DNA of 64,000 bases from Brevibacterium zhoupengii (GTDB lineage Bacteria; Actinomycetota; Actinomycetes; Actinomycetales; Brevibacteriaceae), in contig NZ_CP088298.1 of NCBI RefSeq assembly GCF_021117425.1, positions 1-64,000 of the forward strand, in the 5' to 3' direction. A program made the position numbers and the translations under genes. Within the stretch, counting starts at the first letter, position 1, and the number at the start of each line of letters is the position of its first letter. The notes beneath the pieces are model-generated. The model was not told where the DNA came from. It saw only the letters and a program-made list of their open reading frames with translations, and made no database searches. Positions 1 to 64,000 of this stretch are shown in pieces.

Positions 1-32
1 CAGTGTGGAGGATTACTGGGCAGACTCGTCAG

Positions 33-65
33 TTCTCCACAAACTGTGGAAAACTATGTGGAAGT
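33..65. promoter_or_regulatory. DnaA-box-like sites upstream of dnaA
   Basis: Three sequences close to the DnaA box (TTATCCACA) lie just before dnaA: TTCTCCACA at 33-41, TGTGGAAAA (inverted) at 45-53 and TGTGGAAGT (inverted) at 57-65. Each differs from the consensus by one to three bases. Such boxes before dnaA are known to mediate autoregulation, and they may form the left edge of the origin. This role is inferred. Confidence 0.45.
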
Positions 66-122
66 CATACACAGGTGTGGACCGTGCCAAGAACAAACGA
101 CGAAAACGGAGGAAGATTGACG

Positions 123-1757
123 GTGTCGAATTCCAAGAATGAGCTCATCAGCCAATGGCGGACGGTGGTCTCGACCCTGGATCAGGACCCCAGTCTGACC
201 GCCCACCAAAGGGGCTTCCTCTCTCTTGCATTGCCCAAGGCTCTCGTCGACAATGCACTGGTCCTTCTGGCCGTCCGTGACGAACACACGCGCAGAACCA
301 TTGAGACTCGCCTCCTCGGTCCTCTGACCAGAGAGTTCTCCCATGTTCTCGGCTTTGAGGTGACTTTCGGGTTCGTCGTCGACCCGGAACTCGATGTACC
401 GATCCGGTTCGAAGATCTCATCGGAGAACCCACACCGGGATCACCGATCGAGATCGATCCGGAGACATCCACCTCGGCGATGGAATCCACGGGATCTCCT
501 CACTATGCGCCGACGCAGGCCCCGGCGCCCGAGCCTCAGATCCCTTCTCCCTATAACCGCGCACCTCACCCGCAGCCGCAGTCACCCAGGTACGAAGACG
601 CCGGGCCGGCGCCCAGCAATGGGGCACCTGTGGAAAGAACGACGCGAGAGATGAAGATCGCCGAGGCGACCGCCGCCCAGTCGACTCCGCCGGTCGAGGT
701 TCCCGGAGTCGCCCAGCTCAACCCGAAGTACACCTTCGACACCTTCGTCATCGGCGCATCCAACCGCTTCGCGCATGCCGCTGCCTTCGCTGTGGCCGAG
801 GCACCGGCCAAGGCCTACAACCCACTATTCATCTACGGCGATTCGGGCTTGGGAAAAACGCACCTCCTGCACGCGATCGGCTACTACGCAACACAGCTGT
901 TCCCCGAGATCCGCGTGAAATACGTCTCGAGCGAAGAATTCGTCAACGACTTCATCAACACCATCGGTTCGTCGAAGACTTCGAACTCGCTGCGTCCCGC
1001 GTTCCAGCGTCGCTACCGCGAGGTCGACATTCTGATGATCGATGACATCCAGTTTCTGCAGGGCAAGGATGCAACGGTCGAAGAGTTCTTCCACACATTC
1101 AATGCGCTGCACAATGAGGTCAAACAGGTAGTCATCACCTCGGACCAGCCGCCGAAGATGCTCAAGGGATTCGAGGAGCGGCTGCGCTCACGCTTCGAAT
1201 GGGGTCTCCTCACCGACGTGCAGCCTCCGGACATGGAGACGCGCTTCGCCATTCTGCGTCGCAAGGCCGCCGGCGAGCAGCTCGACGTTCCCAACGACGT
1301 CTTGGAATACATCGCTTCACGGATCTCGTCGAACATCCGGGAGCTCGAGGGCGCACTCATCCGCGTGACTGCCTTCGCCAATCTCAATGACCAGCAGGTC
1401 GATGTCAGCCTGGCCGAGACGGTGCTCAAGGACTTCATCACCCAGGATGACACCCCGGCCATCACCGCCGCCGACATCATGGGACAGACTGCTGCCTACT
1501 TCAGCCTCACCCTCGACGACCTCTGCGGCACCTCCCGGTCACGAACACTGACCACTGCCCGACAGATCGCCATGTACCTGTGCCGTGAACTCACGGAGCT
1601 GTCGCTGCCCAAGATCGGTCAGGCCTTCGGCGGCCGCGACCACACCACCGTGATGCATGCGAACAAGAAGATTCGAACTCAGATGGCCGAACGACGAGCG
1701 GTCTACACTCAGGTCACCGAGTTAACAAACCGCATTAAACAGCAACATCGCCTATAG
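123..1757 (+). CDS. dnaA: Chromosomal replication initiator protein DnaA
   Basis: DnaA is the ATP-dependent initiator that binds DnaA boxes and melts the origin. I start it at GTG 123 because GGAGGAA at 108-114 sits 8 bases upstream; the frame is open further 5' but without a better site. That gives 544 residues. An N-terminal domain I and a long Pro/Ala-rich linker (about residues 100-200) precede the AAA+ domain, with Walker A GDSGLGKT at 239-246 and Walker B ILMIDD at 303-308. The C-terminal domain IV has the DnaA signature helix-turn-helix with GGRDHTTV. It is the first gene of the dnaA-dnaN-recF-gyrB-gyrA order and is flanked by DnaA boxes on both sides. Confidence 0.98.
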   Translation: MSNSKNELISQWRTVVSTLDQDPSLTAHQRGFLSLALPKALVDNALVLLAVRDEHTRRTIETRLLGPLTREFSHVLGFEVTFGFVVDPELDVPIRFEDLIGEPTPGSPIEIDPETSTSAMESTGSPHYAPTQAPAPEPQIPSPYNRAPHPQPQSPRYEDAGPAPSNGAPVERTTREMKIAEATAAQSTPPVEVPGVAQLNPKYTFDTFVIGASNRFAHAAAFAVAEAPAKAYNPLFIYGDSGLGKTHLLHAIGYYATQLFPEIRVKYVSSEEFVNDFINTIGSSKTSNSLRPAFQRRYREVDILMIDDIQFLQGKDATVEEFFHTFNALHNEVKQVVITSDQPPKMLKGFEERLRSRFEWGLLTDVQPPDMETRFAILRRKAAGEQLDVPNDVLEYIASRISSNIRELEGALIRVTAFANLNDQQVDVSLAETVLKDFITQDDTPAITAADIMGQTAAYFSLTLDDLCGTSRSRTLTTARQIAMYLCRELTELSLPKIGQAFGGRDHTTVMHANKKIRTQMAERRAVYTQVTELTNRIKQQHRL

Positions 1758-2057
1758 ATCGCGGTATACACATCTGTGGATAACCATGGGGACAAACGAC
1801 GTATCCTGGGGATAGAATGGTGGATAACTTCACGAAGTGAGTGGACGGATGTGAACTACATGGATGTGCTTACCCAAGCGCCCACCGAAGCATGCGTGAG
1901 CGTACACAGGGGATCCACACCCTCGGAGATCGCTCAGCCCTTGATTACTAGGGCGTAACTGCCAGTTATCCACAAACTCCACAGGTGCTAATACTTCTAC
2001 TCATTGAATGGAAGTAATAAGAGGGTGACCGCCACCGACTGCATCGGCTTGGTTGGG

Positions 2058-2077
2058 GAGCTCTCGAATGAGAGCTC
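2058..2077. repeat. Inverted repeat in the dnaA-dnaN region
   Basis: GAGCTCTC and GAGAGCTC form a perfect 8-bp stem around a GAAT loop. A further GGTT (2051-2054)/AACC (2080-2083) pairing extends it after a two-base mismatch. It could be the dnaA transcription terminator or a structural element of the origin; there is no T-run, so the terminator reading is weak. Confidence 0.5.
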
Positions 2078-2187
2078 GGAACCGATTCTCAGCACTGCCA
2101 GTTATTCGAACACACTGTCACAGTCGATTCTCGAATACGAGATCACCTGCTTCCCGGTCGCCTCGGTGTCTGTGGTCGTTCATGATG

Positions 2188-2217
2188 TTGGCTGCCCAAT
2201 GCCGGGACGCTGATATT
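2188..2217 (+). promoter_or_regulatory. Candidate dnaN promoter
   Basis: TTGGCT (2188-2193) and GATATT (2212-2217) are separated by 18 bases and lie about 80 bases before the dnaN start. The match to the sigma-70 type consensus is moderate and no transcript start is known. Confidence 0.3.
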
Positions 2218-2298
2218 TCCGATAGGCTGTGTAAAGTTTTCCGAGCAACGTCAAGCCAGTGTCTTGAGTACGTCGGGTGGCCACCCCGAAGGAGTAAA

Positions 2299-3438
2299 GT
2301 GAACGCCGAAGCATCTCCCCTGAAGTTCAAAGTCAACCGCGATGTCCTTGCCGATGCGGTGACTTGGGCTACCAAGACCCTCCCCAGTCGTCCCTCCGCA
2401 CCAGTTCTCACCGGCATCCTCATCACCGCCGAGGCTGGTGGAACAGTCCGTCTCTCGGTCTTCGACTACGAAGTCTCATCCCGAGTGGAGATCGCGGCCG
2501 ACGTGGTCACAGCCGGTACGGTCCTCGTCTCCGGTCGACTCCTCGCAGACATCTCCAAAGCCCTTCCCAACCAGGAAGTCACCCTGGAGCAGATCGATTC
2601 GAAGGTTGACGTCACCTGCAGCTCGTCTCGCTTCTCGCTGATGACGATGCCGGTCGGCGAATACCCCTCGCTGCCGCAGGTCCCCGATGCTTCGGGAACG
2701 GTCTCTGCCGGGGAATTCCAGAACGCCGTCTCGCAGGTCACGATCGCAACATCGAAAGATGACACTCTGCCGATCCTGACCAGTGTTCGCGTTGAGATCG
2801 AGGGCGAGAAGGTCACACTCCTGGCCACCGACCGCTACCGACTCGCTGTTCGTGAGTTCACCTGGAATCCTGGCCGCCCAGATGTCTCCGCCGTTGCTCT
2901 TCTGCGTGGACGGACACTGTCCGATGTGTCGAAGTCCCTGGGCGGAGATGTCACGATCGGCCTGAGCAACGATGCGGGCAAGGATCTCATCTCCTTCACC
3001 TCGGCGGGCCGAGTCACAACCTCGCTGCTCGTCGAAGGCGAATATCCCAAAGTACGGTCGCTGTTCCCTGACTCTGTGCCGATCCACGCGATCGTCGAGA
3101 CTGGCGTTCTGCGTGAGGCAGTTCGTCGTGTCTCCCTCGTTGCCGAGAGAAATACTCCGCTGCGCTTCGAGGTCAGCGACGGAATGCTCACACTCCACGC
3201 CGGTACCGGTGACGATGCCCAGGCATCGGAAGCCCTCGAAGCGGTGCTGCAGGGTGACCCGATCACCGTGGGCTTCAACCCGCACTACATCGCCGAGGGA
3301 CTGGCCGCGATCGAGAGCCCGTACGTGAACTTTTCGTTCACTCAGCCGATGAAACCTGTCATCATCTCGGGACAGAGAGATCTGGAGTCGTCGGCCGACG
3401 AATCGTATCGATACTTGCTCATGCCAACTCGTATCTGA
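2299..3438 (+). CDS. dnaN: DNA polymerase III subunit beta (sliding clamp)
   Basis: The beta clamp is a ring that tethers DNA polymerase III to DNA. The open frame extends far upstream, but GTG 2299 is chosen: AAGGAG at 2289-2294 lies just before it, and the product then begins VNAEASPLKFKVNRD, the expected start of the first clamp domain. Length is 379 residues, normal for the family, with the usual C-terminal YLLMPTRI ending. recF starts on the base right after the stop codon, so the two are probably cotranscribed. Confidence 0.97.
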   Translation: MNAEASPLKFKVNRDVLADAVTWATKTLPSRPSAPVLTGILITAEAGGTVRLSVFDYEVSSRVEIAADVVTAGTVLVSGRLLADISKALPNQEVTLEQIDSKVDVTCSSSRFSLMTMPVGEYPSLPQVPDASGTVSAGEFQNAVSQVTIATSKDDTLPILTSVRVEIEGEKVTLLATDRYRLAVREFTWNPGRPDVSAVALLRGRTLSDVSKSLGGDVTIGLSNDAGKDLISFTSAGRVTTSLLVEGEYPKVRSLFPDSVPIHAIVETGVLREAVRRVSLVAERNTPLRFEVSDGMLTLHAGTGDDAQASEALEAVLQGDPITVGFNPHYIAEGLAAIESPYVNFSFTQPMKPVIISGQRDLESSADESYRYLLMPTRI

Positions 3439-4563
3439 ATGTGGATATCCCGACTTTCGCTGCGTAACTACCGGTCCTATCCGGAACTCGATCTCGAGTT
3501 CGAGCCCGGGGTCACCACTTTCGTGGCCGACAACGGTACGGGCAAGACCAATATCGTCGAAGCTATCGGGTATCTGGCCCATCTGCGTTCTCATCGAGTT
3601 GCCTTCGATGCACCTTTGGTCAACGAGTATGCGCAGACGGCAACCGTGTCTGCTCTCGTCAACCGTGATCAGCGTCATGCGACCGTAGAAGTCTCGATAC
3701 AGTCGAAGGGCGCCAACCGGGCACGAGTCAACCGATCTCCAGTGAAGATGAAGGAGATCCTGGGACTCGTGTCCTGTGTGGTCTTCGCGCCGGAGGATCT
3801 CAGCCTGGTGCGTGGCGAACCAGCTGAACGACGTTCGTGGATGGATACCCTGGTCGTCTCGCGCAACCCTCGTTACTCCTCGGTGATCACAGACTTCGAA
3901 CGCGCCCTCAAACAGCGCAATGCCCTGCTCAAACGTCTGCGTGAGGATCGTGACCCCGGGCTCGAAGCGACTTTGGACATCTGGAACATGGCCTATGCCG
4001 ACTCTGCCTCGGAACTGGTCTACGGCAGGCAGCGGATCCTCGCCGACATCGTCGAGCCTCTGCAGAGGAACTTTGCGTATATCGCCGCCGATGCTCGTCT
4101 GGAACGTCAGGGAATCCAAGCTCGCTATGATTCGCGCATCGACTATTCGCAAGCCGAGTCGGCCGCCGAATGCCGCGAGCTGCTGTTGGCCGCCCTCGAA
4201 CGTCGGCGCACCACGGAGATCGAACGCGGTCTGACCCTGCACGGTCCCGGCCGTGACGATCTGGCGCTGACGATCGGAGACCACCCGGCTAAGGGCTACG
4301 CCTCTCATGGAGAAACCTGGTCCCTGGCCTTGGCCATGCAGCTGGCTGGATGGGATCTGCTCAGCTCTGATGCCGGATCCGCTGCCGAACAGCCGGTCCT
4401 CGTCCTCGACGATGTCTTCGCTGAACTCGACACCGGGCGCCGCAATCGACTTGCATCGCGCATCACCGAGGCTGAGCAGGTCTTCATCACCGCGGCCGTG
4501 GACGGAGATCTGCCCGAAGGGCTGGAAGGCCGCAGGATCGGGCAGGATCGTCTGGTGTCATGA
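3439..4563 (+). CDS. recF: DNA replication and repair protein RecF
   Basis: RecF is an ABC/SMC-like ATPase that helps load RecA at gapped DNA. The 374-residue product has a Walker A motif ADNGTGKTN at 30-38 and a Walker B LVLDDVFAELD near the C-terminus. ATG 3439 follows the dnaN stop directly, and the recF stop overlaps the next gene's start as ATGA (4560-4563), so the three genes are coupled. Confidence 0.97.
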   Translation: MWISRLSLRNYRSYPELDLEFEPGVTTFVADNGTGKTNIVEAIGYLAHLRSHRVAFDAPLVNEYAQTATVSALVNRDQRHATVEVSIQSKGANRARVNRSPVKMKEILGLVSCVVFAPEDLSLVRGEPAERRSWMDTLVVSRNPRYSSVITDFERALKQRNALLKRLREDRDPGLEATLDIWNMAYADSASELVYGRQRILADIVEPLQRNFAYIAADARLERQGIQARYDSRIDYSQAESAAECRELLLAALERRRTTEIERGLTLHGPGRDDLALTIGDHPAKGYASHGETWSLALAMQLAGWDLLSSDAGSAAEQPVLVLDDVFAELDTGRRNRLASRITEAEQVFITAAVDGDLPEGLEGRRIGQDRLVS

Positions 4564-5072
4564 GCGGCATCGAGAAGGACACCTCAACTCCGGTGGCGTC
4601 GCTTGAGGCTCTCGACCGGGTTCGACGGATGGAGGCGACCGAGGCGAAGTTCGTGCGCAGCCGACGCCGCTCGCGTCTGCGCGGTGAAGCCGTCTACAGC
4701 GGGGCAGGCAAGGACAAACGAGATCCAGCAGCGATCTCATCGGCCCTGGGGAAGCTGATATCCGCCCGAGGCTGGTCTTCGTCGATCGACATCGGCAAGG
4801 TGCTGGGCCGGTGGCCGGACCTGGTGGGTGAGCAGGTGGCGATGCACTGCAAACCCGTCGACTTCTCCCCTCCTCTGCTGATCATCGCCGCGGACTCAAC
4901 GACCTGGGCGACTCAGCTGCGAGTGCTCAAACCGACGATTTTGAGGGCGCTCGAGGCAGGCCTCGGCTCGCAGACGATCACAGAGATCGAGATCCGCGGA
5001 CCACGAGGGCGCAGCTTCAAGAAGGGACGGCGCAGCGTATCCGGCCGGGGACCTCGGGACACCTTCGGCTGA
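4560..5072 (+). CDS. DUF721 family protein (DciA-like)
   Basis: A 170-residue protein of the DUF721 family that sits between recF and gyrB in most actinobacteria. DciA members are known to interact with the replicative helicase DnaB and replace DnaC/DnaI loaders. The N-terminal 60 residues are charged and probably flexible. The conserved core begins near residue 75 with WSSSIDIGKVLGRWPDLVG and continues through a TWATQLRVL segment typical of the family. The start ATG overlaps the recF stop. The helicase-loading role is family knowledge, not shown by this sequence. Confidence 0.85.
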   Translation: MSGIEKDTSTPVASLEALDRVRRMEATEAKFVRSRRRSRLRGEAVYSGAGKDKRDPAAISSALGKLISARGWSSSIDIGKVLGRWPDLVGEQVAMHCKPVDFSPPLLIIAADSTTWATQLRVLKPTILRALEAGLGSQTITEIEIRGPRGRSFKKGRRSVSGRGPRDTFG

Positions 5073-5179
5073 GGATTTTCTGAGCTTGCACAGCGGCAGA
5101 TCCGTAAAACCATAGAGAGCCTTAAACGGCGATAGCCGGTCCCGTTCGTGCCCGGGGGTACATCCGAGGCTTAGAAAAT

Positions 5180-7271
<2,092 letters not shown>

Positions 7272-7277
7272 TTCTCA

Positions 7278-7311
7278 CCGTCGGTTCCCGGCCTGTACCG
7301 GGAGCGGACGG
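7278..7311. terminator. Hairpin between gyrB and gyrA
   Basis: TCCCGG (7286-7291) pairs with CCGGGA (7298-7303), and outer CCGTC (7278-7282) pairs with GACGG (7307-7311). There is no following T-run, so it may attenuate rather than terminate transcription between gyrB and gyrA. Confidence 0.3.
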
Positions 7312-7380
7312 TCACACAGACTTTCATGAACTCAAGCACCGCCCTCATGCGCGGGTTAAGACACAAGGGAAGAGCCCACA

Positions 7381-9939
7381 TTGGCTGACGAAAACGATAT
7401 CGGAACCGACATCAACCGTGTCGAACAGGTTGATCTCAATCTCGAGATGCAGAGGTCGTACCTCGATTATGCGATGAGCGTGATCGTCGGTCGTGCTCTG
7501 CCCGACGTCCGTGACGGACTCAAACCCGTTCACCGGCGCGTGCTGTACGCGATGTTCGACGGCGGTTACCGTCCGGACCGCAACTTCTCCAAGTGCTCAC
7601 GCGTTGTCGGCGACGTCATGGGCCAGTACCACCCGCACGGTGACTCGGCGATCTACGACGCCATGGTCCGCCTCGTCCAGCCGTGGACCATGCGCTACCC
7701 ATTGGTTGCAGGACAGGGAAACTTCGGGTCACCGGGTGACGATGGTGCGGCTGCGCCACGTTATACCGAGTGCAAAATGGCTCCCCTGGCCCTCGAGATG
7801 GTCAGGGACATCGAAGAGGGCACCGTCGATTTCCAGGACAACTACGACGGTCGCAACCAGGAACCAGTGGTTCTGCCGTCACGGTTCCCGAACCTGCTGG
7901 TCAACGGTTCGTCCGGCATCGCCGTGGGTATGGCGACCAACATTCCACCGCACAACCTCCGCGAGGTTGCTGCTGGAGCGCAGTGGCTGCTGTCGCATCC
8001 CGAGGCCAGCAAGGAAGAGGCTCTCGAAGCGCTGCTCGGCATCGTCAAGGGCCCGGACTTCCCGATGGGTGCAACCATCCTGGGTCGCAAGGGCATCGAA
8101 GACACCTATCGCACCGGTCGCGGGTCGATCACACAACGCGCCGTCGTCGAGGTCGAAGAGATCCAGGGACGCACCTGCCTGGTCGTGACTCAGCTGCCCT
8201 ACATGGTCAACCCCGACACCCTGGCCGCGAAGATCGCCTCCTATGTCAAGGATGGAAAGGTCGCAGGCATCGCGGATCTCCGCGACGAGTCCTCGGGACG
8301 AACCGGACAGCGTCTGGTCATCGTGCTCAAACGCGATGCGGTAGCCAAGGTCGTCCTCAACAACCTCTACAAGCACACCTCGCTGCAGGAGAACTTCTCC
8401 GCGAACATGCTGGCGATCGTCGACAGCGTCCCGCGCACCCTCAGCTTGGACTCCTTCCTGCGTCTGTGGGTCAAGCACCAGGTCGAAGTCATCGTGCGTC
8501 GCACCGAGTTCCGTCTGCGCAAGGCCGAGGAGCGCGCTCACATCCTGCGCGGCTACCTCAAGGCACTCGACGCCCTCGACGAGGTCATCGCACTGATCCG
8601 TCGCTCGCCGTCTTCCGATGAGGCTCGGACTGGGCTGATGGACCTCCTCAAGGTCGACGAAGTTCAGGCCAATGCGATTCTTGACCTGCAGCTGCGCCGT
8701 CTGGCCGCCCTGGAACGTCTGAAGATCCAGGAAGAGGCCGAGAAGATCGAGCAGCAGATCGCCGAGTACAAATACATCCTTGCGACTCCCGCCCGGCAGC
8801 GCGAGATCGTGTCGGAAGAACTCGAAGAGATCGTTGATCGCTACGGCGACGATCGTCGGACCAAGATCCTGGCCGGATTCGACGGCGATGTATCGATGGA
8901 AGACCTGATTCCGGAAGAAGAGGTCGTCGTCACCATCACCCGCGGCGGCTATGCCAAGCGCACCCAGAATCACCTGTATCGCGCTCAGCACCGTGGCGGC
9001 AAGGGCATCAAGGGCGCAAACCTGCGCGGCGACGATGTCGTCGAGCAGTTCTTCGTCACCTCCACACACAACTGGCTGCTGTTCTTCACCAACACCGGTC
9101 GCGTGTACCGTGCAAAGGCCTATGAGCTGCCCGAGGGTTCACGGGATGCCAAGGGTCAGCACGTGGCGAACCTGCTTGCCCTGCAGCCGGGCGAGACGAT
9201 CGCCAAGGTACTCTCAATCCGCGACTACGAGGAAGCAGAGTTCCTCATCCTGGCCACGCAGTCCGGTGTCGTGAAGAAGACTCGTCTGAGCGAGTACGAC
9301 TCGAATCGCACGGGCGGGGTCATTGCGATCAACCTCCGTGAGTACAAGGGTCAGCCGGATGAACTGGTCTCGGCGCGGATCGTGAGCTCCGAAGACCACC
9401 TCCTCATGATCTCCCGCAAGGGAATGTCGATCCGGTTCGCAGCCGACGACGATTCGATTCGTCCCCTGGGCCGCGTCACCGGCGGTGTGACCGGAATGAA
9501 GTTCAAGGGTGACGACGAGCTGCTGACCATGGATGTCATCCAGCCCGACACATACGTCTTCGTCGTGACTGAGGGCGGCTACGCGAAGCGGACCCCGGTC
9601 GACGAATACCGCCTGCAGGGTCGTGGCGGCCTGGGAATCCGGGTTGCCAAGATCACGGAACAGCGCGGAGACTTGGTGGGAGGACTCATCGTCGACGAGG
9701 GAGAAGAAGTCCTCGTCGTCATGGAGCGCGGTAAGATCGTACGGTCGAATATCGATGAAGTTCCGGCAAAGGGACGCAACACCATGGGTGTGGTGTTCGC
9801 GAAACCGGGCAAGAATGACCGTATTATCGCAGTAACGCGTGGACCCGAGACTGTGGTCGAAGAGCTAGACGAAGAAGCTGACGAACCAGAGGGCGAGGAC
9901 GTGGAGCCTCAGACCGGCAGCGAGGATGTGGAAGAGTGA
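7381..9939 (+). CDS. gyrA: DNA gyrase subunit A
   Basis: GyrA breaks and rejoins DNA in the gyrase tetramer. The 852-residue frame opens with a TTG codon at 7381 giving [19 protein letters not shown]; a purine-rich GGGAAGAG lies about 7 bases upstream. The quinolone-resistance region reads [11 protein letters not shown] with Ser89, Ala90 and Asp93 at the positions equivalent to E. coli 83, 84 and 87, a wild-type-like state. Catalytic Tyr128 lies in PRYTE. Six beta-pinwheel repeats of the C-terminal domain follow, and the tail is acidic. The stop overlaps the start of the next gene. Confidence 0.98.
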
Positions 9940-10760
9940 GCGACAACAAACAGCCAGGCTCAGGCAAGATCATACGCACGTCCAGTGGATCCACCCGCTT
10001 GACAGCAGGATCGGCGAAGAACGAAGACAAGGCTGGTGCTGCCGGCTCGGGCAATTCCGCCGGCTCCGGCAATTCGGGCAAGACACCCGATACGACCCGG
10101 GTGGTGACCCCTCCGGCTCCCAAAGCCTCACCGAAGCCCAACAGAGCCCCTTCAGCCGGGCAGTCCTCGCCCGGACAGACCTCGGGCGGACCTGGTGGGT
10201 CGTCCTCGGCAGGGACCGCCACTGGCGGATCGGCACCTTCCAGCCAAGCTACAGGCTCACAGAAGCAGTCCTCGGGTGGCGGACAGTCCACCTCGGCGAT
10301 GGGAGCCGCAGCCAACACCATTCGCGCCAGCTCCGGCAGCGTGAAAATGGGTGTCAAGAACATGGTCGACAGCGGCAAGGGCAACAAAAAGAAGAAGGGC
10401 CCGCGAACGGTCCGTCTCACCGTCTCGGCTGTCGACCCGTGGTCGGTCATGAAGATGTCGTTCCTCATGTCCGTGGCCATCGGCATCGCCACCATCGTGG
10501 CCTTCGTCGTACTCTGGATCGTCCTCCAAGCCACCGGCGTCATGAGCGGTTTGGAAACGACGATCGCCGAGGTTGCCGGCGCAGAGTCGGCAGAGAAGAT
10601 CGTCGGGATCTTCGGCTTCGGCCGAGTCGTGGCGGCCGGCTTCATCATCGCGGTCATCAACATCGTCCTCATGACAGCCCTGTCCACCTTGGCTGCGTTC
10701 ATCTACAACATCGGCTCCCTCATCGCTGGTGGATTCCACCTGACGCTGACTGACGACTGA
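9936..10760 (+). CDS. DUF3566 domain-containing membrane protein
   Basis: A 274-residue protein with a low-complexity Gly/Ser/Pro-rich N-terminal half (about 1-145) followed by a DUF3566 domain holding two membrane segments (about 170-195 and 225-260). The family is found directly after gyrA in many actinobacteria; its function is not established. GTG 9936 overlaps the gyrA stop as GTGA, so translation is coupled. The long flexible N-terminus probably lies in the cytoplasm. Confidence 0.88.
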
Positions 10761-10945
10761 CTCGTGCTGACCAACGCCTGAGACCTGTGACCGCCTGTTT
10801 CGGCGCTCACGAGCTTCTCATCGGTTTCGCTGCCTGACCGGCGGCTCGGATGCCCTCCACAGGAATTCCGGGTCGCCGGCAGACGTTTGGGAGCCCGTTC
10901 GGTGCGTATGATGAGGGCATGTGAGGCGAGTCACTGTCAGCCGAT

Positions 10946-10974
10946 TTGTGTTGGAATGACCCGTTGGGTATCGT
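10946..10974 (+). promoter_or_regulatory. Candidate promoter of tRNA-Ile
   Basis: TTGTGT (10946-10951) and TATCGT (10969-10974) are spaced by 17 bases and sit 26 bases before the tRNA-Ile gene. The spacing and position suit a tRNA promoter. Confidence 0.4.
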
Positions 10975-11000
10975 TTTACTTCGGGTTCACCCCCTGAAAA

Positions 11001-11074
11001 GGGCCTATAGCTCAGGCGGTTAGAGCGCTTCGCTGATAACGAAGAGGTCCCTGGTTCAAGTCCAGGTAGGCCCA
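11001..11074 (+). tRNA. tRNA-Ile (GAT)
   Basis: A 74-base cloverleaf: acceptor GGGCCTA pairs with TAGGCCC, the anticodon arm reads CTTCGCTGATAACGAAG with anticodon GAT, and the T-arm has GGTTCAAGTCC. CCA is not encoded. Its place after gyrA is conserved in actinobacteria. Confidence 0.97.
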
Positions 11075-11093
11075 CATCCTTTCGAGGAGGATC

Positions 11094-11210
11094 ATGAAGA
11101 AATGGATTCTCAGTGGTCTCACACTTGTGGGACTCGGAGTTTTCTTCCGGTGGCGGCACGGTAATCAGAGTGCCCAGGCCGAATGGTCCGAACACACCGA
11201 CTCGGTGTGA
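11094..11210 (+). CDS. DLW-39 family small protein
   Basis: A 38-residue product starting MKKWILSGLTLVGLGVFF at ATG 11094, behind a strong GAGGAGG (11084-11090). It has one N-terminal hydrophobic helix and a charged tail ending AEWSEHTDSV. The DLW-39 family of tiny proteins lies between tRNA-Ile and tRNA-Ala in many actinobacteria, which is exactly the position here. The canonical DLW triplet is replaced by AEW. Function unknown; probably membrane-associated. Confidence 0.78.
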   Translation: MKKWILSGLTLVGLGVFFRWRHGNQSAQAEWSEHTDSV

Positions 11211-11225
11211 AGGTGAATCCCTTCT

Positions 11226-11301
11226 GGGGGTATGGCGCAATTGGTAGCGCACCTGCTTTGCAAGCAGGGGGTTAGGGGTTCGAGTCCCCTTACCTCCACC
11301 A
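11226..11301 (+). tRNA. tRNA-Ala (TGC), copy 1, CCA encoded
   Basis: Acceptor GGGGGTA pairs with TACCTCC (one G-T pair); the anticodon arm reads CTGCTTTGCAAGCAG with anticodon TGC. The 73-base body (11226-11298) is followed by an encoded CCA. A second copy with identical body is at 16376. Confidence 0.97.
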
Positions 11302-11305
11302 GATG

Positions 11306-11342
11306 ATGAAGGCTCCGAACCGATATGGTTCGGAGCCTTCAT
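11306..11342 (+). terminator. Rho-independent terminator after tRNA-Ala
   Basis: A perfect 16-bp stem (11306-11321 with 11327-11342) around a GATAT loop, followed by AGTTTCTC. It closes the tRNA-Ile/DLW-39/tRNA-Ala unit and is symmetrical enough to act on both strands. Confidence 0.8.
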
Positions 11343-11382
11343 AGTTTCTCCCGGATGAGAGTGGCATCTTTGGGGTGTGTGG

Positions 11383-11819
11383 TCACAGTGGAGACGGATG
11401 CCATTTCCATTCCGTTCTGCGGCCGGCCCCGCCTGATTCGATCCGTCCGTTCGCCCAGAGCAGCGACAGCCAAGGATCGGTGCCGAGCTCGACTTCAGGG
11501 AACAGACGCCGCAGCACTGTGGCGGCAATTGTCGCATCCGGCCGAAAACCCACCCCCAGACCATCAGTCGCGTCCCAGGTCTTCGGACCAGGGCAGAGTT
11601 GGTGGAGCCCGCCCGAACCCCGACCTCGAAGGCGGCGTCGTCACCGCGACCTGACCACAGATCCAGCGCGTACCACAACGGACCCGTTGCCGAGTGAGCC
11701 ACGACCTCCGAGACACTGATGCTCATCTGAGGCGCTGTGACAGACCAGTCACGGGAGATCTGCGCCGTCAGTGCAGTCGCGCATATGGACCCGGCGTGAA
11801 ATACGTCCGAACAATTCAT
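11383..11819 (-). pseudogene. Decayed maleylpyruvate isomerase/DinB-like gene
   Basis: On the minus strand from ATG 11819, the frame encodes a family-like N-terminal part including SEVVAHSATGPLWYALDLW and DDAAFEVGVRAG. The expected middle section (a CDELLVHT-type segment) is absent. From about 11565 the match continues in another frame as TWDATDGLGVGFRPDA, then VLRRLFPE and DPWLSLLWANGRIE, ending at the stop 11383-11385. The gene therefore looks broken by an internal deletion plus frameshift. Intact members are about 200 residues and belong to the mycothiol-dependent isomerase-like group. Family recognition is from remembered patterns. Confidence 0.55.
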
Positions 11820-12076
11820 GGTCGAATGCTGTTCCTCGCCGGCAACCCAGATATGCGTCGCTCTCAGCGTCGTAAGCAGGGAGGGTCCGGTCGCCGTTTC
11901 AGTTCTGCAGACGGGCAACGAGGACCACAAGAGAGTTGAATCACGATACCGTCAGATTGAGGTTTTCCCCACCGACAATTCCACGCCGACGGAATAAGCT
12001 GAAGTGTATTCTCGTTGACCCCTTTGTCTGCACGCACAGTTGGCTGCTGTGAGCAGTTTCCCGCCCAGTCCGGGCG

Positions 12077-13621
12077 ATGACAGACCTTTTCGATCGGAGC
12101 ACCTCTTTGTCCAGCGACACCTCCCACTCACGTGCGAACGACTCACAGGCTGACTCGATCGATCCCGCCGGAATGCGGGTGATCTGGCTGCTCCTGGTGG
12201 CCGCCTTCGTCGCGATCCTCAACGAAACGACGATGGCCATTGCAATCCCAGAACTCAACGCTTCGCTGGGGATTCCTCCAGAGCTCGGCCAGTGGCTGAC
12301 CAGTGCATTCATGCTCACCATGGCCGTCGTCATCCCGACGACCGGATTCCTCCTGCAGCGTTTCAGCACCCGCCAGATCTTCCTGGCGGCGATGATCCTG
12401 TTCTCCGCAGGCACCCTGATCTGCCTCGTGGCTCCCGGATTCGCCGTCCTGCTCGTCGGACGCGTCGTCCAGGCGGCCGGCACCGGCATCATGATGCCCC
12501 TGCTGATGACGACGATGATGAATGTCGTCCCTGCCCACTCGCGCGGTCGCATGATGGGTCGAGTCGGCCTCGTCATCTCCCTCGCACCGGCAATCGGTCC
12601 GACGATGTCGGGCATCGTGCTCGACTCCCTCGGGTGGCGCTGGCTCTTCGCCATCGTCCTGCCGATCGCCCTGATTGCACTCGGCCTCGGCGCGAAGTGG
12701 ATGACCAACCTCGGTGAGAGCACCCACGCACCGATCGACTACGTCTCCATCGTGCTCTCCGTCTTCGCCTTCGGCGGCATCGTCTTCGGCCTCAGTCAGT
12801 TCGGCGGAGGACATGGCGGCGACGCCGGAGGAAGCTCCTCAACCGGCTTCGCATGGACTGCGATCGCCGCCGGACTGGTCTTCCTCGCCCTCTTCGCCTG
12901 GCGACAGCTGGTGCTGCAGAAGGAGGATCGGGCACTGCTCGACCTGCGAGTCTTCTCCGCGAAGAACTACGTCATCGCCGTCATCATCATGGCCGTCGTC
13001 TCACTGGCCATGTTCGGCACCTTCTCCCTGCTCCCGCTGTACCTGCAGAACGTCGCCGGACTCAACGCCACCCAGTCGGGTCTCGTCCTGCTGCCGGGAT
13101 CCATCCTCATGGGCGTCCTTGCTCCCGTCATGGGCCGCATCTACGACGCACGAGGACCCAAGACTCTCCTGGTCCCAGGGTCGATCATGATCGCCGCGTC
13201 GATGTTCTCCTACTCCATGGTCGGCATCGGCACACCCACGTGGGTGCTCGTCGTCATCCAGACCGTCATGTCGCTGGGACTGGCCGCGTCGTTCACACCT
13301 CTGTTCTCAGCCTCGCTGGGTTCGTTGGAGCGCAAGCTGTACTCGCATGGTTCCGCGGCCCTCAACACCATGCAGCAGGTAGCCGGAGCGGCCGGAACAG
13401 CGCTGCTCATCTCCATCTACTCCTCTGCCCTGCATTCGGGTGAGGCGGCAGGCCGTTCCGTGGCGGAGTCCGGTCAGCCTGGAGCACACAACGCGTTCCT
13501 CCTGGCAGCAATCATCGCTCTCGTGCCCGTGGTGCTCTCGTTCTTCATCAAGAAGCCCGAAGACCAGGAAGATGCCCCCGCCGAGGTGGTCGACCTGGCC
13601 CCGAAGTCACCCGCCGAGTGA
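12077..13621 (+). CDS. MFS drug exporter, DHA2 (EmrB/QacA-LmrB) type
   Basis: A 514-residue membrane protein with about 14 predicted helices, as expected for the DHA2 proton-driven multidrug exporters. The N-terminal 30 residues are hydrophilic; helix 1 begins at MRVIWLLLVAAF. The motif NETTMAIAIPELNASL near helix 1 and the motif-C-like LAPAIGPTMSGIVLDSLGWRWLF in helix 5 are typical of LmrB/EmrB members. The C-terminus is charged. The start ATG 12077 lacks an obvious Shine-Dalgarno, so the true start could be a little downstream. Substrate cannot be told. It stands alone, without an adjacent regulator. Confidence 0.85.
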   Translation: MTDLFDRSTSLSSDTSHSRANDSQADSIDPAGMRVIWLLLVAAFVAILNETTMAIAIPELNASLGIPPELGQWLTSAFMLTMAVVIPTTGFLLQRFSTRQIFLAAMILFSAGTLICLVAPGFAVLLVGRVVQAAGTGIMMPLLMTTMMNVVPAHSRGRMMGRVGLVISLAPAIGPTMSGIVLDSLGWRWLFAIVLPIALIALGLGAKWMTNLGESTHAPIDYVSIVLSVFAFGGIVFGLSQFGGGHGGDAGGSSSTGFAWTAIAAGLVFLALFAWRQLVLQKEDRALLDLRVFSAKNYVIAVIIMAVVSLAMFGTFSLLPLYLQNVAGLNATQSGLVLLPGSILMGVLAPVMGRIYDARGPKTLLVPGSIMIAASMFSYSMVGIGTPTWVLVVIQTVMSLGLAASFTPLFSASLGSLERKLYSHGSAALNTMQQVAGAAGTALLISIYSSALHSGEAAGRSVAESGQPGAHNAFLLAAIIALVPVVLSFFIKKPEDQEDAPAEVVDLAPKSPAE

Positions 13622-13636
13622 TCTGAGGGACAGTGG

Positions 13637-13673
13637 GCCCCGGGTGTGCACCGTGAACTGGTGCACCCCGGGG
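13637..13673 (+). terminator. Terminator after the DHA2 transporter
   Basis: A GC-rich hairpin with inner stem TGCACC/GGTGCA and outer GCCCCGGG/CCCCGGGGC (one bulge), followed by TTTCTG. It lies 15 bases after the stop codon. Confidence 0.7.
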
Positions 13674-13766
13674 CTTTCTGCAACTCTGGACCTCGAGTAC
13701 ATCGGGTCTTGGGATGGCTCAGGGTCTTGATGACTCAGCCCGTGACCGTGCTGTGGCGAACCGGTT

Positions 13767-15008
13767 TCAGACCGAGTGTCCGGTCGGTGCCGTCAGCGTC
13801 CCCGAGATGCCGTCATCTGCATCGTCGGAGTTCCCCTGCGTCTGCGAAGCGCGCCGCAGTTCTCCACCGCGTGCCAAGGCGCCGATGAGGAAGACGATGA
13901 GGCCGGCGACGGTGACCAGGGAACCGGCCCACAGCGGAGACGAGTAGCCGAGGCCGGCGGCGATGGTGAGCCCGCCGATCCACGCGCCGAAGGCATTGCC
14001 CACGTTGAACGCTGCGATGTTCGCTCCTGAGCCCAAGGTCGGGGTGGCCTGAGAATGGCGCATGATGCGCATCTGCATCGCGGGCACCGTGGCGAACCCG
14101 AACCCGCCCATGAAGATCAGAGCGATGATCGTGGCGACCTTGCTGTCGGCGAGCTGCGAGAACACCGCGAGGATGATCACGAGCCCGCTGAGCAGAACGA
14201 GCAGTGTCCGCCCGAGGTTCCTGTCAGCAGCTTTGCCGCCGAGGATGTTGCCGATGAAGAGTCCGACTCCGAACAGGACCAGCAGCCATGGCACGGTGGA
14301 ACTGGCGAACCCGGTCACCCCGGTGAGAGTGAATGCCATGTAGCTGAAGGCGCCGAACATGCCGCCATAGCCGAGGATTGTGATGAGTATCGAAGCCCAG
14401 ACCTGTCCGGATGTGAAGATGCGGAACTCGCTGAGGATGTTTCCGGTCGACTTCGCCTGTGCAGCTGCGGCTGGGATGAGGGCAACGATCCCGATGAGGG
14501 CGATGACGCCGATGATGCTGATGGCCCAGAAGGTCGAGCGCCATCCCGCGGCCTGGCCGAGGAACGTTCCCAGGGGAACGCCGAGGACGTTGGCCGTGGT
14601 GAGGCCCGCGAACATCATCGAGATGGCCGCCGCCTGACGGTTGGGCGCGACAAGTCCGGCCGCGACGACAGAGCCGATGCCGAAGAAGGCACCGTGACAG
14701 AGTGCAGCGATGATCCGCCCGAGCATCATGAGTTCGTAGCTGGGTGCGAGGGCGGAGAGCGCATTGCCGATGATGAAGAGGACCATGAGTCCGATGAGGG
14801 CGGTCTTGCGGTTGACCCGGGTCAGCGCCACCGTGATGAGGATGGCACCGACGGCGACAGCGAGGGCATATCCCGAGATCAGATAGCCGGCGACGGTCTC
14901 GGTGACGCCGAAGTCAGCTGCAACTTCGGGCAGCAGGCCCATGATGACGAACTCTGTGAGTCCGATTCCGAACCCGCCGATGGCGAGAGCGAGAAGTGCG
15001 AGTGGCAT
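13767..15008 (-). CDS. MFS transporter, DHA1 (AraJ/arabinose-efflux-like)
   Basis: A 413-residue, 12-helix efflux protein. The start ATG 15008 is chosen over longer upstream reading because AAGGAG lies 9 bases before it and the protein then begins MPLALLALAIGGFGIGLTEF, the standard DHA1 helix 1. Helix 5 has LGVPLGTFLGQAAGWRSTFW, matching motif C of exporters. The cytoplasmic C-terminus is short. It is divergent from a MarR regulator at 15172 across a 163-base region with inverted repeats, a common exporter/repressor pairing. Substrate unknown. Confidence 0.87.
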   Translation of the reverse strand: MPLALLALAIGGFGIGLTEFVIMGLLPEVAADFGVTETVAGYLISGYALAVAVGAILITVALTRVNRKTALIGLMVLFIIGNALSALAPSYELMMLGRIIAALCHGAFFGIGSVVAAGLVAPNRQAAAISMMFAGLTTANVLGVPLGTFLGQAAGWRSTFWAISIIGVIALIGIVALIPAAAAQAKSTGNILSEFRIFTSGQVWASILITILGYGGMFGAFSYMAFTLTGVTGFASSTVPWLLVLFGVGLFIGNILGGKAADRNLGRTLLVLLSGLVIILAVFSQLADSKVATIIALIFMGGFGFATVPAMQMRIMRHSQATPTLGSGANIAAFNVGNAFGAWIGGLTIAAGLGYSSPLWAGSLVTVAGLIVFLIGALARGGELRRASQTQGNSDDADDGISGTLTAPTGHSV

Positions 15009-15079
15009 GGTGTGTATCTCCTTTTGCGTCAGGACGGCGGACCACCTCGGCGCGTGTGCAATAGAAGGCGTATGCAGTA

Positions 15080-15131
15080 GTTGCAAACGCAACGATATAA
15101 ATACTTGCACACGCGGTCTATCGGCGCAAGT
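15080..15131. promoter_or_regulatory. Candidate MarR operators between exporter and regulator
   Basis: GTTGCAAACGCAAC (15080-15093) has 5-bp inverted arms, and ACTTGC (15103-15108)/GCAAGT (15126-15131) forms a wider dyad. All share a TTGC/GCAA half-site. Position between the divergent genes suggests binding by the MarR protein; not proven. Confidence 0.45.
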
Positions 15132-15171
15132 GGTGTATTCTGTGATGAAGACGATTGTGAGGGAGAGACAC

Positions 15172-15621
15172 ATGGGCATCAGGGATGACGCAGTCGAGAT
15201 CCGGTCTCGTGGCTGGCGCACTCTTGCGGCTCTGCACGCATTGATCGAGACTGAATTGGAGCGTTCACTCCAGCGCGAGCATCAGCTTTCGGTCGTTGAA
15301 TTCACCGTCCTGGATGCACTCAGCCGGCAAGACGGCTGGCACATGCGCATGCGGCAGCTGGCCCGAGCAGCCGCACTGTCGAGCAGTGCCACGACGCGTC
15401 TTGTCACCCGTCTGGAGGACCGCGGACTGCTGACGAGGATCCTCTGCGATGACGACCGTCGGGGCATCTACACTGAACTCACCGATGCTGGATGGAAGCT
15501 GTTCGAAGCTGCCCGACCAACACATGATCAAGTCCTGGAAGCTGCGCTTTCCGAGGCCGGCGAAGTCCCGGAACTCGGGCCCCTGGTCAACGCTCTGCAT
15601 TCCGAGGTGGTCCAGGCTTAG
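15172..15621 (+). CDS. MarR family transcriptional regulator
   Basis: A 149-residue winged-helix regulator. ATG 15172 has AGGGAG (15160-15165) at good spacing; an in-frame ATG at 15145 would add nine residues. The helix-turn-helix spans roughly 45-95 with VVEFTVLDALS, MRMRQLARAAALSSSATTRLVTRLEDRGLL and the wing CDDDRRGIYTELTDAG. It is divergent from the DHA1 exporter and probably represses both genes until a small ligand binds. Confidence 0.9.
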   Translation: MGIRDDAVEIRSRGWRTLAALHALIETELERSLQREHQLSVVEFTVLDALSRQDGWHMRMRQLARAAALSSSATTRLVTRLEDRGLLTRILCDDDRRGIYTELTDAGWKLFEAARPTHDQVLEAALSEAGEVPELGPLVNALHSEVVQA

Positions 15622-15722
15622 GTTTCGCGTGTGGATCCTGGGGTCGACGCGACACGGCGCTGTAGTCAGGGTGGGCGTGCGGGAGTAATGTGTCTGCCAC
15701 AGTTCGGACTGAGGAAGGACTC

Positions 15723-16304
15723 ATGGACACTCAGATCCTCCCCGCCACAGCAGAGCGCTTCGCTGACGTCGAGACGATGCTCGGGCCCAAGCGCGGCCCC
15801 GATGCCATCGCCTGCTGGTGTCTGACTTATCGGCTCGGCAGCAGAGCATCAGGCAAGCTCGATGCCGCCGCGAGGAAGGCTGCCGTTCACGATCTGTGCT
15901 CCCATTCGCCGTCACCGGGGATTCTTGCCTATCTCGAGGATGAGGTCGTCGGCTGGTCTTCGGTGGCTCCCCGCTCACAGGTTGCGGAACTGGCCGATGC
16001 TGCGACGTATCCGAGAGTCGATGATGTCGAACCGTGGTCGATCTTCTGTCTGCGCACCCGCGGAGGGAAGCGACGGCAAGGAATCGGGCAGCAGGTTCTG
16101 CGGGGAGCCATCGATTTCGCTTGGGACAACGGCGCCGAGGTGATCGAGGCATATCCCTTGGATACGACGGAGAAGACAGCGCCGATCTTCACCTACCCCG
16201 GGCTGCGTTCGATGTTCGAGAAGGAGGGTTTCACGAAGGTCGCGGACACCGAGTCCGTGATCGGCGGTGCCAGGCGTGTGGTGATGCGCTTGGAGTCCGC
16301 GTGA
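15723..16304 (+). CDS. GNAT family N-acetyltransferase
   Basis: A 193-residue acetyl-CoA dependent transferase. ATG 15723 follows GAGGAAGGA. The N-terminal part has a CWCLTY motif seen in one GNAT subgroup; the central GWSSVAPRSQVAEL strand precedes the CoA-binding loop RGGKRRQGIGQQVL (about residues 115-128), a good Q/RxxGxG/A match. The C-terminal VEAYPLDTT-like strand and MFEKEGFTKVA complete the fold. Substrate unknown. A tRNA-Ala follows. Confidence 0.85.
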   Translation: MDTQILPATAERFADVETMLGPKRGPDAIACWCLTYRLGSRASGKLDAAARKAAVHDLCSHSPSPGILAYLEDEVVGWSSVAPRSQVAELADAATYPRVDDVEPWSIFCLRTRGGKRRQGIGQQVLRGAIDFAWDNGAEVIEAYPLDTTEKTAPIFTYPGLRSMFEKEGFTKVADTESVIGGARRVVMRLESA

Positions 16305-16375
16305 GCAGCGGATCCCTCACTCACCCCTGCGATTGCGCAGTCAGTGTATGAGCGGGTAATATCGGCCTGTACTCC

Positions 16376-16448
16376 GGGGGTATGGCGCAATTGGTAGCGC
16401 ACCTGCTTTGCAAGCAGGGGGTTAGGGGTTCGAGTCCCCTTACCTCCA
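16376..16448 (+). tRNA. tRNA-Ala (TGC), copy 2
   Basis: The 73-base body is identical to the copy at 11226-11298, including the TGC anticodon. Here CCA is not encoded (the next bases are CTC). Flanking bases on both sides differ from copy 1, so the duplication covers just the tRNA. Confidence 0.96.
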
Positions 16449-16481
16449 CTCGAGAAGCTATTGAGACAGCACTCGTAAAAG

Positions 16482-16524
16482 AAGATCCCGCCGACAGCGA
16501 TATGGACGCTGTCGGCGGGATCTT
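16482..16524. terminator. Bidirectional terminator between tRNA-Ala and aldehyde dehydrogenase
   Basis: A perfect 18-bp stem (16482-16499 with 16507-16524) with a 7-base loop, followed by TGTTTCTC on the plus strand and preceded by A-rich sequence (TAAAAG) that gives a T-run on the minus strand. It can end both the tRNA and the convergent gene. Confidence 0.8.
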
Positions 16525-16548
16525 TGTTTCTCTATGCGTGTCTCAGGT

Positions 16549-17922
16549 TCAGGCGTGAACGCGGATGAGGTGTTCGTTGGTGAACGCCTGGAAGGCCCAC
16601 TGGGCGTTCTCGCGGCCGTAGCCCGAGCGGTTGATGCCGCCGAACGGGTACTCCGGTCCCGACTCCATGTGTCCGTTGATGAGAGTCATTCCGGCGTTGA
16701 TCTTGGCACCGAATTCCTCTCCCTTTTCGAGGTCATCGGTCCACACCGAGCTCATGAGACCGTATTCGGTGTCATTGGCCAGACGCAGAGCATCCTCTTC
16801 GTCCTTGGCCCGGTAGATCATGACTGCGGGTCCGAAGAGCTCATTGCAGCCGAGGTCCGACTTCGGGTCGATGTCGGAGATCACTGCAGGCGACATGAAC
16901 CAACCCGGACGGTCGAGCTTCTTGCCGCCGGTGTGCAGAGTGGCACCATCGGAGACAGCCTTGTCGATCATGGCGACGACCTCATCGAGTGCGCCCTCGG
17001 AGGAGACCGGTCCCATGCCGACATCCGGGTCGTCGAAGGTCGAGACCTTCGTCGCCTCGGCGGCCTTGACGGCCTCGGCGAGGAACTCGTCGTAGAGATC
17101 ATCGACGACGATCATGCGCTTCGGCGAGGTGCAGACCTGACCGGCGTTCGCCAGGCGCAGTCCGACGAGCTTCTGGGCCAGTGCCGGCACGTCCTTCGAG
17201 TCGAGGACGACGGCGGGGTCATTGCCGCCGAGTTCGAGGACGGCACGCTTGTAGTACTTGGCGGCGATTGAGGCCACGGAGGCACCGGCACCCTCGGACC
17301 CGGTGAGCGAGAAGCCCTTGACGCGGAAGTCCTTGAGGACCTCCTCGGCGTGGGAGCTGTCGAGGTAGATGTTCTGGTACACGCCCTTGGGCAGACCCGC
17401 CTCGGTGAGGAGATCTTCGAAGTACTGTGAGGACTTCGGGCAGATGGAGGCCTGCTTCATGATGATCGAGTTGCCGACCATGAGGTTGGGCAGCACGAAG
17501 CGAGCGATCTGGTTGTAGGGGAAGTTCCAGGGCATGATGCCCAGCAGCACGCCCAGCGGCTGGTGGCGCACGTAGCTGCTGGCCGCACCTGCGGCAGCCA
17601 GATGTGTGGGAGCCAGGTGGGTGGCGGCGTTGTCGGCCATCCAGCGGGCTGTGCGGGCGACCTTGTCGACCTCGCCGAGTCCCTGCTTCTTGATCTTGCC
17701 CATCTCACGGCCGATGATGTCGGTCATCTCGTCGGCATTGGCATCGACGAGGTCGGCGAACTTCCGCAGGATCGTCGCGCGCTCATGCAGCGGAGTCTCT
17801 TTCCACGACAGGTGGGCTTCGTGGGCGCGATCGATGTAACCGGGAATCTCTTCCTTGGGAACGGAGGCGAACTCCTCCTCGATCTCACCGGTATTGGCAT
17901 TTGTCACTGCGAACTTGCTCAT
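16549..17922 (-). CDS. NAD(P)-dependent aldehyde dehydrogenase (succinate-semialdehyde type)
   Basis: A 457-residue aldehyde dehydrogenase oxidising an aldehyde to its acid. ATG 17922 has GAGAGGA upstream and fits the family start MSKFAVTNANTGEIEEEFAS. Motifs: PWNFPYNQ at 131-138, nucleotide-binding Lys156, general base Glu230 in LELGGND, and catalytic Cys264 in GQVCTSPKR. The short form with GND rather than GKD resembles the GabD/SSADH-like group that lacks the first ~20 residues of longer enzymes. It is a single-gene unit between two terminator-like or intergenic stretches, so the context does not fix the substrate. Confidence 0.87.
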   Translation of the reverse strand: MSKFAVTNANTGEIEEEFASVPKEEIPGYIDRAHEAHLSWKETPLHERATILRKFADLVDANADEMTDIIGREMGKIKKQGLGEVDKVARTARWMADNAATHLAPTHLAAAGAASSYVRHQPLGVLLGIMPWNFPYNQIARFVLPNLMVGNSIIMKQASICPKSSQYFEDLLTEAGLPKGVYQNIYLDSSHAEEVLKDFRVKGFSLTGSEGAGASVASIAAKYYKRAVLELGGNDPAVVLDSKDVPALAQKLVGLRLANAGQVCTSPKRMIVVDDLYDEFLAEAVKAAEATKVSTFDDPDVGMGPVSSEGALDEVVAMIDKAVSDGATLHTGGKKLDRPGWFMSPAVISDIDPKSDLGCNELFGPAVMIYRAKDEEDALRLANDTEYGLMSSVWTDDLEKGEEFGAKINAGMTLINGHMESGPEYPFGGINRSGYGRENAQWAFQAFTNEHLIRVHA

Positions 17923-18040
17923 GAACGTCCTCTCGAGCATAGGAAACGGCGATACAGGGTCAACAAGAAGAATGACGTGCGCATTCCGCTGGGGCAAGTC
18001 GGTCTCACGCCTTGCCCACCGCTGATCCGAATCTCGGGCC

Positions 18041-19399
18041 TCAGTTCTCGGCGCGAGATGCGGAACTGGGGGCCGCCTCGGCGATGATGGTGGTCCGGGA
18101 AGAGGATTGCCTGCTGCGTTTCACGGCAAACGACAGCCCGGCAGCGACGAGGCACATGGCGGCACCGCCCCACCAGGCGTAGGTGTACTCACCGAAGGTG
18201 TCGCGGATGAGTCCGGCGCCCAAGGCCGCAGCTGCGGCACCGAGCTGATGTGCGGCGAAGACCCAGCCGAAGACGATCGTCCCCTGCTCGCCGAAGACCT
18301 CACGACACAGCGCCGAGGTGGGCGGAACCGTCGCCACCCAGTCGAGCCCGTAGATGACGATGAAGACCACCATCGACGGGTGCACGACATCGGAGAGCAG
18401 CCAGGGCAGGAGCAGAAGGCCGACGCCTCTGAACGTGTAGTAGGCCAGGAGGAGGATGCGGGGGTCGAACTTGTCGGTGAGCCAGCCGGAGAATACGGTG
18501 CCGAGGATGTCGAAGACGCCGACGACGGCGAGCAGGCCCGCAGCTGTTGTCGACGGCATTCCGTGGTCATGGGCAGACGGAATGAAGTGGATGCCGATGA
18601 GCCCGTTGGTCGTTGCCCCGCAGATGGCGAAGGCGATGGCCAGAGCCCAGAATGACCGGTGGCGTGCTGCGAAGAACAACCCGTGGATGGCACGTCGGGT
18701 GGCACCGCCGGTGAGCCGGTCGGCCGCAGCACGAGTCTCGAATGAGGACTCGGCGTCGGCCCCGTAGGGCAGCACTCCCCGATCCTCTGGGTAGTCGCGG
18801 ATGACGAACCAGACGACCGGAACTGCCACGAGAGCCGCGGCGGCGATGAGCAGCGAAGCCGGTCGCCACCCGGTGGACTCGGCGATTGCGGCCACCGGAG
18901 GTAGGAAGATGAGCTGCCCGGTGGCCGACCCGGCCGTGAGCATCCCCATGACCAATCCGCGCCGGTGCACGAACCAACGATTGGCAATGGTTGCGGCGAA
19001 GACGAGGGCCATCGAACCGGTGCCGAGGCCGATGAGCAGACCCCAGAAGACGAGAAGCTGCCAGGACGCGGTCATGATCACGCTGCCGCCGGCGCCGGCG
19101 GCGACGAGAACAAGTGCCGCGGCCACGACATGGCGGATGCCGAAGCGGTCCATCAGTGCGGCTGCGAAGGGGGCGGTGAGACCGTAGAGCACGAGATTGA
19201 TGCTCACTGCCAGCGACATCACGCTCGTCGACCACCCGAAGTCCTCGTGCAGCGGCACCATGAGCGCCCCCGGAGCCGCCCGGAATCCCGCCGCGGCGAG
19301 CAGGGCGAGGAAGGCGACGGCCGCCACCCACCAGGCCGGGTGAATGCGGCGGCGCTTGGAAACCTGTGGTCCGGTGGTGCCTCGAGGAGTGGTCGACAT
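18041..19399 (-). CDS. MFS transporter (monocarboxylate/OFA-like)
   Basis: A 452-residue, 12-helix transporter. Helix 1 has AGFRAAPGALMVPLHEDFGW, a pattern seen in the monocarboxylate porter/oxalate-formate antiporter branch; the loop after helix 2 reads AALMDRFGIRHV. The central cytoplasmic loop (about 200-240) is charged. ATG 19399 is divergent from an HxlR regulator at 19477. Direction of transport and substrate cannot be read from the sequence. Confidence 0.82.
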   Translation of the reverse strand: MSTTPRGTTGPQVSKRRRIHPAWWVAAVAFLALLAAAGFRAAPGALMVPLHEDFGWSTSVMSLAVSINLVLYGLTAPFAAALMDRFGIRHVVAAALVLVAAGAGGSVIMTASWQLLVFWGLLIGLGTGSMALVFAATIANRWFVHRRGLVMGMLTAGSATGQLIFLPPVAAIAESTGWRPASLLIAAAALVAVPVVWFVIRDYPEDRGVLPYGADAESSFETRAAADRLTGGATRRAIHGLFFAARHRSFWALAIAFAICGATTNGLIGIHFIPSAHDHGMPSTTAAGLLAVVGVFDILGTVFSGWLTDKFDPRILLLAYYTFRGVGLLLLPWLLSDVVHPSMVVFIVIYGLDWVATVPPTSALCREVFGEQGTIVFGWVFAAHQLGAAAAALGAGLIRDTFGEYTYAWWGGAAMCLVAAGLSFAVKRSRQSSSRTTIIAEAAPSSASRAEN

Positions 19400-19415
19400 C
19401 GATCCCTCACACTTT

Positions 19416-19442
19416 CTTGAAAGAAGTTATGCTTGAAGAAGT
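19416..19442. promoter_or_regulatory. Direct repeats in the MFS/HxlR divergent region
   Basis: CTTGAAAGAAGT (19416-19427) and CTTGAAGAAGT (19432-19442) are near-identical repeats 16 bases apart, with a related GCTGAAGAAAG downstream. The only 77 bases between the divergent genes hold these repeats, so they are likely binding sites for the HxlR protein. Confidence 0.45.
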
Positions 19443-19476
19443 ATAGACAGACTTCGCTGAAGAAAGGAAAGGGCTC

Positions 19477-19971
19477 ATGCCGTTGAGATCAGACTGGTCC
19501 GAGGCGCTGTGCCCCATCGGGAGATCGCTTGATGTGCTCGGCGACCCCTGGGTGCTGCTCATCGTTCGTGACGTCCTCCATGGACGCGGTCGCTTTGAGG
19601 CGCTGCGTGAGGGACTGCAGATCTCAGAAGCGGTGCTCAGCAGGCGTCTGCATGCGATGGTCGAGGCCGGTCTGCTCGAGCGGGTCGACTACCAGGACGG
19701 TGCACGCACCCGCCAGAAATACGCTGCCACCGAAGCCGCGGCCGATCTCCTGCCGATCCTCCAGCAGCTTGCGCTCTGGGGAGAGAAGCACACAGCGATG
19801 CCCGCTGCAGGCGGACATATGGCGATGATCCACGAAGTCTGCGGTGAGGAGACCACACACGGTGAAGTGTGCAGCTCGTGTGGTCAGACGCTCGTGGCCG
19901 AAGCGATGACCTGGGTGAAGCCGTGGAAGAACGTTCGCGTCACCCTCGGACCGGCGGGTTCGCTGGTTTAG
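19477..19971 (+). CDS. HxlR family transcriptional regulator
   Basis: A 164-residue winged-helix protein. The family signature is clear: CPIGRSLDVLGDPWVLLIVRDVLHGRGRFEAL at about 12-43, then ISEAVLSRRLHAMVEAGLLER. The C-terminus carries CxxxxxxxxxxCSSCGQ, four cysteines that could hold a metal. GAAAGGAAAGGG lies just before the ATG. It is divergent from the MFS gene at 18041 and probably controls it; the dihydrofolate-reductase-like gene follows after 9 bases and may be cotranscribed. Confidence 0.9.
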   Translation: MPLRSDWSEALCPIGRSLDVLGDPWVLLIVRDVLHGRGRFEALREGLQISEAVLSRRLHAMVEAGLLERVDYQDGARTRQKYAATEAAADLLPILQQLALWGEKHTAMPAAGGHMAMIHEVCGEETTHGEVCSSCGQTLVAEAMTWVKPWKNVRVTLGPAGSLV

Positions 19972-19980
19972 ACTGCGAAG

Positions 19981-20580
19981 ATGCCCGTTCAACGAAGACT
20001 GAGCTATTTCGTGGCCTCCTCCCTCGACGGCTTCATCGCAGGACCCGATGGGAGCGATCCGAGTTCCTGGTGGCCCATGACCGATGACTACCTCGACTTC
20101 ATCCGCACCGAATACCCCGAGACTCTGCCCGGTCCCGCCCGTCAGGCTTTGGGCGTCACCGACCCCGGTCATCACTTCGACACCGTGGTCGAGGGGCGTC
20201 GTTCCTTCGAAATCGGCCTGGCCGCTGGATTGCCGGATGCCTACCCTCATCTGCGCCACCTCGTGTTCTCATCGACCTTGGAGTCTCCCTCCGATTCAGA
20301 CGTCGAAATCGTCAGCGGCGATCCGATCGAGCGGATCAGGCAGCTCAAGGACGAACCGGGCAAGGGCATCTGGCTTGTCGGTGGAGGCAGACTTGCTGCG
20401 AGCCTGCGATCGGAGATCGACGAAATGATCATCAAACTCGGGCCCGTGACCCTGGGCTCGGGAATTCCACTCTGGGGTCATGATGCGGGATTCAACCAAG
20501 AGGTCTGGTCTCGGACCGAGGCCACAAGCTACCCCGGTGGAATGACCCTGCTGCGCTTCGAACGCAACCTCAACGACTGA
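19981..20580 (+). CDS. Dihydrofolate reductase/RibD C-terminal domain family protein
   Basis: A 199-residue reductase-fold protein. It opens with RLSYFVASSLDGFIAGPDGS, the standard first strand and loop of this family, and has GKGIWLVGGGRLAASLR for NADPH binding at about 130-145. Members in actinobacteria are common, usually of unknown substrate, and are not the folate enzyme FolA. It lies 9 bases after the HxlR gene, so the two are probably one transcript. Confidence 0.85.
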   Translation: MPVQRRLSYFVASSLDGFIAGPDGSDPSSWWPMTDDYLDFIRTEYPETLPGPARQALGVTDPGHHFDTVVEGRRSFEIGLAAGLPDAYPHLRHLVFSSTLESPSDSDVEIVSGDPIERIRQLKDEPGKGIWLVGGGRLAASLRSEIDEMIIKLGPVTLGSGIPLWGHDAGFNQEVWSRTEATSYPGGMTLLRFERNLND

Positions 20581-20614
20581 GAACGTCTGAGAGACGGTCG
20601 TCGGCTGAGCTGAC

Positions 20615-22036
20615 TTAAGATCCGTCCGGGGCGATGTGCACCGTGAATGGTCGCGTAGCTGAGTCATAGGCAGCCGTCGTTCCGGTGGCTCCCATGCCGC
20701 TGGCTCGGGCCGGCTCATAGGTCCGCACGCCGCTACCGCCCTGCCACTGATTGACCCAAACGACACCGGCGGGGATGCTGGCAGCCAGATCGATGTGATC
20801 GGCATTGCGCGAGTACACCGTGGCAGCCAGTCCGAATGATGACTCTGACGCCCGTTCGAGCCCCTGAGCGAATGACGACACGACCGAGACCGGAGCGATA
20901 GGACCAAAGGTCTCCTCAGTCATGACCGACATCGAAGAGTCGACATCGGTGATGACAGTTGCTGGATAGAAGAACCCGTGACCATCGGGGACTTCACCTC
21001 CTGTTTGCACCGTGGCACCTTTCGCTACGGCATCGCTGACCTGGTGACCGACGATGTGCCGCTGTCTCTCGTCGACCAGGGGTCCCATCATCACATCCGG
21101 CTGCAGGCCATCGCCGAAGGCGTACGCTTCGGCAGCCTTGACCAGCTCGACGACGAATTCCTCAGAAATGGCCTGATGCACGAAGATGCGTTCCATTGAT
21201 GTGCAGATCTGCCCCGTATTGACGAACGAGCCGAAGGCCACCGCCTCAGCGGTCGCCCGAACATCGACGTCTTCGTCGACGATGACCGGATCCTTTCCGC
21301 CAAGTTCGAGAACTGCACGGTGCAGTGCCTCTCCTGATGCGGCACCGACCTTCCGCCCGGCGGACACGGAACCGGTGAAGTGAACCAGGTCGATGTCATC
21401 GTGACCGACCAAGGGTTCACCGGCGTGGACGTCGCCGAGCACGAGGTTTAGGACGCCGTCGGGGAGGTCGAGCAGCTCGAACAGTCGCACTGTCGACAGC
21501 GGTGAGCGTTCGGAGGGCTTGATCACTACGGTGTTTCCGGCCGCAAGCAGGGGGCCGAGAGCACCTAAAACCATCGTGACGGGGAAGTTCCATGGTGTCA
21601 CGACGGCGGCCACGCCCACCGGCTGGCGGATGATTCGAGTGCGACCTCCGTCGGGATCGTCGGCAGAGGTTTCGAATGCGTATGTCAGCGCTTCCCGTGC
21701 GGAGGCCTTCAGCCCTCCAACTCCGGCCGCGATGAAGTTGCGGCCGATGCCCACGGGTTTGCCCATCTCGCGGCATTCGAGTTCGGCCAGTTCGTCGTTG
21801 TGTTCCTCGATCCGATCCGCCCAGCGGATGATCCGGGCCACGCGGTCCTCGACCGTCAGTGCCCTCCACGCGGATTGGGCTGTCCGCGCCGAGATGACTG
21901 CCAGGTCGACGTCGGCTTCCGCCCCTTGCGGGAACTCGGCGACTGGCTCCTCGGTCGATGGATTTATCACCGTCAATCGGTTCGGGTCCTGGGAGTCGGT
22001 CCAGGTGCCGTCGATGTAGTTCTGCAGTGTCTTCAC
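20615..22036 (-). CDS. Aldehyde dehydrogenase (betaine/aminobutyraldehyde type)
   Basis: A 473-residue NAD-dependent aldehyde dehydrogenase. GTG 22036 follows GAGGAGA. Motifs: PWNFP at 148-152, Lys173, Glu244 in LELGGKDP, Cys278 in GQICTS. The end is unusual: the common PFGGxKxSG segment is replaced by QGGSGVRTYEPARASGMG. It lies 67 bases downstream of the GMC oxidoreductase and most likely oxidises the aldehyde made by it. With a GbsR-type regulator next door, choline to glycine betaine is one possibility; the substrate is not shown. Confidence 0.87.
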   Translation of the reverse strand: MKTLQNYIDGTWTDSQDPNRLTVINPSTEEPVAEFPQGAEADVDLAVISARTAQSAWRALTVEDRVARIIRWADRIEEHNDELAELECREMGKPVGIGRNFIAAGVGGLKASAREALTYAFETSADDPDGGRTRIIRQPVGVAAVVTPWNFPVTMVLGALGPLLAAGNTVVIKPSERSPLSTVRLFELLDLPDGVLNLVLGDVHAGEPLVGHDDIDLVHFTGSVSAGRKVGAASGEALHRAVLELGGKDPVIVDEDVDVRATAEAVAFGSFVNTGQICTSMERIFVHQAISEEFVVELVKAAEAYAFGDGLQPDVMMGPLVDERQRHIVGHQVSDAVAKGATVQTGGEVPDGHGFFYPATVITDVDSSMSVMTEETFGPIAPVSVVSSFAQGLERASESSFGLAATVYSRNADHIDLAASIPAGVVWVNQWQGGSGVRTYEPARASGMGATGTTAAYDSATRPFTVHIAPDGS

Positions 22037-22103
22037 AATTGTCGCGTCTCCTCTGAAGATGGGAAATGGTCGGTGGCTGTGCCGGAGTCGGCCTGTGCCC
22101 TGG

Positions 22104-23681
22104 TCAGTTGATGCGGTCGGCCATCAGCTCGCCGACCATGATCGATGCCAGGTTCGTGTTGGCGCGGGGCACCGATGGGAAGATCGATGCGTCGACGATG
22201 TAGAGGTTCTCGGTCCCGTGCACTCGGCAGTCGGAATCGACGACGGTGGTTGGATCATCGGCTCGTCCCATACGGCAGGTGCTTGTTCCGTGCTGAGCAT
22301 CGGCGACAGTAGCCAACAGGTGGGCATCCAGGGCGTCATCGTCATCCAAAACAGCGAAGAGCTCCTGATTGCAGTCCTTCACGGATCCGCCGAGGATGGC
22401 CTGCGTCGCGTCCTGGTCGAGCAGTTTCACTGCGGCTCGGATGCCGGCACGCAGCCGGGCACGGTCGCCAATCTCGGAGAGCATCCGTTCTGCGACTGCA
22501 GGTTGCGCGTGGGGGTCAGTCGAGGTCAGAGTGACCGTGCCGCGGGAGTCAGCCTGGTTGAGCCAGACCCCGAAGGCGCCGTATTCGGCACCTGTGTTCG
22601 CCGTCGCCATGGAGATCACGCTCTGGTTCATCGAGACGAACATCAGATCGTTGTATCTAACTATCTCGGTTCCCTCTTCGGGGCCGCTGGACCAGCGCAC
22701 GCACACATTCGTGTGGCGATCGTCCGGTGACGAGATGCCCGAGGAGTCATTGAGCGGAAGGGTGATAGACGCCATCGCATGGTCCTGCAGACCCTGTCCC
22801 ACAGGAAGGTCGGCGAGGACGTCGATGCCCAGAGACTCGAGCTGGTGGTGTGGGCCAATGCCAGATCGTAGGAGGATCGTCGGTGAGTGGATAACCCCGG
22901 CGCTGAGGACGACGGTGTCCGCGTACCGGGACTCGGAGTTCGTGCCGGTGAGTAGGCTGACACCGACCGCGCGTGAGTCCTGGAAGAGGACACGGTCGAC
23001 GGTCGCTTCACCGAGGATTGTGAGAGTCGGCAGCCCTCGTGCGCCTTCGAGGTAGGCATCGTTGACGCTGACTCGGCGCGATTCATGAGAGTTGATGGGG
23101 TAGGGAGAGACTCCTGTCGCCTGCGGTGCGTTGACATCGGCGGCCCAGGGGTGGCCGGCGGCCAACGCTGAGTCGGCCAGTGCCGTGTCCACTGCGCCCC
23201 ACCTGTTGCGCGGCGCGCGGTAGATGGGAGTGGGCCCGGAGTCGCCGTGAAATTCGGCGGCGCCGAAGTCTTCGTCGTTCTCGAGTTTTGAGAAGTAGGG
23301 CAGGACCTCCGCACCCGACCAGCCTTCGCACCCGGATGTCGACCATTCGTCGAAATCCTCCAGTGGCGGTCGGATCGCAATCTGCCCGTTGACCGATGAG
23401 CTTCCTCCTACGCCCTTTCCTCTCCAGTAGATTGCTTCGGGCTGAGTATCGGTGCGAGTTGCGTTGAGATCGGTCCACATCATTCCTGCTGTGGCGTCGG
23501 GCTCCATGATTGCGACTGCAGGGTTCGGTGATCTCCACGCTTCGTGCATCTCTGCTGAACGATAGTCACGCCCGGCTTCGATGAGGAGGACACGCTTGCC
23601 CTTCTCCGCCGATCGAACCGCGAATGCCGCCCCGGCGGAGCCGGCACCGATGACGATGATGTCCCAGTTGTCTTCTTTCAC
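22104..23681 (-). CDS. GMC family FAD-dependent oxidoreductase (alcohol/choline dehydrogenase-like)
   Basis: A 525-residue flavoenzyme oxidising an alcohol to an aldehyde. The N-terminus has the FAD dinucleotide motif IIVIGAGSAGAAFA (8-21) and the GMC signature WRGKGVGGSSSVNG near 86-99. The C-terminal active site reads QHGTSTCRMG with the catalytic His and RANTNLASIMVGELMAD with Asn in place of a second His, as in choline-oxidase-like members. GTG 23681 follows AAGGAAGA. It is first in a two-gene unit with an aldehyde dehydrogenase and divergent from a GbsR-type regulator. Confidence 0.88.
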   Translation of the reverse strand: MKEDNWDIIVIGAGSAGAAFAVRSAEKGKRVLLIEAGRDYRSAEMHEAWRSPNPAVAIMEPDATAGMMWTDLNATRTDTQPEAIYWRGKGVGGSSSVNGQIAIRPPLEDFDEWSTSGCEGWSGAEVLPYFSKLENDEDFGAAEFHGDSGPTPIYRAPRNRWGAVDTALADSALAAGHPWAADVNAPQATGVSPYPINSHESRRVSVNDAYLEGARGLPTLTILGEATVDRVLFQDSRAVGVSLLTGTNSESRYADTVVLSAGVIHSPTILLRSGIGPHHQLESLGIDVLADLPVGQGLQDHAMASITLPLNDSSGISSPDDRHTNVCVRWSSGPEEGTEIVRYNDLMFVSMNQSVISMATANTGAEYGAFGVWLNQADSRGTVTLTSTDPHAQPAVAERMLSEIGDRARLRAGIRAAVKLLDQDATQAILGGSVKDCNQELFAVLDDDDALDAHLLATVADAQHGTSTCRMGRADDPTTVVDSDCRVHGTENLYIVDASIFPSVPRANTNLASIMVGELMADRIN

Positions 23682-23761
23682 GTCACATCTTCCTTGAGAA
23701 CGGGTAGCTTGGGAGTGGGTGGCGGACTATTCCGCTCTTCCAATACAATGACGTAGGTCAC

Positions 23762-23799
23762 AACATTCAGTCAATAGTGAATGTTCATTGGAAAATGAA
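23762..23799. promoter_or_regulatory. Twin palindromic operators between GMC and GbsR-type genes
   Basis: AACATTCA (23762-23769)/TGAATGTT (23778-23785) forms a perfect 8-bp dyad with an 8-base spacer. It overlaps by two bases with a second dyad, TTCATT (23784-23789)/AATGAA (23794-23799). Both are in the 138-base gap between divergent genes, so they are probable binding sites for the regulator. Confidence 0.6.
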
Positions 23800-23819
23800 T
23801 TGTTATGAAGGAGTTCGAC

Positions 23820-24314
23820 GTGGCGGCGCTCGCAGACACAGACGATCGGGAAGCGAAGGCGTCGCTGATCGAGAGTTTCAGTCGTCGGATCGGCGAGGCC
23901 ATGAACTGGCCCCCGATGGCAGGTCGTGCAGCGGGAGTTCTCATGCTCAGCGACTCACCGCTGAGTACGGCCCAGCTTCAAGATGCCCTCGATGCGAGCA
24001 AAGGCTCTGTCTCAGAGACCACGAGGCTGCTCATCGACAACGGCGTGATCGAACGGTTCAAGGAACCGGGACAGCGGCAATTCGTCTATCGCTGGAGGTC
24101 AGACGCGTGGATCGGGTGTCTTGGCCATCAGTATCGAGCAACGACTCAACTGCTCGATTTCGCAGAGTCGGTGCAGGATCAAGGTAGAACATTGCCATCT
24201 GTCCAGCGTCGGCGAGTCGAACAGATGGAAGAGTACTACCGCTTCATGACCAATCGGCTTCAGGAGCTGCTCAGGGAATACTCCGAATCGGCGACGTCAG
24301 GCGACAGCGTCTGA
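23820..24314 (+). CDS. GbsR/MarR family transcriptional regulator
   Basis: A 164-residue regulator. The frame contains ATG 23805, but AAGGAG at 23808-23813 points to GTG 23820, giving VAALADTDDREAKASLIESF; no ribosome site precedes the ATG. The winged helix covers about 35-90 (AAGVLMLSDSPLSTAQLQDALDASKGSVSETTRLLIDNGVIE) and is followed by a C-terminal helical region, as in GbsR. GbsR is known to repress glycine betaine synthesis genes in response to choline. Its divergent placement next to an alcohol and an aldehyde dehydrogenase fits that scheme. Confidence 0.82.
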   Translation: MAALADTDDREAKASLIESFSRRIGEAMNWPPMAGRAAGVLMLSDSPLSTAQLQDALDASKGSVSETTRLLIDNGVIERFKEPGQRQFVYRWRSDAWIGCLGHQYRATTQLLDFAESVQDQGRTLPSVQRRRVEQMEEYYRFMTNRLQELLREYSESATSGDSV

Positions 24315-25544
24315 GGCCTCTTCGGGCGTTGCGACGCCGATACGAGTACTCCAGACCCGTTCGACCCGGATCGCAACTGCGACGACGACCAGGGAAGCTA
24401 GTGCGAGGACGATGGCAACAACGACCGGTGCCGTAAATCCCCAGCCCAAAGCGATGACCGCCGCACCCAACGCCGGTCCGATGGCATTGCCGACGTTGAA
24501 CGCCGAGGTGTTCACGCTGGCTGCCAGGGTCGGTGCCTGGGTGGCGATCTGGAAGACGCGGGCATTGAGCGCCCCGGCGATGGAGAAGCCGCTGGCGCCG
24601 ACGAGGACGATCATCACGATCGCCGCCCAGCCGTTTCCGGCCACGAGCCACAAGGCGAACAGGCTGATCGCCAGGGCAATGAGGCTGCCGACGATATTGC
24701 CGAAGATATTGCGATCGGCGAATCGCCCGCCCACGACGACGCCGATGAATGCGCCGATGCCGAAGGCGGCAAGGACTCCGGGCACAAGGTCGTGGGAGAT
24801 CCCCGCCACCTGAGTGAGCAGGGGCGAGAAGTAGGAGAAGGCCGCAAAGACAGAAGCCTGGAAGAGTGCGGTGGTGGCCAGGGCCAACCAGATTCGTGGG
24901 CCTTTGAATGCTTGGATCTCGGCCTTGAAGAGAGTGGGCAGATGCTGACTCGACCCGCTGTTCTCGCCGGACGCGCTGCGAACAGTGAGCGCAATGAGGA
25001 CGGCGGCGAGAGCCGTGACGATCGCGACGGCCCAAAATGTCGCTCGCCAACCGAACTGGGTGCCCACCCACGTGCCCACGGGCACACCGATAAGGTTTGC
25101 AACGGTCAGGCCACCGACGAGGCTGGCCAGGGCACGACCATGCACCTCGGCGGGGGCGATGCGGGTCGTGTGGACGGCGGCGACGGCCCAGAACCCGCCG
25201 CAGGCGATGGCCGCCAGGACACGGGTGACCATGAGGATCGAATAGTTCGGCGACAGAGCGGCCACAATGTGCAGTGCGGAGAAGGCCACGATCGAGATGA
25301 TCATCGTCGCCTTCCGTGGCAGCTTGAGGGTCAGCAGCGCCATCGCCGGTGCCCCGACGATCATTCCCACGGCGAACCCGGTGATGAGCAGACCAGCCTG
25401 GGGGATGCTGACCTGCAGGTCAGCGCTGATGGGTTCGAGGATCCCGGCGATCATGAACTCGCTGGTGCCCAGGCAGAAGATCACCGCTGCCAGGAGGTAG
25501 ACCTGGGCCGGGACACGGACTCTCGCGTGAGTCGAAGTCGTCAC
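24297..25544 (-). CDS. MFS transporter, DHA1 (chloramphenicol/CmlR-like)
   Basis: A 415-residue, 12-helix exporter. The long frame opens upstream, but GTG 25544 overlaps the stop of the TetR gene (GTGA at 25541-25544), and the protein then begins VTTSTHARVRVPAQVYLLAAVIFCLGTSEFMIAG, with FCLGTSEFM typical of CmlA/CmlR-type exporters. Helix 5 has LIGVPVGTWVGTQFGWRATFW (motif C). Its 3' end overlaps the convergent GbsR-type gene by 18 bases. It is coupled to and presumably controlled by the TetR upstream. Confidence 0.86.
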   Translation of the reverse strand: MTTSTHARVRVPAQVYLLAAVIFCLGTSEFMIAGILEPISADLQVSIPQAGLLITGFAVGMIVGAPAMALLTLKLPRKATMIISIVAFSALHIVAALSPNYSILMVTRVLAAIACGGFWAVAAVHTTRIAPAEVHGRALASLVGGLTVANLIGVPVGTWVGTQFGWRATFWAVAIVTALAAVLIALTVRSASGENSGSSQHLPTLFKAEIQAFKGPRIWLALATTALFQASVFAAFSYFSPLLTQVAGISHDLVPGVLAAFGIGAFIGVVVGGRFADRNIFGNIVGSLIALAISLFALWLVAGNGWAAIVMIVLVGASGFSIAGALNARVFQIATQAPTLAASVNTSAFNVGNAIGPALGAAVIALGWGFTAPVVVAIVLALASLVVVAVAIRVERVWSTRIGVATPEEASDAVA

Positions 25545-26215
25545 TGGGGGCTGCTTTCGGTTGAGACGGGAAGTCCGGGTGAGCGGGTGTCTGTGTGGGC
25601 CGCCGTGTGGTCGTGAAGTGCCGCAAGCCCCGCAGGAGTGCACAGCCCTTCGATGAACGCGGTCGCCTGCGCTTGGACGTTGTCGGCGGGCATAACCCGA
25701 GCGGCGACTCTCAATCCCGCGAGCACACTGTGGATGAGCTCCGCATGCACCCCTGCATCGAGATCGGAGCGAAGATGGCCCTCGACCTGGCCGCGTTCTA
25801 AGACGATGCTATAGGTCTCCAACCAGGCCTGACGATCGGGATCGAGGATCGTGCACACCGCGTCGACCTCACGTCCGAGTTCGGCCGCGGTATTGGCAGA
25901 CAGGCACCCGATGCGCTGATCGTCCTCACACTGCTTGGCCAGTTCTCCGCCGAGGCGGTGCATGATGAGTGCTGGTGCCGGTGCTGTCCCTGTCTCCAGT
26001 TCCTCCCGGAGCGGGATTCCGGACGCGGTGTATTCGCGCAGTGCGCGCAGGAAGAGTGCATCGAGGCTGTCGAAGGTGTTGTAGAAGCTGGAGCGGCCGA
26101 TGTTCGCGCGTTCGCACACGAGGCCGACGTCGGTGCCGGTGTAGCCATGCTCGCTGAAGACGGCGATCGCGGCGTTGATCACCGTCTGCTCGTCGAAGCT
26201 CTTCTTCCTGCCCAT
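25541..26215 (-). CDS. TetR family transcriptional regulator
   Basis: A 224-residue regulator. The chosen ATG 26215 gives MGRKKSFDEQTVINAAIAVF; nine more codons are open upstream but start inside the operator region. The N-terminal helix-turn-helix (about 12-55) has GYTGTDVGLVCERANIGRSSFYNTFDSLDALF. The rest is a ligand-binding helical domain. It is the first gene of a two-gene unit with the CmlR-like exporter, and a perfect 18-bp palindrome lies 20 bases before the start, so it probably represses itself and the exporter. Confidence 0.9.
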   Translation of the reverse strand: MGRKKSFDEQTVINAAIAVFSEHGYTGTDVGLVCERANIGRSSFYNTFDSLDALFLRALREYTASGIPLREELETGTAPAPALIMHRLGGELAKQCEDDQRIGCLSANTAAELGREVDAVCTILDPDRQAWLETYSIVLERGQVEGHLRSDLDAGVHAELIHSVLAGLRVAARVMPADNVQAQATAFIEGLCTPAGLAALHDHTAAHTDTRSPGLPVSTESSPQ

Positions 26216-26234
26216 GGAACGAGAGTAGGTTATT

Positions 26235-26252
26235 TTGGACACTTCTGTCCAA
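26235..26252. promoter_or_regulatory. Palindromic TetR operator
   Basis: TTGGACActtcTGTCCAA has perfect 7-bp arms with a 4-base centre. Its size and position directly before the TetR start match autoregulatory TetR operators. Confidence 0.65.
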
Positions 26253-26308
26253 TACCGGCTGAGGACTGATCAGATCTTGGGTGGCGCCAGATCGTAGCTC
26301 GCGCCAAG

Positions 26309-26665
26309 TCATGGATCGTGGGGTGAGAGGACGCAGAACTCGTTGCCCTCCGGGTCGGCGAGGACCACCCAGGGCTCCTCACCGGTCTGGCCGACGTCGA
26401 CGCGGACGGCGCCGAGACGCAGCAGTCGCTCCACCTCGGCGTCGCGATCCTGGGGTCGGAAGTCGAAGTGGAGCCGGTTCTTCACGGACTTCGTCTCATC
26501 GTCGCGTCCGAAGAGGATGCCCGGAAGTCTGTCCTTAGTCTCGCGGATCTCGAATTCGTCCGGATCATTGCCCACGACGACCCAATCGAGGGCGTCGGCC
26601 CACCACCGGCCGAGGACCTGCGGGTCGTGGGCATCAACGACGGTCTGCTCCCATTCCAGTGCCAT
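26309..26665 (-). CDS. VOC family (glyoxalase-like) protein
   Basis: A 118-residue protein with the vicinal-oxygen-chelate fold: WEQTVVDAHDPQVLGRWWADALDW at the start, a central NRLHFDFRPQDRDAEVERLLRLGA, and WVVLADPEGNEFCVL at the end. Glu in EGNEFCVL is a usual metal or substrate contact. It is a single small minus-strand gene. Members range from glyoxalases to resistance proteins and no substrate can be assigned. Confidence 0.82.
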   Translation of the reverse strand: MALEWEQTVVDAHDPQVLGRWWADALDWVVVGNDPDEFEIRETKDRLPGILFGRDDETKSVKNRLHFDFRPQDRDAEVERLLRLGAVRVDVGQTGEEPWVVLADPEGNEFCVLSPHDP

Positions 26666-26722
26666 GAGTCAACGATAGTTTTCGCGCGAGCACTTGTGAA
26701 CAGGGCCGAGGTGCTCAGGGCT

Positions 26723-27241
26723 TCACGCGCTGACATCGTGGAGATGATGCCTGAGTTCGTGCAGTCCGTACCGGGTCAGTGAGGTGACCGTGAATTCGCG
26801 ACCGTCGGCGCGGTAGCCGACCCGATCCCACTGGTCCCCGGAGACCTGAGACAGGTCGGCAGCGTAGGCCAGGGCTGCCGCTCGCAGGTCCGCGGCCACC
26901 TCGGCGGGGTCCTGGTTCCGGTAGTCGGATTCGATGGCGACAGCATCACCGTCGAAGTTCGGCAGGGTCGGTGACTCCTGCGTGACGATCAGGTGCGTGC
27001 GCTCGCGGAACAGGTCGAGGATGTCACGCACATGAGCGGCGTATTCGACGTCGGACCAGCGATCCGCTTGAGTACGCTCGCGCGCATTCGGCCTGGTCAG
27101 CACCTCGTCCCACGCCTTCGCCGAGGCTGTCGCGAAGTCAGGGACGCTCGTGACGTCCTCGTTTCCGGTGAACCCGCATTCGCGGCATCCGGCCTCGATC
27201 ACATCTGCCCAATCGCGTGTGTCCGGTTTGATCTCGTTCAT
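26723..27241 (-). CDS. DinB/maleylpyruvate-isomerase superfamily protein
   Basis: A 172-residue helical protein of the DinB type. It contains DRWSDVEYAAHVRDILDLFRER, with a metal-binding-type histidine, and ends TSLTRYGLHELRHHLHDV, where the further histidines of the DinB metal site are expected. Actinobacterial members often use mycothiol. It lies 17 bases upstream (in transcription) of nothing related; the DUF488 gene precedes it on the same strand. Function not assignable. Confidence 0.7.
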   Translation of the reverse strand: MNEIKPDTRDWADVIEAGCRECGFTGNEDVTSVPDFATASAKAWDEVLTRPNARERTQADRWSDVEYAAHVRDILDLFRERTHLIVTQESPTLPNFDGDAVAIESDYRNQDPAEVAADLRAAALAYAADLSQVSGDQWDRVGYRADGREFTVTSLTRYGLHELRHHLHDVSA

Positions 27242-27258
27242 GGTCCGCCCTTGACCCC

Positions 27259-27633
27259 TCAGTTCGACTTCTTGCCGTCGAGCACGTGCTTGAGCACCGT
27301 CGCGTCACTGATGTCGTCGCGCTTCGAGGCCGTGATGAGGGTCAGTTTGCCCTTCTTCGCGTACTCCTTGAGCTGCTTGAACGCTTCGGCATGGTCATCG
27401 TCCTTGAGCTCATCACGGTAGCGCCGCGAGAACTCCTCGAACTTATCGGGGTCGTGGGAGTACCACTTGCGCAGGTCGCTGGAGGGGGCGAGCTCCTTGA
27501 GCCAGTCGTCGAGCTCGGCCTTGTCCTTGCTCACCCCGCGCGGCCACATCCGATCGACGAGGATCCGAGTGCCGTTGTTCTGAGCCGGGTCGTCATAGGC
27601 CCGCCGAACCTGAACCTGATGCTTCTGCGTCAT
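27259..27633 (-). CDS. DUF488 family protein
   Basis: A 124-residue protein. ATG 27633 has GGAGG at good distance; the frame's upstream extension is not needed. It shows the family signature RILVDRMWPRGVSKDKAELDDWLKELAPSSDLRKWYSHDP and ends with a strand TLITASKRDD. DUF488 proteins are widespread with no firmly known activity. It is on the minus strand, 17 bases before the DinB gene, and probably cotranscribed with it. Confidence 0.88.
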   Translation of the reverse strand: MTQKHQVQVRRAYDDPAQNNGTRILVDRMWPRGVSKDKAELDDWLKELAPSSDLRKWYSHDPDKFEEFSRRYRDELKDDDHAEAFKQLKEYAKKGKLTLITASKRDDISDATVLKHVLDGKKSN

Positions 27634-27745
27634 GCTCGACCTCCATGCTGTCGTCCTGACCCCAGTGTAGGACAGACGAAGCGGGTGGCAAGGGGGACCG
27701 TTCGCGGTTGTCGAAAACGGCTGTTTCCCGTTGTCAGAGGGGGCG

Positions 27746-27751
27746 TATACT
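27746..27751 (+). promoter_or_regulatory. Candidate -10 element of the DyP-encapsulin operon
   Basis: TATACT lies 71 bases before the DyP start in the gap from the divergent DUF488 gene. No good -35 is at the normal distance, so activator-dependent or alternative sigma control is possible. Confidence 0.35.
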
Positions 27752-27822
27752 GACCAGCCAAGCACCATTGCGATGATGCTGTGCACCTCGATGATCATTC
27801 GTGCGAACGAGGAGATGATGGC

Positions 27823-28950
27823 GTGACGGTACAGAACGTGGCACTTCCGAACGGGAGGACTCCGCAGCACGTCCTGGGTCCGCCTGCCCCCTCGGCGATC
27901 TTCCTCGTCGTCACCGTCCACCCGGGTGCAGAAGGAGAGGTCAAGAACTTCCTCGGCGATGTCAGCGGACTCGTGCGCACCGTTGGATTCCGCTCCCGCG
28001 AAGACCACCTGAGCTGTGTCACGGGCATCGGCGCCTCACTGTGGGACCGCATGTACTCGATACCGCGACCCGCTCAGCTGCACCCCTTCATCGAACAGCG
28101 CGGCGACACCCACACAGCCCCCTCGACCCCAGGCGACATCCTCTTCCACATCCGCGCGCGACGCATCGACCTGTGCTTCGAACTCGCTCGGCTCATCATC
28201 GGAGAGCTCGGCTCGTCTGTCGATGTCGTCGACGAGGTGCACGGATTCCGCTACTTCGATGAACGCGACATCTTGGGCTTCGTCGACGGGACCGAGAATC
28301 CCGAAGATCAGGAGGCCATCGACTCGGCCTACGTCGGTCCCGAAGACCCCGATTGTGAGGGCGGCAGCTACGTCATCGTGCAGAAGTACACGCACGACAT
28401 GAAGGAGTGGGAGTCGCTGGGCGTCGAGGCCCAGGAGGCGGCATTCGGGCGCCACAAGCTCTCCGACATGGAGTTCGACGACGATGACAAGGCCGCGAAC
28501 TCCCATCTCATCCTCAACACCATCGAGGATGAGGACGGGACCGAACACAAGATCGTGCGCGACAACATGGTCTTCGGGTCCGTCGAGTCAGGCGAATACG
28601 GAACGTACTTCATCGGCTACGCCGGCGATCCTTCGGTGACCGAGCAGATGCTGGAGAATATGTTCATCGGAGACCCTCCCGGGACCTATGACCGCATCCT
28701 CGACTTCTCGACCGCGGAGACCGGCAATCTGTTCTACGTCCCGACTCAGGACTTCCTCGAGGATCCGGGCGATGACGAGGATGCAGCCGCGGACGAGGAT
28801 GCAGCTGCTGAGACCGATGACACGGGTGGTCCCGCCGACGATTCGGCGAGGAATTCCACCGAACCCGCAGATCAGACAGCCGTGGATGCCGCTCGGGATA
28901 CGTCCGACGGCAGCCTCGGAATAGGAAGTCTCAAAAGGAGTAGACAGTGA
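27823..28950 (+). CDS. Dyp-type heme peroxidase, encapsulin cargo
   Basis: A 375-residue dye-decolourising peroxidase. GTG 27823 is set by GAGGAG (27809-27814). The distal heme motif GFVDGTENP is at 152-160 with Asp155; the proximal heme ligand is probably His228 in AANSHLI, and the distal Arg is Arg246. After about residue 312 an acidic, Ala-rich linker of roughly 50 residues leads to the C-terminal DGSLGIGSLKRSRQ (362-375). This matches the cargo-loading peptide that docks DyP inside encapsulin shells. The stop overlaps the encapsulin start (GTGA). Packaged DyP is thought to handle oxidative stress. Confidence 0.95.
   Translation: MTVQNVALPNGRTPQHVLGPPAPSAIFLVVTVHPGAEGEVKNFLGDVSGLVRTVGFRSREDHLSCVTGIGASLWDRMYSIPRPAQLHPFIEQRGDTHTAPSTPGDILFHIRARRIDLCFELARLIIGELGSSVDVVDEVHGFRYFDERDILGFVDGTENPEDQEAIDSAYVGPEDPDCEGGSYVIVQKYTHDMKEWESLGVEAQEAAFGRHKLSDMEFDDDDKAANSHLILNTIEDEDGTEHKIVRDNMVFGSVESGEYGTYFIGYAGDPSVTEQMLENMFIGDPPGTYDRILDFSTAETGNLFYVPTQDFLEDPGDDEDAAADEDAAAETDDTGGPADDSARNSTEPADQTAVDAARDTSDGSLGIGSLKRSRQ
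28935..28940 (+). promoter_or_regulatory. Encapsulin ribosome binding site inside the cargo-peptide codons
   Basis: AAGGAG at 28935-28940 lies 6 bases before the encapsulin GTG. The same bases are part of the codons for Lys-Arg-Ser in the DyP cargo-loading peptide, so one sequence serves as targeting peptide and as Shine-Dalgarno. Confidence 0.7.
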
Positions 28951-29747
28951 ACAATCTCTATCGCGACCTCGCCCCAGTCACGGACTCCGCCTGGGCCGAG
29001 ATCGAAGAGGAAGCCCGCCGTACCTTCAAGCGCAATATCGCCGGCCGCCGTATCGTCGACGTCGAGGGCCCCACCGGCTTCGAGACCTCGTCCGTAGGCA
29101 CCGGCCACATCCGCACACTCGGGAGCACCGGCCACGGCATCTCGATCAAGCAGCGCATCTCGCAGGAATTCATCGAGCTGCGAGTGCCGTTCACAGTCAC
29201 CCGGCAGGCCATCGACGATGTCGAACGCGGGTCCGGCGATTCGGATTGGCAACCCGTCAAAGATGCCGCCACCACGATCGCGATGGCTGAGGACAGTGCA
29301 ATCCTCCACGGCCTCGACTCGGCCGGCATCGGCGGAATCATGCCCGGCAGCTCGAATACCCCGGTGGCGATCCCCGATGCCGTCGAGGACTTCGCCGACT
29401 CCCTGGCCCAAGCGCTCGGCGGTCTGCGCAAGGCCGGCGTCGACGGCCCCTACAGCCTGCTGCTGTCCTCCGAGGAGTATACGAAGGTCTCGGAATCGAC
29501 CGACCACGGCTACCCGGTCCGCGATCACTTCTCCCGCCTGCTCGGCGACGGAGAGATCATCTGGGCCCCGGCGCTCGAAGGGGCGCTCCTTGTCTCGGTG
29601 CGTGGCGGAGACTACGAGCTGCACCTCGGCCAGGACCTCTCGATCGGTTATCACAGCCATGACGGCGACAGCGTCGAGCTCTACCTTCAGGAGACCTTCG
29701 GATTCCTTGCTCTGACGGACGAATCCAGTGTTCCCCTGCATCGCTGA
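28947..29747 (+). CDS. Encapsulin shell protein (linocin M18 family)
   Basis: A 266-residue protein with the HK97-type phage capsid fold that assembles into a hollow protein nanocompartment. It begins VNNLYRDLAPVTDSAWAEIEEEARRTFKR, with the N-terminal helix that binds cargo peptides, and has FIELRVPFTVTRQAIDDVERG and the ending SVELYLQETFGFLALT typical of family 1 encapsulins. Length equals the Brevibacterium linens linocin M18/encapsulin. GTG 28947 overlaps the DyP stop, so shell and cargo are coupled. The bacteriocin-like name reflects early work; the shell role is now the accepted one. Confidence 0.96.
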   Translation: MNNLYRDLAPVTDSAWAEIEEEARRTFKRNIAGRRIVDVEGPTGFETSSVGTGHIRTLGSTGHGISIKQRISQEFIELRVPFTVTRQAIDDVERGSGDSDWQPVKDAATTIAMAEDSAILHGLDSAGIGGIMPGSSNTPVAIPDAVEDFADSLAQALGGLRKAGVDGPYSLLLSSEEYTKVSESTDHGYPVRDHFSRLLGDGEIIWAPALEGALLVSVRGGDYELHLGQDLSIGYHSHDGDSVELYLQETFGFLALTDESSVPLHR

Positions 29748-29777
29748 CCAGACTCTCATCGGCGATAGGGACGGTCG

Positions 29778-30554
29778 ATGAGCAGTGCCCCGAGTGATGC
29801 CTCGAATGGTGGCCCGCGTGTGAACAGGCTCGTGCCCGCACCGCAGCAGACGGTGACTCTTCCTGAGGCCTTTGCCTTCCCCGAGGGTGTCGAGCGGTGG
29901 GTGCGGGCCGTGTTCGTGGCGTCGGTCGATGGCGCTGCGACCATCGCCGGTCGCGCCGGTGGATTGGGCAACGACACGGACAAGGGACTATTCGCGCTCA
30001 ACCGGGCCTTGGCCGACGTCATCCTCGTGGGCGCGGGTACGGCTCGAGTCGAGGGCTACGGCTCGGCCGAAGATGATCGGCAGTGGCGTCACCTGCGTCA
30101 GGGGCGAACCCCGACTGCGCCCATGGCCGTGGTCTCACACAGTCTGGACTTCGACTTCTCGTCCCCACTGTTCACCGAGGCCCCGGACGCGGCCCGAACC
30201 ATCGTCATCACGTGTGCCGATGCACCCGCGCAGGCCCGTGCGCAGGCGGCTGAGGTCGCCGAGGTGGTCGTGGCCGGGCGCTCAATGGTGGACCTGAGCG
30301 TGGCGATCGCTGAGCTTGCTTCCCGTGGTCTGTCCCGCATCGTCTGCGAAGGCGGACCTCGCCTGTTCACCGATCTGCTGAGGACCGGGGACGTCGACGA
30401 ACTCAGCCTGACGAGGAGCCCCATGCTGGTGGCAGGGAATGGGACCAGCATTCTCCGCGGTACGCAGTTCGACCCGCCGGCCGAACTCTCCTTGGCGTCC
30501 CTGTACGGCACCGACGACGGCTATCTTTACCTGCTCTATCACCGCGAAGGCTGA
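29778..30554 (+). CDS. Pyrimidine reductase family protein (RibD C-terminal domain)
   Basis: A 258-residue single-domain RibD-C protein. It shows AVFVASVDGAATIAGRAGGLGNDTDKGLFALNRALADVILVGAGTARVEGYG near the start, which is the substrate and NADPH pocket of the 5-amino-6-(5-phosphoribosylamino)uracil reductase fold, and SRIVCEGGPRLFTDLL in the second half. No deaminase domain is attached. It may take part in riboflavin synthesis or be a related reductase. It starts 30 bases after encapsulin and could be read through from that operon; a link between them is not known. Confidence 0.82.
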   Translation: MSSAPSDASNGGPRVNRLVPAPQQTVTLPEAFAFPEGVERWVRAVFVASVDGAATIAGRAGGLGNDTDKGLFALNRALADVILVGAGTARVEGYGSAEDDRQWRHLRQGRTPTAPMAVVSHSLDFDFSSPLFTEAPDAARTIVITCADAPAQARAQAAEVAEVVVAGRSMVDLSVAIAELASRGLSRIVCEGGPRLFTDLLRTGDVDELSLTRSPMLVAGNGTSILRGTQFDPPAELSLASLYGTDDGYLYLLYHREG

Positions 30555-30564
30555 TTCGCCGCGC

Positions 30565-31224
30565 TCACCCGACTGCCGACTTATCCACTCGCTTCCGCGC
30601 GCTCTCGCTGAGGTTGTTCATCACAACCGTGCGGACCTGCTGGGCGATGTACTCCTCGAGACTGACCTCCCGCTGCTGGAAGTACCAATGCTTGAGTGCC
30701 CACATGTGCGCCATCGTCATGAGGTCGTGGCCGAGGGTATTCGCATCGACGTTATGGAGATCGCCCTGTGCCCCCGCCTCGGCGACGACATCGATGAGCG
30801 GCTGCAGGGTTGCGAGCTCCTGAGTCTGGATAGACTCGAGGCCGTCACGCGAGAGTGACCGTGAGACCTGGTAGGTCAGCACGACCGCCTGCCGATGCTC
30901 GTCGACGACCTGGCAGAACTCCGTGAAGGCCGCGATGATGCGGTCGACGGGGTCGTCGGTCTTCTCAATGGCCGCCGGCACGCGGATGCGGAAGTCCTCG
31001 AGCACCCGCGTGATCGCGGCGAGGACGATCTGCTCCTTGTCCGAGAAGTACTTGTAGAGCAGACCGACGCTGACCCCGGTCGACTTCGCGATCGCCTGCA
31101 TGGACACGGAGTGCGCGCCCTTCTTCTGCATCAGGCCGATCGCGGCGTCGACGATCTGCCGTTCACGGAACTCGGCTCGAGCACCGCGAACGATGGCATT
31201 GAGATCTTCGGTCTCACTTGTCAT
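30565..31224 (-). CDS. TetR family transcriptional regulator of the bad/ali operon
   Basis: A 219-residue regulator. The helix-turn-helix is at about 20-65: RQIVDAAIGLMQKKGAHSVSMQAIAKSTGVSVGLLYKYFSDKEQIV. Its start overlaps the 3' end of aliA by 11 bases, so it is the last gene of the badI-aliB-badH-aliA unit. It probably binds the 39-bp dyad before badI and is released by a CoA thioester of the pathway. Rhodopseudomonas palustris uses a MarR-type BadR for the equivalent cluster, so a TetR here is a different solution. The regulation is inferred. Confidence 0.85.
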   Translation of the reverse strand: MTSETEDLNAIVRGARAEFRERQIVDAAIGLMQKKGAHSVSMQAIAKSTGVSVGLLYKYFSDKEQIVLAAITRVLEDFRIRVPAAIEKTDDPVDRIIAAFTEFCQVVDEHRQAVVLTYQVSRSLSRDGLESIQTQELATLQPLIDVVAEAGAQGDLHNVDANTLGHDLMTMAHMWALKHWYFQQREVSLEEYIAQQVRTVVMNNLSESARKRVDKSAVG

Positions 31225-32875
31225 GCTTCACGACCACTTCCTCGCGCAGTTTGAACTTCTGAATCTTACCGCTCGGTGTGCGCGGGAACTCGTCGAGGAT
31301 CTGGAGAACCTCGGGCCAGTAGTGCTTCGTGACCCCCTTCGAGGCGAAGAATTCACGCAGATCGTCCATTGTGAAGGTCTCTCCTTCGCGCAGGGAGACC
31401 ACGGCGCAGGCGATCTCCTGCAGGCGCGGATGAGGAACGGCGACGAGAGCGACCTGGGTGATCGCCGGGTGCTCGTAGAGGATGTTTTCGACGTAGGCGA
31501 CGGGAATATTCTCCCCACCACGGATGATGATGTCTTTGGAGCGTCCGCCGATCTTGATGAAGCCCTCGGCGTCCATCTCGGCGATATCGCCGGTGTCCAG
31601 CCAATCCCCGTCGAAGGCGTCTTCGGTGAGCTTCGGCTCCAAGAGGTAACCGACGAACAGGAATGGGCCTTTGACCTGGACCTTTCCTTCACTTCCTGCA
31701 GGTACCGGCTCGCCGAGAGGATCGACGACCCGCAGCTGCATGTCGCCGAGGGCACGTCCGTCCGTGCTGGCGACCTTCTCCTCGGAATCACCGGGAGCGG
31801 TCATGGTGACGAGACCGCACTCGGTCTGACCCCAGCCGCCGAAGACGTTGAGCTCGGGCAGCAGCTCCTTCGACTCGCGGATCATGACACGGGGGATCGG
31901 TGCACCCATGCAGCAGAAATGCCGGAGGCTGGATAGGTCATGGCTCGTCGTCTTCGCCACCTCGATGAGGTCGTGGAGGAACGGTGTGGCGCCCGAGGTG
32001 TGTTCGACCTTGTATTCGTCGATGAGACGGGCGAACTCCTCACCGTTCCAGACATCTTGGAAGACCCCGGTTCCGCCGATGAGCAGGGGCAGGCACACTC
32101 CGTACATGAACCCGGTGAGATGGCCGAACGTCGAGGCCATGTGGATGACCGATCCTGCTCCGAGTCCCAGGTGGTCCGGCCAGGGCAGGGCAGCCGCCAG
32201 CACGGAGTTGTGGGTGTGCATGACGCCCTTCGGGTCGCCCGTCGTTCCCGAAGTGAAGAGGATGAGACCGACGTCGTTGGGGTCGGGTCGACGCGCTTCC
32301 CAGTCGACGTCGGCAGCGGGGGCGCTGTCGCCGCGGCCGAGGAAGTCCGTCCACTCTTCGAATCCCTCACGTGGGGTGAAGTCGGATTCCCCGGGCGTGT
32401 TGAGCACGACCGTGTGGCGCAGATCCGGCAGCTGCGTCCGCAGGCGGTCGACCATCTCCGTGTAGTCGAACTTCCGAAACGTGTGCGGGACGAAGAGCAC
32501 GGACACTCCCGATTTCTTCGCCATGTAGCCGATTTCGCGGTCACGGTAGATCGGGATGAGGCCGTTGCTCACGGCCCCTGCCCGGATCGCGCCGAGGTGG
32601 ATGACCAGCCACTCGTACCAATTGGGCAGTTGGATGCCGACGACGTCGCCGGGCTCCACTCCGAGGTCGACCAGGGCGCGGGCGCACCGCTGAGAGTCCT
32701 CGGCCAGCTGCCGATAGGTGTGGGACCCGTAGGGGTCGCGTGAGGCGATCGCATCGGGAGTCTCCGCTGTCCAATGATCGAGGTGGTCGAGCAGTGTTCT
32801 GTTCTTCCACGCACCGGTCGAGGTGTGGTCCGCGATGAGGGACTCGGTGAGGATCGTGTCGAATCGAGTGGGCAT
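31214..32875 (-). CDS. aliA: AMP-dependent CoA ligase, probable cyclohexanecarboxylate-CoA ligase
   Basis: A 553-residue acyl-adenylate enzyme that activates a carboxylic acid to its CoA thioester with ATP. ATG 32875 follows AAAGGAG. Motifs: TSGTTGDPKG (208-217), GGWGQTECG, WLDTGDIAEMD, and the C-terminal PSGKIQKFKL with catalytic Lys537. The sequence resembles cyclohexanecarboxylate-CoA ligase AliA; the neighbours (AliB-, BadH- and BadI-like) support this. A medium-chain or aromatic acid ligase remains possible. Confidence 0.82.
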   Translation of the reverse strand: MPTRFDTILTESLIADHTSTGAWKNRTLLDHLDHWTAETPDAIASRDPYGSHTYRQLAEDSQRCARALVDLGVEPGDVVGIQLPNWYEWLVIHLGAIRAGAVSNGLIPIYRDREIGYMAKKSGVSVLFVPHTFRKFDYTEMVDRLRTQLPDLRHTVVLNTPGESDFTPREGFEEWTDFLGRGDSAPAADVDWEARRPDPNDVGLILFTSGTTGDPKGVMHTHNSVLAAALPWPDHLGLGAGSVIHMASTFGHLTGFMYGVCLPLLIGGTGVFQDVWNGEEFARLIDEYKVEHTSGATPFLHDLIEVAKTTSHDLSSLRHFCCMGAPIPRVMIRESKELLPELNVFGGWGQTECGLVTMTAPGDSEEKVASTDGRALGDMQLRVVDPLGEPVPAGSEGKVQVKGPFLFVGYLLEPKLTEDAFDGDWLDTGDIAEMDAEGFIKIGGRSKDIIIRGGENIPVAYVENILYEHPAITQVALVAVPHPRLQEIACAVVSLREGETFTMDDLREFFASKGVTKHYWPEVLQILDEFPRTPSGKIQKFKLREEVVVKHDK

Positions 32876-32972
32876 GTCAGGGCTCCTTTGCGCTGTGTGC
32901 GTGCCATTGATTGCTGATCGTGCGGGTGGACTGTTCGGTTGATCGGGGTGGGGACTGAACGGGGTGGGTGGG

Positions 32973-33719
32973 TCAGGCCATGGTGAGCCCACCGGAGACG
33001 GACAGGGTCTGACCGGTGACGTAGGCCGATTCGGGCTGGGCGAAGAAGGCGACCGCGTTGGCCAGATCGTCGGGGTGGGCGAGGCGACGCATCGGAATCG
33101 CCTTCTCCAGCGCGGTGCGCAGCTTCGGGTTGTCAGCCGAGATCTCCGCGAACAGCGGGGTGTCGGCAGGGCCGGGGCACACGCAGTTTGCGGTGATGTT
33201 GTGTCGGGCGACCTCTCGGGCGAAGGTCTTCGTGAACGAGATGATGCCGCCCTTGGCCGCGGAGTACACGGCTTCACCGCTGGAACCGACGCGACCGGCG
33301 TCGGAGCCGATGCTGATGATTGCACCGGATTCAGCGGCGATCATGTGCGCGGCGACCGACTGGGTGCAGTTGAGGGTCCCGATCAAGTTGATCGCGATGA
33401 CGCGGTCCCAGGTGTCGGCAGTCGATTCCATGAAGGGTTCGACCTTGTCCCAGCCGGCGTTGTTGACGAGGACGTCGATGCGCCCGAATTCTTCGATGGT
33501 CCGCGCGGTCATGGCATCGACCTTGGCCCGGTCGGTGACATCGACGGCGATGCCGATCGATCCGTTGCCCAGCGCCGAGGCGGTCTCCTGGGACTTCTTC
33601 TCGTCGAGATCGGCCACGACCACGGTGGCGCCCTCGGAGGCCAGTCGGGTCGCGATGCCCTTGCCGATCCCTGAGGCGGCGCCGGTGACGATGATGATGC
33701 GGTTGTCGAGTGCAGACAT
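32973..33719 (-). CDS. badH: SDR dehydrogenase, probable 2-hydroxycyclohexanecarboxyl-CoA dehydrogenase
   Basis: A 248-residue short-chain dehydrogenase. The NAD motif TGAASGIG is at 12-19, NNAG at 86-89, and the catalytic triad is Ser139, Tyr152, Lys156. The segment ISIGSDAGRVGSSGEAVYSA and the ending TGQTLSVSGGLTMA closely match what I recall of BadH, which oxidises 2-hydroxycyclohexanecarboxyl-CoA to the 2-keto form. Start ATG 33719. It lies 97 bases before aliA and 51 bases after aliB in the operon. Confidence 0.78.
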   Translation of the reverse strand: MSALDNRIIIVTGAASGIGKGIATRLASEGATVVVADLDEKKSQETASALGNGSIGIAVDVTDRAKVDAMTARTIEEFGRIDVLVNNAGWDKVEPFMESTADTWDRVIAINLIGTLNCTQSVAAHMIAAESGAIISIGSDAGRVGSSGEAVYSAAKGGIISFTKTFAREVARHNITANCVCPGPADTPLFAEISADNPKLRTALEKAIPMRRLAHPDDLANAVAFFAQPESAYVTGQTLSVSGGLTMA

Positions 33720-33770
33720 GGTGTGTGATCCCTTCGGAAGGTGTCTTGGTCGGATGAGTGGCTGTGTGTT

Positions 33771-34916
33771 TCAGGGGGCGTAGGCGCGTCCGGCCGATTC
33801 CCGGGCGATGACGAGCTTCATGATCTGCGCGGTTCCGTCCCCGATCTGCATCCCGAGGACGTCACGGAGGCGCTTCTCCACGTCCCGATCCTGTTTGTAG
33901 CCGTTCTGGCCGTGCAGAAGGAGGCATTGGTGGATGGCGTGGTAGGCCTCGAGCGGGGCCCACCATTTGCACATCGCCGCCTGCGAAGTATGAGGGAGAC
34001 CCTCGTCGCCGAGCCACAGCGTATTCAGACACAGCAGCCTTGCGGCAGCCATCTTTGTCTCCGCCTCGGCGAGTGGGAACGATACTCCTTGGAACTTCGA
34101 CAGCGGCTGGTCGAAAGCCTCGCGTTCCCGCACGTATCCCCACGTGTCTTCGATCGCTCGGGTGGCGCTGCCTGTGCACTGGAGTCCGATGAGGGCACGG
34201 GAGAAGTCGAATCCCTGCATGACCTGGGAGAATGCTGCTCCTTCGGCGCCGAGGAGGTGATCGCCCGGGACCCTGACATCGGTGAAGTCGACGGAACCGC
34301 GAGCCACCGCGTCCTGCCCCATATCGGTGATCGCAGCGCGGGTCACTCCGAGGGCATCGAGGTCGACGAGGAAGGCGGAGATGCCTTTGCCTCGCTTCGC
34401 ATCAGGATCGGTGCGTGCGAAGATGACCGTGGCCGTCGAGGTCATGGCCAGTGACATGGACTTTGTGCCGTTGATGATCCAATCGGCGCCATCGCGCGTG
34501 GCGGTGGTCTGGGGGTTGCCTGCATCGGAGCCGGCGTCGGGTTCGGAGAGCCCGATTGCCACTGTCTCGGCACCCGAGGTGATGAGCCGGCAATAGTGCT
34601 CGGCCACCTCGGCGCTGGCGTTGCGGGCGATGACCTGACCCATCAGCGAGCCCACCACCTGCAGATATGCCACGTTGAGATCGCCCCGAGCGATCGCCTC
34701 GGTGACCAGTCCTGCGCTCACCTTCGTTTGGCCCTGCCCGCCGAGGTGGGTCGAGAGTTCGGGTGCGATGAGCCCGGCGCGACCCATCTCCTGGGTCAGC
34801 TCGGCTCCGATCTGCCCGACGGCCTCCCGGTCACGCGCCTCGGAGATGAGGCGATCCTCGAACGTCGCTGCCGTGTCGAGCAGTCCCTGTGTCTCTGGGG
34901 TGATTGCGAAGTCCAC
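33771..34916 (-). CDS. aliB: Acyl-CoA dehydrogenase, probable cyclohexanecarboxyl-CoA dehydrogenase
   Basis: A 381-residue FAD enzyme of the acyl-CoA dehydrogenase fold. GTG 34916 is preceded by GAGGA. It has IGLSEPDAGSDAG, the family motif near residue 143, and the flavin-binding ending GDGTAQIMKLVIARESAGRAY. It would form the 1-ene of cyclohexanecarboxyl-CoA if it is AliB. The assignment rests mainly on the operon; sequence alone says acyl-CoA dehydrogenase. Confidence 0.75.
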   Translation of the reverse strand: MDFAITPETQGLLDTAATFEDRLISEARDREAVGQIGAELTQEMGRAGLIAPELSTHLGGQGQTKVSAGLVTEAIARGDLNVAYLQVVGSLMGQVIARNASAEVAEHYCRLITSGAETVAIGLSEPDAGSDAGNPQTTATRDGADWIINGTKSMSLAMTSTATVIFARTDPDAKRGKGISAFLVDLDALGVTRAAITDMGQDAVARGSVDFTDVRVPGDHLLGAEGAAFSQVMQGFDFSRALIGLQCTGSATRAIEDTWGYVREREAFDQPLSKFQGVSFPLAEAETKMAAARLLCLNTLWLGDEGLPHTSQAAMCKWWAPLEAYHAIHQCLLLHGQNGYKQDRDVEKRLRDVLGMQIGDGTAQIMKLVIARESAGRAYAP

Positions 34917-34943
34917 TGTGATCCTCTGTTCTGGTGGGCTGGT

Positions 34944-35771
34944 TCAGTACGCGTTGTCGAAGCTGCTGAAATCCGGATCGCGCTTCTCGGCGAAGGCGGC
35001 CGCGCCCTCATGCGATTCCGGTGAGTGCGCGTAGAGGTCGAGCGCGCTCATGGCCAGGTTGGTGAACCCGGTCTGCATCTCGCTGTCGGCATTGAACGAC
35101 TGCTTGAGGAAGCGCAGCGCTGTGGGTGCCTTGAGTCCCAGCGCTCGGGCCCGTTCCTTGGCCCGTGGCATGAGTTCCTCGGCCTCGACGACTTCATTGG
35201 CCAATCCCCAGCTCTCGGCCTTCTGGGCGTCGATGAGCTCGCAGAAGTACCACATCTCGCGAGCCCGCTTCTCGCCGACGACCCGGGCAAGGAAGGCCGT
35301 CCCGTATCCGGCGTCGAAGGATCCGACCTTCGGCCCGGCCTGCCCGAAGCGAGCATGCGTGGCCGCGATCGTGATGTCGCAGAGGGTGTTGAGGACGTTG
35401 CCTCCACCGATGGCGACACCGTTGACGGCGGCGATGATGGGCTTCGGCACCGATCGCATGGTCTTGTGCAGTTCGGAGATGCGGAACATGCCATATCGGC
35501 TGGGACCGTAGTCTCCGGTCTTCGCCTTCTGCTTGACGTCGCCACCGGCGCAGAACGCCTTCTGTCCCGAACCGGTGAGGATGATCGAGCGGACGCGATT
35601 GTCACCCCAGGCCAGAGTCAGTGCCTCGATGAGTTCGTCGACGGTCTGCGAGCGGAAGGAATTGAACGAGCCGGGACGGTCGATGGTGATGACCGCAAAG
35701 GACTCCTCGACCTCATAGAGAATGTCGTCGAACTCCTGCGCAGCGGTCGCAGATTCGTGTGTATCTGGCAT
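34944..35771 (-). CDS. badI: Crotonase family protein, probable 2-ketocyclohexanecarboxyl-CoA hydrolase
   Basis: A 275-residue crotonase-fold protein. ATG 35771 follows GAGGAGG. The first oxyanion segment is AFCAGGD at 72-78; the second region reads IGGGNVLNTLCD and FGQAGPKVGSFDAGYGTAF. This second pattern is shared by BadI, which opens the ring of 2-ketocyclohexanecarboxyl-CoA to pimelyl-CoA, and by the naphthoate synthase MenB. The neighbouring badH and aliB genes favour BadI. It is the first gene of the operon and lies 54 bases from a strong dyad operator. Confidence 0.75.
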   Translation of the reverse strand: MPDTHESATAAQEFDDILYEVEESFAVITIDRPGSFNSFRSQTVDELIEALTLAWGDNRVRSIILTGSGQKAFCAGGDVKQKAKTGDYGPSRYGMFRISELHKTMRSVPKPIIAAVNGVAIGGGNVLNTLCDITIAATHARFGQAGPKVGSFDAGYGTAFLARVVGEKRAREMWYFCELIDAQKAESWGLANEVVEAEELMPRAKERARALGLKAPTALRFLKQSFNADSEMQTGFTNLAMSALDLYAHSPESHEGAAAFAEKRDPDFSSFDNAY

Positions 35772-35825
35772 CTTTGCCTCCTCGATCGGCTTCTCTCTAG
35801 GGCGAAAGCTCTTCGCTCAAAGGAA

Positions 35826-35864
35826 AATGAATCAATGTTCACCACTAGTGAACATCAATTCATT
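35826..35864. promoter_or_regulatory. 39-bp interrupted palindrome before badI
   Basis: Left half AATGAATcaATGTTCAC and right half GTGAACATcaATTCATT are exact reverse complements apart from the two-base gaps, and they flank a five-base centre CACTA. The dyad is centred at 35845, upstream of badI. It is the best candidate operator of the operon's TetR protein. The rest of the 320-base gap (35772-36091) shows no gene, only a CACCACC/GGTGGTG hairpin near 36048-36068. Confidence 0.7.
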
Positions 35865-36091
35865 CACGGGGTCAAGACCTTAGACGACCGGAAGTTTCGC
35901 GCGTAGACGGTGAGAGGCGGCAGGAAAGTTCCGGGCATTCACGGCAAGGGGCGGCCTCAGATGTGGGAATGAGATGGTCTCAGGTGTAAGAATGTGAGCA
36001 CAGACCCGAGTCCGGCGCCCCGGCGGCAGGTTCAGGGTCCACCGAGTCACCACCGAAGAGGTGGTGGTGCCCATGCACTCCCGACAGGACG

Positions 36092-36673
36092 ATGATGACC
36101 CACGCAGTGCACACCAGTCCGCAGCCCGCCGCGGGCGCGGAGATCGGCTCGCTCATAGGCGGAGCCTTCGGGCTCGTCTTCCTCATCGTCAACAGCACAG
36201 ACTTCTCAACCCTGGGCCGGACGCTGGTGCTCATCGTGGGCATAGCCGCCTTCGCCGCCATCGCGTTTCTCGCGCTTCGCGGGTTAGGGCGGATGAAGCG
36301 TGCTCAGGTTCGTACTGCAGACTCGCAGGTGCACGCGGCTGGCACCGTCGGGCGCAGCTACTGGATCATTGTCGCCATCGAGGCGGTCGCGCTCTTCGGA
36401 GGCATTCGCCTGCTCAGCGGGATGGGTCATCCCGAACTCGGTGTGGCCTGGGTGTCATTCGTCGTCGGAACGCACTTCTTCGCCCTCGGCTCTGTCTTCA
36501 AGCTCGGTCGCTTCCACATTCTCGCCACGGTCGTCACGCTGTGCGGCATCGCCGGCTTCATCGCCTTCTTCGCCGGTGCCCCCGACTTCATCCCCGTCTT
36601 AGGCGGAATCATCCCCGGTTTCGTGCTCCTCGCCTTCGGCCTGTGGGCGCTCGTGCCGCTCGAAGGCCGCTGA
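36092..36673 (+). CDS. Integral membrane protein of unknown function
   Basis: A 193-residue protein with five to six hydrophobic segments (about 17-35, 42-62, 88-108, 115-135, 140-160, 163-187) and short loops. AGGACG precedes the ATG; a second ATG follows at once at 36095. I do not recognise a family. It stands alone, divergent from the bad/ali operon and followed by a terminator, so no partner is suggested. A role as an uncharacterised membrane protein is all that can be said. Confidence 0.7.
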   Translation: MMTHAVHTSPQPAAGAEIGSLIGGAFGLVFLIVNSTDFSTLGRTLVLIVGIAAFAAIAFLALRGLGRMKRAQVRTADSQVHAAGTVGRSYWIIVAIEAVALFGGIRLLSGMGHPELGVAWVSFVVGTHFFALGSVFKLGRFHILATVVTLCGIAGFIAFFAGAPDFIPVLGGIIPGFVLLAFGLWALVPLEGR

Positions 36674-36675
36674 GG

Positions 36676-36718
36676 AACTTTTGGTGTGCTCTCGGACCTG
36701 AGAAGCACACCAAAAGTT
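36676..36718. terminator. Terminator after the membrane protein gene
   Basis: A perfect 15-bp stem (36676-36690 with 36704-36718) of AACTTTTGGTGTGCT and its complement, just after the stop. A/T-rich stem ends may let it act on both strands, serving also the convergent tricorn gene. Confidence 0.75.
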
Positions 36719-36833
36719 TCTCAATACGCCGGTCCCAAGTTCGAACTCGGCTGGTTAGGTGTCCCGATGGCTGAGACCTCCCGAAGGCTGAGGCCCCGGG
36801 ACTGTCGTCCGCGGGAGCCGTCGCTCCGAGCGC

Positions 36834-39800
36834 TTACTCCGACGGAGCTCCCGGAGCCTGGGCCTTCGGCGGCGCCTGCACCCGCGGGGCCGGGAATTCC
36901 GGAGGCGTGGCCGCAGGGGTCTTCTCCAGACCGGACAGGACCTCGGCGATGGCCCGATCTAGCTGCAGATCGTCTTCGCTGAACAGCTGCGAGGGATCAT
37001 GTTCAACCTCGATATCAGGCTCGACACCGTAGTTCTCCACACCCCAGCCCTTGCCTTCAAGCCAGAAGGCGTAGCGCGGCTGGGTCACACCGGTGCCGTC
37101 GACCAGGTCGTAGCGGCCGTCGATGCCGACGACTCCGCCCCAGGTGCGTACGCCGATGACGGGGCCCAAGCCCTTTGCCTGAGCACGGGCATTGATGATG
37201 TCACCGTCGGAGCCCGAGAACTCGTTCGCGACGAAGGCCACCGGTCCACGGCGTGCGTCTTCGGGGTCGGCGATCATGGCATCGTAGTTGCGCACGGCGT
37301 TCCAGGCGATGACGCGATCGGCGAAGCGTTCGGCCACCAGGGCACTGGTATGACCGCCGCGGTTGAACCGGACATCGACGATGACGCCGTCGGCCGACAT
37401 CGCCTGTCTGAGGTCGCGATGCAGCTGTGCCCAACCGTTGGGCATCATATCCGGGACGTGCACATAGCCGACGCGTCCCTCGGTCTTCGCCCTCACATAC
37501 TCTCGCCTCGAGCGCACCCAGTCCTGGTACCGCAGCTTCTCCTCGCTGGTCAGCGGAACGATTGCCACCACACGGTCCTTGCGGCCGCGGCGCAGGGTGA
37601 GCTCGACGATCCTGTTGCCGGCCCCCTGCAGGTGAGCTGCGGGACCGCGCACCTCATCGACTCGTTGACCATCGACAGCCAGGATGATGTCGCCCTCCTG
37701 AGCTCCGACACCCGCCTGGCGCAATGGTGACCTGGCCGCGGGTTCACTGCTCTCACCAGGCAGAATCCGTGCGATCTGCCATCCGCTCGGTGTCCGTTCC
37801 AGGTCGGCTCCGAGGAAGCCGAGCCGTTTCGAGGGGTTGCCCAAGGCAGTCGAGGGAGTGACATAGGCATGAGAGGTGTTGAGTTCCCCGACCGTCTCCC
37901 ACAGCACGTCGACGAGATCGTCATGGGTCAGTGCCTTCGCGGCGACTCGGCGCCACCGCAGGGTGACTCCCTCCCAGTTCACGCCGTTCATGTCTGCACG
38001 CCAATAGTGATCGCGCATGATGCGTGAGTTCTCTTCGAACATCTGCAGCCACTCGGCCCGGAGGTCTAGTTCGAAGCGCAGCCGGGAGAGATCCACCGAG
38101 ACGCACTCATCGTCGTCGTCTTCGACCTTGCGGTTGCTCGGGCGTACGGTCACATCGCCGTCATCGTAGACAACCATGAGCTTGCCGTCCCCGCTCACCC
38201 AATAGGCATCCGCCTTATCGACGATGGTGACGAGTTTGCGTTTGGCGAAGTCGAAGTACTGGATCGACTCTGTCGGAGGGGCATCAAGGTCGGTGCCGAG
38301 CACACCGTCCTCCGATTCCCCGGCACGGATCCACAGAACACCGCCGACAGCGGACTCAAGCTTGCGGAAGACACCGGCAGAGACGGGGAACGCGAGGATC
38401 CGCTCTTCGGCTCCCTCGACATCCAGCTCGACGGTAGTGACCTTGGACTTCTCCGCCTTGGTCTTCTCTGCCTTTGAAGCCTCATCTGTCAGTTCGCTGA
38501 TCGCCCAACCACTCGAGGTCGGTCCGAACGGAGCCGGCTCAGTGGCGCTCAAGGGCAACAGCCACGGCCTGGTCACACCGTTGAATGACAGATCGAAGGA
38601 GTGCTGATTGTAGGCAGGATCAAAGGTCCGGTCAGACAGAAACACAATGTACTTGCCGTCGGAGGAAAATGTGGGGGAGTAGTCGTTGTACTTCCCACTG
38701 GTCAGCTCCAGCGCCTCACGGTCTGATTTGGTGTCGACGAGCATGAGCTGCGCGAGCTGCTCCTCACCCTGAGTGGGCTGTGACCAGATGAGGTAGCGCC
38801 CGTCGGGCGAGAACTCAGGCGACCTGGCCTCACCGAAGCCCGAATGCCCCACCAATCGGGTCCTGCCGTTTCCGACCTCGACAAGTCGGACGCTTCCGTC
38901 GTGGGAGATCGTGGCCAAGGTCTTTCCGGACGGATCCGAGGTCATGTGCAGAACCCGTCCGAGAGCGCCCGCCCCGATCCGCCGTTCCGACGCCGTCGCC
39001 GAGGTGGCACGCACTTCGATGGCATCCTCACCTTCGACATCGGTGATGTAGGCCGCCTGCCCGGTCTGTCCCAGCACCACCGGGAGACGTGTGCGGATCG
39101 ACGAGTCCGCGCACAATGCTCGTGCGGGACCTTCACGATGAGCCAACCAGAAGGTCTTTCCCCGCCATTCGATGAGGGAGGCGTTGCCCTCCTGATCTGG
39201 GGCGATAGCGCCGATCCTGGACTTCGAGTCGAGGTTGAGCGGCTGCACCTGGGTGCCGGGAAGCTGGACTGCCAGGGTCCGGATGCCGGCATCGAGGCTG
39301 TCGAGGATGCGGATCTCGCCGCGGCTGTGCCACACGATGCGCGTCCCGTCGGTCGTGGCATTGCGCACGTACCCTTCGGCCTCCGTCTGGAATGTCAGCT
39401 GTCGAGGCTCACCCGGACCTCCACCGCTGCGTGTGGCCAGACCGTCCCAGATCCAGAGGTTGGCCTGTTCATGGGCATGGTGGGGGAAGCTTGCGGCCCT
39501 GTCAGAGGTGATGACCAGGGAGTCGCCCACCCACAGCGGGTCGGTCAGCGACGCCTCTTCTTCGCGCAGCAGCCGCTGCCACTGGACTCCGCTGCCTGTG
39601 GCGTCTGCGCTGCGATCAAGCCAGAGTCGGGGCGCGGTTCCTCCTCGGTAGCGCTTCCAGTGCGCGGGTTCACGGCTGTAGGGAGTGGCCAGTGCCGTCA
39701 CCGATGAGTGATGGCGGGCCATTCCCGAGGCACGACCCCAGGACAGGCGTTCGACGCTGCCGTCGATTCCCACAGACCTCACGACGTGATTGCGTGACTC

Positions 39801-40130
39801 GAACTCGCCGGCATTGGAACCGATGAGGACGTGCTCATCGTCGGCCCAGCCGAGCATCGTCATCGCCGTCGACCCTTGCCAGGTGAGCCGGTGCAGAGAA
39901 CCGGAGGCCACCTCGGCGAGCATGAGCTCTGGGTGGCCGTCGCGGTGTGAGACATAGGCGATTCGGGACCCATCAGGGGAGAACCTGGGGCTGCGTGCGG
40001 GTGCATGATCCGAGGTCAGGCGCCAAGCACGACCTCCCTCGGCGGCGACGAGCCACACGTCATCGTCGGCGACGAAGGTGATGAGATCACCGTGGATGTG
40101 CGGATACCGGAGATAAGTGTTGGAATTCAC
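36834..40130 (-). CDS. Tricorn protease homologue (S41 family)
   Basis: A very large peptidase of about 1098 residues. The frame begins with ATG 40154, but neither it nor GTG 40130 has a clear ribosome site; GTG 40130 gives VNSNTYLRYPHIHGDLITFVADDDVW, which fits the family start. Domains in order: a six-bladed then a seven-bladed beta-propeller (about 1-650, many SPDG/FSSDGKYI repeats), a C1 helical domain, a PDZ domain (about 750-840), and the catalytic C2 domain with nucleophile Ser974 in EFSGSDGD. Tricorn trims proteasome-type peptides. A charged Lys/Glu stretch (EASKAEKTKAEKSK) sits in the second propeller. The C-terminal 40 residues are Pro/Ala-rich. Confidence 0.88.
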   Translation of the reverse strand: MNSNTYLRYPHIHGDLITFVADDDVWLVAAEGGRAWRLTSDHAPARSPRFSPDGSRIAYVSHRDGHPELMLAEVASGSLHRLTWQGSTAMTMLGWADDEHVLIGSNAGEFESRNHVVRSVGIDGSVERLSWGRASGMARHHSSVTALATPYSREPAHWKRYRGGTAPRLWLDRSADATGSGVQWQRLLREEEASLTDPLWVGDSLVITSDRAASFPHHAHEQANLWIWDGLATRSGGGPGEPRQLTFQTEAEGYVRNATTDGTRIVWHSRGEIRILDSLDAGIRTLAVQLPGTQVQPLNLDSKSRIGAIAPDQEGNASLIEWRGKTFWLAHREGPARALCADSSIRTRLPVVLGQTGQAAYITDVEGEDAIEVRATSATASERRIGAGALGRVLHMTSDPSGKTLATISHDGSVRLVEVGNGRTRLVGHSGFGEARSPEFSPDGRYLIWSQPTQGEEQLAQLMLVDTKSDREALELTSGKYNDYSPTFSSDGKYIVFLSDRTFDPAYNQHSFDLSFNGVTRPWLLPLSATEPAPFGPTSSGWAISELTDEASKAEKTKAEKSKVTTVELDVEGAEERILAFPVSAGVFRKLESAVGGVLWIRAGESEDGVLGTDLDAPPTESIQYFDFAKRKLVTIVDKADAYWVSGDGKLMVVYDDGDVTVRPSNRKVEDDDDECVSVDLSRLRFELDLRAEWLQMFEENSRIMRDHYWRADMNGVNWEGVTLRWRRVAAKALTHDDLVDVLWETVGELNTSHAYVTPSTALGNPSKRLGFLGADLERTPSGWQIARILPGESSEPAARSPLRQAGVGAQEGDIILAVDGQRVDEVRGPAAHLQGAGNRIVELTLRRGRKDRVVAIVPLTSEEKLRYQDWVRSRREYVRAKTEGRVGYVHVPDMMPNGWAQLHRDLRQAMSADGVIVDVRFNRGGHTSALVAERFADRVIAWNAVRNYDAMIADPEDARRGPVAFVANEFSGSDGDIINARAQAKGLGPVIGVRTWGGVVGIDGRYDLVDGTGVTQPRYAFWLEGKGWGVENYGVEPDIEVEHDPSQLFSEDDLQLDRAIAEVLSGLEKTPAATPPEFPAPRVQAPPKAQAPGAPSE

Positions 40131-40296
40131 GTGACCCACATTACAAGCATGCACGGACGCGGTGCCGTGAAGGACGAGGATGCCCAGCCAATTTGCACGC
40201 TCTGCGAGATCTCATCGGCGCAGGCGCCTGAGCTTGGTGCGGCGAGGTGACGCGGCCCATGCGGCGCGGTCGGCCCCTGACCAATAGAATGGTGTC

Positions 40297-42063
40297 ATGC
40301 CATCTCTGACTTCGCTTCTCAACGATCGTTTCGCACTCGCCCTCGAACAGTCCTTCGGCGAGGACTTCAAGCGACGCGACCCCGTGATCCGGAGCAGCCA
40401 GTTCGCCGATTTTCAGGCGAATGTGGCGCTGCCCCTGGCCAAGGAGCTGAAGTCCAAGCCGCGTGACATCGCAAACACGATCGTGAGCAACCTGGACCTC
40501 GTCGACATCTGCGAGACCCCGGAGATCTCGGGCCCCGGCTTTATCAACCTCACCTTCACCTCCGACTTCCTGGCCTCGACCCTCAACCAGGGCACCGCCG
40601 CCGAGGCTGTTGCGCAGTCGCCTGCGACATCCGAGGGTGCGGCAACCGAGGGTACGACCGCTGCCGGTCAGCGCATCGTCATCGACTACTCGGCGCCCAA
40701 CGTCGCCAAGGAGATGCACGTCGGTCACCTGCGGACCACCGTCGTCGGCGATGCGCTCGCCCGCACGCACGAATTCCTCGGCAACACCGTCGTGCGCCAG
40801 AACCACATCGGCGACTGGGGCACTCCGTTCGGCATGCTCATCGAACACCTCCTCGACGTCGGCATCGAATCCGAGACGGCCCAGGACATCTCGGCCAACC
40901 CGAATGCCTTCTACCAGGCAGCGCGCGCGAAGTTCGACAGCGACGAGGCCTTCGCCACCCGCGCTCGGGCCCGCGTGGTCGAACTGCAGGGCGGTGACCA
41001 GCAGACCCTTGAGCTGTGGGAGCGGCTCGTCGGTTTCTCCAAGACCTACTTCAACCACATCTACTCCCTCCTCGACGTCACCCTGACTGATGACGACCTC
41101 GCAGGTGAGAGCATCTACAACGATGATCTCGCCGCGGTCTGCCAGGAACTCGAGGACGCGGGTCTGGCGCGCATCAGCGACGGTGCCCTGTGCGTCTTCC
41201 CCGAAGGCTTCACCGGTCGTGAGGGCGAACCGCTGCCACTCATCATCCGCAAATCCGACGGCGGCTACGGCTACGCCACGACGGACCTCGCAGCTGTTCG
41301 CCACCGCGTGCGCAACCTCAACGCCGACCGTGTCCTCTACGTCGTCGGCACCCCGCAGGCCATGCACTTCGAGATGGTCTTCTCCATCGCTCGGGCCGCC
41401 GGTTGGCTGCCTGAGGGCGTCGAATTCGAGCACGTGAAGATCGGAAATGTCCTCGGCGATGACGGCAAGATCCTGCGTACGCGCAGCGGAGCCCCGGTGC
41501 GTCTGGCTGAGCTCCTCGACGAGGCTGTCACCCGTGCGAAGGCCACACTCCAGGAGTCGAACGTCGAGTTCGGTGCTGCAGAGGAGGCCCTCGTGGCTAA
41601 GACCGTGGGCATCGGAGCCGTGAAGTACGCCGACCTCTCCGTCGCCCACGACACCAGCTACACCTTCGACCTTGACCGTATGCTCGCCCCCATCGGCAAC
41701 ACCGCCCCCTATCTGCAGTACGCCGGTGCACGGATCCGTTCGATCCTGCGTAAGGCGGACGGGGATGCGTTCACGGCCGCGCCGATCCACCTCGGCGAGG
41801 CTGCCGAACGTGACCTGGGCCTGGCGCTCCTCGGGTTCTCCGATGTCGTCGCCGAGGTGGTTGCCGGGTCCGCGCCGCACCGAATGTGCACGTACCTCTT
41901 CGACCTCGCCCAGTCCTTCACGTCGTTCTACGAGCAGTGCCCGGTTCTCATCGCAGAAACCGCCGAGGTGCGCGATTCTCGGCTGCGCCTGAGCCAGACC
42001 GTCCTCGAGGTGCTCGAAGCCGGACTCGGAGTACTGGGCATCCGCGTACCCGAGCGCATGTGA
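40297..42063 (+). CDS. argS: Arginine-tRNA ligase
   Basis: A 588-residue class I synthetase that charges tRNA-Arg. An N-terminal Add1 domain (about 1-110, followed by an Ala/Thr-rich linker) precedes the catalytic domain with the HIGH-type motif HVGHLR in NVAKEMHVGHLRTT; the KMSKS equivalent is replaced by GKILRTRSG, as in many ArgRS. The C-terminal DALR helical domain ends VLGIRVPERM. The stop overlaps the start of a transporter gene. Confidence 0.97.
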   Translation: MPSLTSLLNDRFALALEQSFGEDFKRRDPVIRSSQFADFQANVALPLAKELKSKPRDIANTIVSNLDLVDICETPEISGPGFINLTFTSDFLASTLNQGTAAEAVAQSPATSEGAATEGTTAAGQRIVIDYSAPNVAKEMHVGHLRTTVVGDALARTHEFLGNTVVRQNHIGDWGTPFGMLIEHLLDVGIESETAQDISANPNAFYQAARAKFDSDEAFATRARARVVELQGGDQQTLELWERLVGFSKTYFNHIYSLLDVTLTDDDLAGESIYNDDLAAVCQELEDAGLARISDGALCVFPEGFTGREGEPLPLIIRKSDGGYGYATTDLAAVRHRVRNLNADRVLYVVGTPQAMHFEMVFSIARAAGWLPEGVEFEHVKIGNVLGDDGKILRTRSGAPVRLAELLDEAVTRAKATLQESNVEFGAAEEALVAKTVGIGAVKYADLSVAHDTSYTFDLDRMLAPIGNTAPYLQYAGARIRSILRKADGDAFTAAPIHLGEAAERDLGLALLGFSDVVAEVVAGSAPHRMCTYLFDLAQSFTSFYEQCPVLIAETAEVRDSRLRLSQTVLEVLEAGLGVLGIRVPERM

Positions 42064-43331
42064 ACCAGTCGGACCCCTCCGTCGCCCGGCGGATGCTGCC
42101 GTGGATGGTCGTGGGCATCGTCGTCCTGGCGATCAACCTGCGGGCACCGATCATCGCACCGACGGCCGTCCTCGGCGACATCCAGGACGACACGGGTCTG
42201 AGCGCGGCCGGGGTGGGCCTCCTCACGGGCCTGCCGGTGCTGCTGTTCGCCCTCGTCACGCCTGTGGCGGGCAAAGCCATCGGCCGGTTCGGCGCCGAGG
42301 CGGCCGTGCTGTCCTGCCTCACCGGTGTGCTGCTGGGAACGGTGCTGCGCTCGCTCGGGCCGCCCTGGCTCGTGCTCGTGGGCACCGGAATCATCGGCTT
42401 CGCCATCACTCTGGGCAATATCGCGGTCCCGGTGATCATCCGGCGCGAGGTCCCCTGGAGCCAGGTGTCGATGGTGACCGGCCTGTATTCGGCCACGATG
42501 AATGTCGGGTCCATGATCACCCTCCTCGGCACAGGTCCCTTGGCTGCGGCCGTCGGATGGCGGTGGGCCGTGGCTATCTGGGGTGGCATGGCCGTGCTCG
42601 GACTCGTCTACTGGCTGTTTGCGATCCGGCTGCGGATCCGACGCAATGCGATCGTCGCAGCCGCGGCCGAGACGCCGCCGATGCCCGCACCCACACAGGA
42701 ACGTCGCCCGTGGCGTGAGGCACCGCCCGAATTCCGCGCCATCATCGCACTGCTCGTGGTCACCTTCAGCGGACAGTCGATCGCCTACTACACGACCACG
42801 ACGTGGCTGCCGTCGATCCTGGCAGACACCGGAGGACTGAGCGCGACAGCCTCGGGCGGCACTGCCTCGCTGTTCCAGATCGCGGCCATCCTCGGCGCAT
42901 TCGGAGTGCCGCTGCTGGCGGCCCGCACCAAACCGTGGGTGCCGGTGGCGATCATCGCCGCACTGTGGCTCTCGCTGCCTGTCGGACTGCTGCTGGCTCC
43001 CAGCTCGTTCGTACTGTGGTCGATCACCGGTGGAATCGCCCAGGGCGGCGGATTCACCGCGATCTTCTCCATCATCGCCCGCACCGCAGGGAGTGACCGG
43101 GAGACAGCTTCGGCCTCGGCCCGGGTGCAGGGAGGCGGCTACCTTGCAGCCACCCTGGCTCCGCCGTTCGCGGGCTGGTTGGGCAATGTCACCGACGGGT
43201 GGACGGCCCCGATCCTGCTCATCCTCGCCGCGACTCTGGCGTTCACGATCACCGGTCTGCTGGCGGTTCGGATCTCCGGGCGTTTCCGGGGTGGTGGACC
43301 GGCCACGAGGCGTGAGGTTCTGGATGAATGA
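42060..43331 (+). CDS. MFS transporter, CynX/NimT type
   Basis: A 423-residue, 12-helix transporter. The open frame runs further upstream inside argS; GTG 42060 overlapping the argS stop is chosen, giving VNQSDPSVARRMLPWMVVGIVVLAINLRAPI. The NLRAPI motif in helix 1 and SMVTGLYSATMNVGSMI in helix 5 are typical of the CynX/NimT group (cyanate, nitroimidazole and related). Coupling to argS is probably only positional. Confidence 0.83.
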   Translation: MNQSDPSVARRMLPWMVVGIVVLAINLRAPIIAPTAVLGDIQDDTGLSAAGVGLLTGLPVLLFALVTPVAGKAIGRFGAEAAVLSCLTGVLLGTVLRSLGPPWLVLVGTGIIGFAITLGNIAVPVIIRREVPWSQVSMVTGLYSATMNVGSMITLLGTGPLAAAVGWRWAVAIWGGMAVLGLVYWLFAIRLRIRRNAIVAAAAETPPMPAPTQERRPWREAPPEFRAIIALLVVTFSGQSIAYYTTTTWLPSILADTGGLSATASGGTASLFQIAAILGAFGVPLLAARTKPWVPVAIIAALWLSLPVGLLLAPSSFVLWSITGGIAQGGGFTAIFSIIARTAGSDRETASASARVQGGGYLAATLAPPFAGWLGNVTDGWTAPILLILAATLAFTITGLLAVRISGRFRGGGPATRREVLDE

Positions 43332-43399
43332 CGAACGGCCCCCGTCGCTGAGGTTCGCTCACTTCAATCAGTGAGCACCTCGACGACGGGGGCCGTTCG
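43332..43399. terminator. Long bipartite terminator hairpin
   Basis: A 16-bp outer stem (43332-43347 with 43384-43399, CGAACGGCCCCCGTCG and complement) encloses a second stem, GAGGT..GCTCAC/GTGAGC.ACCTC. It lies between convergent genes and probably ends both. Confidence 0.8.
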
Positions 43400-43440
43400 A
43401 TCTGTCTGCCCCGGTCAGCTGACCGGCGGGTCAGAACAGA

Positions 43441-44295
43441 TCAGTGCTTGGCGTTCTTGTCCTCGGCCGTTTCGGCGGCCGAGTTCGAACCCTCTGCAGG
43501 CTTGACGACGCTGGCCGGCGTTGCCTGAGTTCCCTTGGCTTCGGTTGCAGGCTTTGGGGTCGGTGCTGTCGTGGTGGCCGCCTCGGCGGTCTTCGACTCT
43601 GGCACTGCCGTCTGCGAGACCTCGGGTGCTGTTCCCTGGCGTGAAGCCGGGGTCGAGCCCACCGGACGGGCATCCTGCGGACGGTTGTTGGGCAGCGGTG
43701 TCGACCATGGGTCCTCGACCGGCTGCGCCTTCTTCCACACGTAGTAGCCGATTCCGGCTGCCGAACCGATGACCAGGGTCCACACGACGGCGGCCTTGCC
43801 ACCACCAGACTTGCGAGTGGTGTCCTTCTGAATCCGCTTGCCGGCATTCGTCAGGGCCTTGCGGGCCTTCTTCACGGCCTTCTTGTCACCGGTCAGGCGC
43901 ACAGCGAGATCGTCGACAAGCTGAGGGGTTTCGACGGCGGCCAGTGAGTTGGCGGCATTGGACGCGAACTTGCCGGCACGTTCTGTGGCCTCGGGGCGGT
44001 AGGCGTCGAGCTTGTCTGCCCAGGCGTGAACCTGCTCATTCGCCTTGTCAGCGAATGCTTCGACCTGTGGGCGAGCCTTGACGGCAAGACCTTCGGCCCG
44101 ATCGGCAAGTGCTTCAACCTGAGGGCGTGCCTTCTCTGCAAGGGCTTCGACCTGAGGGCGTGCCTTGTCAGCGGCTTCACGGAGCTTCGGACTTGCGGCC
44201 CCGCTGGCATCGGCCAGGACTCGGAGTGACGTCTTCTTCGCGGAATCGAGCTTCGAAGTGAACGGATCTCGAGCTGACTTCTTCGACATGAACAT
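43441..44295 (-). CDS. DUF5324-like membrane-anchored repeat protein
   Basis: A 284-residue protein. ATG 44295 is preferred (AGAGGA upstream); a TTG at 44301 and ATG at 44289 are alternatives. Residues 44-83 contain three copies of an 11-residue unit KARPQVEALAE/D/AFAD, the third after a 7-residue insert, predicted to form an amphipathic helix. A basic region (about 135-165) leads to one membrane helix (167-187), then a long Pro/Ala/Thr-rich tail. The layout resembles actinobacterial DUF5324 proteins found near the ppiA-rhomboid-crgA genes, as here. Function unknown; cell-envelope contact is suggested by the tail. Confidence 0.6.
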   Translation of the reverse strand: MFMSKKSARDPFTSKLDSAKKTSLRVLADASGAASPKLREAADKARPQVEALAEKARPQVEALADRAEGLAVKARPQVEAFADKANEQVHAWADKLDAYRPEATERAGKFASNAANSLAAVETPQLVDDLAVRLTGDKKAVKKARKALTNAGKRIQKDTTRKSGGGKAAVVWTLVIGSAAGIGYYVWKKAQPVEDPWSTPLPNNRPQDARPVGSTPASRQGTAPEVSQTAVPESKTAEAATTTAPTPKPATEAKGTQATPASVVKPAEGSNSAAETAEDKNAKH

Positions 44296-44461
44296 TCCCA
44301 ATCCTCTTTGTCGGGGTCAATTGATCAGTCTCAGTCTACGGCCTAGGCGCAAGCCGCTGGTCACCAGGTCGTCATGAAATTGTCTGCAGAAACGCTGACA
44401 GAGTCCACAATCCGAGCCACGGGAATCTGCATTAGCAGTGAGGGCGTGGAAGAATGGAGCT

Positions 44462-45001
44462 ATGACTACAGCTTCTACGCATACAGCAGTCCTGCACACC
44501 AACCACGGTGACATCACCATCGGCCTCTTCGGCAATCACGCGCCGAAGACTGTTGCCAACTTCGTGGAACTGGCCAAAGGTGAGCGTGAGTTCACCGATC
44601 CCGCCACCGGCGAACCCACCAAGCGTCCCTTCTACGATGGTCTCAACTTCCACCGCATCATCGCGGACTTCATGATCCAGGGCGGCTGCCCGCTGGGCAC
44701 CGGTACCGGCGGACCCGGCTACACCTTCGACGACGAGATCCACCCGGAGCTCCAGTTCGACCGCAAGTACCTGTTGGCTATGGCCAACGCCGGCAAGCAG
44801 ATGGGACGCGGCACCAACGGTTCGCAGTTCTTCATCACCACCGCCGAGACCCCATGGCTCAACGGCAAGCACACCATCTTCGGCGTGGTGGCCGACGAAG
44901 CCTCACAGAAGGTTGTCGACGAGATCAACAGCGTTCGCACCGCAGCTATGGACAAGCCAGTGGAACCAGTCGTTCTCGAATCGGTCGAGATCAGCGCCTG
45001 A
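44462..45001 (+). CDS. ppiA: Cyclophilin-type peptidyl-prolyl cis-trans isomerase
   Basis: A 179-residue cytosolic cyclophilin that isomerises X-Pro bonds. The start ATG 44462 is behind AATGGAGC; the upstream codons are not needed. Signature segments: YDGLNFHRIIADFMIQGG, where FHR contains the catalytic Arg, and AMANAGKQMGRGTNGSQFFITT. It heads the plus-strand run to the rhomboid gene, an order common in actinobacteria. Confidence 0.93.
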   Translation: MTTASTHTAVLHTNHGDITIGLFGNHAPKTVANFVELAKGEREFTDPATGEPTKRPFYDGLNFHRIIADFMIQGGCPLGTGTGGPGYTFDDEIHPELQFDRKYLLAMANAGKQMGRGTNGSQFFITTAETPWLNGKHTIFGVVADEASQKVVDEINSVRTAAMDKPVEPVVLESVEISA

Positions 45002-45074
45002 GACCGCTTCATCGGTGAGCAGCAGACTTCCAGTGCGGATTACTGAGACTCACTGAACTGAGTACCATGGTGTG

Positions 45075-45782
45075 ATGGACACACCGCAGGAGGGCTCGGC
45101 CCGGGAGACCGGCCGAGCCCCTTCTGTGTCTCCACCCCTCGTTACGAGCATCATCATGGTCCTCACCACCGTGGTCTTCCTGGCTCAGCTGCTGCCCAGC
45201 CTGGACCTGGTCCATCGACTCAGCTTCGTTCCTGCACTCGTGCTCGAACAGCCCTGGCGGGTTCTGAGCGTGGCGCTGGTGCACGAGCAGCCGTCACCGT
45301 TCCATCTCCTGGCCAACATGATCGGCCTGTTCTTCTTCGGATCCTTTATCGAGCGTGCCTTGGGCCGCTGGCGATTCCTCGCCATCTATCTGCTCGGCAC
45401 GGTGGGCGGTTCAGTCATGGTCCTCGTCCTCGCCAAGCCGTTCACGGTGGATTGGGTGACGAACAACATCGGCGCCTCCGGTGCGGTCTTCGCCATCGTC
45501 GGCGTCCTGCTGGTGCCGACGCAGAAGCTGGATCGCAACATCGCCGGAGTCGTGCTGTTCGTGGCTCTCAACTTCGGATACGGATTCCTCGTCGCAGGAG
45601 TGTCCTGGCAGGCCCACCTCGGCGGGCTCATAGCGGGCTTCGTGCTCGGGTGCGGTGCTCTTCTCGTACCGAGGAAGCAGTCGACGCTGGTGTTTGTGCT
45701 GACAGCCCTCGGTCTGCTGCTGGCCATGCTTGTCGCCGGGGCCTGGAGGATCAACGACGCTTGGCAGATTGCCGCGATGTGA
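45075..45782 (+). CDS. Rhomboid family intramembrane serine protease
   Basis: A 235-residue membrane protease with about six helices. Catalytic Ser135 is in NNIGASGAVF (GxSG motif) and catalytic His181 in WQAHLGGLIAGFVLG; HLLANM near residue 78 is the helix-2 signature. The N-terminal 20 residues are hydrophilic. ATG 45075 is taken over GTG 45072. Substrates are unknown; in this position it is conserved between ppiA and crgA. Confidence 0.9.
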   Translation: MDTPQEGSARETGRAPSVSPPLVTSIIMVLTTVVFLAQLLPSLDLVHRLSFVPALVLEQPWRVLSVALVHEQPSPFHLLANMIGLFFFGSFIERALGRWRFLAIYLLGTVGGSVMVLVLAKPFTVDWVTNNIGASGAVFAIVGVLLVPTQKLDRNIAGVVLFVALNFGYGFLVAGVSWQAHLGGLIAGFVLGCGALLVPRKQSTLVFVLTALGLLLAMLVAGAWRINDAWQIAAM

Positions 45783-46207
45783 TGGACTCCGAGCGACGCT
45801 GTATTCAGGGTGTCGACCACGGGTGATAGGTGGTTCTCAGGCTTATATCAGACTTCCGTGGAAAATTGGCACCCGCGGGCCTCGAATTTACTTGTCCACA
45901 ACCTTTATCCACATGGTGGATAACTTACATAGGTGTATTTCGCCTGGTCACAGGCCCAAAATAAGTTATACACAAGCGACGCACCCGGCTTGGGTATAAC
46001 TTCGCCCCTGTGGACAACGGCATTGGCGAGGCAATGGATAGACGGTTGAAACGTCAATATCGGGTCCTCGGCGCAACCGCAGATGAGCCGCTTGCTAGCT
46101 TGGTCCGCGGTCGTCGAACAGCAGCGAAGAACGGGCGCTGCGTCGACTACCGGGCTTTCACCCTCTGTGTCGACACAACGCCCGTTTCTCGAAACGCGGC
46201 TTGCTGA
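45783..46207. promoter_or_regulatory. Gene-free gap with a cluster of DnaA boxes
   Basis: No gene is supported in this 425-base gap. Its centre holds five DnaA-box-type sequences in 126 bases: TTGTCCACA (45892-45900), TTATCCACA (45905-45913), GGTGGATAA inverted (45915-45923), TTATACACA (45966-45974) and TGTGGACAA inverted (46009-46017). Three are exact matches to TTRTCCACA. The surroundings are AT-rich for this genome. A DnaA-titration site or accessory origin element is a reasonable inference; the usual oriC is 44 kb away. Confidence 0.7.
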
Positions 46208-47002
46208 CTACCGCCAGCGCGTGGACATGATCAGACCCGCGACGAAGAAGGCGAAGCCGATGAGGATGTTCCAATTGCCCCACGCCTCGACCGGGAATGC
46301 TCCCTGCGAGACATAGAAGGTCACGAGCCAGATCAGGCCGATGATCAGGAGGCCGATGAGCACCGGCAGGAACCAGCGCGGGTTCGGCTTGATCGTCTGC
46401 TGACCGGACTGCGAAGTGTACGAGGCGGTCTTGCGGCCCTGGGGGCGCTTGGCCGGGTTGCCCGAACGTGAAGTGCGCTTGGCCGAGGAGCCCTTGGCTG
46501 ACGAACCCTTGGTCGCAGCCTTGGAGGACTCGCTCTTATTCGCGGACTTGCTGTCTTTGCCGTCCTTGTCGGACTTGGTCGCCTTGGCGGCCTTCTCAGG
46601 CTTCGTGGCCGTCTTCGAGTCCTCGACCGAGTCCTCGGCATCGTCGGAGTCATCGACGTCATCAGCGTCGTCCTCAACGGCTGCGTCAGCGTCCTTTGCG
46701 TCAGCCTTCTTGTCCACGGAGCTCTTCGCCGCGGACTTCTTGTCGGCTGCAGCCGTGGCGGCGGAGGACTTCTCGGTTGCATCAGCGTCGTCGGCGACCA
46801 CATCGGAGGTGTCCGAGGAATCATCCAGGTCGAGGAGATCGCCGTCGAGACGCTCGTCCTTCGGATCCTCGGCCTGCACGGTCTGCGGATCCTCGACTAC
46901 CTCGACATCGTCATTCGACTGGGCCTTAGTTTCGACCTTGGCCTTCGACGAGTTGCGAGAAGTGCGCTGGGGGCGCTGGGTCCGTCCGTTGGACTTGGCC
47001 AC
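46208..47002 (-). CDS. crgA: Cell division protein CrgA with long N-terminal extension
   Basis: A 264-residue protein. The C-terminal ~80 residues are a typical CrgA: PNPRWFLPVLIGLLIIGLIWLVTFYVSQG, GNWNILIGFAFFVAGLIMSTRWR, two membrane helices. CrgA is known to interact with FtsZ and the FtsI/PBP machinery. Normal CrgA is about 90 residues; here about 180 extra residues of Lys/Asp/Ser/Ala low complexity (repeated SSAK, DKKADAKDADA and acidic clusters) precede the helices. The frame has ATG 47002 and no stop, so the extension is real in this sequence. Confidence 0.85.
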   Translation of the reverse strand: MAKSNGRTQRPQRTSRNSSKAKVETKAQSNDDVEVVEDPQTVQAEDPKDERLDGDLLDLDDSSDTSDVVADDADATEKSSAATAAADKKSAAKSSVDKKADAKDADAAVEDDADDVDDSDDAEDSVEDSKTATKPEKAAKATKSDKDGKDSKSANKSESSKAATKGSSAKGSSAKRTSRSGNPAKRPQGRKTASYTSQSGQQTIKPNPRWFLPVLIGLLIIGLIWLVTFYVSQGAFPVEAWGNWNILIGFAFFVAGLIMSTRWR

Positions 47003-47220
47003 GAGTACTCCTTTTACGGCCGACCATTGCTGGGGTCACCGATTGATGAATAGGGACAATCGCACATCAGTCTACTCGTGACATCCGGCAGTTTTAAAAA
47101 CTCCAACTACCCTGAGAACGACCTGTTTGTGCAGTTTCATACGATAAAGTGCAATACGGTGTCCCCGCTTGTCCTTTGGGCAAGCCCCGGATTCGAAACA
47201 TTAGGCACGGTGCAGCAGTG

Positions 47221-48471
47221 GTGAATAGTCCCTCCTCGGGTAACGAATCAGACGCGGATGCGTCATCGCGACCCACTATTCGTCCTGCTCAGAGGCAGAA
47301 TTCAGCGCATCACCCGGCTCTCGACCAGTACCCCGCTCAGGGCGGGTACGGCGGACGCGAAGCCAGCCCGGCCACCGAACCCATGAACACCGCACCCGAG
47401 CTTGGCGGAGGGCAGAACTCCGGAGCAGGTTCGCATCCCGGCACCGGCTCACAGCCAGGGACCGATCAGCCACTTCCCAGTCGGCGTGAACTTCGGCGCC
47501 GCGAAGCCGAAGCAGCCGCGGCCAACGGTGCCCCGACTGCCGTCTACTCCGACGCCCCGCCCGCGTACCCGGACTCCACCCAGGTGCAGCAGCCGGTCAG
47601 CAGCGAAACGAACCCCAACCTCGGCGCCCATGCGGGTGCAGGAGCGGCCGCTGCGGGCTACGGCGCACAGAACCACAGCGCACCCAATGACGGAAGTCGA
47701 CGTACCAATCGGCGGAGGCAGAAGCCGGAACGTGAGCCCTTGGGCCCCGTTCGCGGCACCATCCGCACCTTCGGCGAACTCTGCATCACGGCCGGAATGG
47801 TCCTCATCCTGTTCGTGGTCTGGCAGCTGTGGTGGACCGATATCGAGGCCAACCGCGATAACGAGCAGCTCGCCGACAAACTGGCCCAGGACTGGCAGAA
47901 CCAGGATCCCAACGAGCTTCCCGATGACCCGGACGAACCTGTCGTGGCTGATCCGGTGGAGAAGAACAACGCCTTCGGCATTTTCTACATTCCGCGTTTC
48001 GGCGATGACTACTACCGCACCGTCGCCGAGGGCGTCGATCTCGAACCCGTCCTCAACCGGATGGGCGTGGGCCGATACCCGAACTCGGCGATGCCGGGCG
48101 AAGTCGGCAACTTCTCGATCGCCGGCCACCGCGTCACCTACGGCAAGCCGCTCAACCAGATCGCGCAGCTGCGTCCCGGCGACGAGATCATCGTCCAGAC
48201 CAAGGACGGCTTCTACACCTACACGTTCCGCAACTTCGACATCATCCTCCCCGACGCCGTCGAGGTTCTCGCCCCGGTTCCCAGCGAACCCAAATTCAAG
48301 GGCAAGGACCGGATTCTCACGATGACGGCCTGCAACCCGATGTTCTCGGCCAGGGAGCGCTACGTCGCCTACGCCGAGCTCACCGACTGGACCCCGGCTG
48401 GCGATGGCGCGCCGGACAACATCAAGGACTCGAAGGCCTACGACAAGGTCAGCAAGAACGGTGGTGCCTGA
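47221..48471 (+). CDS. Class E sortase
   Basis: A membrane-anchored transpeptidase that attaches proteins to the cell wall. Several GTG starts are possible (47149, 47218, 47221); I use 47221, giving 416 residues, but the choice is uncertain. A long Gly/Ala/Pro-rich, disordered N-terminal region (about 1-175) leads to one membrane helix (about 183-203). The sortase domain has catalytic His in FSIAGHRVTYG and catalytic Cys in LTMTACNPMFSARERY; Arg in ARERY is the third catalytic residue. The usual TLTTC-type motif is MTAC here. Sortase E lies beside pabA in many actinobacteria. Confidence 0.88.
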   Translation: MNSPSSGNESDADASSRPTIRPAQRQNSAHHPALDQYPAQGGYGGREASPATEPMNTAPELGGGQNSGAGSHPGTGSQPGTDQPLPSRRELRRREAEAAAANGAPTAVYSDAPPAYPDSTQVQQPVSSETNPNLGAHAGAGAAAAGYGAQNHSAPNDGSRRTNRRRQKPEREPLGPVRGTIRTFGELCITAGMVLILFVVWQLWWTDIEANRDNEQLADKLAQDWQNQDPNELPDDPDEPVVADPVEKNNAFGIFYIPRFGDDYYRTVAEGVDLEPVLNRMGVGRYPNSAMPGEVGNFSIAGHRVTYGKPLNQIAQLRPGDEIIVQTKDGFYTYTFRNFDIILPDAVEVLAPVPSEPKFKGKDRILTMTACNPMFSARERYVAYAELTDWTPAGDGAPDNIKDSKAYDKVSKNGGA

Positions 48472-48473
48472 GA

Positions 48474-48647
48474 ATGTACGGTCTGATCTGGCGACTGCTC
48501 CCGGGAAACTGGTTCGTCAAACTCATCTTCGCCCTCATCCTCATCGCGGCCGTGGTGCTGCTGCTCATGCAGTACGTCTTCCCGGTCGTCGCCCCCTACA
48601 TGCCCTTCAACAACGCAACAGTGACTGACGGAAGCGGTGGCCAATGA
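48474..48647 (+). CDS. Small conserved membrane protein
   Basis: A 57-residue protein beginning MYGLIWRLLPGNWFVKLIF with one membrane helix (about 16-38) and a short polar end NATVTDGSGGQ. It starts 2 bases after the sortase stop and its stop overlaps the pabA start (ATGA), so it is cotranslated with both. Homologues in this exact place are common in Micrococcales-type genomes; function unknown. Confidence 0.75.
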   Translation: MYGLIWRLLPGNWFVKLIFALILIAAVVLLLMQYVFPVVAPYMPFNNATVTDGSGGQ

Positions 48648-49318
48648 CAAAGATCCTCGTCGTCGACAACTACGACAGCTTCGTCTATACGCTCGTGTCC
48701 TACGTCCGTGAGCTCGGCGCCGATACTCATGTCATCCGCAATGACGATATGACCGCCGAGGCTGTCGTGGCCCTGGCAGCCGAATACGACGGAGTCCTCC
48801 TGTCCCCAGGACCGGGTGTGCCTGCCGAGTCAGGTGTCTGCCCGGCTCTCATCGCGTGGGCGGAGACCTCGGGCACTCCGGTGTTCGGAGTCTGCCTGGG
48901 CCATCAGGCCCTGGGCGAGGTCTTCGGCGCCACGGTGACCCACTCCCCAGTCCTCATGCACGGCAAGACCTCCGTCATCACCCACGACAGCCAGGGCATC
49001 TTCTTCGGCTGCAAGAATCCTCTGACCGTGACCAGGTACCACTCGCTGGCAATCGTCGATGAGACGATCGACCTTGAGAAGTTCATGGTCACGGCCCGCA
49101 CCGAAGACGGCGTCGTCATGGCCATCGAACACCGTGAACAGCCCCTGTTCGGGGTGCAGTTCCATCCGGAATCGGTGCTCACCGAATGCGGCTACCTGAT
49201 GCTGGGCAACTGGCTCGAGGTCTGCGGCATCGAGGGCGCGGCCTCACAGGCCGCAACGATGTCGCCCATGGCTTCGGCGATTGCAGCGAAGTCCGTGCCG
49301 GCCGGCACCACCGCCTAA
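48644..49318 (+). CDS. pabA: Aminodeoxychorismate/anthranilate synthase component II
   Basis: A 224-residue class I glutamine amidotransferase that feeds ammonia to chorismate enzymes. Catalytic triad: Cys84 in GVCLGHQ, His174 and Glu176 in QFHPES. It begins TKILVVDNYDSFVYTLV. This position next to pknB corresponds to the trpG/pabA of other actinobacteria; the partner synthase is not in the window. About 25 C-terminal Ala/Ser-rich residues are extra. Confidence 0.93.
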   Translation: MTKILVVDNYDSFVYTLVSYVRELGADTHVIRNDDMTAEAVVALAAEYDGVLLSPGPGVPAESGVCPALIAWAETSGTPVFGVCLGHQALGEVFGATVTHSPVLMHGKTSVITHDSQGIFFGCKNPLTVTRYHSLAIVDETIDLEKFMVTARTEDGVVMAIEHREQPLFGVQFHPESVLTECGYLMLGNWLEVCGIEGAASQAATMSPMASAIAAKSVPAGTTA

Positions 49319-49365
49319 GCCACCTCCGAATAGGCCGTCGCGACAGGGCATCTGCGTTCAAGTAC

Positions 49366-49394
49366 TTCCTGTGGCCGCCTCGCCCCATTAGGAT
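49366..49394 (+). promoter_or_regulatory. Candidate promoter of the GyrI-like gene
   Basis: TTCCTG (49366-49371) and TAGGAT (49389-49394) are spaced by 17 bases and lie about 100 bases before the next start. Confidence 0.35.
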
Positions 49395-49496
49395 CGTGAG
49401 TCACTAAGCGATCCAGCACCGCTGGCCATACCCGGGAGACCCGTCAGATTCGCCGAGGTGGGCCTGGGCCGGCAGGCGGAACCGAGAGGACCACTG

Positions 49497-50009
49497 ATGT
49501 CAGAGTCGAGTTTCAACCGCACCGAGCCATTCTCAGAACTCACCGTGTTCGAGGCGACCGAGATCCCCACGGCCGTCGTGGAGGCCAGGAACGTCGCCAT
49601 GGAGGATCTTCCGGCACTCTTCGATGCCACGTTCACCGGGCTGATTCCAGCCCTGCAGGAGGCCGAGATGGAAATCGCCGGTCCCGCGTTCGCGCTGTAC
49701 ACGCGTCAGCCCAGCGACACGGTGGACCTGGAGATCGGGCTCCCGCTGACCTCGGGACTGACCCAGGCCCTGCCTCTGAGCAGGGACCTCATCGCGATCC
49801 CCTCCCAGCTGCCCGGAGGGTCGATCGCCGCCATGAGTCACACCGGGGGATACGACGGCCTCGGTGAGGCCTGGGCGGTATTCACGAAGGCTGCCGTCGA
49901 TGCGGGTCATCACCCCGGGCTGCCGTTCTTCGAGGTCTATGTGACCGAACCGAACCCCGAGATGGATCCCGCAGACCTGCGTACGGACCTGTTCATCACC
50001 CTGTCCTGA
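49497..50009 (+). CDS. GyrI-like/AraC effector-binding domain protein
   Basis: A 170-residue stand-alone effector-binding domain. ATG 49497 follows GAGAGGA (49484-49490). It reads FSELTVFEATEIPTAVVEARNVAMEDLPALFDATFTGL and later EIGLPL and FFEVYVTEPNPEMDPADLRTDLFITL, the usual BacR-ligand/GyrI fold pattern. Such proteins bind small amphipathic molecules; some protect gyrase. It faces pknB convergently. Role unknown. Confidence 0.75.
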   Translation: MSESSFNRTEPFSELTVFEATEIPTAVVEARNVAMEDLPALFDATFTGLIPALQEAEMEIAGPAFALYTRQPSDTVDLEIGLPLTSGLTQALPLSRDLIAIPSQLPGGSIAAMSHTGGYDGLGEAWAVFTKAAVDAGHHPGLPFFEVYVTEPNPEMDPADLRTDLFITLS

Positions 50010-50075
50010 GGGTGAGTGCTCAGAACGCAGACGGATACGTTGGTTCTCAGCTCAGCTGACGGTTCAGCTGGCAGC

Positions 50076-51998
50076 TCAGCTGGCGTCTGAGAAACCGTCG
50101 AACAGGCCACCGACCTCGCCGGGACCCATGGAGCTGTCGTCGTCCTTGCCGTCGTCGCTGCCGCCATTGTCGTTGCCACCATTGCCGCCGTTGCCGTCGG
50201 TGTCGCTGCCGCCGTCATCAGTCGGGGCGGTGGGGATTCCACCGGGGATCGACGGGATGCTCGGCGACGAGGGCTCCTCCGGCGGCTTCTTGGCAACCTT
50301 GACGGTGATCTCGGTGCCCTGCTTGACTTCGCTGCCGCCGCTGGACGACTGCTCGAAGACCTTCTTGGCCGCCTCGTCGGCGGTCTCGACCTCCTCGGTC
50401 TTGCACCCGAGCTGGTAGTCATCGCCCTCAAGGATCTCGCAGGCTTCCTTCGCGGACTTGCCTGTCACGTCGGGGACCTCGACCATTCCCGAGGACACGA
50501 CGAGGTCGACGTTGGAGTCCACATCCACCTCGGAGCCGGTGCCGGGCTTCGTCTCGATGACGACGCCCTTCTCGACGTCCGGGGAGTTCTGGGAGATGTG
50601 TGTGCCGGCCTGAAGCTTGGCGTCATTGAGGACCTTGCGGGCGCTTTCCTCAGACTTGCCGGAGACATCGGGGACCTTGACGCTCTCAGGTCCGGAGGAG
50701 ATGATCAGCTTCACGACGCTGTCCTGCTCCACACGCTGACCGCCGGCGGGGTCCGTCTTGATGGCCTTGCCCTCGTCGACGTCTTCGCTGTACGCCTCAT
50801 CACGGTCGACTCTCAGACCCTGTTCGATCAGGGCGGATTCGGCCTCATCGGCGTTCATATCGGCCACGTTCGTGACTTCGACCTGGATGATGTCCGGTGG
50901 TTTGTTGATCTCGTAGACCCACAGTGCAATCGCGGCCAGAGCCAACAGCACGAAGATGCTGCCGATCCAGATCCAGGCGCGCGACCGCCTCGGCGGTGGT
51001 GCTTCGTCCTGCTTGGCCATGATCGTCGACACGGCACCCGTCTCCGGGTCAACCTCGGAGTCCTGGGCGTACTGCGGGGGACCCATCATGGCCCCGGCCA
51101 TGGGGAACGCCTGGGTGCGGTCCATATCGTCGTCAAAGCTCAGAGGACGGCCGTCACGGGCCGCGAGAACATCTTCACGGAAGATGTAGGCGTCCTGGTA
51201 GCGCTCGTCGCGGTCCTTGAGCAGGGCATGCATGAGGAGGCGGTCGACCTCGGGAGGAACATTGGGATTGTAGAAGCTCGGAGGCTTCGGCGTCTCACCC
51301 ACGTGCTGGTAGGCGACCGCGAGCTGCGAATCACCGACGAACGGGGGACGGCCGACGAGGAGCTCATAGAGCAGACACGCCGTCGAATACAGGTCGGAGC
51401 GGGCGTCGACGACCTCACCGCGGGCCTGTTCGGGGGACAGGTACTGGGCGGTGCCCACGACCGACTGCGTCTGGGTCAGGCCGCTGTTGTCCTTGAGCGC
51501 GCGGGCGATGCCGAAGTCCATCACCTTGATGTCACCCTCGGGGGTGAGCATGACGTTGGCGGGTTTGATGTCGCGGTGGACGATGCCGTTGCGGTGAGAG
51601 TACTCGAGCGGAGCGAGCACGCCGGCGACGACGTTGAGCGCCTCGTCGATGGTCAGGGTGCCGTGCTCGTTGAGGACCTCGCGCAGGGTCTGACCCTCGA
51701 CGTATTCCATGACGATGAACGGCACGGAGACCGAGGAGCCGCCGGTTTCGACGAAGTCCTCTTCGCCGGAGTCATAGACGGCGACGATACCCGGATGGTT
51801 CAGCCCTGCAGCGGACTGAGCCTCGCGCTTGAGACGAGTGTGGAACGAAGGATCGCGGGCGAGATCGGACCGCAGAAGTTTGATCGCGACGCGTCGGCCG
51901 AGCCGGTTGTCGACGCCCTCGTGCACTTCTGCCATGCCCCCACGGCCGAGGAGCGCACGAACTTCGTATCGCCCCGACAGCACCTTGGGTTCATTCAT
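50076..51998 (-). CDS. pknB: Serine/threonine protein kinase PknB with PASTA domains
   Basis: A 640-residue membrane receptor kinase. Kinase domain residues 1-280 with GRGGMAE loop, Lys40, HRDIKPANV (141-149) and DFG (161-163). A Pro/Arg-rich juxtamembrane part leads to a helix at 341-362. Three PASTA domains follow (about 368-435, 436-505, 506-572), which sense muropeptides/lipid II in the family. The tail is Gly/Asp/Asn-rich. It lies 83 bases after pknA in the direction of transcription and closes the fhaA-to-pknB run. Confidence 0.95.
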   Translation of the reverse strand: MNEPKVLSGRYEVRALLGRGGMAEVHEGVDNRLGRRVAIKLLRSDLARDPSFHTRLKREAQSAAGLNHPGIVAVYDSGEEDFVETGGSSVSVPFIVMEYVEGQTLREVLNEHGTLTIDEALNVVAGVLAPLEYSHRNGIVHRDIKPANVMLTPEGDIKVMDFGIARALKDNSGLTQTQSVVGTAQYLSPEQARGEVVDARSDLYSTACLLYELLVGRPPFVGDSQLAVAYQHVGETPKPPSFYNPNVPPEVDRLLMHALLKDRDERYQDAYIFREDVLAARDGRPLSFDDDMDRTQAFPMAGAMMGPPQYAQDSEVDPETGAVSTIMAKQDEAPPPRRSRAWIWIGSIFVLLALAAIALWVYEINKPPDIIQVEVTNVADMNADEAESALIEQGLRVDRDEAYSEDVDEGKAIKTDPAGGQRVEQDSVVKLIISSGPESVKVPDVSGKSEESARKVLNDAKLQAGTHISQNSPDVEKGVVIETKPGTGSEVDVDSNVDLVVSSGMVEVPDVTGKSAKEACEILEGDDYQLGCKTEEVETADEAAKKVFEQSSSGGSEVKQGTEITVKVAKKPPEEPSSPSIPSIPGGIPTAPTDDGGSDTDGNGGNGGNDNGGSDDGKDDDSSMGPGEVGGLFDGFSDAS

Positions 51999-52081
51999 TC
52001 TGGTCCTCCGCTTGGTTCACCCACGTCGTGGGAAAGTACTCCGCATGTCATGTAGATTACTCGTCTTCTCAGCGCATGGTG

Positions 52082-53917
52082 TCAACCAAAGATCGACTCG
52101 TCCAGGTTCGCTCCGGCGCTCGAATTCCCGTTGTTGCCGTCGGACGGGTTCGATCCGCCGTTGCCAGTGGCGTCTGATCCGTTGCTCGAATCGCTGTCCG
52201 AACCGTTCGGATCACTGCCCTGATCAGAGCCGCTCTGGTTGCCGCTGTCCTGATCTGAGTCATTCTGGTTGCCGCTGTCCTGGTCCGAGCCGTTGCTGGA
52301 ATCGCTGTTCGACCCGTTGTCGGAGTTCGAAGAGCCGCTGTCGTTGGAGCTGCTGTTCTCTTCGCCGTTGTCAGAGCTGGAACCATTGTCGGACCTCGAA
52401 CCGTTGTCACCACTGGTCTCCGACGGTGTGGGAGTGCTGCTTGGTTCAGGCTCCTCTGTCTCCACCGGCTCCTCGGCCGGGCCTGAGGAGATGTAGAGGG
52501 TGACGGTATCGCCCTCTTCGAAGGTGTAGCCGTTCTCGCCCTCACCCACATCGGCGACCGTGCCCGCAGCGCGGGAGGACTCGATGGTCTGGGTCTCGGC
52601 TTCCAGCCCCTGCTGTTCGAGGTTCTGCGTCGCCGAGGATTCTGTGAGTCCGATGTAATCGCTCTTGTCGATCTCGATCTTCTTCGCCGCCTGCGAGGTC
52701 GTGGGCGCGCTGGTGCTGGGGTTCGGCTCGGGCTCGGCATTGCCCCCGCCGAGGAAGAACCACAGCAGCGAACCGACGGCGATGAGTGCGATGATCGCGA
52801 GGATCCAGATGAGAGCGCGGCCCTTCTTCGACTGCTTCTCGTCGAGTTCCTTGTCCTCTGCGTTCTCCGCATCGAGTTCGCTGCCGTTCGCAGCGGCGCC
52901 AGCGGCTCCCGCCGCACCGGCACCGGCCACTCCAGCGGCAGCGGCGCCCGGGTAGACACGAGTCTCCTCGTTGGACGCCGTGACCGGCATCGCCTTGGTC
53001 GTCGGTACCGGTTCGGGGTTGTTGAAGACCTGGGTCAATGCCTCGGAGGCGGCGCTGCCGAGTCGCATCTGCGGCAGAATCTCCTCGGCGCCGGCGACAT
53101 CGCCGGCAGCCAGCGCATCGGCGGCTCGGGACACGGCCATGGCATCGGAGGGCCTGCGTTCGGGCTTCTTCTCCAGGAGGCAGTCGACGAAGCGACGCAG
53201 GGGTTCGGACACAGTGTCCGGCAGCGGCGGATGCTGCTGATTGACCTGGGCGATGGCGATCGCGACCTGCGAATCACCGGTGAACGGACGCTGTCCGGCC
53301 AGTGCCTCATAGGCGATGATGCCCAGGGCATAGAGGTCGGAACCGGAACCCGAACCCTTGCCCGTGGCCTGTTCCGGTGCCAAGTACTGGGCCGTGCCCA
53401 TGACCTGACCGGTCTTCGTCAGCGGAGCCTGGTCCGTGACTCGGGCGATGCCGAAGTCGGTGATTTTGACCCTGAAGTCCGGGGTCATGAGGATGTTGCC
53501 GGGCTTGATGTCGCGGTGGATGACGCCGACCTTGTGGGCCGCACCCAGCGCCTGCGCGGACTGGGAGACGATGCTCAGAGTGTCCGTCTCCGACAGGGGT
53601 GCGCTGCGTTCGATGATCGCCGACAGTGCCTCGCCGGGTACGTACTCCATGACGAGATAGGGGGATCCCTGCTCGTCGCCGTAGTCGAAGACGCCGGCGA
53701 TTCCGGGGTCGGATGCGCGGCCCATGTTCTGTGCCTCGGCGCGGAATCGCGCGAGGAAGGTGGTATCCGAGAGGTATTCGTCCTTGAGGATCTTCGCCGC
53801 GATCTCACGACCGAGAACGGAGTCGACGCCCTTCCAGACCTCACCCATACCGCCCACGGCGATGCGAGAGGTGAGTTTGTATCGGTTTCCCAACAGGGTG
53901 CCTTCGACGGGTCTCAT
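52082..53917 (-). CDS. pknA: Serine/threonine protein kinase PknA-like with PASTA domain
   Basis: A 611-residue receptor kinase. Kinase motifs: VGGMGEVW loop, Lys42, HRDIKPGN (134-141) and DFG (154-156). An Ala/Gly stretch and acidic part precede the membrane helix (about 368-390). One PASTA domain (about 412-480) is followed by about 130 residues rich in Ser, Asn, Asp and Gly, with repeats such as DQDSGNQ. The start overlaps the pbpA stop. PknA is known to phosphorylate division and wall proteins; PASTA and a tail are more than the M. tuberculosis PknA has. Confidence 0.93.
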   Translation of the reverse strand: MRPVEGTLLGNRYKLTSRIAVGGMGEVWKGVDSVLGREIAAKILKDEYLSDTTFLARFRAEAQNMGRASDPGIAGVFDYGDEQGSPYLVMEYVPGEALSAIIERSAPLSETDTLSIVSQSAQALGAAHKVGVIHRDIKPGNILMTPDFRVKITDFGIARVTDQAPLTKTGQVMGTAQYLAPEQATGKGSGSGSDLYALGIIAYEALAGQRPFTGDSQVAIAIAQVNQQHPPLPDTVSEPLRRFVDCLLEKKPERRPSDAMAVSRAADALAAGDVAGAEEILPQMRLGSAASEALTQVFNNPEPVPTTKAMPVTASNEETRVYPGAAAAGVAGAGAAGAAGAAANGSELDAENAEDKELDEKQSKKGRALIWILAIIALIAVGSLLWFFLGGGNAEPEPNPSTSAPTTSQAAKKIEIDKSDYIGLTESSATQNLEQQGLEAETQTIESSRAAGTVADVGEGENGYTFEEGDTVTLYISSGPAEEPVETEEPEPSSTPTPSETSGDNGSRSDNGSSSDNGEENSSSNDSGSSNSDNGSNSDSSNGSDQDSGNQNDSDQDSGNQSGSDQGSDPNGSDSDSSNGSDATGNGGSNPSDGNNGNSSAGANLDESIFG

Positions 53918-55383
53918 TTTTCGACCACCGCTTCCATCATGTTCTTGGCGATCGGTCCTGCGACCGTCGCTCCATAAGCTTCGTTGCCCGCGTTTCCGCC
54001 GTTCTCCACGACGACCGCCACTGCGATCTTCGGATCATCGGCTGGGGCGAATGAGATGAACCAGGCGTGCGGGGCCGCACCGGGTCCGTGCTGTGCGGTA
54101 CCGGTCTTCGCCGCGACCTTCGTTCCGTCCATCTTGGCCACCGAGGCGGTTCCGTCCTCGACAACGCCTTCCATCATGGTGGTCAGCTGATCGGCGGTCT
54201 TGCCTGAGACAGGCCGAGACTTCTGCGCCGGACGCATCTCCTTGATGGGTTCGAGGGTGTTCGCGTTGAGCACCCGGTCGACAAGCTGAGGCTTCATCAT
54301 CTTGCCGCCGTTGGCGATCCCCGCGGTCATCATCGCCATCTGCATCGGCGTGGACCTGACCTCGTACTGACCCAGCGAGGACTGCGCCAGCTGGGGCGGA
54401 TTGAGGTTGTCGGGGAACGTGGAGGGGCTGACCTTGAGCGGAATCTCCATGTCCTGGCCGAAGCCGAACTTCTCCGCCTGCTCCTTGATCGCGTCCTCGC
54501 CCAGATCCATGCCGAGTGAGGCGAAGGAGGTGTTGCAGGATTCGGCGAGGGAATCGGCCAGCGTCGGCTGCCCTCCGTTGCGGCAGGCTCCTGGATGGGA
54601 GTTGCCGATGGTGGAGGTGGTCTGGGGCAGGTCGAGTTCTGCCGGACCGTTCAGGGTCGAATCCGGCTTGTAGTCGCCTGATTCCAGTGCGGCCGCGGCC
54701 ACGAGGACCTTGAAAGTCGAGCCCGGTGGGTACAGGTTGCCGCCGATGGCGCGGTTGTAGGCAGGCTTGCCCTCAGCGTTGTTGAGCTCTTCGAAGGCGG
54801 ACTGCGCCGTCTCCGAGTCATGGCTGGCAATAGGGTTGGGATCCCAGCCCGGCGTCGAGGCCATGGCGAGGATCTTGCCGGTCTTCGGGTCCAATGCCAC
54901 GGCGGCACCATTCTGGTTGCCCAGACCGTCCCACGCGGCCTGCTGCACCTTTGGGTCGATCGTGAGCTCCACGGCCGCTCCGCGCGGCTGCTCGCCGGTG
55001 AACAGGCTGCCGACCTTGTCGTAGAACAGGGCGTCGGAATCGCCGGAGAGGTAGTCCCCCGACGCGCGTTCCATGCCCGAGGCTCCCGAGACGATGGAGT
55101 AGTACCCGGTCATTGAGGCGTACGCGCGGGGATTGAGGCCCTCCGCGCCGTACTTGCGCTGGAACTTGTACTTGTCATCGACCGGTTCGGAGTAGGCGAT
55201 CGGCTTGCCGTCGACGAGGATCGGACCCCGGTCGCGGGCCAGCTGATCGAGGACCTTGCGGTTATTCAGCGCATTGTTGTTCAGCGAGTCGGCGGTGACG
55301 AACTGCACCCAGCTCGTGGAACCGAACAGGAGCGCGAACATGACGAACCCGACGATGCTGATGTGTGTCAGTGGTCTCTTCAT
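53914..55383 (-). CDS. pbpA: Penicillin-binding protein (PbpA/FtsI-like transpeptidase)
   Basis: A 489-residue class B PBP that cross-links peptidoglycan. N-terminal membrane anchor at about 8-28. Active site: STFK at 222-225, SCN at 282-284, KTG at 426-428. The catalytic domain is preceded by a short dimerisation region. The start overlaps the rodA stop and its stop overlaps the pknA start, so it is coupled on both sides. It works with the SEDS polymerase RodA. Confidence 0.95.
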   Translation of the reverse strand: MKRPLTHISIVGFVMFALLFGSTSWVQFVTADSLNNNALNNRKVLDQLARDRGPILVDGKPIAYSEPVDDKYKFQRKYGAEGLNPRAYASMTGYYSIVSGASGMERASGDYLSGDSDALFYDKVGSLFTGEQPRGAAVELTIDPKVQQAAWDGLGNQNGAAVALDPKTGKILAMASTPGWDPNPIASHDSETAQSAFEELNNAEGKPAYNRAIGGNLYPPGSTFKVLVAAAALESGDYKPDSTLNGPAELDLPQTTSTIGNSHPGACRNGGQPTLADSLAESCNTSFASLGMDLGEDAIKEQAEKFGFGQDMEIPLKVSPSTFPDNLNPPQLAQSSLGQYEVRSTPMQMAMMTAGIANGGKMMKPQLVDRVLNANTLEPIKEMRPAQKSRPVSGKTADQLTTMMEGVVEDGTASVAKMDGTKVAAKTGTAQHGPGAAPHAWFISFAPADDPKIAVAVVVENGGNAGNEAYGATVAGPIAKNMMEAVVEK

Positions 55384-56966
55384 CGTTCACCTCCGGTTGT
55401 GCCCAGATTCGTCGTCGGGTCCTCATCGGACCCGGTTGTCTTAAGATCGGCGGCGCCGAGGTTGGTCGTCGGTGCGTCGTCACTGGTGGTCCGGTCGGTC
55501 GCGAGGTTGCCCGCCGCGTGTTCGCGCGCCCCCTCGACACGTTTCGTGTCGTTGCGGTTCCCGGCTCCCCGCGCCGAGGCGGTGGGTTCGTCGGGATCCT
55601 CCGTGATCTTGAGGACGCCGGTGTGGAATTCCTCCACTGGGCGTCTGGCATTGTCGGAGATGCGCAGGAGCAGGGCGATGATCATCCAGTTCGCGATCAG
55701 AGACGACCCGCCTTGGGCAAGGAACGGCGTGGTCAGACCCGTGAGCGGGATGAGGCGGGTGACGCCGCCGACGACGACGAAGACCTGCAGGGCGATCGTG
55801 AAGCTCAAGCCCGTGGCCAACAGGGTGCCGAAGCCGTCGCGCAGCTGCTGGGCGGTCTTGATGCCGCGCTGGAAGATGAAGAGGTAGCAGAGCAGGATGA
55901 CGAAGAGTCCGGCCATGCCCAACTCTTCGCCGAGGCTGGCGTAGATGAAGTCGGATTCCGCATAGGGGACCATATTGGGTCGACCCTCGCCGAGGCCGGT
56001 GCCGGTCAGACCGCCGTTGGACATCCCGAACAGGCCTTGGACCAACTGATATGACCCGCCAGGAGTCTTGTTGTACTCCTCAGCGGTCAGGGCATTGAGC
56101 CACCCGTCGACGCGCTGCCCGACGTGGTCGAAGAGGAAGGTCGCGGCGACTGCGCCGGCGGCGAAGAAGCCGAGTCCGAGGATGATCCAGGAGACCTTGC
56201 TTGTCGCCACATAGAGCATGGCCACGAACAGGCCGAAGAACAGCAGCGAGGTTCCCAGGTCTCTTTCGAAGACGAGGATGCCGACGCTGGCGACCCAGGC
56301 GATGACGATGGGGCCGAAGTCTCGCAGGCGCGGGAAGCGGATGCCGAGGATCTTCGGACCGGCCAAAACCAGCTGGTCACGGTAGGACACGAGGTAGCCG
56401 GCGAAGAAGATGGCCAGCAGGATCTTCGCGATCTCACCGGGCTGGAATGACATCGGGCCGATGCCGATCCAGATGCGTGCGCCGTTGACCGTCTTGCCCA
56501 GGCCGGGAATCAGCGGGAGCAGGAGGAAGATCAGCGCAGCGAAGCCCGAGACGAAGGTGTAGCGGCGCAGCCACCGGTGGTCACCTAAGAAGATGATGAT
56601 GCCGACGGCCAGGGCGACACCCAAGGTCATCCAGATCAGCTGAGTGACTCCGCTGTTCTGATATTCATCCCGGCCCAGGTCGACGCGGTAGATCATGGCC
56701 AGGCCCAAGCCGTTGAGCAGGACGGCGATCGGGACGAGGACGGGGTCGGCGTACTTGGCCTTCCACCACACGACGACGTGGATGATGAGGCCCAGCGCGG
56801 CCAACCACGCCGCGTACTGATAGACGTTGGAGGGAATCGTGTCCTCGGTGCCGAGCCCTACAAGTGCATAGGCGCTCGTGGAGACCGCGATCGCGAGGAT
56901 GAGGAGGCCGAGTTCAGCAAAGCGATAAGGCCGTGGCCGTGCGCCCTGGTTGGGGTTCTCGGACAT
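55380..56966 (-). CDS. rodA: SEDS glycosyltransferase RodA/FtsW
   Basis: A 528-residue membrane polymerase of glycan strands with about 10-12 helices. Signature segments: NGARIWIGIGPMSFQPGEIAKILLAIF and AESDFIYASLGEELGMAG, and PFLAQGGSSLIANW near the end of the helical part. The C-terminal 70 residues are hydrophilic (TTNLG repeated). The start overlaps the pstP stop, and the stop overlaps the pbpA start, making a SEDS/PBP pair. Confidence 0.95.
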   Translation of the reverse strand: MSENPNQGARPRPYRFAELGLLILAIAVSTSAYALVGLGTEDTIPSNVYQYAAWLAALGLIIHVVVWWKAKYADPVLVPIAVLLNGLGLAMIYRVDLGRDEYQNSGVTQLIWMTLGVALAVGIIIFLGDHRWLRRYTFVSGFAALIFLLLPLIPGLGKTVNGARIWIGIGPMSFQPGEIAKILLAIFFAGYLVSYRDQLVLAGPKILGIRFPRLRDFGPIVIAWVASVGILVFERDLGTSLLFFGLFVAMLYVATSKVSWIILGLGFFAAGAVAATFLFDHVGQRVDGWLNALTAEEYNKTPGGSYQLVQGLFGMSNGGLTGTGLGEGRPNMVPYAESDFIYASLGEELGMAGLFVILLCYLFIFQRGIKTAQQLRDGFGTLLATGLSFTIALQVFVVVGGVTRLIPLTGLTTPFLAQGGSSLIANWMIIALLLRISDNARRPVEEFHTGVLKITEDPDEPTASARGAGNRNDTKRVEGAREHAAGNLATDRTTSDDAPTTNLGAADLKTTGSDEDPTTNLGTTGGER

Positions 56967-58420
56967 TACTGTGACTCCTCAGTGATGGCATCACTGGGAT
57001 CGACCGCTTGGGAACTCGGCGGTGAGGGCGCGGGATCGCTGGGACTCGCGGCGTCCTCGACATTGCCTGAGACGGTGCCGGATTTATCGGCTTCCTGTCG
57101 CAGGTTCTCAATGATGCGATTGGCCTCATCACGGGAATCGGCCTGGATGGAGCCGCGCAGACGGTCCTGCGAAAAGCTGTTGAGGGTCCCGACCTCGATG
57201 TCGGTCGTGTCTTCGAGCTGACTGAGTTCGATGGGTCCCAGAGTTGTGTCGAGGCCCCGGTAGAGGGTGACCTTTCCATCTTGGTTCGTCAGGTAGTAGT
57301 GGTTGGTCACGTAGTTATAGGCGAAGAACCCGCCCACCGCGATCGCGACGATGACGATCGCTGCGATGATCCAGCCCAGGTAGGACCGCTTTTCCACCTC
57401 GTCGTCGTCAGCGTCGAGGTCATCCTCCTCGGCGGGTGCGTCCCTGTCGGACGACTCCGTGTCGGTGCGCTGGGAAGGGGGAACCACCTCGGCGGTGGGC
57501 TCCTGCTTATCGGAACCGGACACTGCCTGCAGGGGCACGGTGTCGGTGGGAATGTCGCCATTGCCGTAGTGAGGTTGAGTCTCAGCGGTGGCCTCGTCGA
57601 CTTCGGCGTTCATGCCGATGGCGGCGTACTTCGGGTTGAGGTGGACGGAGCCCACGGAGCTGCCCTGCACGGTGTCGAGGGAGCCCTCGAGCACATCGCC
57701 GATGACGACGGTGACATTGTCGGCGCCGCCGCCGGCCAGGGCCAGATCGATGAGCTGACGGCAGCATTCGTCGGGGTCGGAGACCTCGGTGAGGACGCGG
57801 GCGATGTCGTCGATGTCCGCGAAGCCGGTGAGACCGTCGGAGCAGAGCATCCACCGGTCGCCGACGTGAGCCTCGCGCAGAGTGAGGTCGAGGTCGGGGG
57901 AGGCCCCGACATCGCCGAGGACCTTCATGACAACGGAACGCTGCGGGTGGGTCTCGGCCTCATCTGGAGTGATGCGGCCTTCGTCGACGAGCATCTGGAC
58001 GAAGGTGTGGTCATGGGTGACGGTCTGCAGTTCGCCGTCGCGCAGCACGTAGCCGCGGGAATCGCCGATATGGGCTAAGGCGAAGCGGTTGCCGGGAGCA
58101 CGCAGCAGTGCGGTGACCGTGGTGCCCATGCCGGCGAGCTCGGGCTGTTCGGCGACGCCGCGGCAGATGCGGTCGTTGGCCTCCAGGATCGAGGTGCGCA
58201 GGATCTCCAAGGCGTCCTCGCCGCTGGGTTCACGATCGAGGTCGGCCAGCCGAGACACGGTGATCGCCGAGGCGACGTCACCGCCTGCGTGACCGCCCAT
58301 TCCATCCGCGATGAGCAAGAAGTTCGGACCCGCATAGCCGGAGTCCTGGTTGTTCTTACGCACCAGCCCGGTGTGAGACCGGGCTGCTGAGCGGAGGGTG
58401 ATCGTACCGTCGGTCGTCAC
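56966..58420 (-). CDS. pstP: PP2C-type serine/threonine phosphatase PstP
   Basis: A 484-residue PPM phosphatase that reverses PknA/PknB signalling. Metal-binding motifs RKNNQDSGYA, LIADGMGGHAGGDVAS, HIGDSRGYVLRDG, CSDGLTG and GGGADNVTVV are in place in the first 240 residues. An acidic linker, one membrane helix (about 347-370) and an extracellular part with a Pro/Ser-rich end follow. GTG 58420 overlaps the stop of fhaB (GTGA). Confidence 0.95.
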   Translation of the reverse strand: MTTDGTITLRSAARSHTGLVRKNNQDSGYAGPNFLLIADGMGGHAGGDVASAITVSRLADLDREPSGEDALEILRTSILEANDRICRGVAEQPELAGMGTTVTALLRAPGNRFALAHIGDSRGYVLRDGELQTVTHDHTFVQMLVDEGRITPDEAETHPQRSVVMKVLGDVGASPDLDLTLREAHVGDRWMLCSDGLTGFADIDDIARVLTEVSDPDECCRQLIDLALAGGGADNVTVVIGDVLEGSLDTVQGSSVGSVHLNPKYAAIGMNAEVDEATAETQPHYGNGDIPTDTVPLQAVSGSDKQEPTAEVVPPSQRTDTESSDRDAPAEEDDLDADDDEVEKRSYLGWIIAAIVIVAIAVGGFFAYNYVTNHYYLTNQDGKVTLYRGLDTTLGPIELSQLEDTTDIEVGTLNSFSQDRLRGSIQADSRDEANRIIENLRQEADKSGTVSGNVEDAASPSDPAPSPPSSQAVDPSDAITEESQ

Positions 58421-58935
58421 GATTGGGTCTCCAACGTCGTATGGCCGATGGTGATCTGGGTGCCGATCCGCAGACTGATGGGCGAATGCATGGGCGAGCC
58501 GTCGACGATCGTGCCGTTGGTCGAACCGAGGTCCTCGAGGACCCAGGAGCCGTTCGATGCCACGATTCGCGCATGATGGCTGGACGCGAAGTCGTCACTG
58601 ATGACGATCGTATTGTCCGGAGCCCGCCCGAAGGTCACTGGTGCCCCGGAGAGCGTGACCAAGGTTCCGGCCAAGGGCCCACCGGTGACCCGGATGGAGC
58701 CCGGATGCGCCTGTTGTCGTGCCGGAGCAGGGGCAGGAACAGGAGCCGGTGCCGGTCTGCTCGGGGCAGGAGTCGGCGCTGCATTCCGGGAGGCCTTGCT
58801 GCCTCGGCGAGATTTCCTCGGGCCCTTCCTGGGCCCGAAGATGTCGCGACGCAGGACGCCGGCAACACCGAGCACGAAGAGCCAGAGGATGATGAAGAAG
58901 GCGAACCGGAAGACGGTGACGGTGAACTCGCTCAC
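58417..58935 (-). CDS. fhaB: FHA domain protein FhaB/FipA
   Basis: A 172-residue membrane protein. An N-terminal helix (about 6-28), then a basic and Pro/Ala-rich linker, then a C-terminal FHA domain with VTFGRAPDNTIVISDDFASSHHARI and WVLEDLGSTNGT, where Arg and SSHH contact phosphothreonine. GTG 58935 overlaps the fhaA stop and the gene's stop overlaps the pstP start. FhaB is known to bind PknA/PknB-phosphorylated partners and localise to the septum. Confidence 0.92.
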   Translation of the reverse strand: MSEFTVTVFRFAFFIILWLFVLGVAGVLRRDIFGPRKGPRKSRRGSKASRNAAPTPAPSRPAPAPVPAPAPARQQAHPGSIRVTGGPLAGTLVTLSGAPVTFGRAPDNTIVISDDFASSHHARIVASNGSWVLEDLGSTNGTIVDGSPMHSPISLRIGTQITIGHTTLETQS

Positions 58936-59774
58936 TGGGCGTCCTGTTCGTTCTCGTGGTAGCGCACCTCTGCGTCTCCGGCCATGAGGACATCACCGTC
59001 GGAGAGGTTCGCCGAGGTGAGCTTGCGTCCGCGCAGAAGGGTGCCGTTGGTCGATCCGAGGTCGTTGGCGACCGCATGGTCACGTTCGACGGTGATTTCG
59101 AAGTGTCGGCGGGAGACGCCGGGATCATCGATGACGTAGTCGGAGCTGGAGGAGGACCGTCCGAAGACGTTCGTGCCCTGGCGCAGCTCATAGTCCTGAC
59201 CGTGGATGGTCACGCTGGGACTGATCGTGCGCGACCGTGCCGGTGCTGCCTGGCGCACCGGAGCCGATGCCGGTTCGGGTGTGCGTCTGGGCGGGACAGG
59301 ACGCGATCCGGAGTTGGCCTGTCCTTCGCCCACGATGTTGTGCGAGCGCGACACGGGGTCATAGCCTCCGCGGTTGGCCGGTTGTGCTGCGGGAGACCCA
59401 TCGGGACGCTGAGTGCTGGAGACGACACGGTACATTCCCGTGTCGAGGTCGTCTGCCTCGACGAATTCGACGGAGACGGGACCGACGAAGCTGTAGGCCT
59501 GTTCGACCGCGTGATCGCCGATGACCTGTCGCAGGTCGGAGCGGAGTTCGTTCTCGAGACCGGAGAGACGGTCGTAATCAGTGGGAGACAGTTCGATGCT
59601 GTAGTGGTTCGCCGTCAGTGTTCGTCCGCGTGAGACGACGGCGGCCTTGTTGTCGGCCTCGCGTCGCAGTGCGCCGGCCAATTCGACCGGTTCCACCTGT
59701 GAGCGGAACGCTTTGGCGAAGGCGCCGTTGACGACATTCTCCAATCCCTTCTCGAAACGATCGAGAATCCCCAT
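58932..59774 (-). CDS. fhaA: FHA domain protein FhaA (DUF3662)
   Basis: A 280-residue protein. ATG 59774 has GAGGAGG just upstream and gives MGILDRFEKGLENVVNGAFAKAFRSQVEPVELAGAL, the conserved start of the DUF3662 domain (1-120). A Pro/Arg-rich linker follows, then a C-terminal FHA domain with NVFGRSSSSSDYVIDDPGVSRRHFEI and NDLGSTNGT. It is the first gene of the fhaA-fhaB-pstP-rodA-pbpA-pknA-pknB unit. FhaA binds phosphorylated MviN in mycobacteria. Confidence 0.94.
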   Translation of the reverse strand: MGILDRFEKGLENVVNGAFAKAFRSQVEPVELAGALRREADNKAAVVSRGRTLTANHYSIELSPTDYDRLSGLENELRSDLRQVIGDHAVEQAYSFVGPVSVEFVEADDLDTGMYRVVSSTQRPDGSPAAQPANRGGYDPVSRSHNIVGEGQANSGSRPVPPRRTPEPASAPVRQAAPARSRTISPSVTIHGQDYELRQGTNVFGRSSSSSDYVIDDPGVSRRHFEITVERDHAVANDLGSTNGTLLRGRKLTSANLSDGDVLMAGDAEVRYHENEQDAQ

Positions 59775-59906
59775 GGCACCTCCTCTTCCAGGTGTCGTGC
59801 GCGTGACGAACCGTTCGCCACCAGCCCGGACGCGTGCGTCCGAACGAGTCTGTCCTGGTGAATCCGAGTTCGGAAAAGAACACCGAAACGGAGACACCAA
59901 CACCCA

Positions 59907-59935
59907 ATCCTAACGCGGTGAGGCTCTCAACTCAC
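59907..59935 (-). promoter_or_regulatory. Candidate promoter of the fhaA operon
   Basis: On the minus strand GTGAGT (59935-59930) and TAGGAT (59912-59907) are 17 bases apart, giving a leader of about 130 bases to fhaA. The -35 is weak. The remaining part of the 59775-60174 gap shows nothing else convincing. Confidence 0.4.
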
Positions 59936-60132
59936 GTCACTAGGTATTTCGGGGCCGAGGTCTGTTCGGATTCCCGGCAGTCGCCCAGCTTAGGGATTGT
60001 CGCTGAGTACTCCATGAGCCTGTGACGAGCGCCGATGCCATGGGAAATGAGTGCTGGGTCACGAAAGGCAGGTGGTTCAGGGGGTGGTCGGTGTGAGCGT
60101 CGACACGTTTCGGGTGTTTCGGCCGAGCTCGG

Positions 60133-60162
60133 TTTCATTCTTCCCGGCCGCGATGCTAGAGT
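60133..60162 (+). promoter_or_regulatory. Candidate promoter of tRNA-Leu
   Basis: TTTCAT (60133-60138) and TAGAGT (60157-60162) with 18-base spacing lie 12 bases before the tRNA gene. Confidence 0.35.
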
Positions 60163-60174
60163 TTTCTCTTGTTC

Positions 60175-60258
<84 letters not shown>

Positions 60259-60266
60259 CAGTGAAC

Positions 60267-60312
60267 AACAGCCCTTCACCGGGACCCTTCGAGGCCTAGG
60301 TGGAGGGCTGTT
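60267..60312 (+). terminator. Terminator after tRNA-Leu
   Basis: AACAGCCCTTCACC (60267-60280) pairs with GGTGGAGGGCTGTT (60299-60312) with one G-T pair, followed by TCGTG. Confidence 0.7.
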
Positions 60313-60370
60313 TCGTGTCTGGGTGCTGGGTCGTGCCCGCGCCGGTGCGGGGGCGTACGGCCTCGGAGTT

Positions 60371-60436
60371 AAGGGATCGATCGAAGTTATATAGCCCCAC
60401 TTCAAAGCAGGGCTATATAACTTCGATCGATCCCTT
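60371..60436. repeat. Perfect 27-bp inverted repeat
   Basis: Arms 60371-60397 and 60410-60436 are exact reverse complements of 27 bases with a 12-base loop; each arm contains GATCGATC and a TATATAG stretch. It lies in a 410-base gap (60313-60726) with no gene. It may be a terminator (CCCTTT follows), but the arm length is well above the 14-18 bp of other terminators here. Confidence 0.85.
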
Positions 60437-60726
60437 TCGCACAACCCCGTCTGTACGCGGGGACTGATGCACCACGAGGTCTCTACGCCCTCATCTGCAG
60501 TCGAAATCACGTTGAGTACGTTGGAACCAGGGGAGTTTGACTTCGAGTGTGGATTTCCACCCTCTCGCCGGTCGCCGTGGCTGAGTTCCGCGGGGCCGTC
60601 GGTAGGTTTTGCAACAGTGGGCAGGTTCTGTCCGATCCATCAGGAATCGAGAAGCGGTCGGGCCTCGGACATCAGCACTGTGGGGGGTACGGATAGCCCA
60701 CACCAAGTCGAAGCGAGGACTGCGCA

Positions 60727-61224
60727 ATGTCTCCCAACCCCACAAACGACCCCAAGGCGGCAGACACCAGCACCGCAGACGGCGGATTGTCTGAGCAGGA
60801 GCGCGCAGCGATCAAAGACCGGGCCAAGGAGCTCAAGACACAGGCGAAGCGAAGCAAGTCTGGGGAGAAGGCCGCAGCCAAGGCCGCGGCAGATGAGGCC
60901 GACCTGCTGGCGAAGATCGAGCAGATGCCAGCCGGCGATCGCGAAATGGCCGAACGCCTCCATTCGATCGTCGCCTCCGTCGCACCGGATCTGGCGCCGA
61001 AGCTCTACTACGGACAGCCCGGATATGCGCAGAAGGGAAAGGTCATCTGCTTCTTCCGCAGCGGGGAGATGGACAAGGCACGCTACTCGACTTTCGGGTT
61101 CAGCCCGCAGGCCGCACTCGACAACCCCGATGGATTCTGGCCCACCTCCTACGCTTTGCAGAACCCGAGTGAGGCTGCCTGGGAGGCCATCGCCGAGCTC
61201 ATCAGGTCAGCGACCGCTGACTGA
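60727..61224 (+). CDS. DUF1801 family protein (YdhG-like)
   Basis: A 165-residue protein. A charged helical N-terminal part (about 15-60, Lys/Ala/Glu-rich) precedes the DUF1801 domain with SIVASVAPDLAPKLYYGQPGYAQKGKVICFFRSG and ARYSTFGFSPQAALD. Some members are described as iron chaperone-like (YdhG/Fra). GAGGA lies before ATG. Function not established. Confidence 0.8.
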   Translation: MSPNPTNDPKAADTSTADGGLSEQERAAIKDRAKELKTQAKRSKSGEKAAAKAAADEADLLAKIEQMPAGDREMAERLHSIVASVAPDLAPKLYYGQPGYAQKGKVICFFRSGEMDKARYSTFGFSPQAALDNPDGFWPTSYALQNPSEAAWEAIAELIRSATAD

Positions 61225-61339
61225 GATAGACGTTTGCGATCGCGGGCCCGAGCTCGCGGCGTGCTGCCTTCGCACATGAGATACGCATGAGATACTGCGA
61301 TCGACTGGTCTCTTTCACATCGATCATCGGGTGGATGTC

Positions 61340-61915
61340 ATGCTCCCAAGCGTTCTCACGATCTGTCTTCTCATCACGATCGTCCTCAACGGACTCTTGG
61401 CCGGACTGTTCTTCGCCTTCAGCATCGCGATCATCCCGGGCTTCCGGCGTGTCGATGACGGTACCTATGTCCGATCCTTTCGGGCGATCAACACGGCGAT
61501 CCTCAATCCAGTGTTCCTCCTCGTCTTCTGTCTGGCACCGTTGTCGGCCGTGGCCACTGCGGTTGTTCGGCTCTAGGCCGGAGGCGCGGAGCCAGTGCCG
61601 TGGCTGGTGGTCGCGGCTCTCTGCTCGGTGCTGACCTTCGCCATCACGGCCGGAGTGAATGTTCCCCTCAACAACGCCTTGGACAGGTCAACGGTCGGCG
61701 CCGCGACGCCGAACTTTGAGACGCAGAGTCGCGATACGCAGAACTTTGACGCGCAGAGCCAGGACGCGCAGAACTTTGACGCGCAGAGCCACGACGCGCA
61801 GAGCCACGAGGTACGTCAGCGTTTCGAGGCCCGCTGGAATCGGTGGAACCATGTTCGGACTCTCACCAGCCTCGGTGCGCTCGCCTGCTTCACTGCGGGA
61901 ATGGCTCTCGGGTAG
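61340..61915 (+). pseudogene. DUF1772 (anthrone oxygenase-like) gene with in-frame amber codon
   Basis: From ATG 61340 (or GTG 61331) the product MLPSVLTICLLITIVLNGLLAGLFFAFSIAIIPGFRR is a typical DUF1772 start. It is stopped by TAG at 61574-61576 after AVVRL. The same frame then continues PWLVVAALCSVLTFAITAGVNVPLNNAL and ends GALACFTAGMALG at 61915, which completes the four-helix family. Both halves are in one frame, so a single nonsense change (or suppressible amber) explains it. Inside the second half is a 3 x 10-residue repeat. The 3' end overlaps the convergent XRE gene by 26 bases. Confidence 0.7.
61711..61800 (+). repeat. Three tandem 30-bp repeats
   Basis: Units at 61711-61740, 61741-61770 and 61771-61800 all begin GAACTTTGA and end ACGCA/GCGCA; the last two differ by one base, the first is more diverged. 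They encode 10-residue units NFDAQSQDAQ within the DUF1772 frame, without a frame change. Confidence 0.9.
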
Positions 61916-62753
61916 ATGCCCCGGATGCCCCGATGATCGAGAGCAGCTGAAGTTTCTCAGCTGACTCGCTGCCTGGCTCGGCTGTGTAGACGAGGAGCGA
62001 GAGCGACTGGTTCGGGTCGAGCAGCGACTGGCAGTTGAGTTCGAGTTCGCCCACTGCAGGGTGGACGAAGTGTTTGACCGTGTGCGGTCGCAGCCCTACT
62101 TCGTGGACGCTCCACAGTCGGCGGAACTCCTCGCTCTCGTCTAAGAGCAGATCCTTGAGATGAGCCGCACGGGACTTGGTGCCTCGCAGCGTCGCCACCT
62201 CCCGCAGACCTGAGACCCACAGGCGCGAGAGGAATTCGTGTTCCTCGGGAGCATAGAGCATCCGTGTCGAAGGATCGGCGAACCACCTGTAGCTGATGCT
62301 GCGCTCAGGTCCGCGAAGCGAAGTCAGGTCACCGGTGAGGGCGACGCCGAGGGTGGTCTGGCGCAGTGTCTCACCGAGTTCGGTGACGATCTCCGCCGGA
62401 GTGTCGTGCAGACGGTCGAAGATGCGCAGCAGACCGGGACTGATGTGCTCGCTTGCGGCGCCCCTCTCGGGAACCGGGTGGCCGGCGAGGCGGAACACGT
62501 GGTTGCGCTGATCGAGGGTGAGATGAAGTCCCTGGGCGATGGACGCGATCATCTGCTCAGAGGGTCGTGGCCCGCGCTGCTGCTCGAGTCTGGAGTAGTA
62601 GTCCGAGGACATGTGGCACAGGGTGGCGACCTCCTCGCGGCGCAGGCCGGATGTGCGACGGCGACTGCCGCGAGGGAGCCCCACATCCTCAGGTTGCAGT
62701 GACTCTCGGCGACGGCGCAGGAACTGCGCCAAGCCGGTTCGATCGAGGTCCAT
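61890..62753 (-). CDS. XRE family regulator with MmyB-like ligand domain
   Basis: A 287-residue regulator. ATG 62753 has AAGGAG upstream; 12 more codons are open. The helix-turn-helix (about 15-75) reads RRTSGLRREEVATLCHMSSDYYSRLEQQRGPRPS, and a C-terminal MmyB-type domain (about 105-275) contains YRWFADPSTRMLYAPEEHE and the end segment QSLSLLVYTAEPGSESAEKLQLL. Members are commonly divergent from an SDR or oxidoreductase that they control. Here an SDR gene is divergent at 62919, with GGACTgatAGTCC (62810-62822) between them. Confidence 0.88.
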   Translation of the reverse strand: MDLDRTGLAQFLRRRRESLQPEDVGLPRGSRRRTSGLRREEVATLCHMSSDYYSRLEQQRGPRPSEQMIASIAQGLHLTLDQRNHVFRLAGHPVPERGAASEHISPGLLRIFDRLHDTPAEIVTELGETLRQTTLGVALTGDLTSLRGPERSISYRWFADPSTRMLYAPEEHEFLSRLWVSGLREVATLRGTKSRAAHLKDLLLDESEEFRRLWSVHEVGLRPHTVKHFVHPAVGELELNCQSLLDPNQSLSLLVYTAEPGSESAEKLQLLSIIGASGASTREPFPQ

Positions 62754-62918
62754 GGGTGTCTCCTTCTCCCTTGTTGTCCTTTCTAGCACCTGCGGTCATT
62801 CGCAGCCACGGACTGATAGTCCCTGAATAGATCGGCGTCGAACCGCGAGACTGGGCGAGACGAGGAACATCAACACAGCGCAGCCGTTTCGACAGCGTAT
62901 TCACGAGGAGCCGAGCAC

Positions 62919-63863
62919 ATGGCACGAAAGCCCATCGACATCACCGTCCCCGATCTGAGCGGCAAGCGCGCGGTGATCACCGGAGGAAGCGACGGCATCG
63001 GCCTCGGCATTGCCGCACGGTTGGTCAGAGCCGGCGCCGAGGTGGTCCTTCCGGTGCGTAATCGAGGCAAGGGTGAGAGGGCGGTGGCGAGGATCAAGGA
63101 GCAGGTTCCCGGGGCGCTCATCTCTCTGCGGGACCTCGACCTGTCCTCTCTCGCGTCGGTGGCTGCCCTCGGTGAGGCCCTTGCAGCCGAGGGGTTGCCG
63201 ATCAACATTCTCATCAACAATGCCGGGGTGATGACGCCACCCGAGCGGCAGACGACCGAGGACGGCTTCGAACTCCAGTTCGGGTCCAACCACCTCGGCC
63301 ACTTCGCACTCGTCGGATATCTGCTCCCGCTGCTCAGAGAGGGGCGGGCGCGAGTGACTTCGCAGGTCAGCATCGCGGCCAACAGCGGAGCCATCAACTG
63401 GGACGACCTCAACTGGGAGACGTCCTATGACGGAATGAGGGCTTACAGCCAGTCGAAGATCGCGCTCGGGTTCTTCGGTCTCGAGCTCGATCGTCGCAGT
63501 CAGGCCGAATGCTGGGGCATCAGCAGCAATCTGTCCCATCCCGGCGTCGCCCCTACCAACCTTCTCAGTGCCCGCGCCGAAATAGGCCGCTCCGAGGCCA
63601 CGGGAGCCCGGAAGCTCATCGGTGCACTCTCGAGGCGAGGCATCCTCTTAGGTACATCTGAAAGCGCAGGTCTCCCTGCTCTGCATGCCTCTACTTCGCC
63701 GGATGCGGAGGGCAGGCGGCTGTACGGGCCGCGCGGCCCCGGCCATCTCGGCGGCGCCCCCGGGGAGCAGAGCCTGTATTCTCGGCTCCGCCTTCCAGAG
63801 GAGGCCGGCCAGATTTGGTCCATCTCTGAGGAGCTGACCGGGGTAGCGCTGTCGGTGAATTGA
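62919..63863 (+). CDS. Short-chain dehydrogenase/reductase family protein
   Basis: A 314-residue NAD(P)-dependent oxidoreductase. GAGGAG (62905-62910) sets ATG 62919. Cofactor motif TGGSDGIG near residue 21, NNAG in [12 protein letters not shown], and catalytic YSQSK; the length and the [22 protein letters not shown] segment fit the protochlorophyllide-reductase-like/retinol dehydrogenase branch of SDRs. Divergent from the XRE regulator, its likely control. Substrate unknown. Confidence 0.88.
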
Positions 63864-63901
63864 GAAGCAGCCCTGAGTCCTGGGAACACAGTCTGCCGAG
63901 G

Positions 63902-64000
63902 TTAATCCTGACAGTGGTCGTCGGCGCAAGAACCAGCATCGCGCTCGCCGGTGAGCACAGACACGGGTGCGGCGCAGCAGGCATCGCCGCGCCATGCCTC
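63902..64000 (-). CDS. C-terminal end of a Cys-rich protein, runs off the window
   Basis: The minus strand from the right edge reads 32 residues to a TAA at 63902-63904: a GDACCAAPVSV segment, then GERDAGSC and CADDHCQD. The paired cysteines (CC, SC, HC) look like the metal-binding tail found on some heavy-metal transporters or regulators. The gene start is outside the window, so the family is unproven. Confidence 0.45.
   Translation of the reverse strand, partial: EAWRGDACCAAPVSVLTGERDAGSCADDHCQD

What the first reader, a model, noticed from the sequence alone, without database searches (positions are those of the whole stretch)
45892..46017. Dense DnaA-box cluster 44 kb from dnaA
Five DnaA-box-type 9-mers occur in 126 bases of a 425-base gene-free gap, three exact (TTRTCCACA) and two with one mismatch. 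By comparison the dnaA-dnaN region has only two exact boxes by my reading. Such clusters outside oriC can titrate DnaA (datA in E. coli) or promote reactivation (DARS). None is established at this locus as far as I know. The site lies between the rhomboid gene and crgA.
Basis: partly seen in the sequence, partly recalled or inferred. Interest (0 to 1): 0.7.

Follow-up and report, generated by a model that had tools for sequence, protein, structure and literature searches.

The report
Conserved DnaA control site beside crgA
A short stretch of DNA near the start point of chromosome copying carries a fixed arrangement of landing sites for the copying-starter protein DnaA next to a landing site for a second, unidentified protein; the arrangement recurs in many actinobacteria and may link chromosome copying to cell division.

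Summary
In detail: three exact and two one-mismatch DnaA boxes in 126 bp between convergent rhomboid and crgA genes, the only such cluster in this 4.41-Mb Brevibacterium chromosome. It is not unestablished: the matching gap in Mycobacterium (Rv0010c-Rv0011c; Rv0011c is crgA, recalled) binds DnaA, and changes there lengthen cells (Hicks et al. 2020). Those authors saw no correspondence in other species.

I find one across class Actinomycetes. 98 of 146 crgA loci have two or more boxes within 400 bp 3' of crgA (controls 2 and 4 of 146). The commonest core is a 32-bp three-box module with outer convergent boxes 23 bp apart. Abutting it is a palindrome (TTACACNNGTGTAA-like) resembling an operator upstream of a whiB-family gene: a motif fitted on those promoters scores in 93 of 146 crgA gaps, 1 of 146 in each control.

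Best reading: a composite site where DnaA and a second, division-linked regulator meet soon after oriC is copied. Whether it lowers or raises DnaA activity is unresolved. DnaA binding in Brevibacterium and the second protein are inferred. Not universal: 8 of 45 families, and three of five other Brevibacterium draws, lack a detected cluster.

The parts
45892..46017 (.). Conserved core with all boxes
   Evidence: 126 bp, no indel in 18 of 20 aligned Brevibacterium sequences; flanks about 50% identical
45892..45923 (.). 32-bp three-box DnaA module (outer convergent boxes 23 bp start to start)
   Evidence: Matches the class-wide module at one mismatch
45892..45900 (+). DnaA box 1, TTGTCCACA
   Evidence: exact; 98% column identity
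45905..45913 (+). DnaA box 2, TTATCCACA
   Evidence: exact; 94% column identity
45915..45923 (-). DnaA box 3, TTATCCACC, forms a palindrome with box 2
   Evidence: one mismatch; 98% column identity
45925..45938 (.). Palindromic operator TTACATAGGTGTAT of an unidentified protein
   Evidence: Fits the class-wide palindrome and the whiB-promoter motif (score 8.8); contains invariant non-box columns
45966..45974 (+). DnaA box 4, TTATACACA
   Evidence: one mismatch; 90% column identity
45991..45999 (-). Degenerate DnaA-like box TTATACCCA, in an inverted repeat with box 4
   Evidence: two mismatches; inverted repeat 45963-46002; 98% column identity
46009..46017 (-). DnaA box 5, TTGTCCACA
   Evidence: exact; only 71% column identity
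45072..45782 (+). rhomboid gene, convergent neighbour
   Evidence: PF01694, E 3.4e-27
46208..47002 (-). crgA, convergent neighbour (cell division)
   Evidence: PF06781, E 5.7e-23

Best explanation
An old, composite, extra-oriC regulatory site, usually 9-133 kb from dnaA. Proposed working: (1) DnaA binds cooperatively to the fixed three-box module and, in Brevibacterium, to further boxes 43-51 bp on; (2) a second, palindrome-binding protein that also acts at the promoter of a whiB-family division regulator binds the abutting operator and changes DnaA occupancy, by helping or excluding it; (3) because the site is copied soon after initiation it adjusts free or active DnaA and ties that to the division programme. 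Shown here: architecture, conservation and position. Shown elsewhere, for the mycobacterial counterpart only: DnaA binding and a cell-length phenotype. Inferred: DnaA binding in Brevibacterium, the second protein and its effect, the coupling, and the sign of the effect on DnaA.
For: Cluster unique in the genome. Boxes in 25 of 25 related Brevibacterium loci, with constant spacing where present except one base in L018. 126-bp core without indels in 18 of 20, flanks unalignable. In the class, two or more boxes 3' of crgA in 98 of 146 loci against 2 (reversed motif) and 4 (5' side); 37 of 45 families against 2 and 4. Convergent 23-bp pair in 71 of 148 loci; module in 111 of 148 genomes against 4 for the reversed control, and 63 of 99 listed places at crgA; box palindrome 23 of 26 at crgA. 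Operator beside the module: 63 of 86 loci, 31 of 35 families, against 21 loci downstream and 4 shuffled; whiB-promoter motif in 93 of 146 crgA gaps against 1 and 1. DnaA binds the mycobacterial gap in vitro and in vivo, with a phenotype. Rhomboid is convergent with crgA in 100 of 100 loci where detected, so no promoter is needed there. dnaA-crgA distance 9-133 kb in 39 of 42 genomes.
Against: No binding data in Brevibacterium. Not universal: 8 of 45 families had no locus with two boxes in 400 bp (in f77 some boxes lie further off) and three of five other genus members showed no cluster. 36 of 99 listed module places are not at crgA. The operator pattern is only about twice as frequent in the class as its reversed control (72 against 31 places, 52 against 22 of 148 genomes, my count) and in this genome rarer than it (1 against 3; at one mismatch one search gives the same picture); the case rests on position. 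The whiB motif was fitted from a typed seed, and its top 8-mer GTGTAATT is found in only 8 of 45 families' crgA gaps (control 1). The window's own operator is imperfect (score 8.8; whiB median 24.8). In Mycobacterium, dnaA mutants had an unchanged initiation rate, so a replication role there is not shown.
Confidence: 0.6

Rival explanations
1. Passive or inactivating sink: an oriC-proximal cluster that soaks up or inactivates DnaA after initiation, like the Bacillus and Streptomyces clusters or E. coli datA; the second operator is incidental.
For: Close to oriC. Clusters close to oriC in B. subtilis and S. coelicolor repress untimely initiation according to a passage in PMC4585315.
Against: A mere sink would not need fixed spacing or an abutting operator. 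Mycobacterial site variants resemble dnaA variants whose long cells the authors liken to hypomorphs, whereas loss of a sink should raise free DnaA.
Confidence: 0.17
2. DARS-like reactivator: the ordered DnaA complex promotes ADP release and raises active DnaA, with the second protein as timing factor.
For: Fixed three-box core, and a further protein site, as DARS sites have a core of three boxes (passage in PMC4585315); mycobacterial site variants phenocopy dnaA variants likened to hypomorphs.
Against: An activator copied just after initiation would favour re-initiation. My box scan did not recover a clear three-box core in the E. coli DARS1 gap, so geometry could not be compared well. No activity data.
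Confidence: 0.13
3. Transcription control: DnaA and the second protein regulate crgA, rhomboid or the gene that replaces it in mycobacteria.
For: The same operator sits 5' of a whiB-family gene, so its protein probably regulates transcription somewhere. In mycobacteria-like L082 and L092 an open frame follows on crgA's strand.
Against: Rhomboid and crgA converge on the site in 100 of 100 loci where rhomboid was detected; no promoter-like site in the gap; neither flanking gene changes in mycobacterial dnaA mutants.
Confidence: 0.05
4. Second origin or segregation/anchoring site.
For: Boxes and a modest AT-rich minimum (35% GC over 40 bp at 45900, oriC 32.5%).
Against: No clear skew switch at the site in 4-kb windows; oriC-type dnaA-dnaN gap with boxes is present at 1757-2298. 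Not tested directly.
Confidence: 0.03
5. Chance or base composition.
For: The gap is AT-richer than the genes around it.
Against: Reversed-motif, shuffled and 5'-side controls and fixed spacing.
Confidence: 0.01

Closest known systems
DnaA-binding site Rv0010c-Rv0011c of Mycobacterium (Hicks et al. 2020, PMC7738170; abstract, sections 7, 9, 12 and passages seen)
   Same: Same side of crgA; a palindrome of two DnaA-like boxes; mycobacteria-like family f6 loci carry the same + 10 - 13 - geometry as the window, most with weaker boxes
   Different: In Brevibacterium the neighbour is convergent rhomboid, the boxes are stronger and two or three further boxes follow; DnaA binding is not shown here
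Near-oriC DnaA-box clusters of Streptomyces coelicolor (Smulczyk-Krawczyszyn et al. 2006; not held, cited in PMC4585315) and Bacillus subtilis (Okumura et al. 2012; not held, seen as citations)
   Same: Clusters outside but close to oriC, reported to restrain initiation
   Different: Whether one Streptomyces cluster (recalled name H69) is this site could not be checked. Ten of ten family f5 loci (Streptomyces-like, inferred) have boxes 3' of crgA, but mostly not the 32-bp module
E. coli datA, DARS1, DARS2
   Same: Non-coding DnaA-box sites outside oriC, datA and DARS2 with accessory-protein sites (passages of PMC4585315)
   Different: No match to the E. coli IHF consensus in the window; box geometry not the same in my scan, which was weak for DARS1; activity untested

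Membership tests
crgA-side DnaA site of Mycobacterium (Rv0010c-Rv0011c) | Lies in the gap 3' of crgA | tested here: met
   45783-46207, crgA stop at 46208
crgA-side DnaA site of Mycobacterium (Rv0010c-Rv0011c) | Palindrome of two DnaA-like boxes | tested here: met
   TTATCCACATGGTGGATAA, 45905-45923; same geometry in f6 loci
crgA-side DnaA site of Mycobacterium (Rv0010c-Rv0011c) | Bound by DnaA | not testable with these tools
   Shown for mycobacteria only
datA | IHF site between DnaA boxes (E. coli consensus) | tested here: not met
   WATCAANNNNTTR: 0 matches in the window; E. coli IHF is not expected in actinobacteria (recalled)
datA | Promotes hydrolysis of DnaA-ATP | not testable with these tools
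   biochemistry needed
DARS | Core of three DnaA boxes | tested here: inconclusive
   Three boxes in a fixed module here; the E. coli DARS1 core was not clearly recovered by my scan, so the arrangements could not be matched
DARS | Releases ADP from DnaA | not testable with these tools
   biochemistry needed
oriC-proximal titration cluster (Bacillus/Streptomyces type) | Cluster of DnaA boxes outside but near oriC | tested here: met
   about 44 kb from dnaA
oriC-proximal titration cluster (Bacillus/Streptomyces type) | Deletion raises initiation | not testable with these tools
   needs a mutant

The most novel reading that the evidence does not exclude
The site is an ancestral actinomycete control point where DnaA and the transcription factor that acts at the whiB-family division regulator compete or cooperate on one composite element, so that replication initiation and the division programme read each other's state directly on DNA.
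Probability: 0.35. Interest if true: 0.87.

Novelty: new variant of a known kind. Interest (0 to 1): 0.72.

Why it matters
Hicks et al. [quoted passage not shown] Here is a sequence correspondence in 37 of 45 sampled families, with a defined module and a second operator shared with a whiB-family promoter. That moves an unexplained site, whose variants in the tuberculosis bacillus lower isoniazid susceptibility (described only), into harmless model organisms, where the open question of how actinobacteria regulate DnaA and coordinate replication with division becomes testable. My paper searches showed no report of a class-wide site; they cover open-licence PMC papers only, several returned nothing or unrelated papers, and one search listed 15 of 1,436.

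Tried and rejected
Rejected or disfavoured: chance; a known RNA family (none up to E=1); a promoter (none found); a second origin (not tested directly); E. coli-type IHF. WhiA as the second protein: its motif is an asymmetric GACAC (abstract) and the main text of that S. venezuelae paper had no occurrence of crgA, dnaA, rhomboid or palindrom-; disfavoured, not excluded. The MerR-type regulator Rv1830 (ResR/McdR) is a candidate from memory alone; its paper is not held.

Results against my reading: families f51, f65, f68, f71, f74, f77, f80, f82 had no locus with two boxes in the 400-bp gap. Genus members G286, G313, G326 showed no cluster in 7.5, 2.0 and 3.2 kb 3' of crgA, the last two ended by contig ends; in G338 a displaced pair was found. 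The 20 long stretches were fetched because their gaps had few boxes; 5 of 20 showed a group of two or more boxes further off. Both f82 genomes have crgA 569-614 kb from dnaA and no boxes in the gap, but f62 keeps boxes at 94-133 kb while two f83 genomes lack them at 73-111 kb, so distance is not the whole story. In G241 the module with its palindrome lies 9 kb from dnaA and not at crgA. Of 26 box-palindrome places three were not placed at crgA: G244 and G253 lie beside dnaA; for G197 no crgA place was listed. 36 of 99 listed module places were not at crgA, and the places of 33 of the 111 genomes were cut from the list. Among the 86 module-bearing loci the palindrome also scores downstream in 21 (13 families).

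Rows dropped: of about 213 genomes with a CrgA hit (147 of 148 and 79 of 79, 13 shared) I examined 148 loci, part chosen by the tool by score and part by me for family spread before scanning them; 2 with short gaps were left out of the 146. 17 loci from other classes were kept apart: 7 of 17 have two or more boxes 3' of crgA, reversed control 0 of 17. Alignment A1 used 20 of 26 sequences. Of 72 operator places, 13 lie at crgA (my reading); of the other 59 I fetched 20: 12 share a homologous open frame on the 5' side of which the operator lies, WhiB by Pfam in the 5 tested; 7 form a second group, in which one tested frame (L272) is NrdR and two others matched nothing; 1 (L281) fits neither.

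Full report
What was claimed and what is there. The window is the first 64 kb of a single-contig 4,408,116-bp chromosome, by its relatives a Brevibacterium (rhomboid 97% identical to B. aurantiacum ATCC 9175). Three exact and two one-mismatch DnaA boxes occupy 45892-46017, inside a 425-bp gap between convergent rhomboid and crgA genes, about 44 kb from dnaA. Of 29 exact boxes in the genome no other place has three within 200 bp; a uniform model expects about 1e-5 such clusters per genome.

Conservation in the genus. The search for related loci gave 25 Brevibacterium loci. All 25 have at least three boxes (up to one mismatch) 3' of the rhomboid gene; where present the boxes keep spacings of 13, 10, 51 and 43 bp (one base less in L018), while the distance from the rhomboid stop to the first of them ranges from 4 to 277 bp. 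In an alignment of 20 of the 26 sequences box columns, the degenerate box included, are 92% identical, other core columns 79%, flanks 52% and 49%; 18 of 20 have no indel in the 126-bp core. The two-mismatch box at 45991-45999 is 98% conserved, the exact box 5 only 71%. Of five other genus members drawn, one (G300) has the cluster, one (G338) has a pair displaced by an intervening gene, and three show no cluster in the stretches held.

Conservation in the class. CrgA was found in 147 of 148 class and 79 of 79 order genomes. I examined 148 loci from these about 213 genomes; 146 had a full 400-bp gap. They average 2.44 boxes (up to one mismatch) 3' of crgA against 0.26 for the reversed motif and 0.14 in a 5'-side stretch; 98, 2 and 4 have two or more; 70, 0 and 1 have three or more; 80, 1 and 0 have an exact box. 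By family, 37 of 45 have at least one locus with two or more, against 2 and 4. Of 17 loci from other classes 7 have two or more (reversed control 0).

The module. The commonest convergent spacing is 23 bp start to start (71 of 148 loci; 10 bp in 39, 11 bp in 32). A middle box lies between, read in either direction: + 13 + 10 - in many families, + 10 - 13 - in Brevibacterium and mycobacteria-like f6 loci. The box palindrome, at up to one mismatch, occurs in 26 of 148 class genomes (reversed control 2), once each; 23 of 26 places lie 21-288 bp 3' of crgA, two lie beside dnaA, one is unplaced. The 32-bp module, at up to one mismatch, occurs in 111 of 148 genomes against 4 for the reversed control; of the 99 places listed (78 genomes) 63, in 60 genomes, are within 1 kb 3' of crgA. 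Several of the others lie near dnaA, for example in G223, G207, G215, G250.

A second protein. Just before the + box lies a palindrome of the type TTACACNNGTGTAA. Its ACACNNGTGT core scores 6 or more of 8 in 63 of 86 module-bearing loci (31 of 35 families), 57 of the 63 at an offset of 2 or 3 bp, against 21 downstream (13 families) and 4 shuffled. In the window it is TTACATAGGTGTAT at 45925-45938, which contains invariant non-box columns of the genus alignment. The exact pattern TKACACNNGTGTMA gives 72 places in 52 of 148 genomes against 31 in 22 for its reversed control (my count), and in this genome 1 against 3, so frequency alone says little; position does. 13 of the 72 lie at crgA. Of 20 others fetched, 12, one of them in this genome (C1:1835934-1835947), lie on the 5' side of homologous open frames, WhiB (PF02467) in the 5 tested; 7 form a second group whose one identified gene is nrdR. 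The WhiB domain of this genome found a close match in 69 of 69 class genomes; the operator scores 10 or more of 12 in the 500 bp before it in 45 of 69 (24 of 29 families), against 1 behind it and 2 shuffled. Without any seed, GTGTAATT is the 8-mer shared by most families before this gene (22 of 29; 0 behind it); in crgA gaps that exact 8-mer is in 8 of 45 families (control 1). A motif fitted on the WhiB upstreams alone, from a typed seed, scores 8 or more in 93 of 146 crgA gaps (38 of 45 families) against 1 of 146 in each control, and most hits scoring 9 or more sit at a few fixed offsets from the module (15 of 84 had no module). Calling the gene whiB2 is recall; Pfam says WhiB.

What is already known. 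Hicks et al. 2020 (PMC7738170; abstract, sections 7, 9, 12 and passages seen) found recombinant M. tuberculosis DnaA bound to five genome regions in vitro, and the homologous five regions bound in vivo in M. smegmatis; one is the Rv0010c-Rv0011c gap (Rv0011c is crgA: recalled). A gel shift confirmed binding; most recurrent clinical changes fall in a palindrome of two box-like sequences; three rebuilt variants gave longer cells and the drug phenotype of dnaA variants; neither flanking gene changes in dnaA mutants; the consequence of binding was left open. dnaA variants had an unchanged initiation rate. A passage of a review says that M. [quoted passage not shown] A passage of PMC4585315 says that near-oriC clusters in S. 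coelicolor and B. subtilis can repress untimely initiation; the two original papers are not held.

Reading. Convergence of rhomboid and crgA in 100 of 100 loci where rhomboid was detected speaks against a promoter role. Fixed spacing and an abutting operator speak against a passive sink. Closeness to oriC (median 31 kb, 39 of 42 genomes within 133 kb) suits a response to initiation. In G241 the module and palindrome stay together 9 kb from dnaA although crgA is elsewhere, as if the composite, not crgA, were the unit. The mycobacterial phenotype hints at a positive or coordinating role but does not settle the sign. I favour a composite nucleoprotein site that tunes DnaA and receives input from a division-linked regulator, at 0.6. 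It works like datA, DARS or titration clusters in the broad sense. It is not filed as datA (the IHF feature was tested and not met) nor as DARS (geometry inconclusive, activity untestable). It is filed as the Brevibacterium counterpart of the mycobacterial crgA-side DnaA site, with DnaA binding still to be shown.

Noticed in passing
L155, about 740-1150 (G296, family f78): 21 DnaA boxes (up to one mismatch) in about 410 bp of the rhomboid-crgA gap, far more than elsewhere; dnaA is on another contig.
   Followed up: partly
L250, 3.2-3.8 kb 3' of crgA (G349, family f2): 13 boxes in three close groups, some 16 kb from dnaA in this single-contig genome.
   Followed up: no
G174:C1:81811 and G202:C1:80366, with like places in G229, G256, G265, G283 (genus g147): A convergent pair TTGTCCACA-N14-TGTGGACAA (one mismatch in G265) away from crgA, about 80 kb from dnaA in the two single-contig genomes: perhaps another DnaA site.
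   Followed up: no
L270-L274, L277, L282: The crgA-side operator also occurs in a second recurrent setting; in L272 it lies just before nrdR (ribonucleotide reductase regulator).
   Followed up: partly
G000:C1:2323123-2323290, outside the window: A second weak CrgA-family match (25.2 bits, cut-off 24.8) in this genome.
   Followed up: no
L152, L236, L238, L239: In some Brevibacterium relatives a long open frame follows crgA directly and rhomboid lies further off or was not detected; the cluster is displaced or absent.
   Followed up: partly
46125-46191: GC-rich inverted repeat with 23-nt arms (83% complementary) and a 21-nt loop between crgA and the cluster, perhaps a terminator for both genes; the terminator scan, limited to short loops, did not call it.
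   Followed up: no
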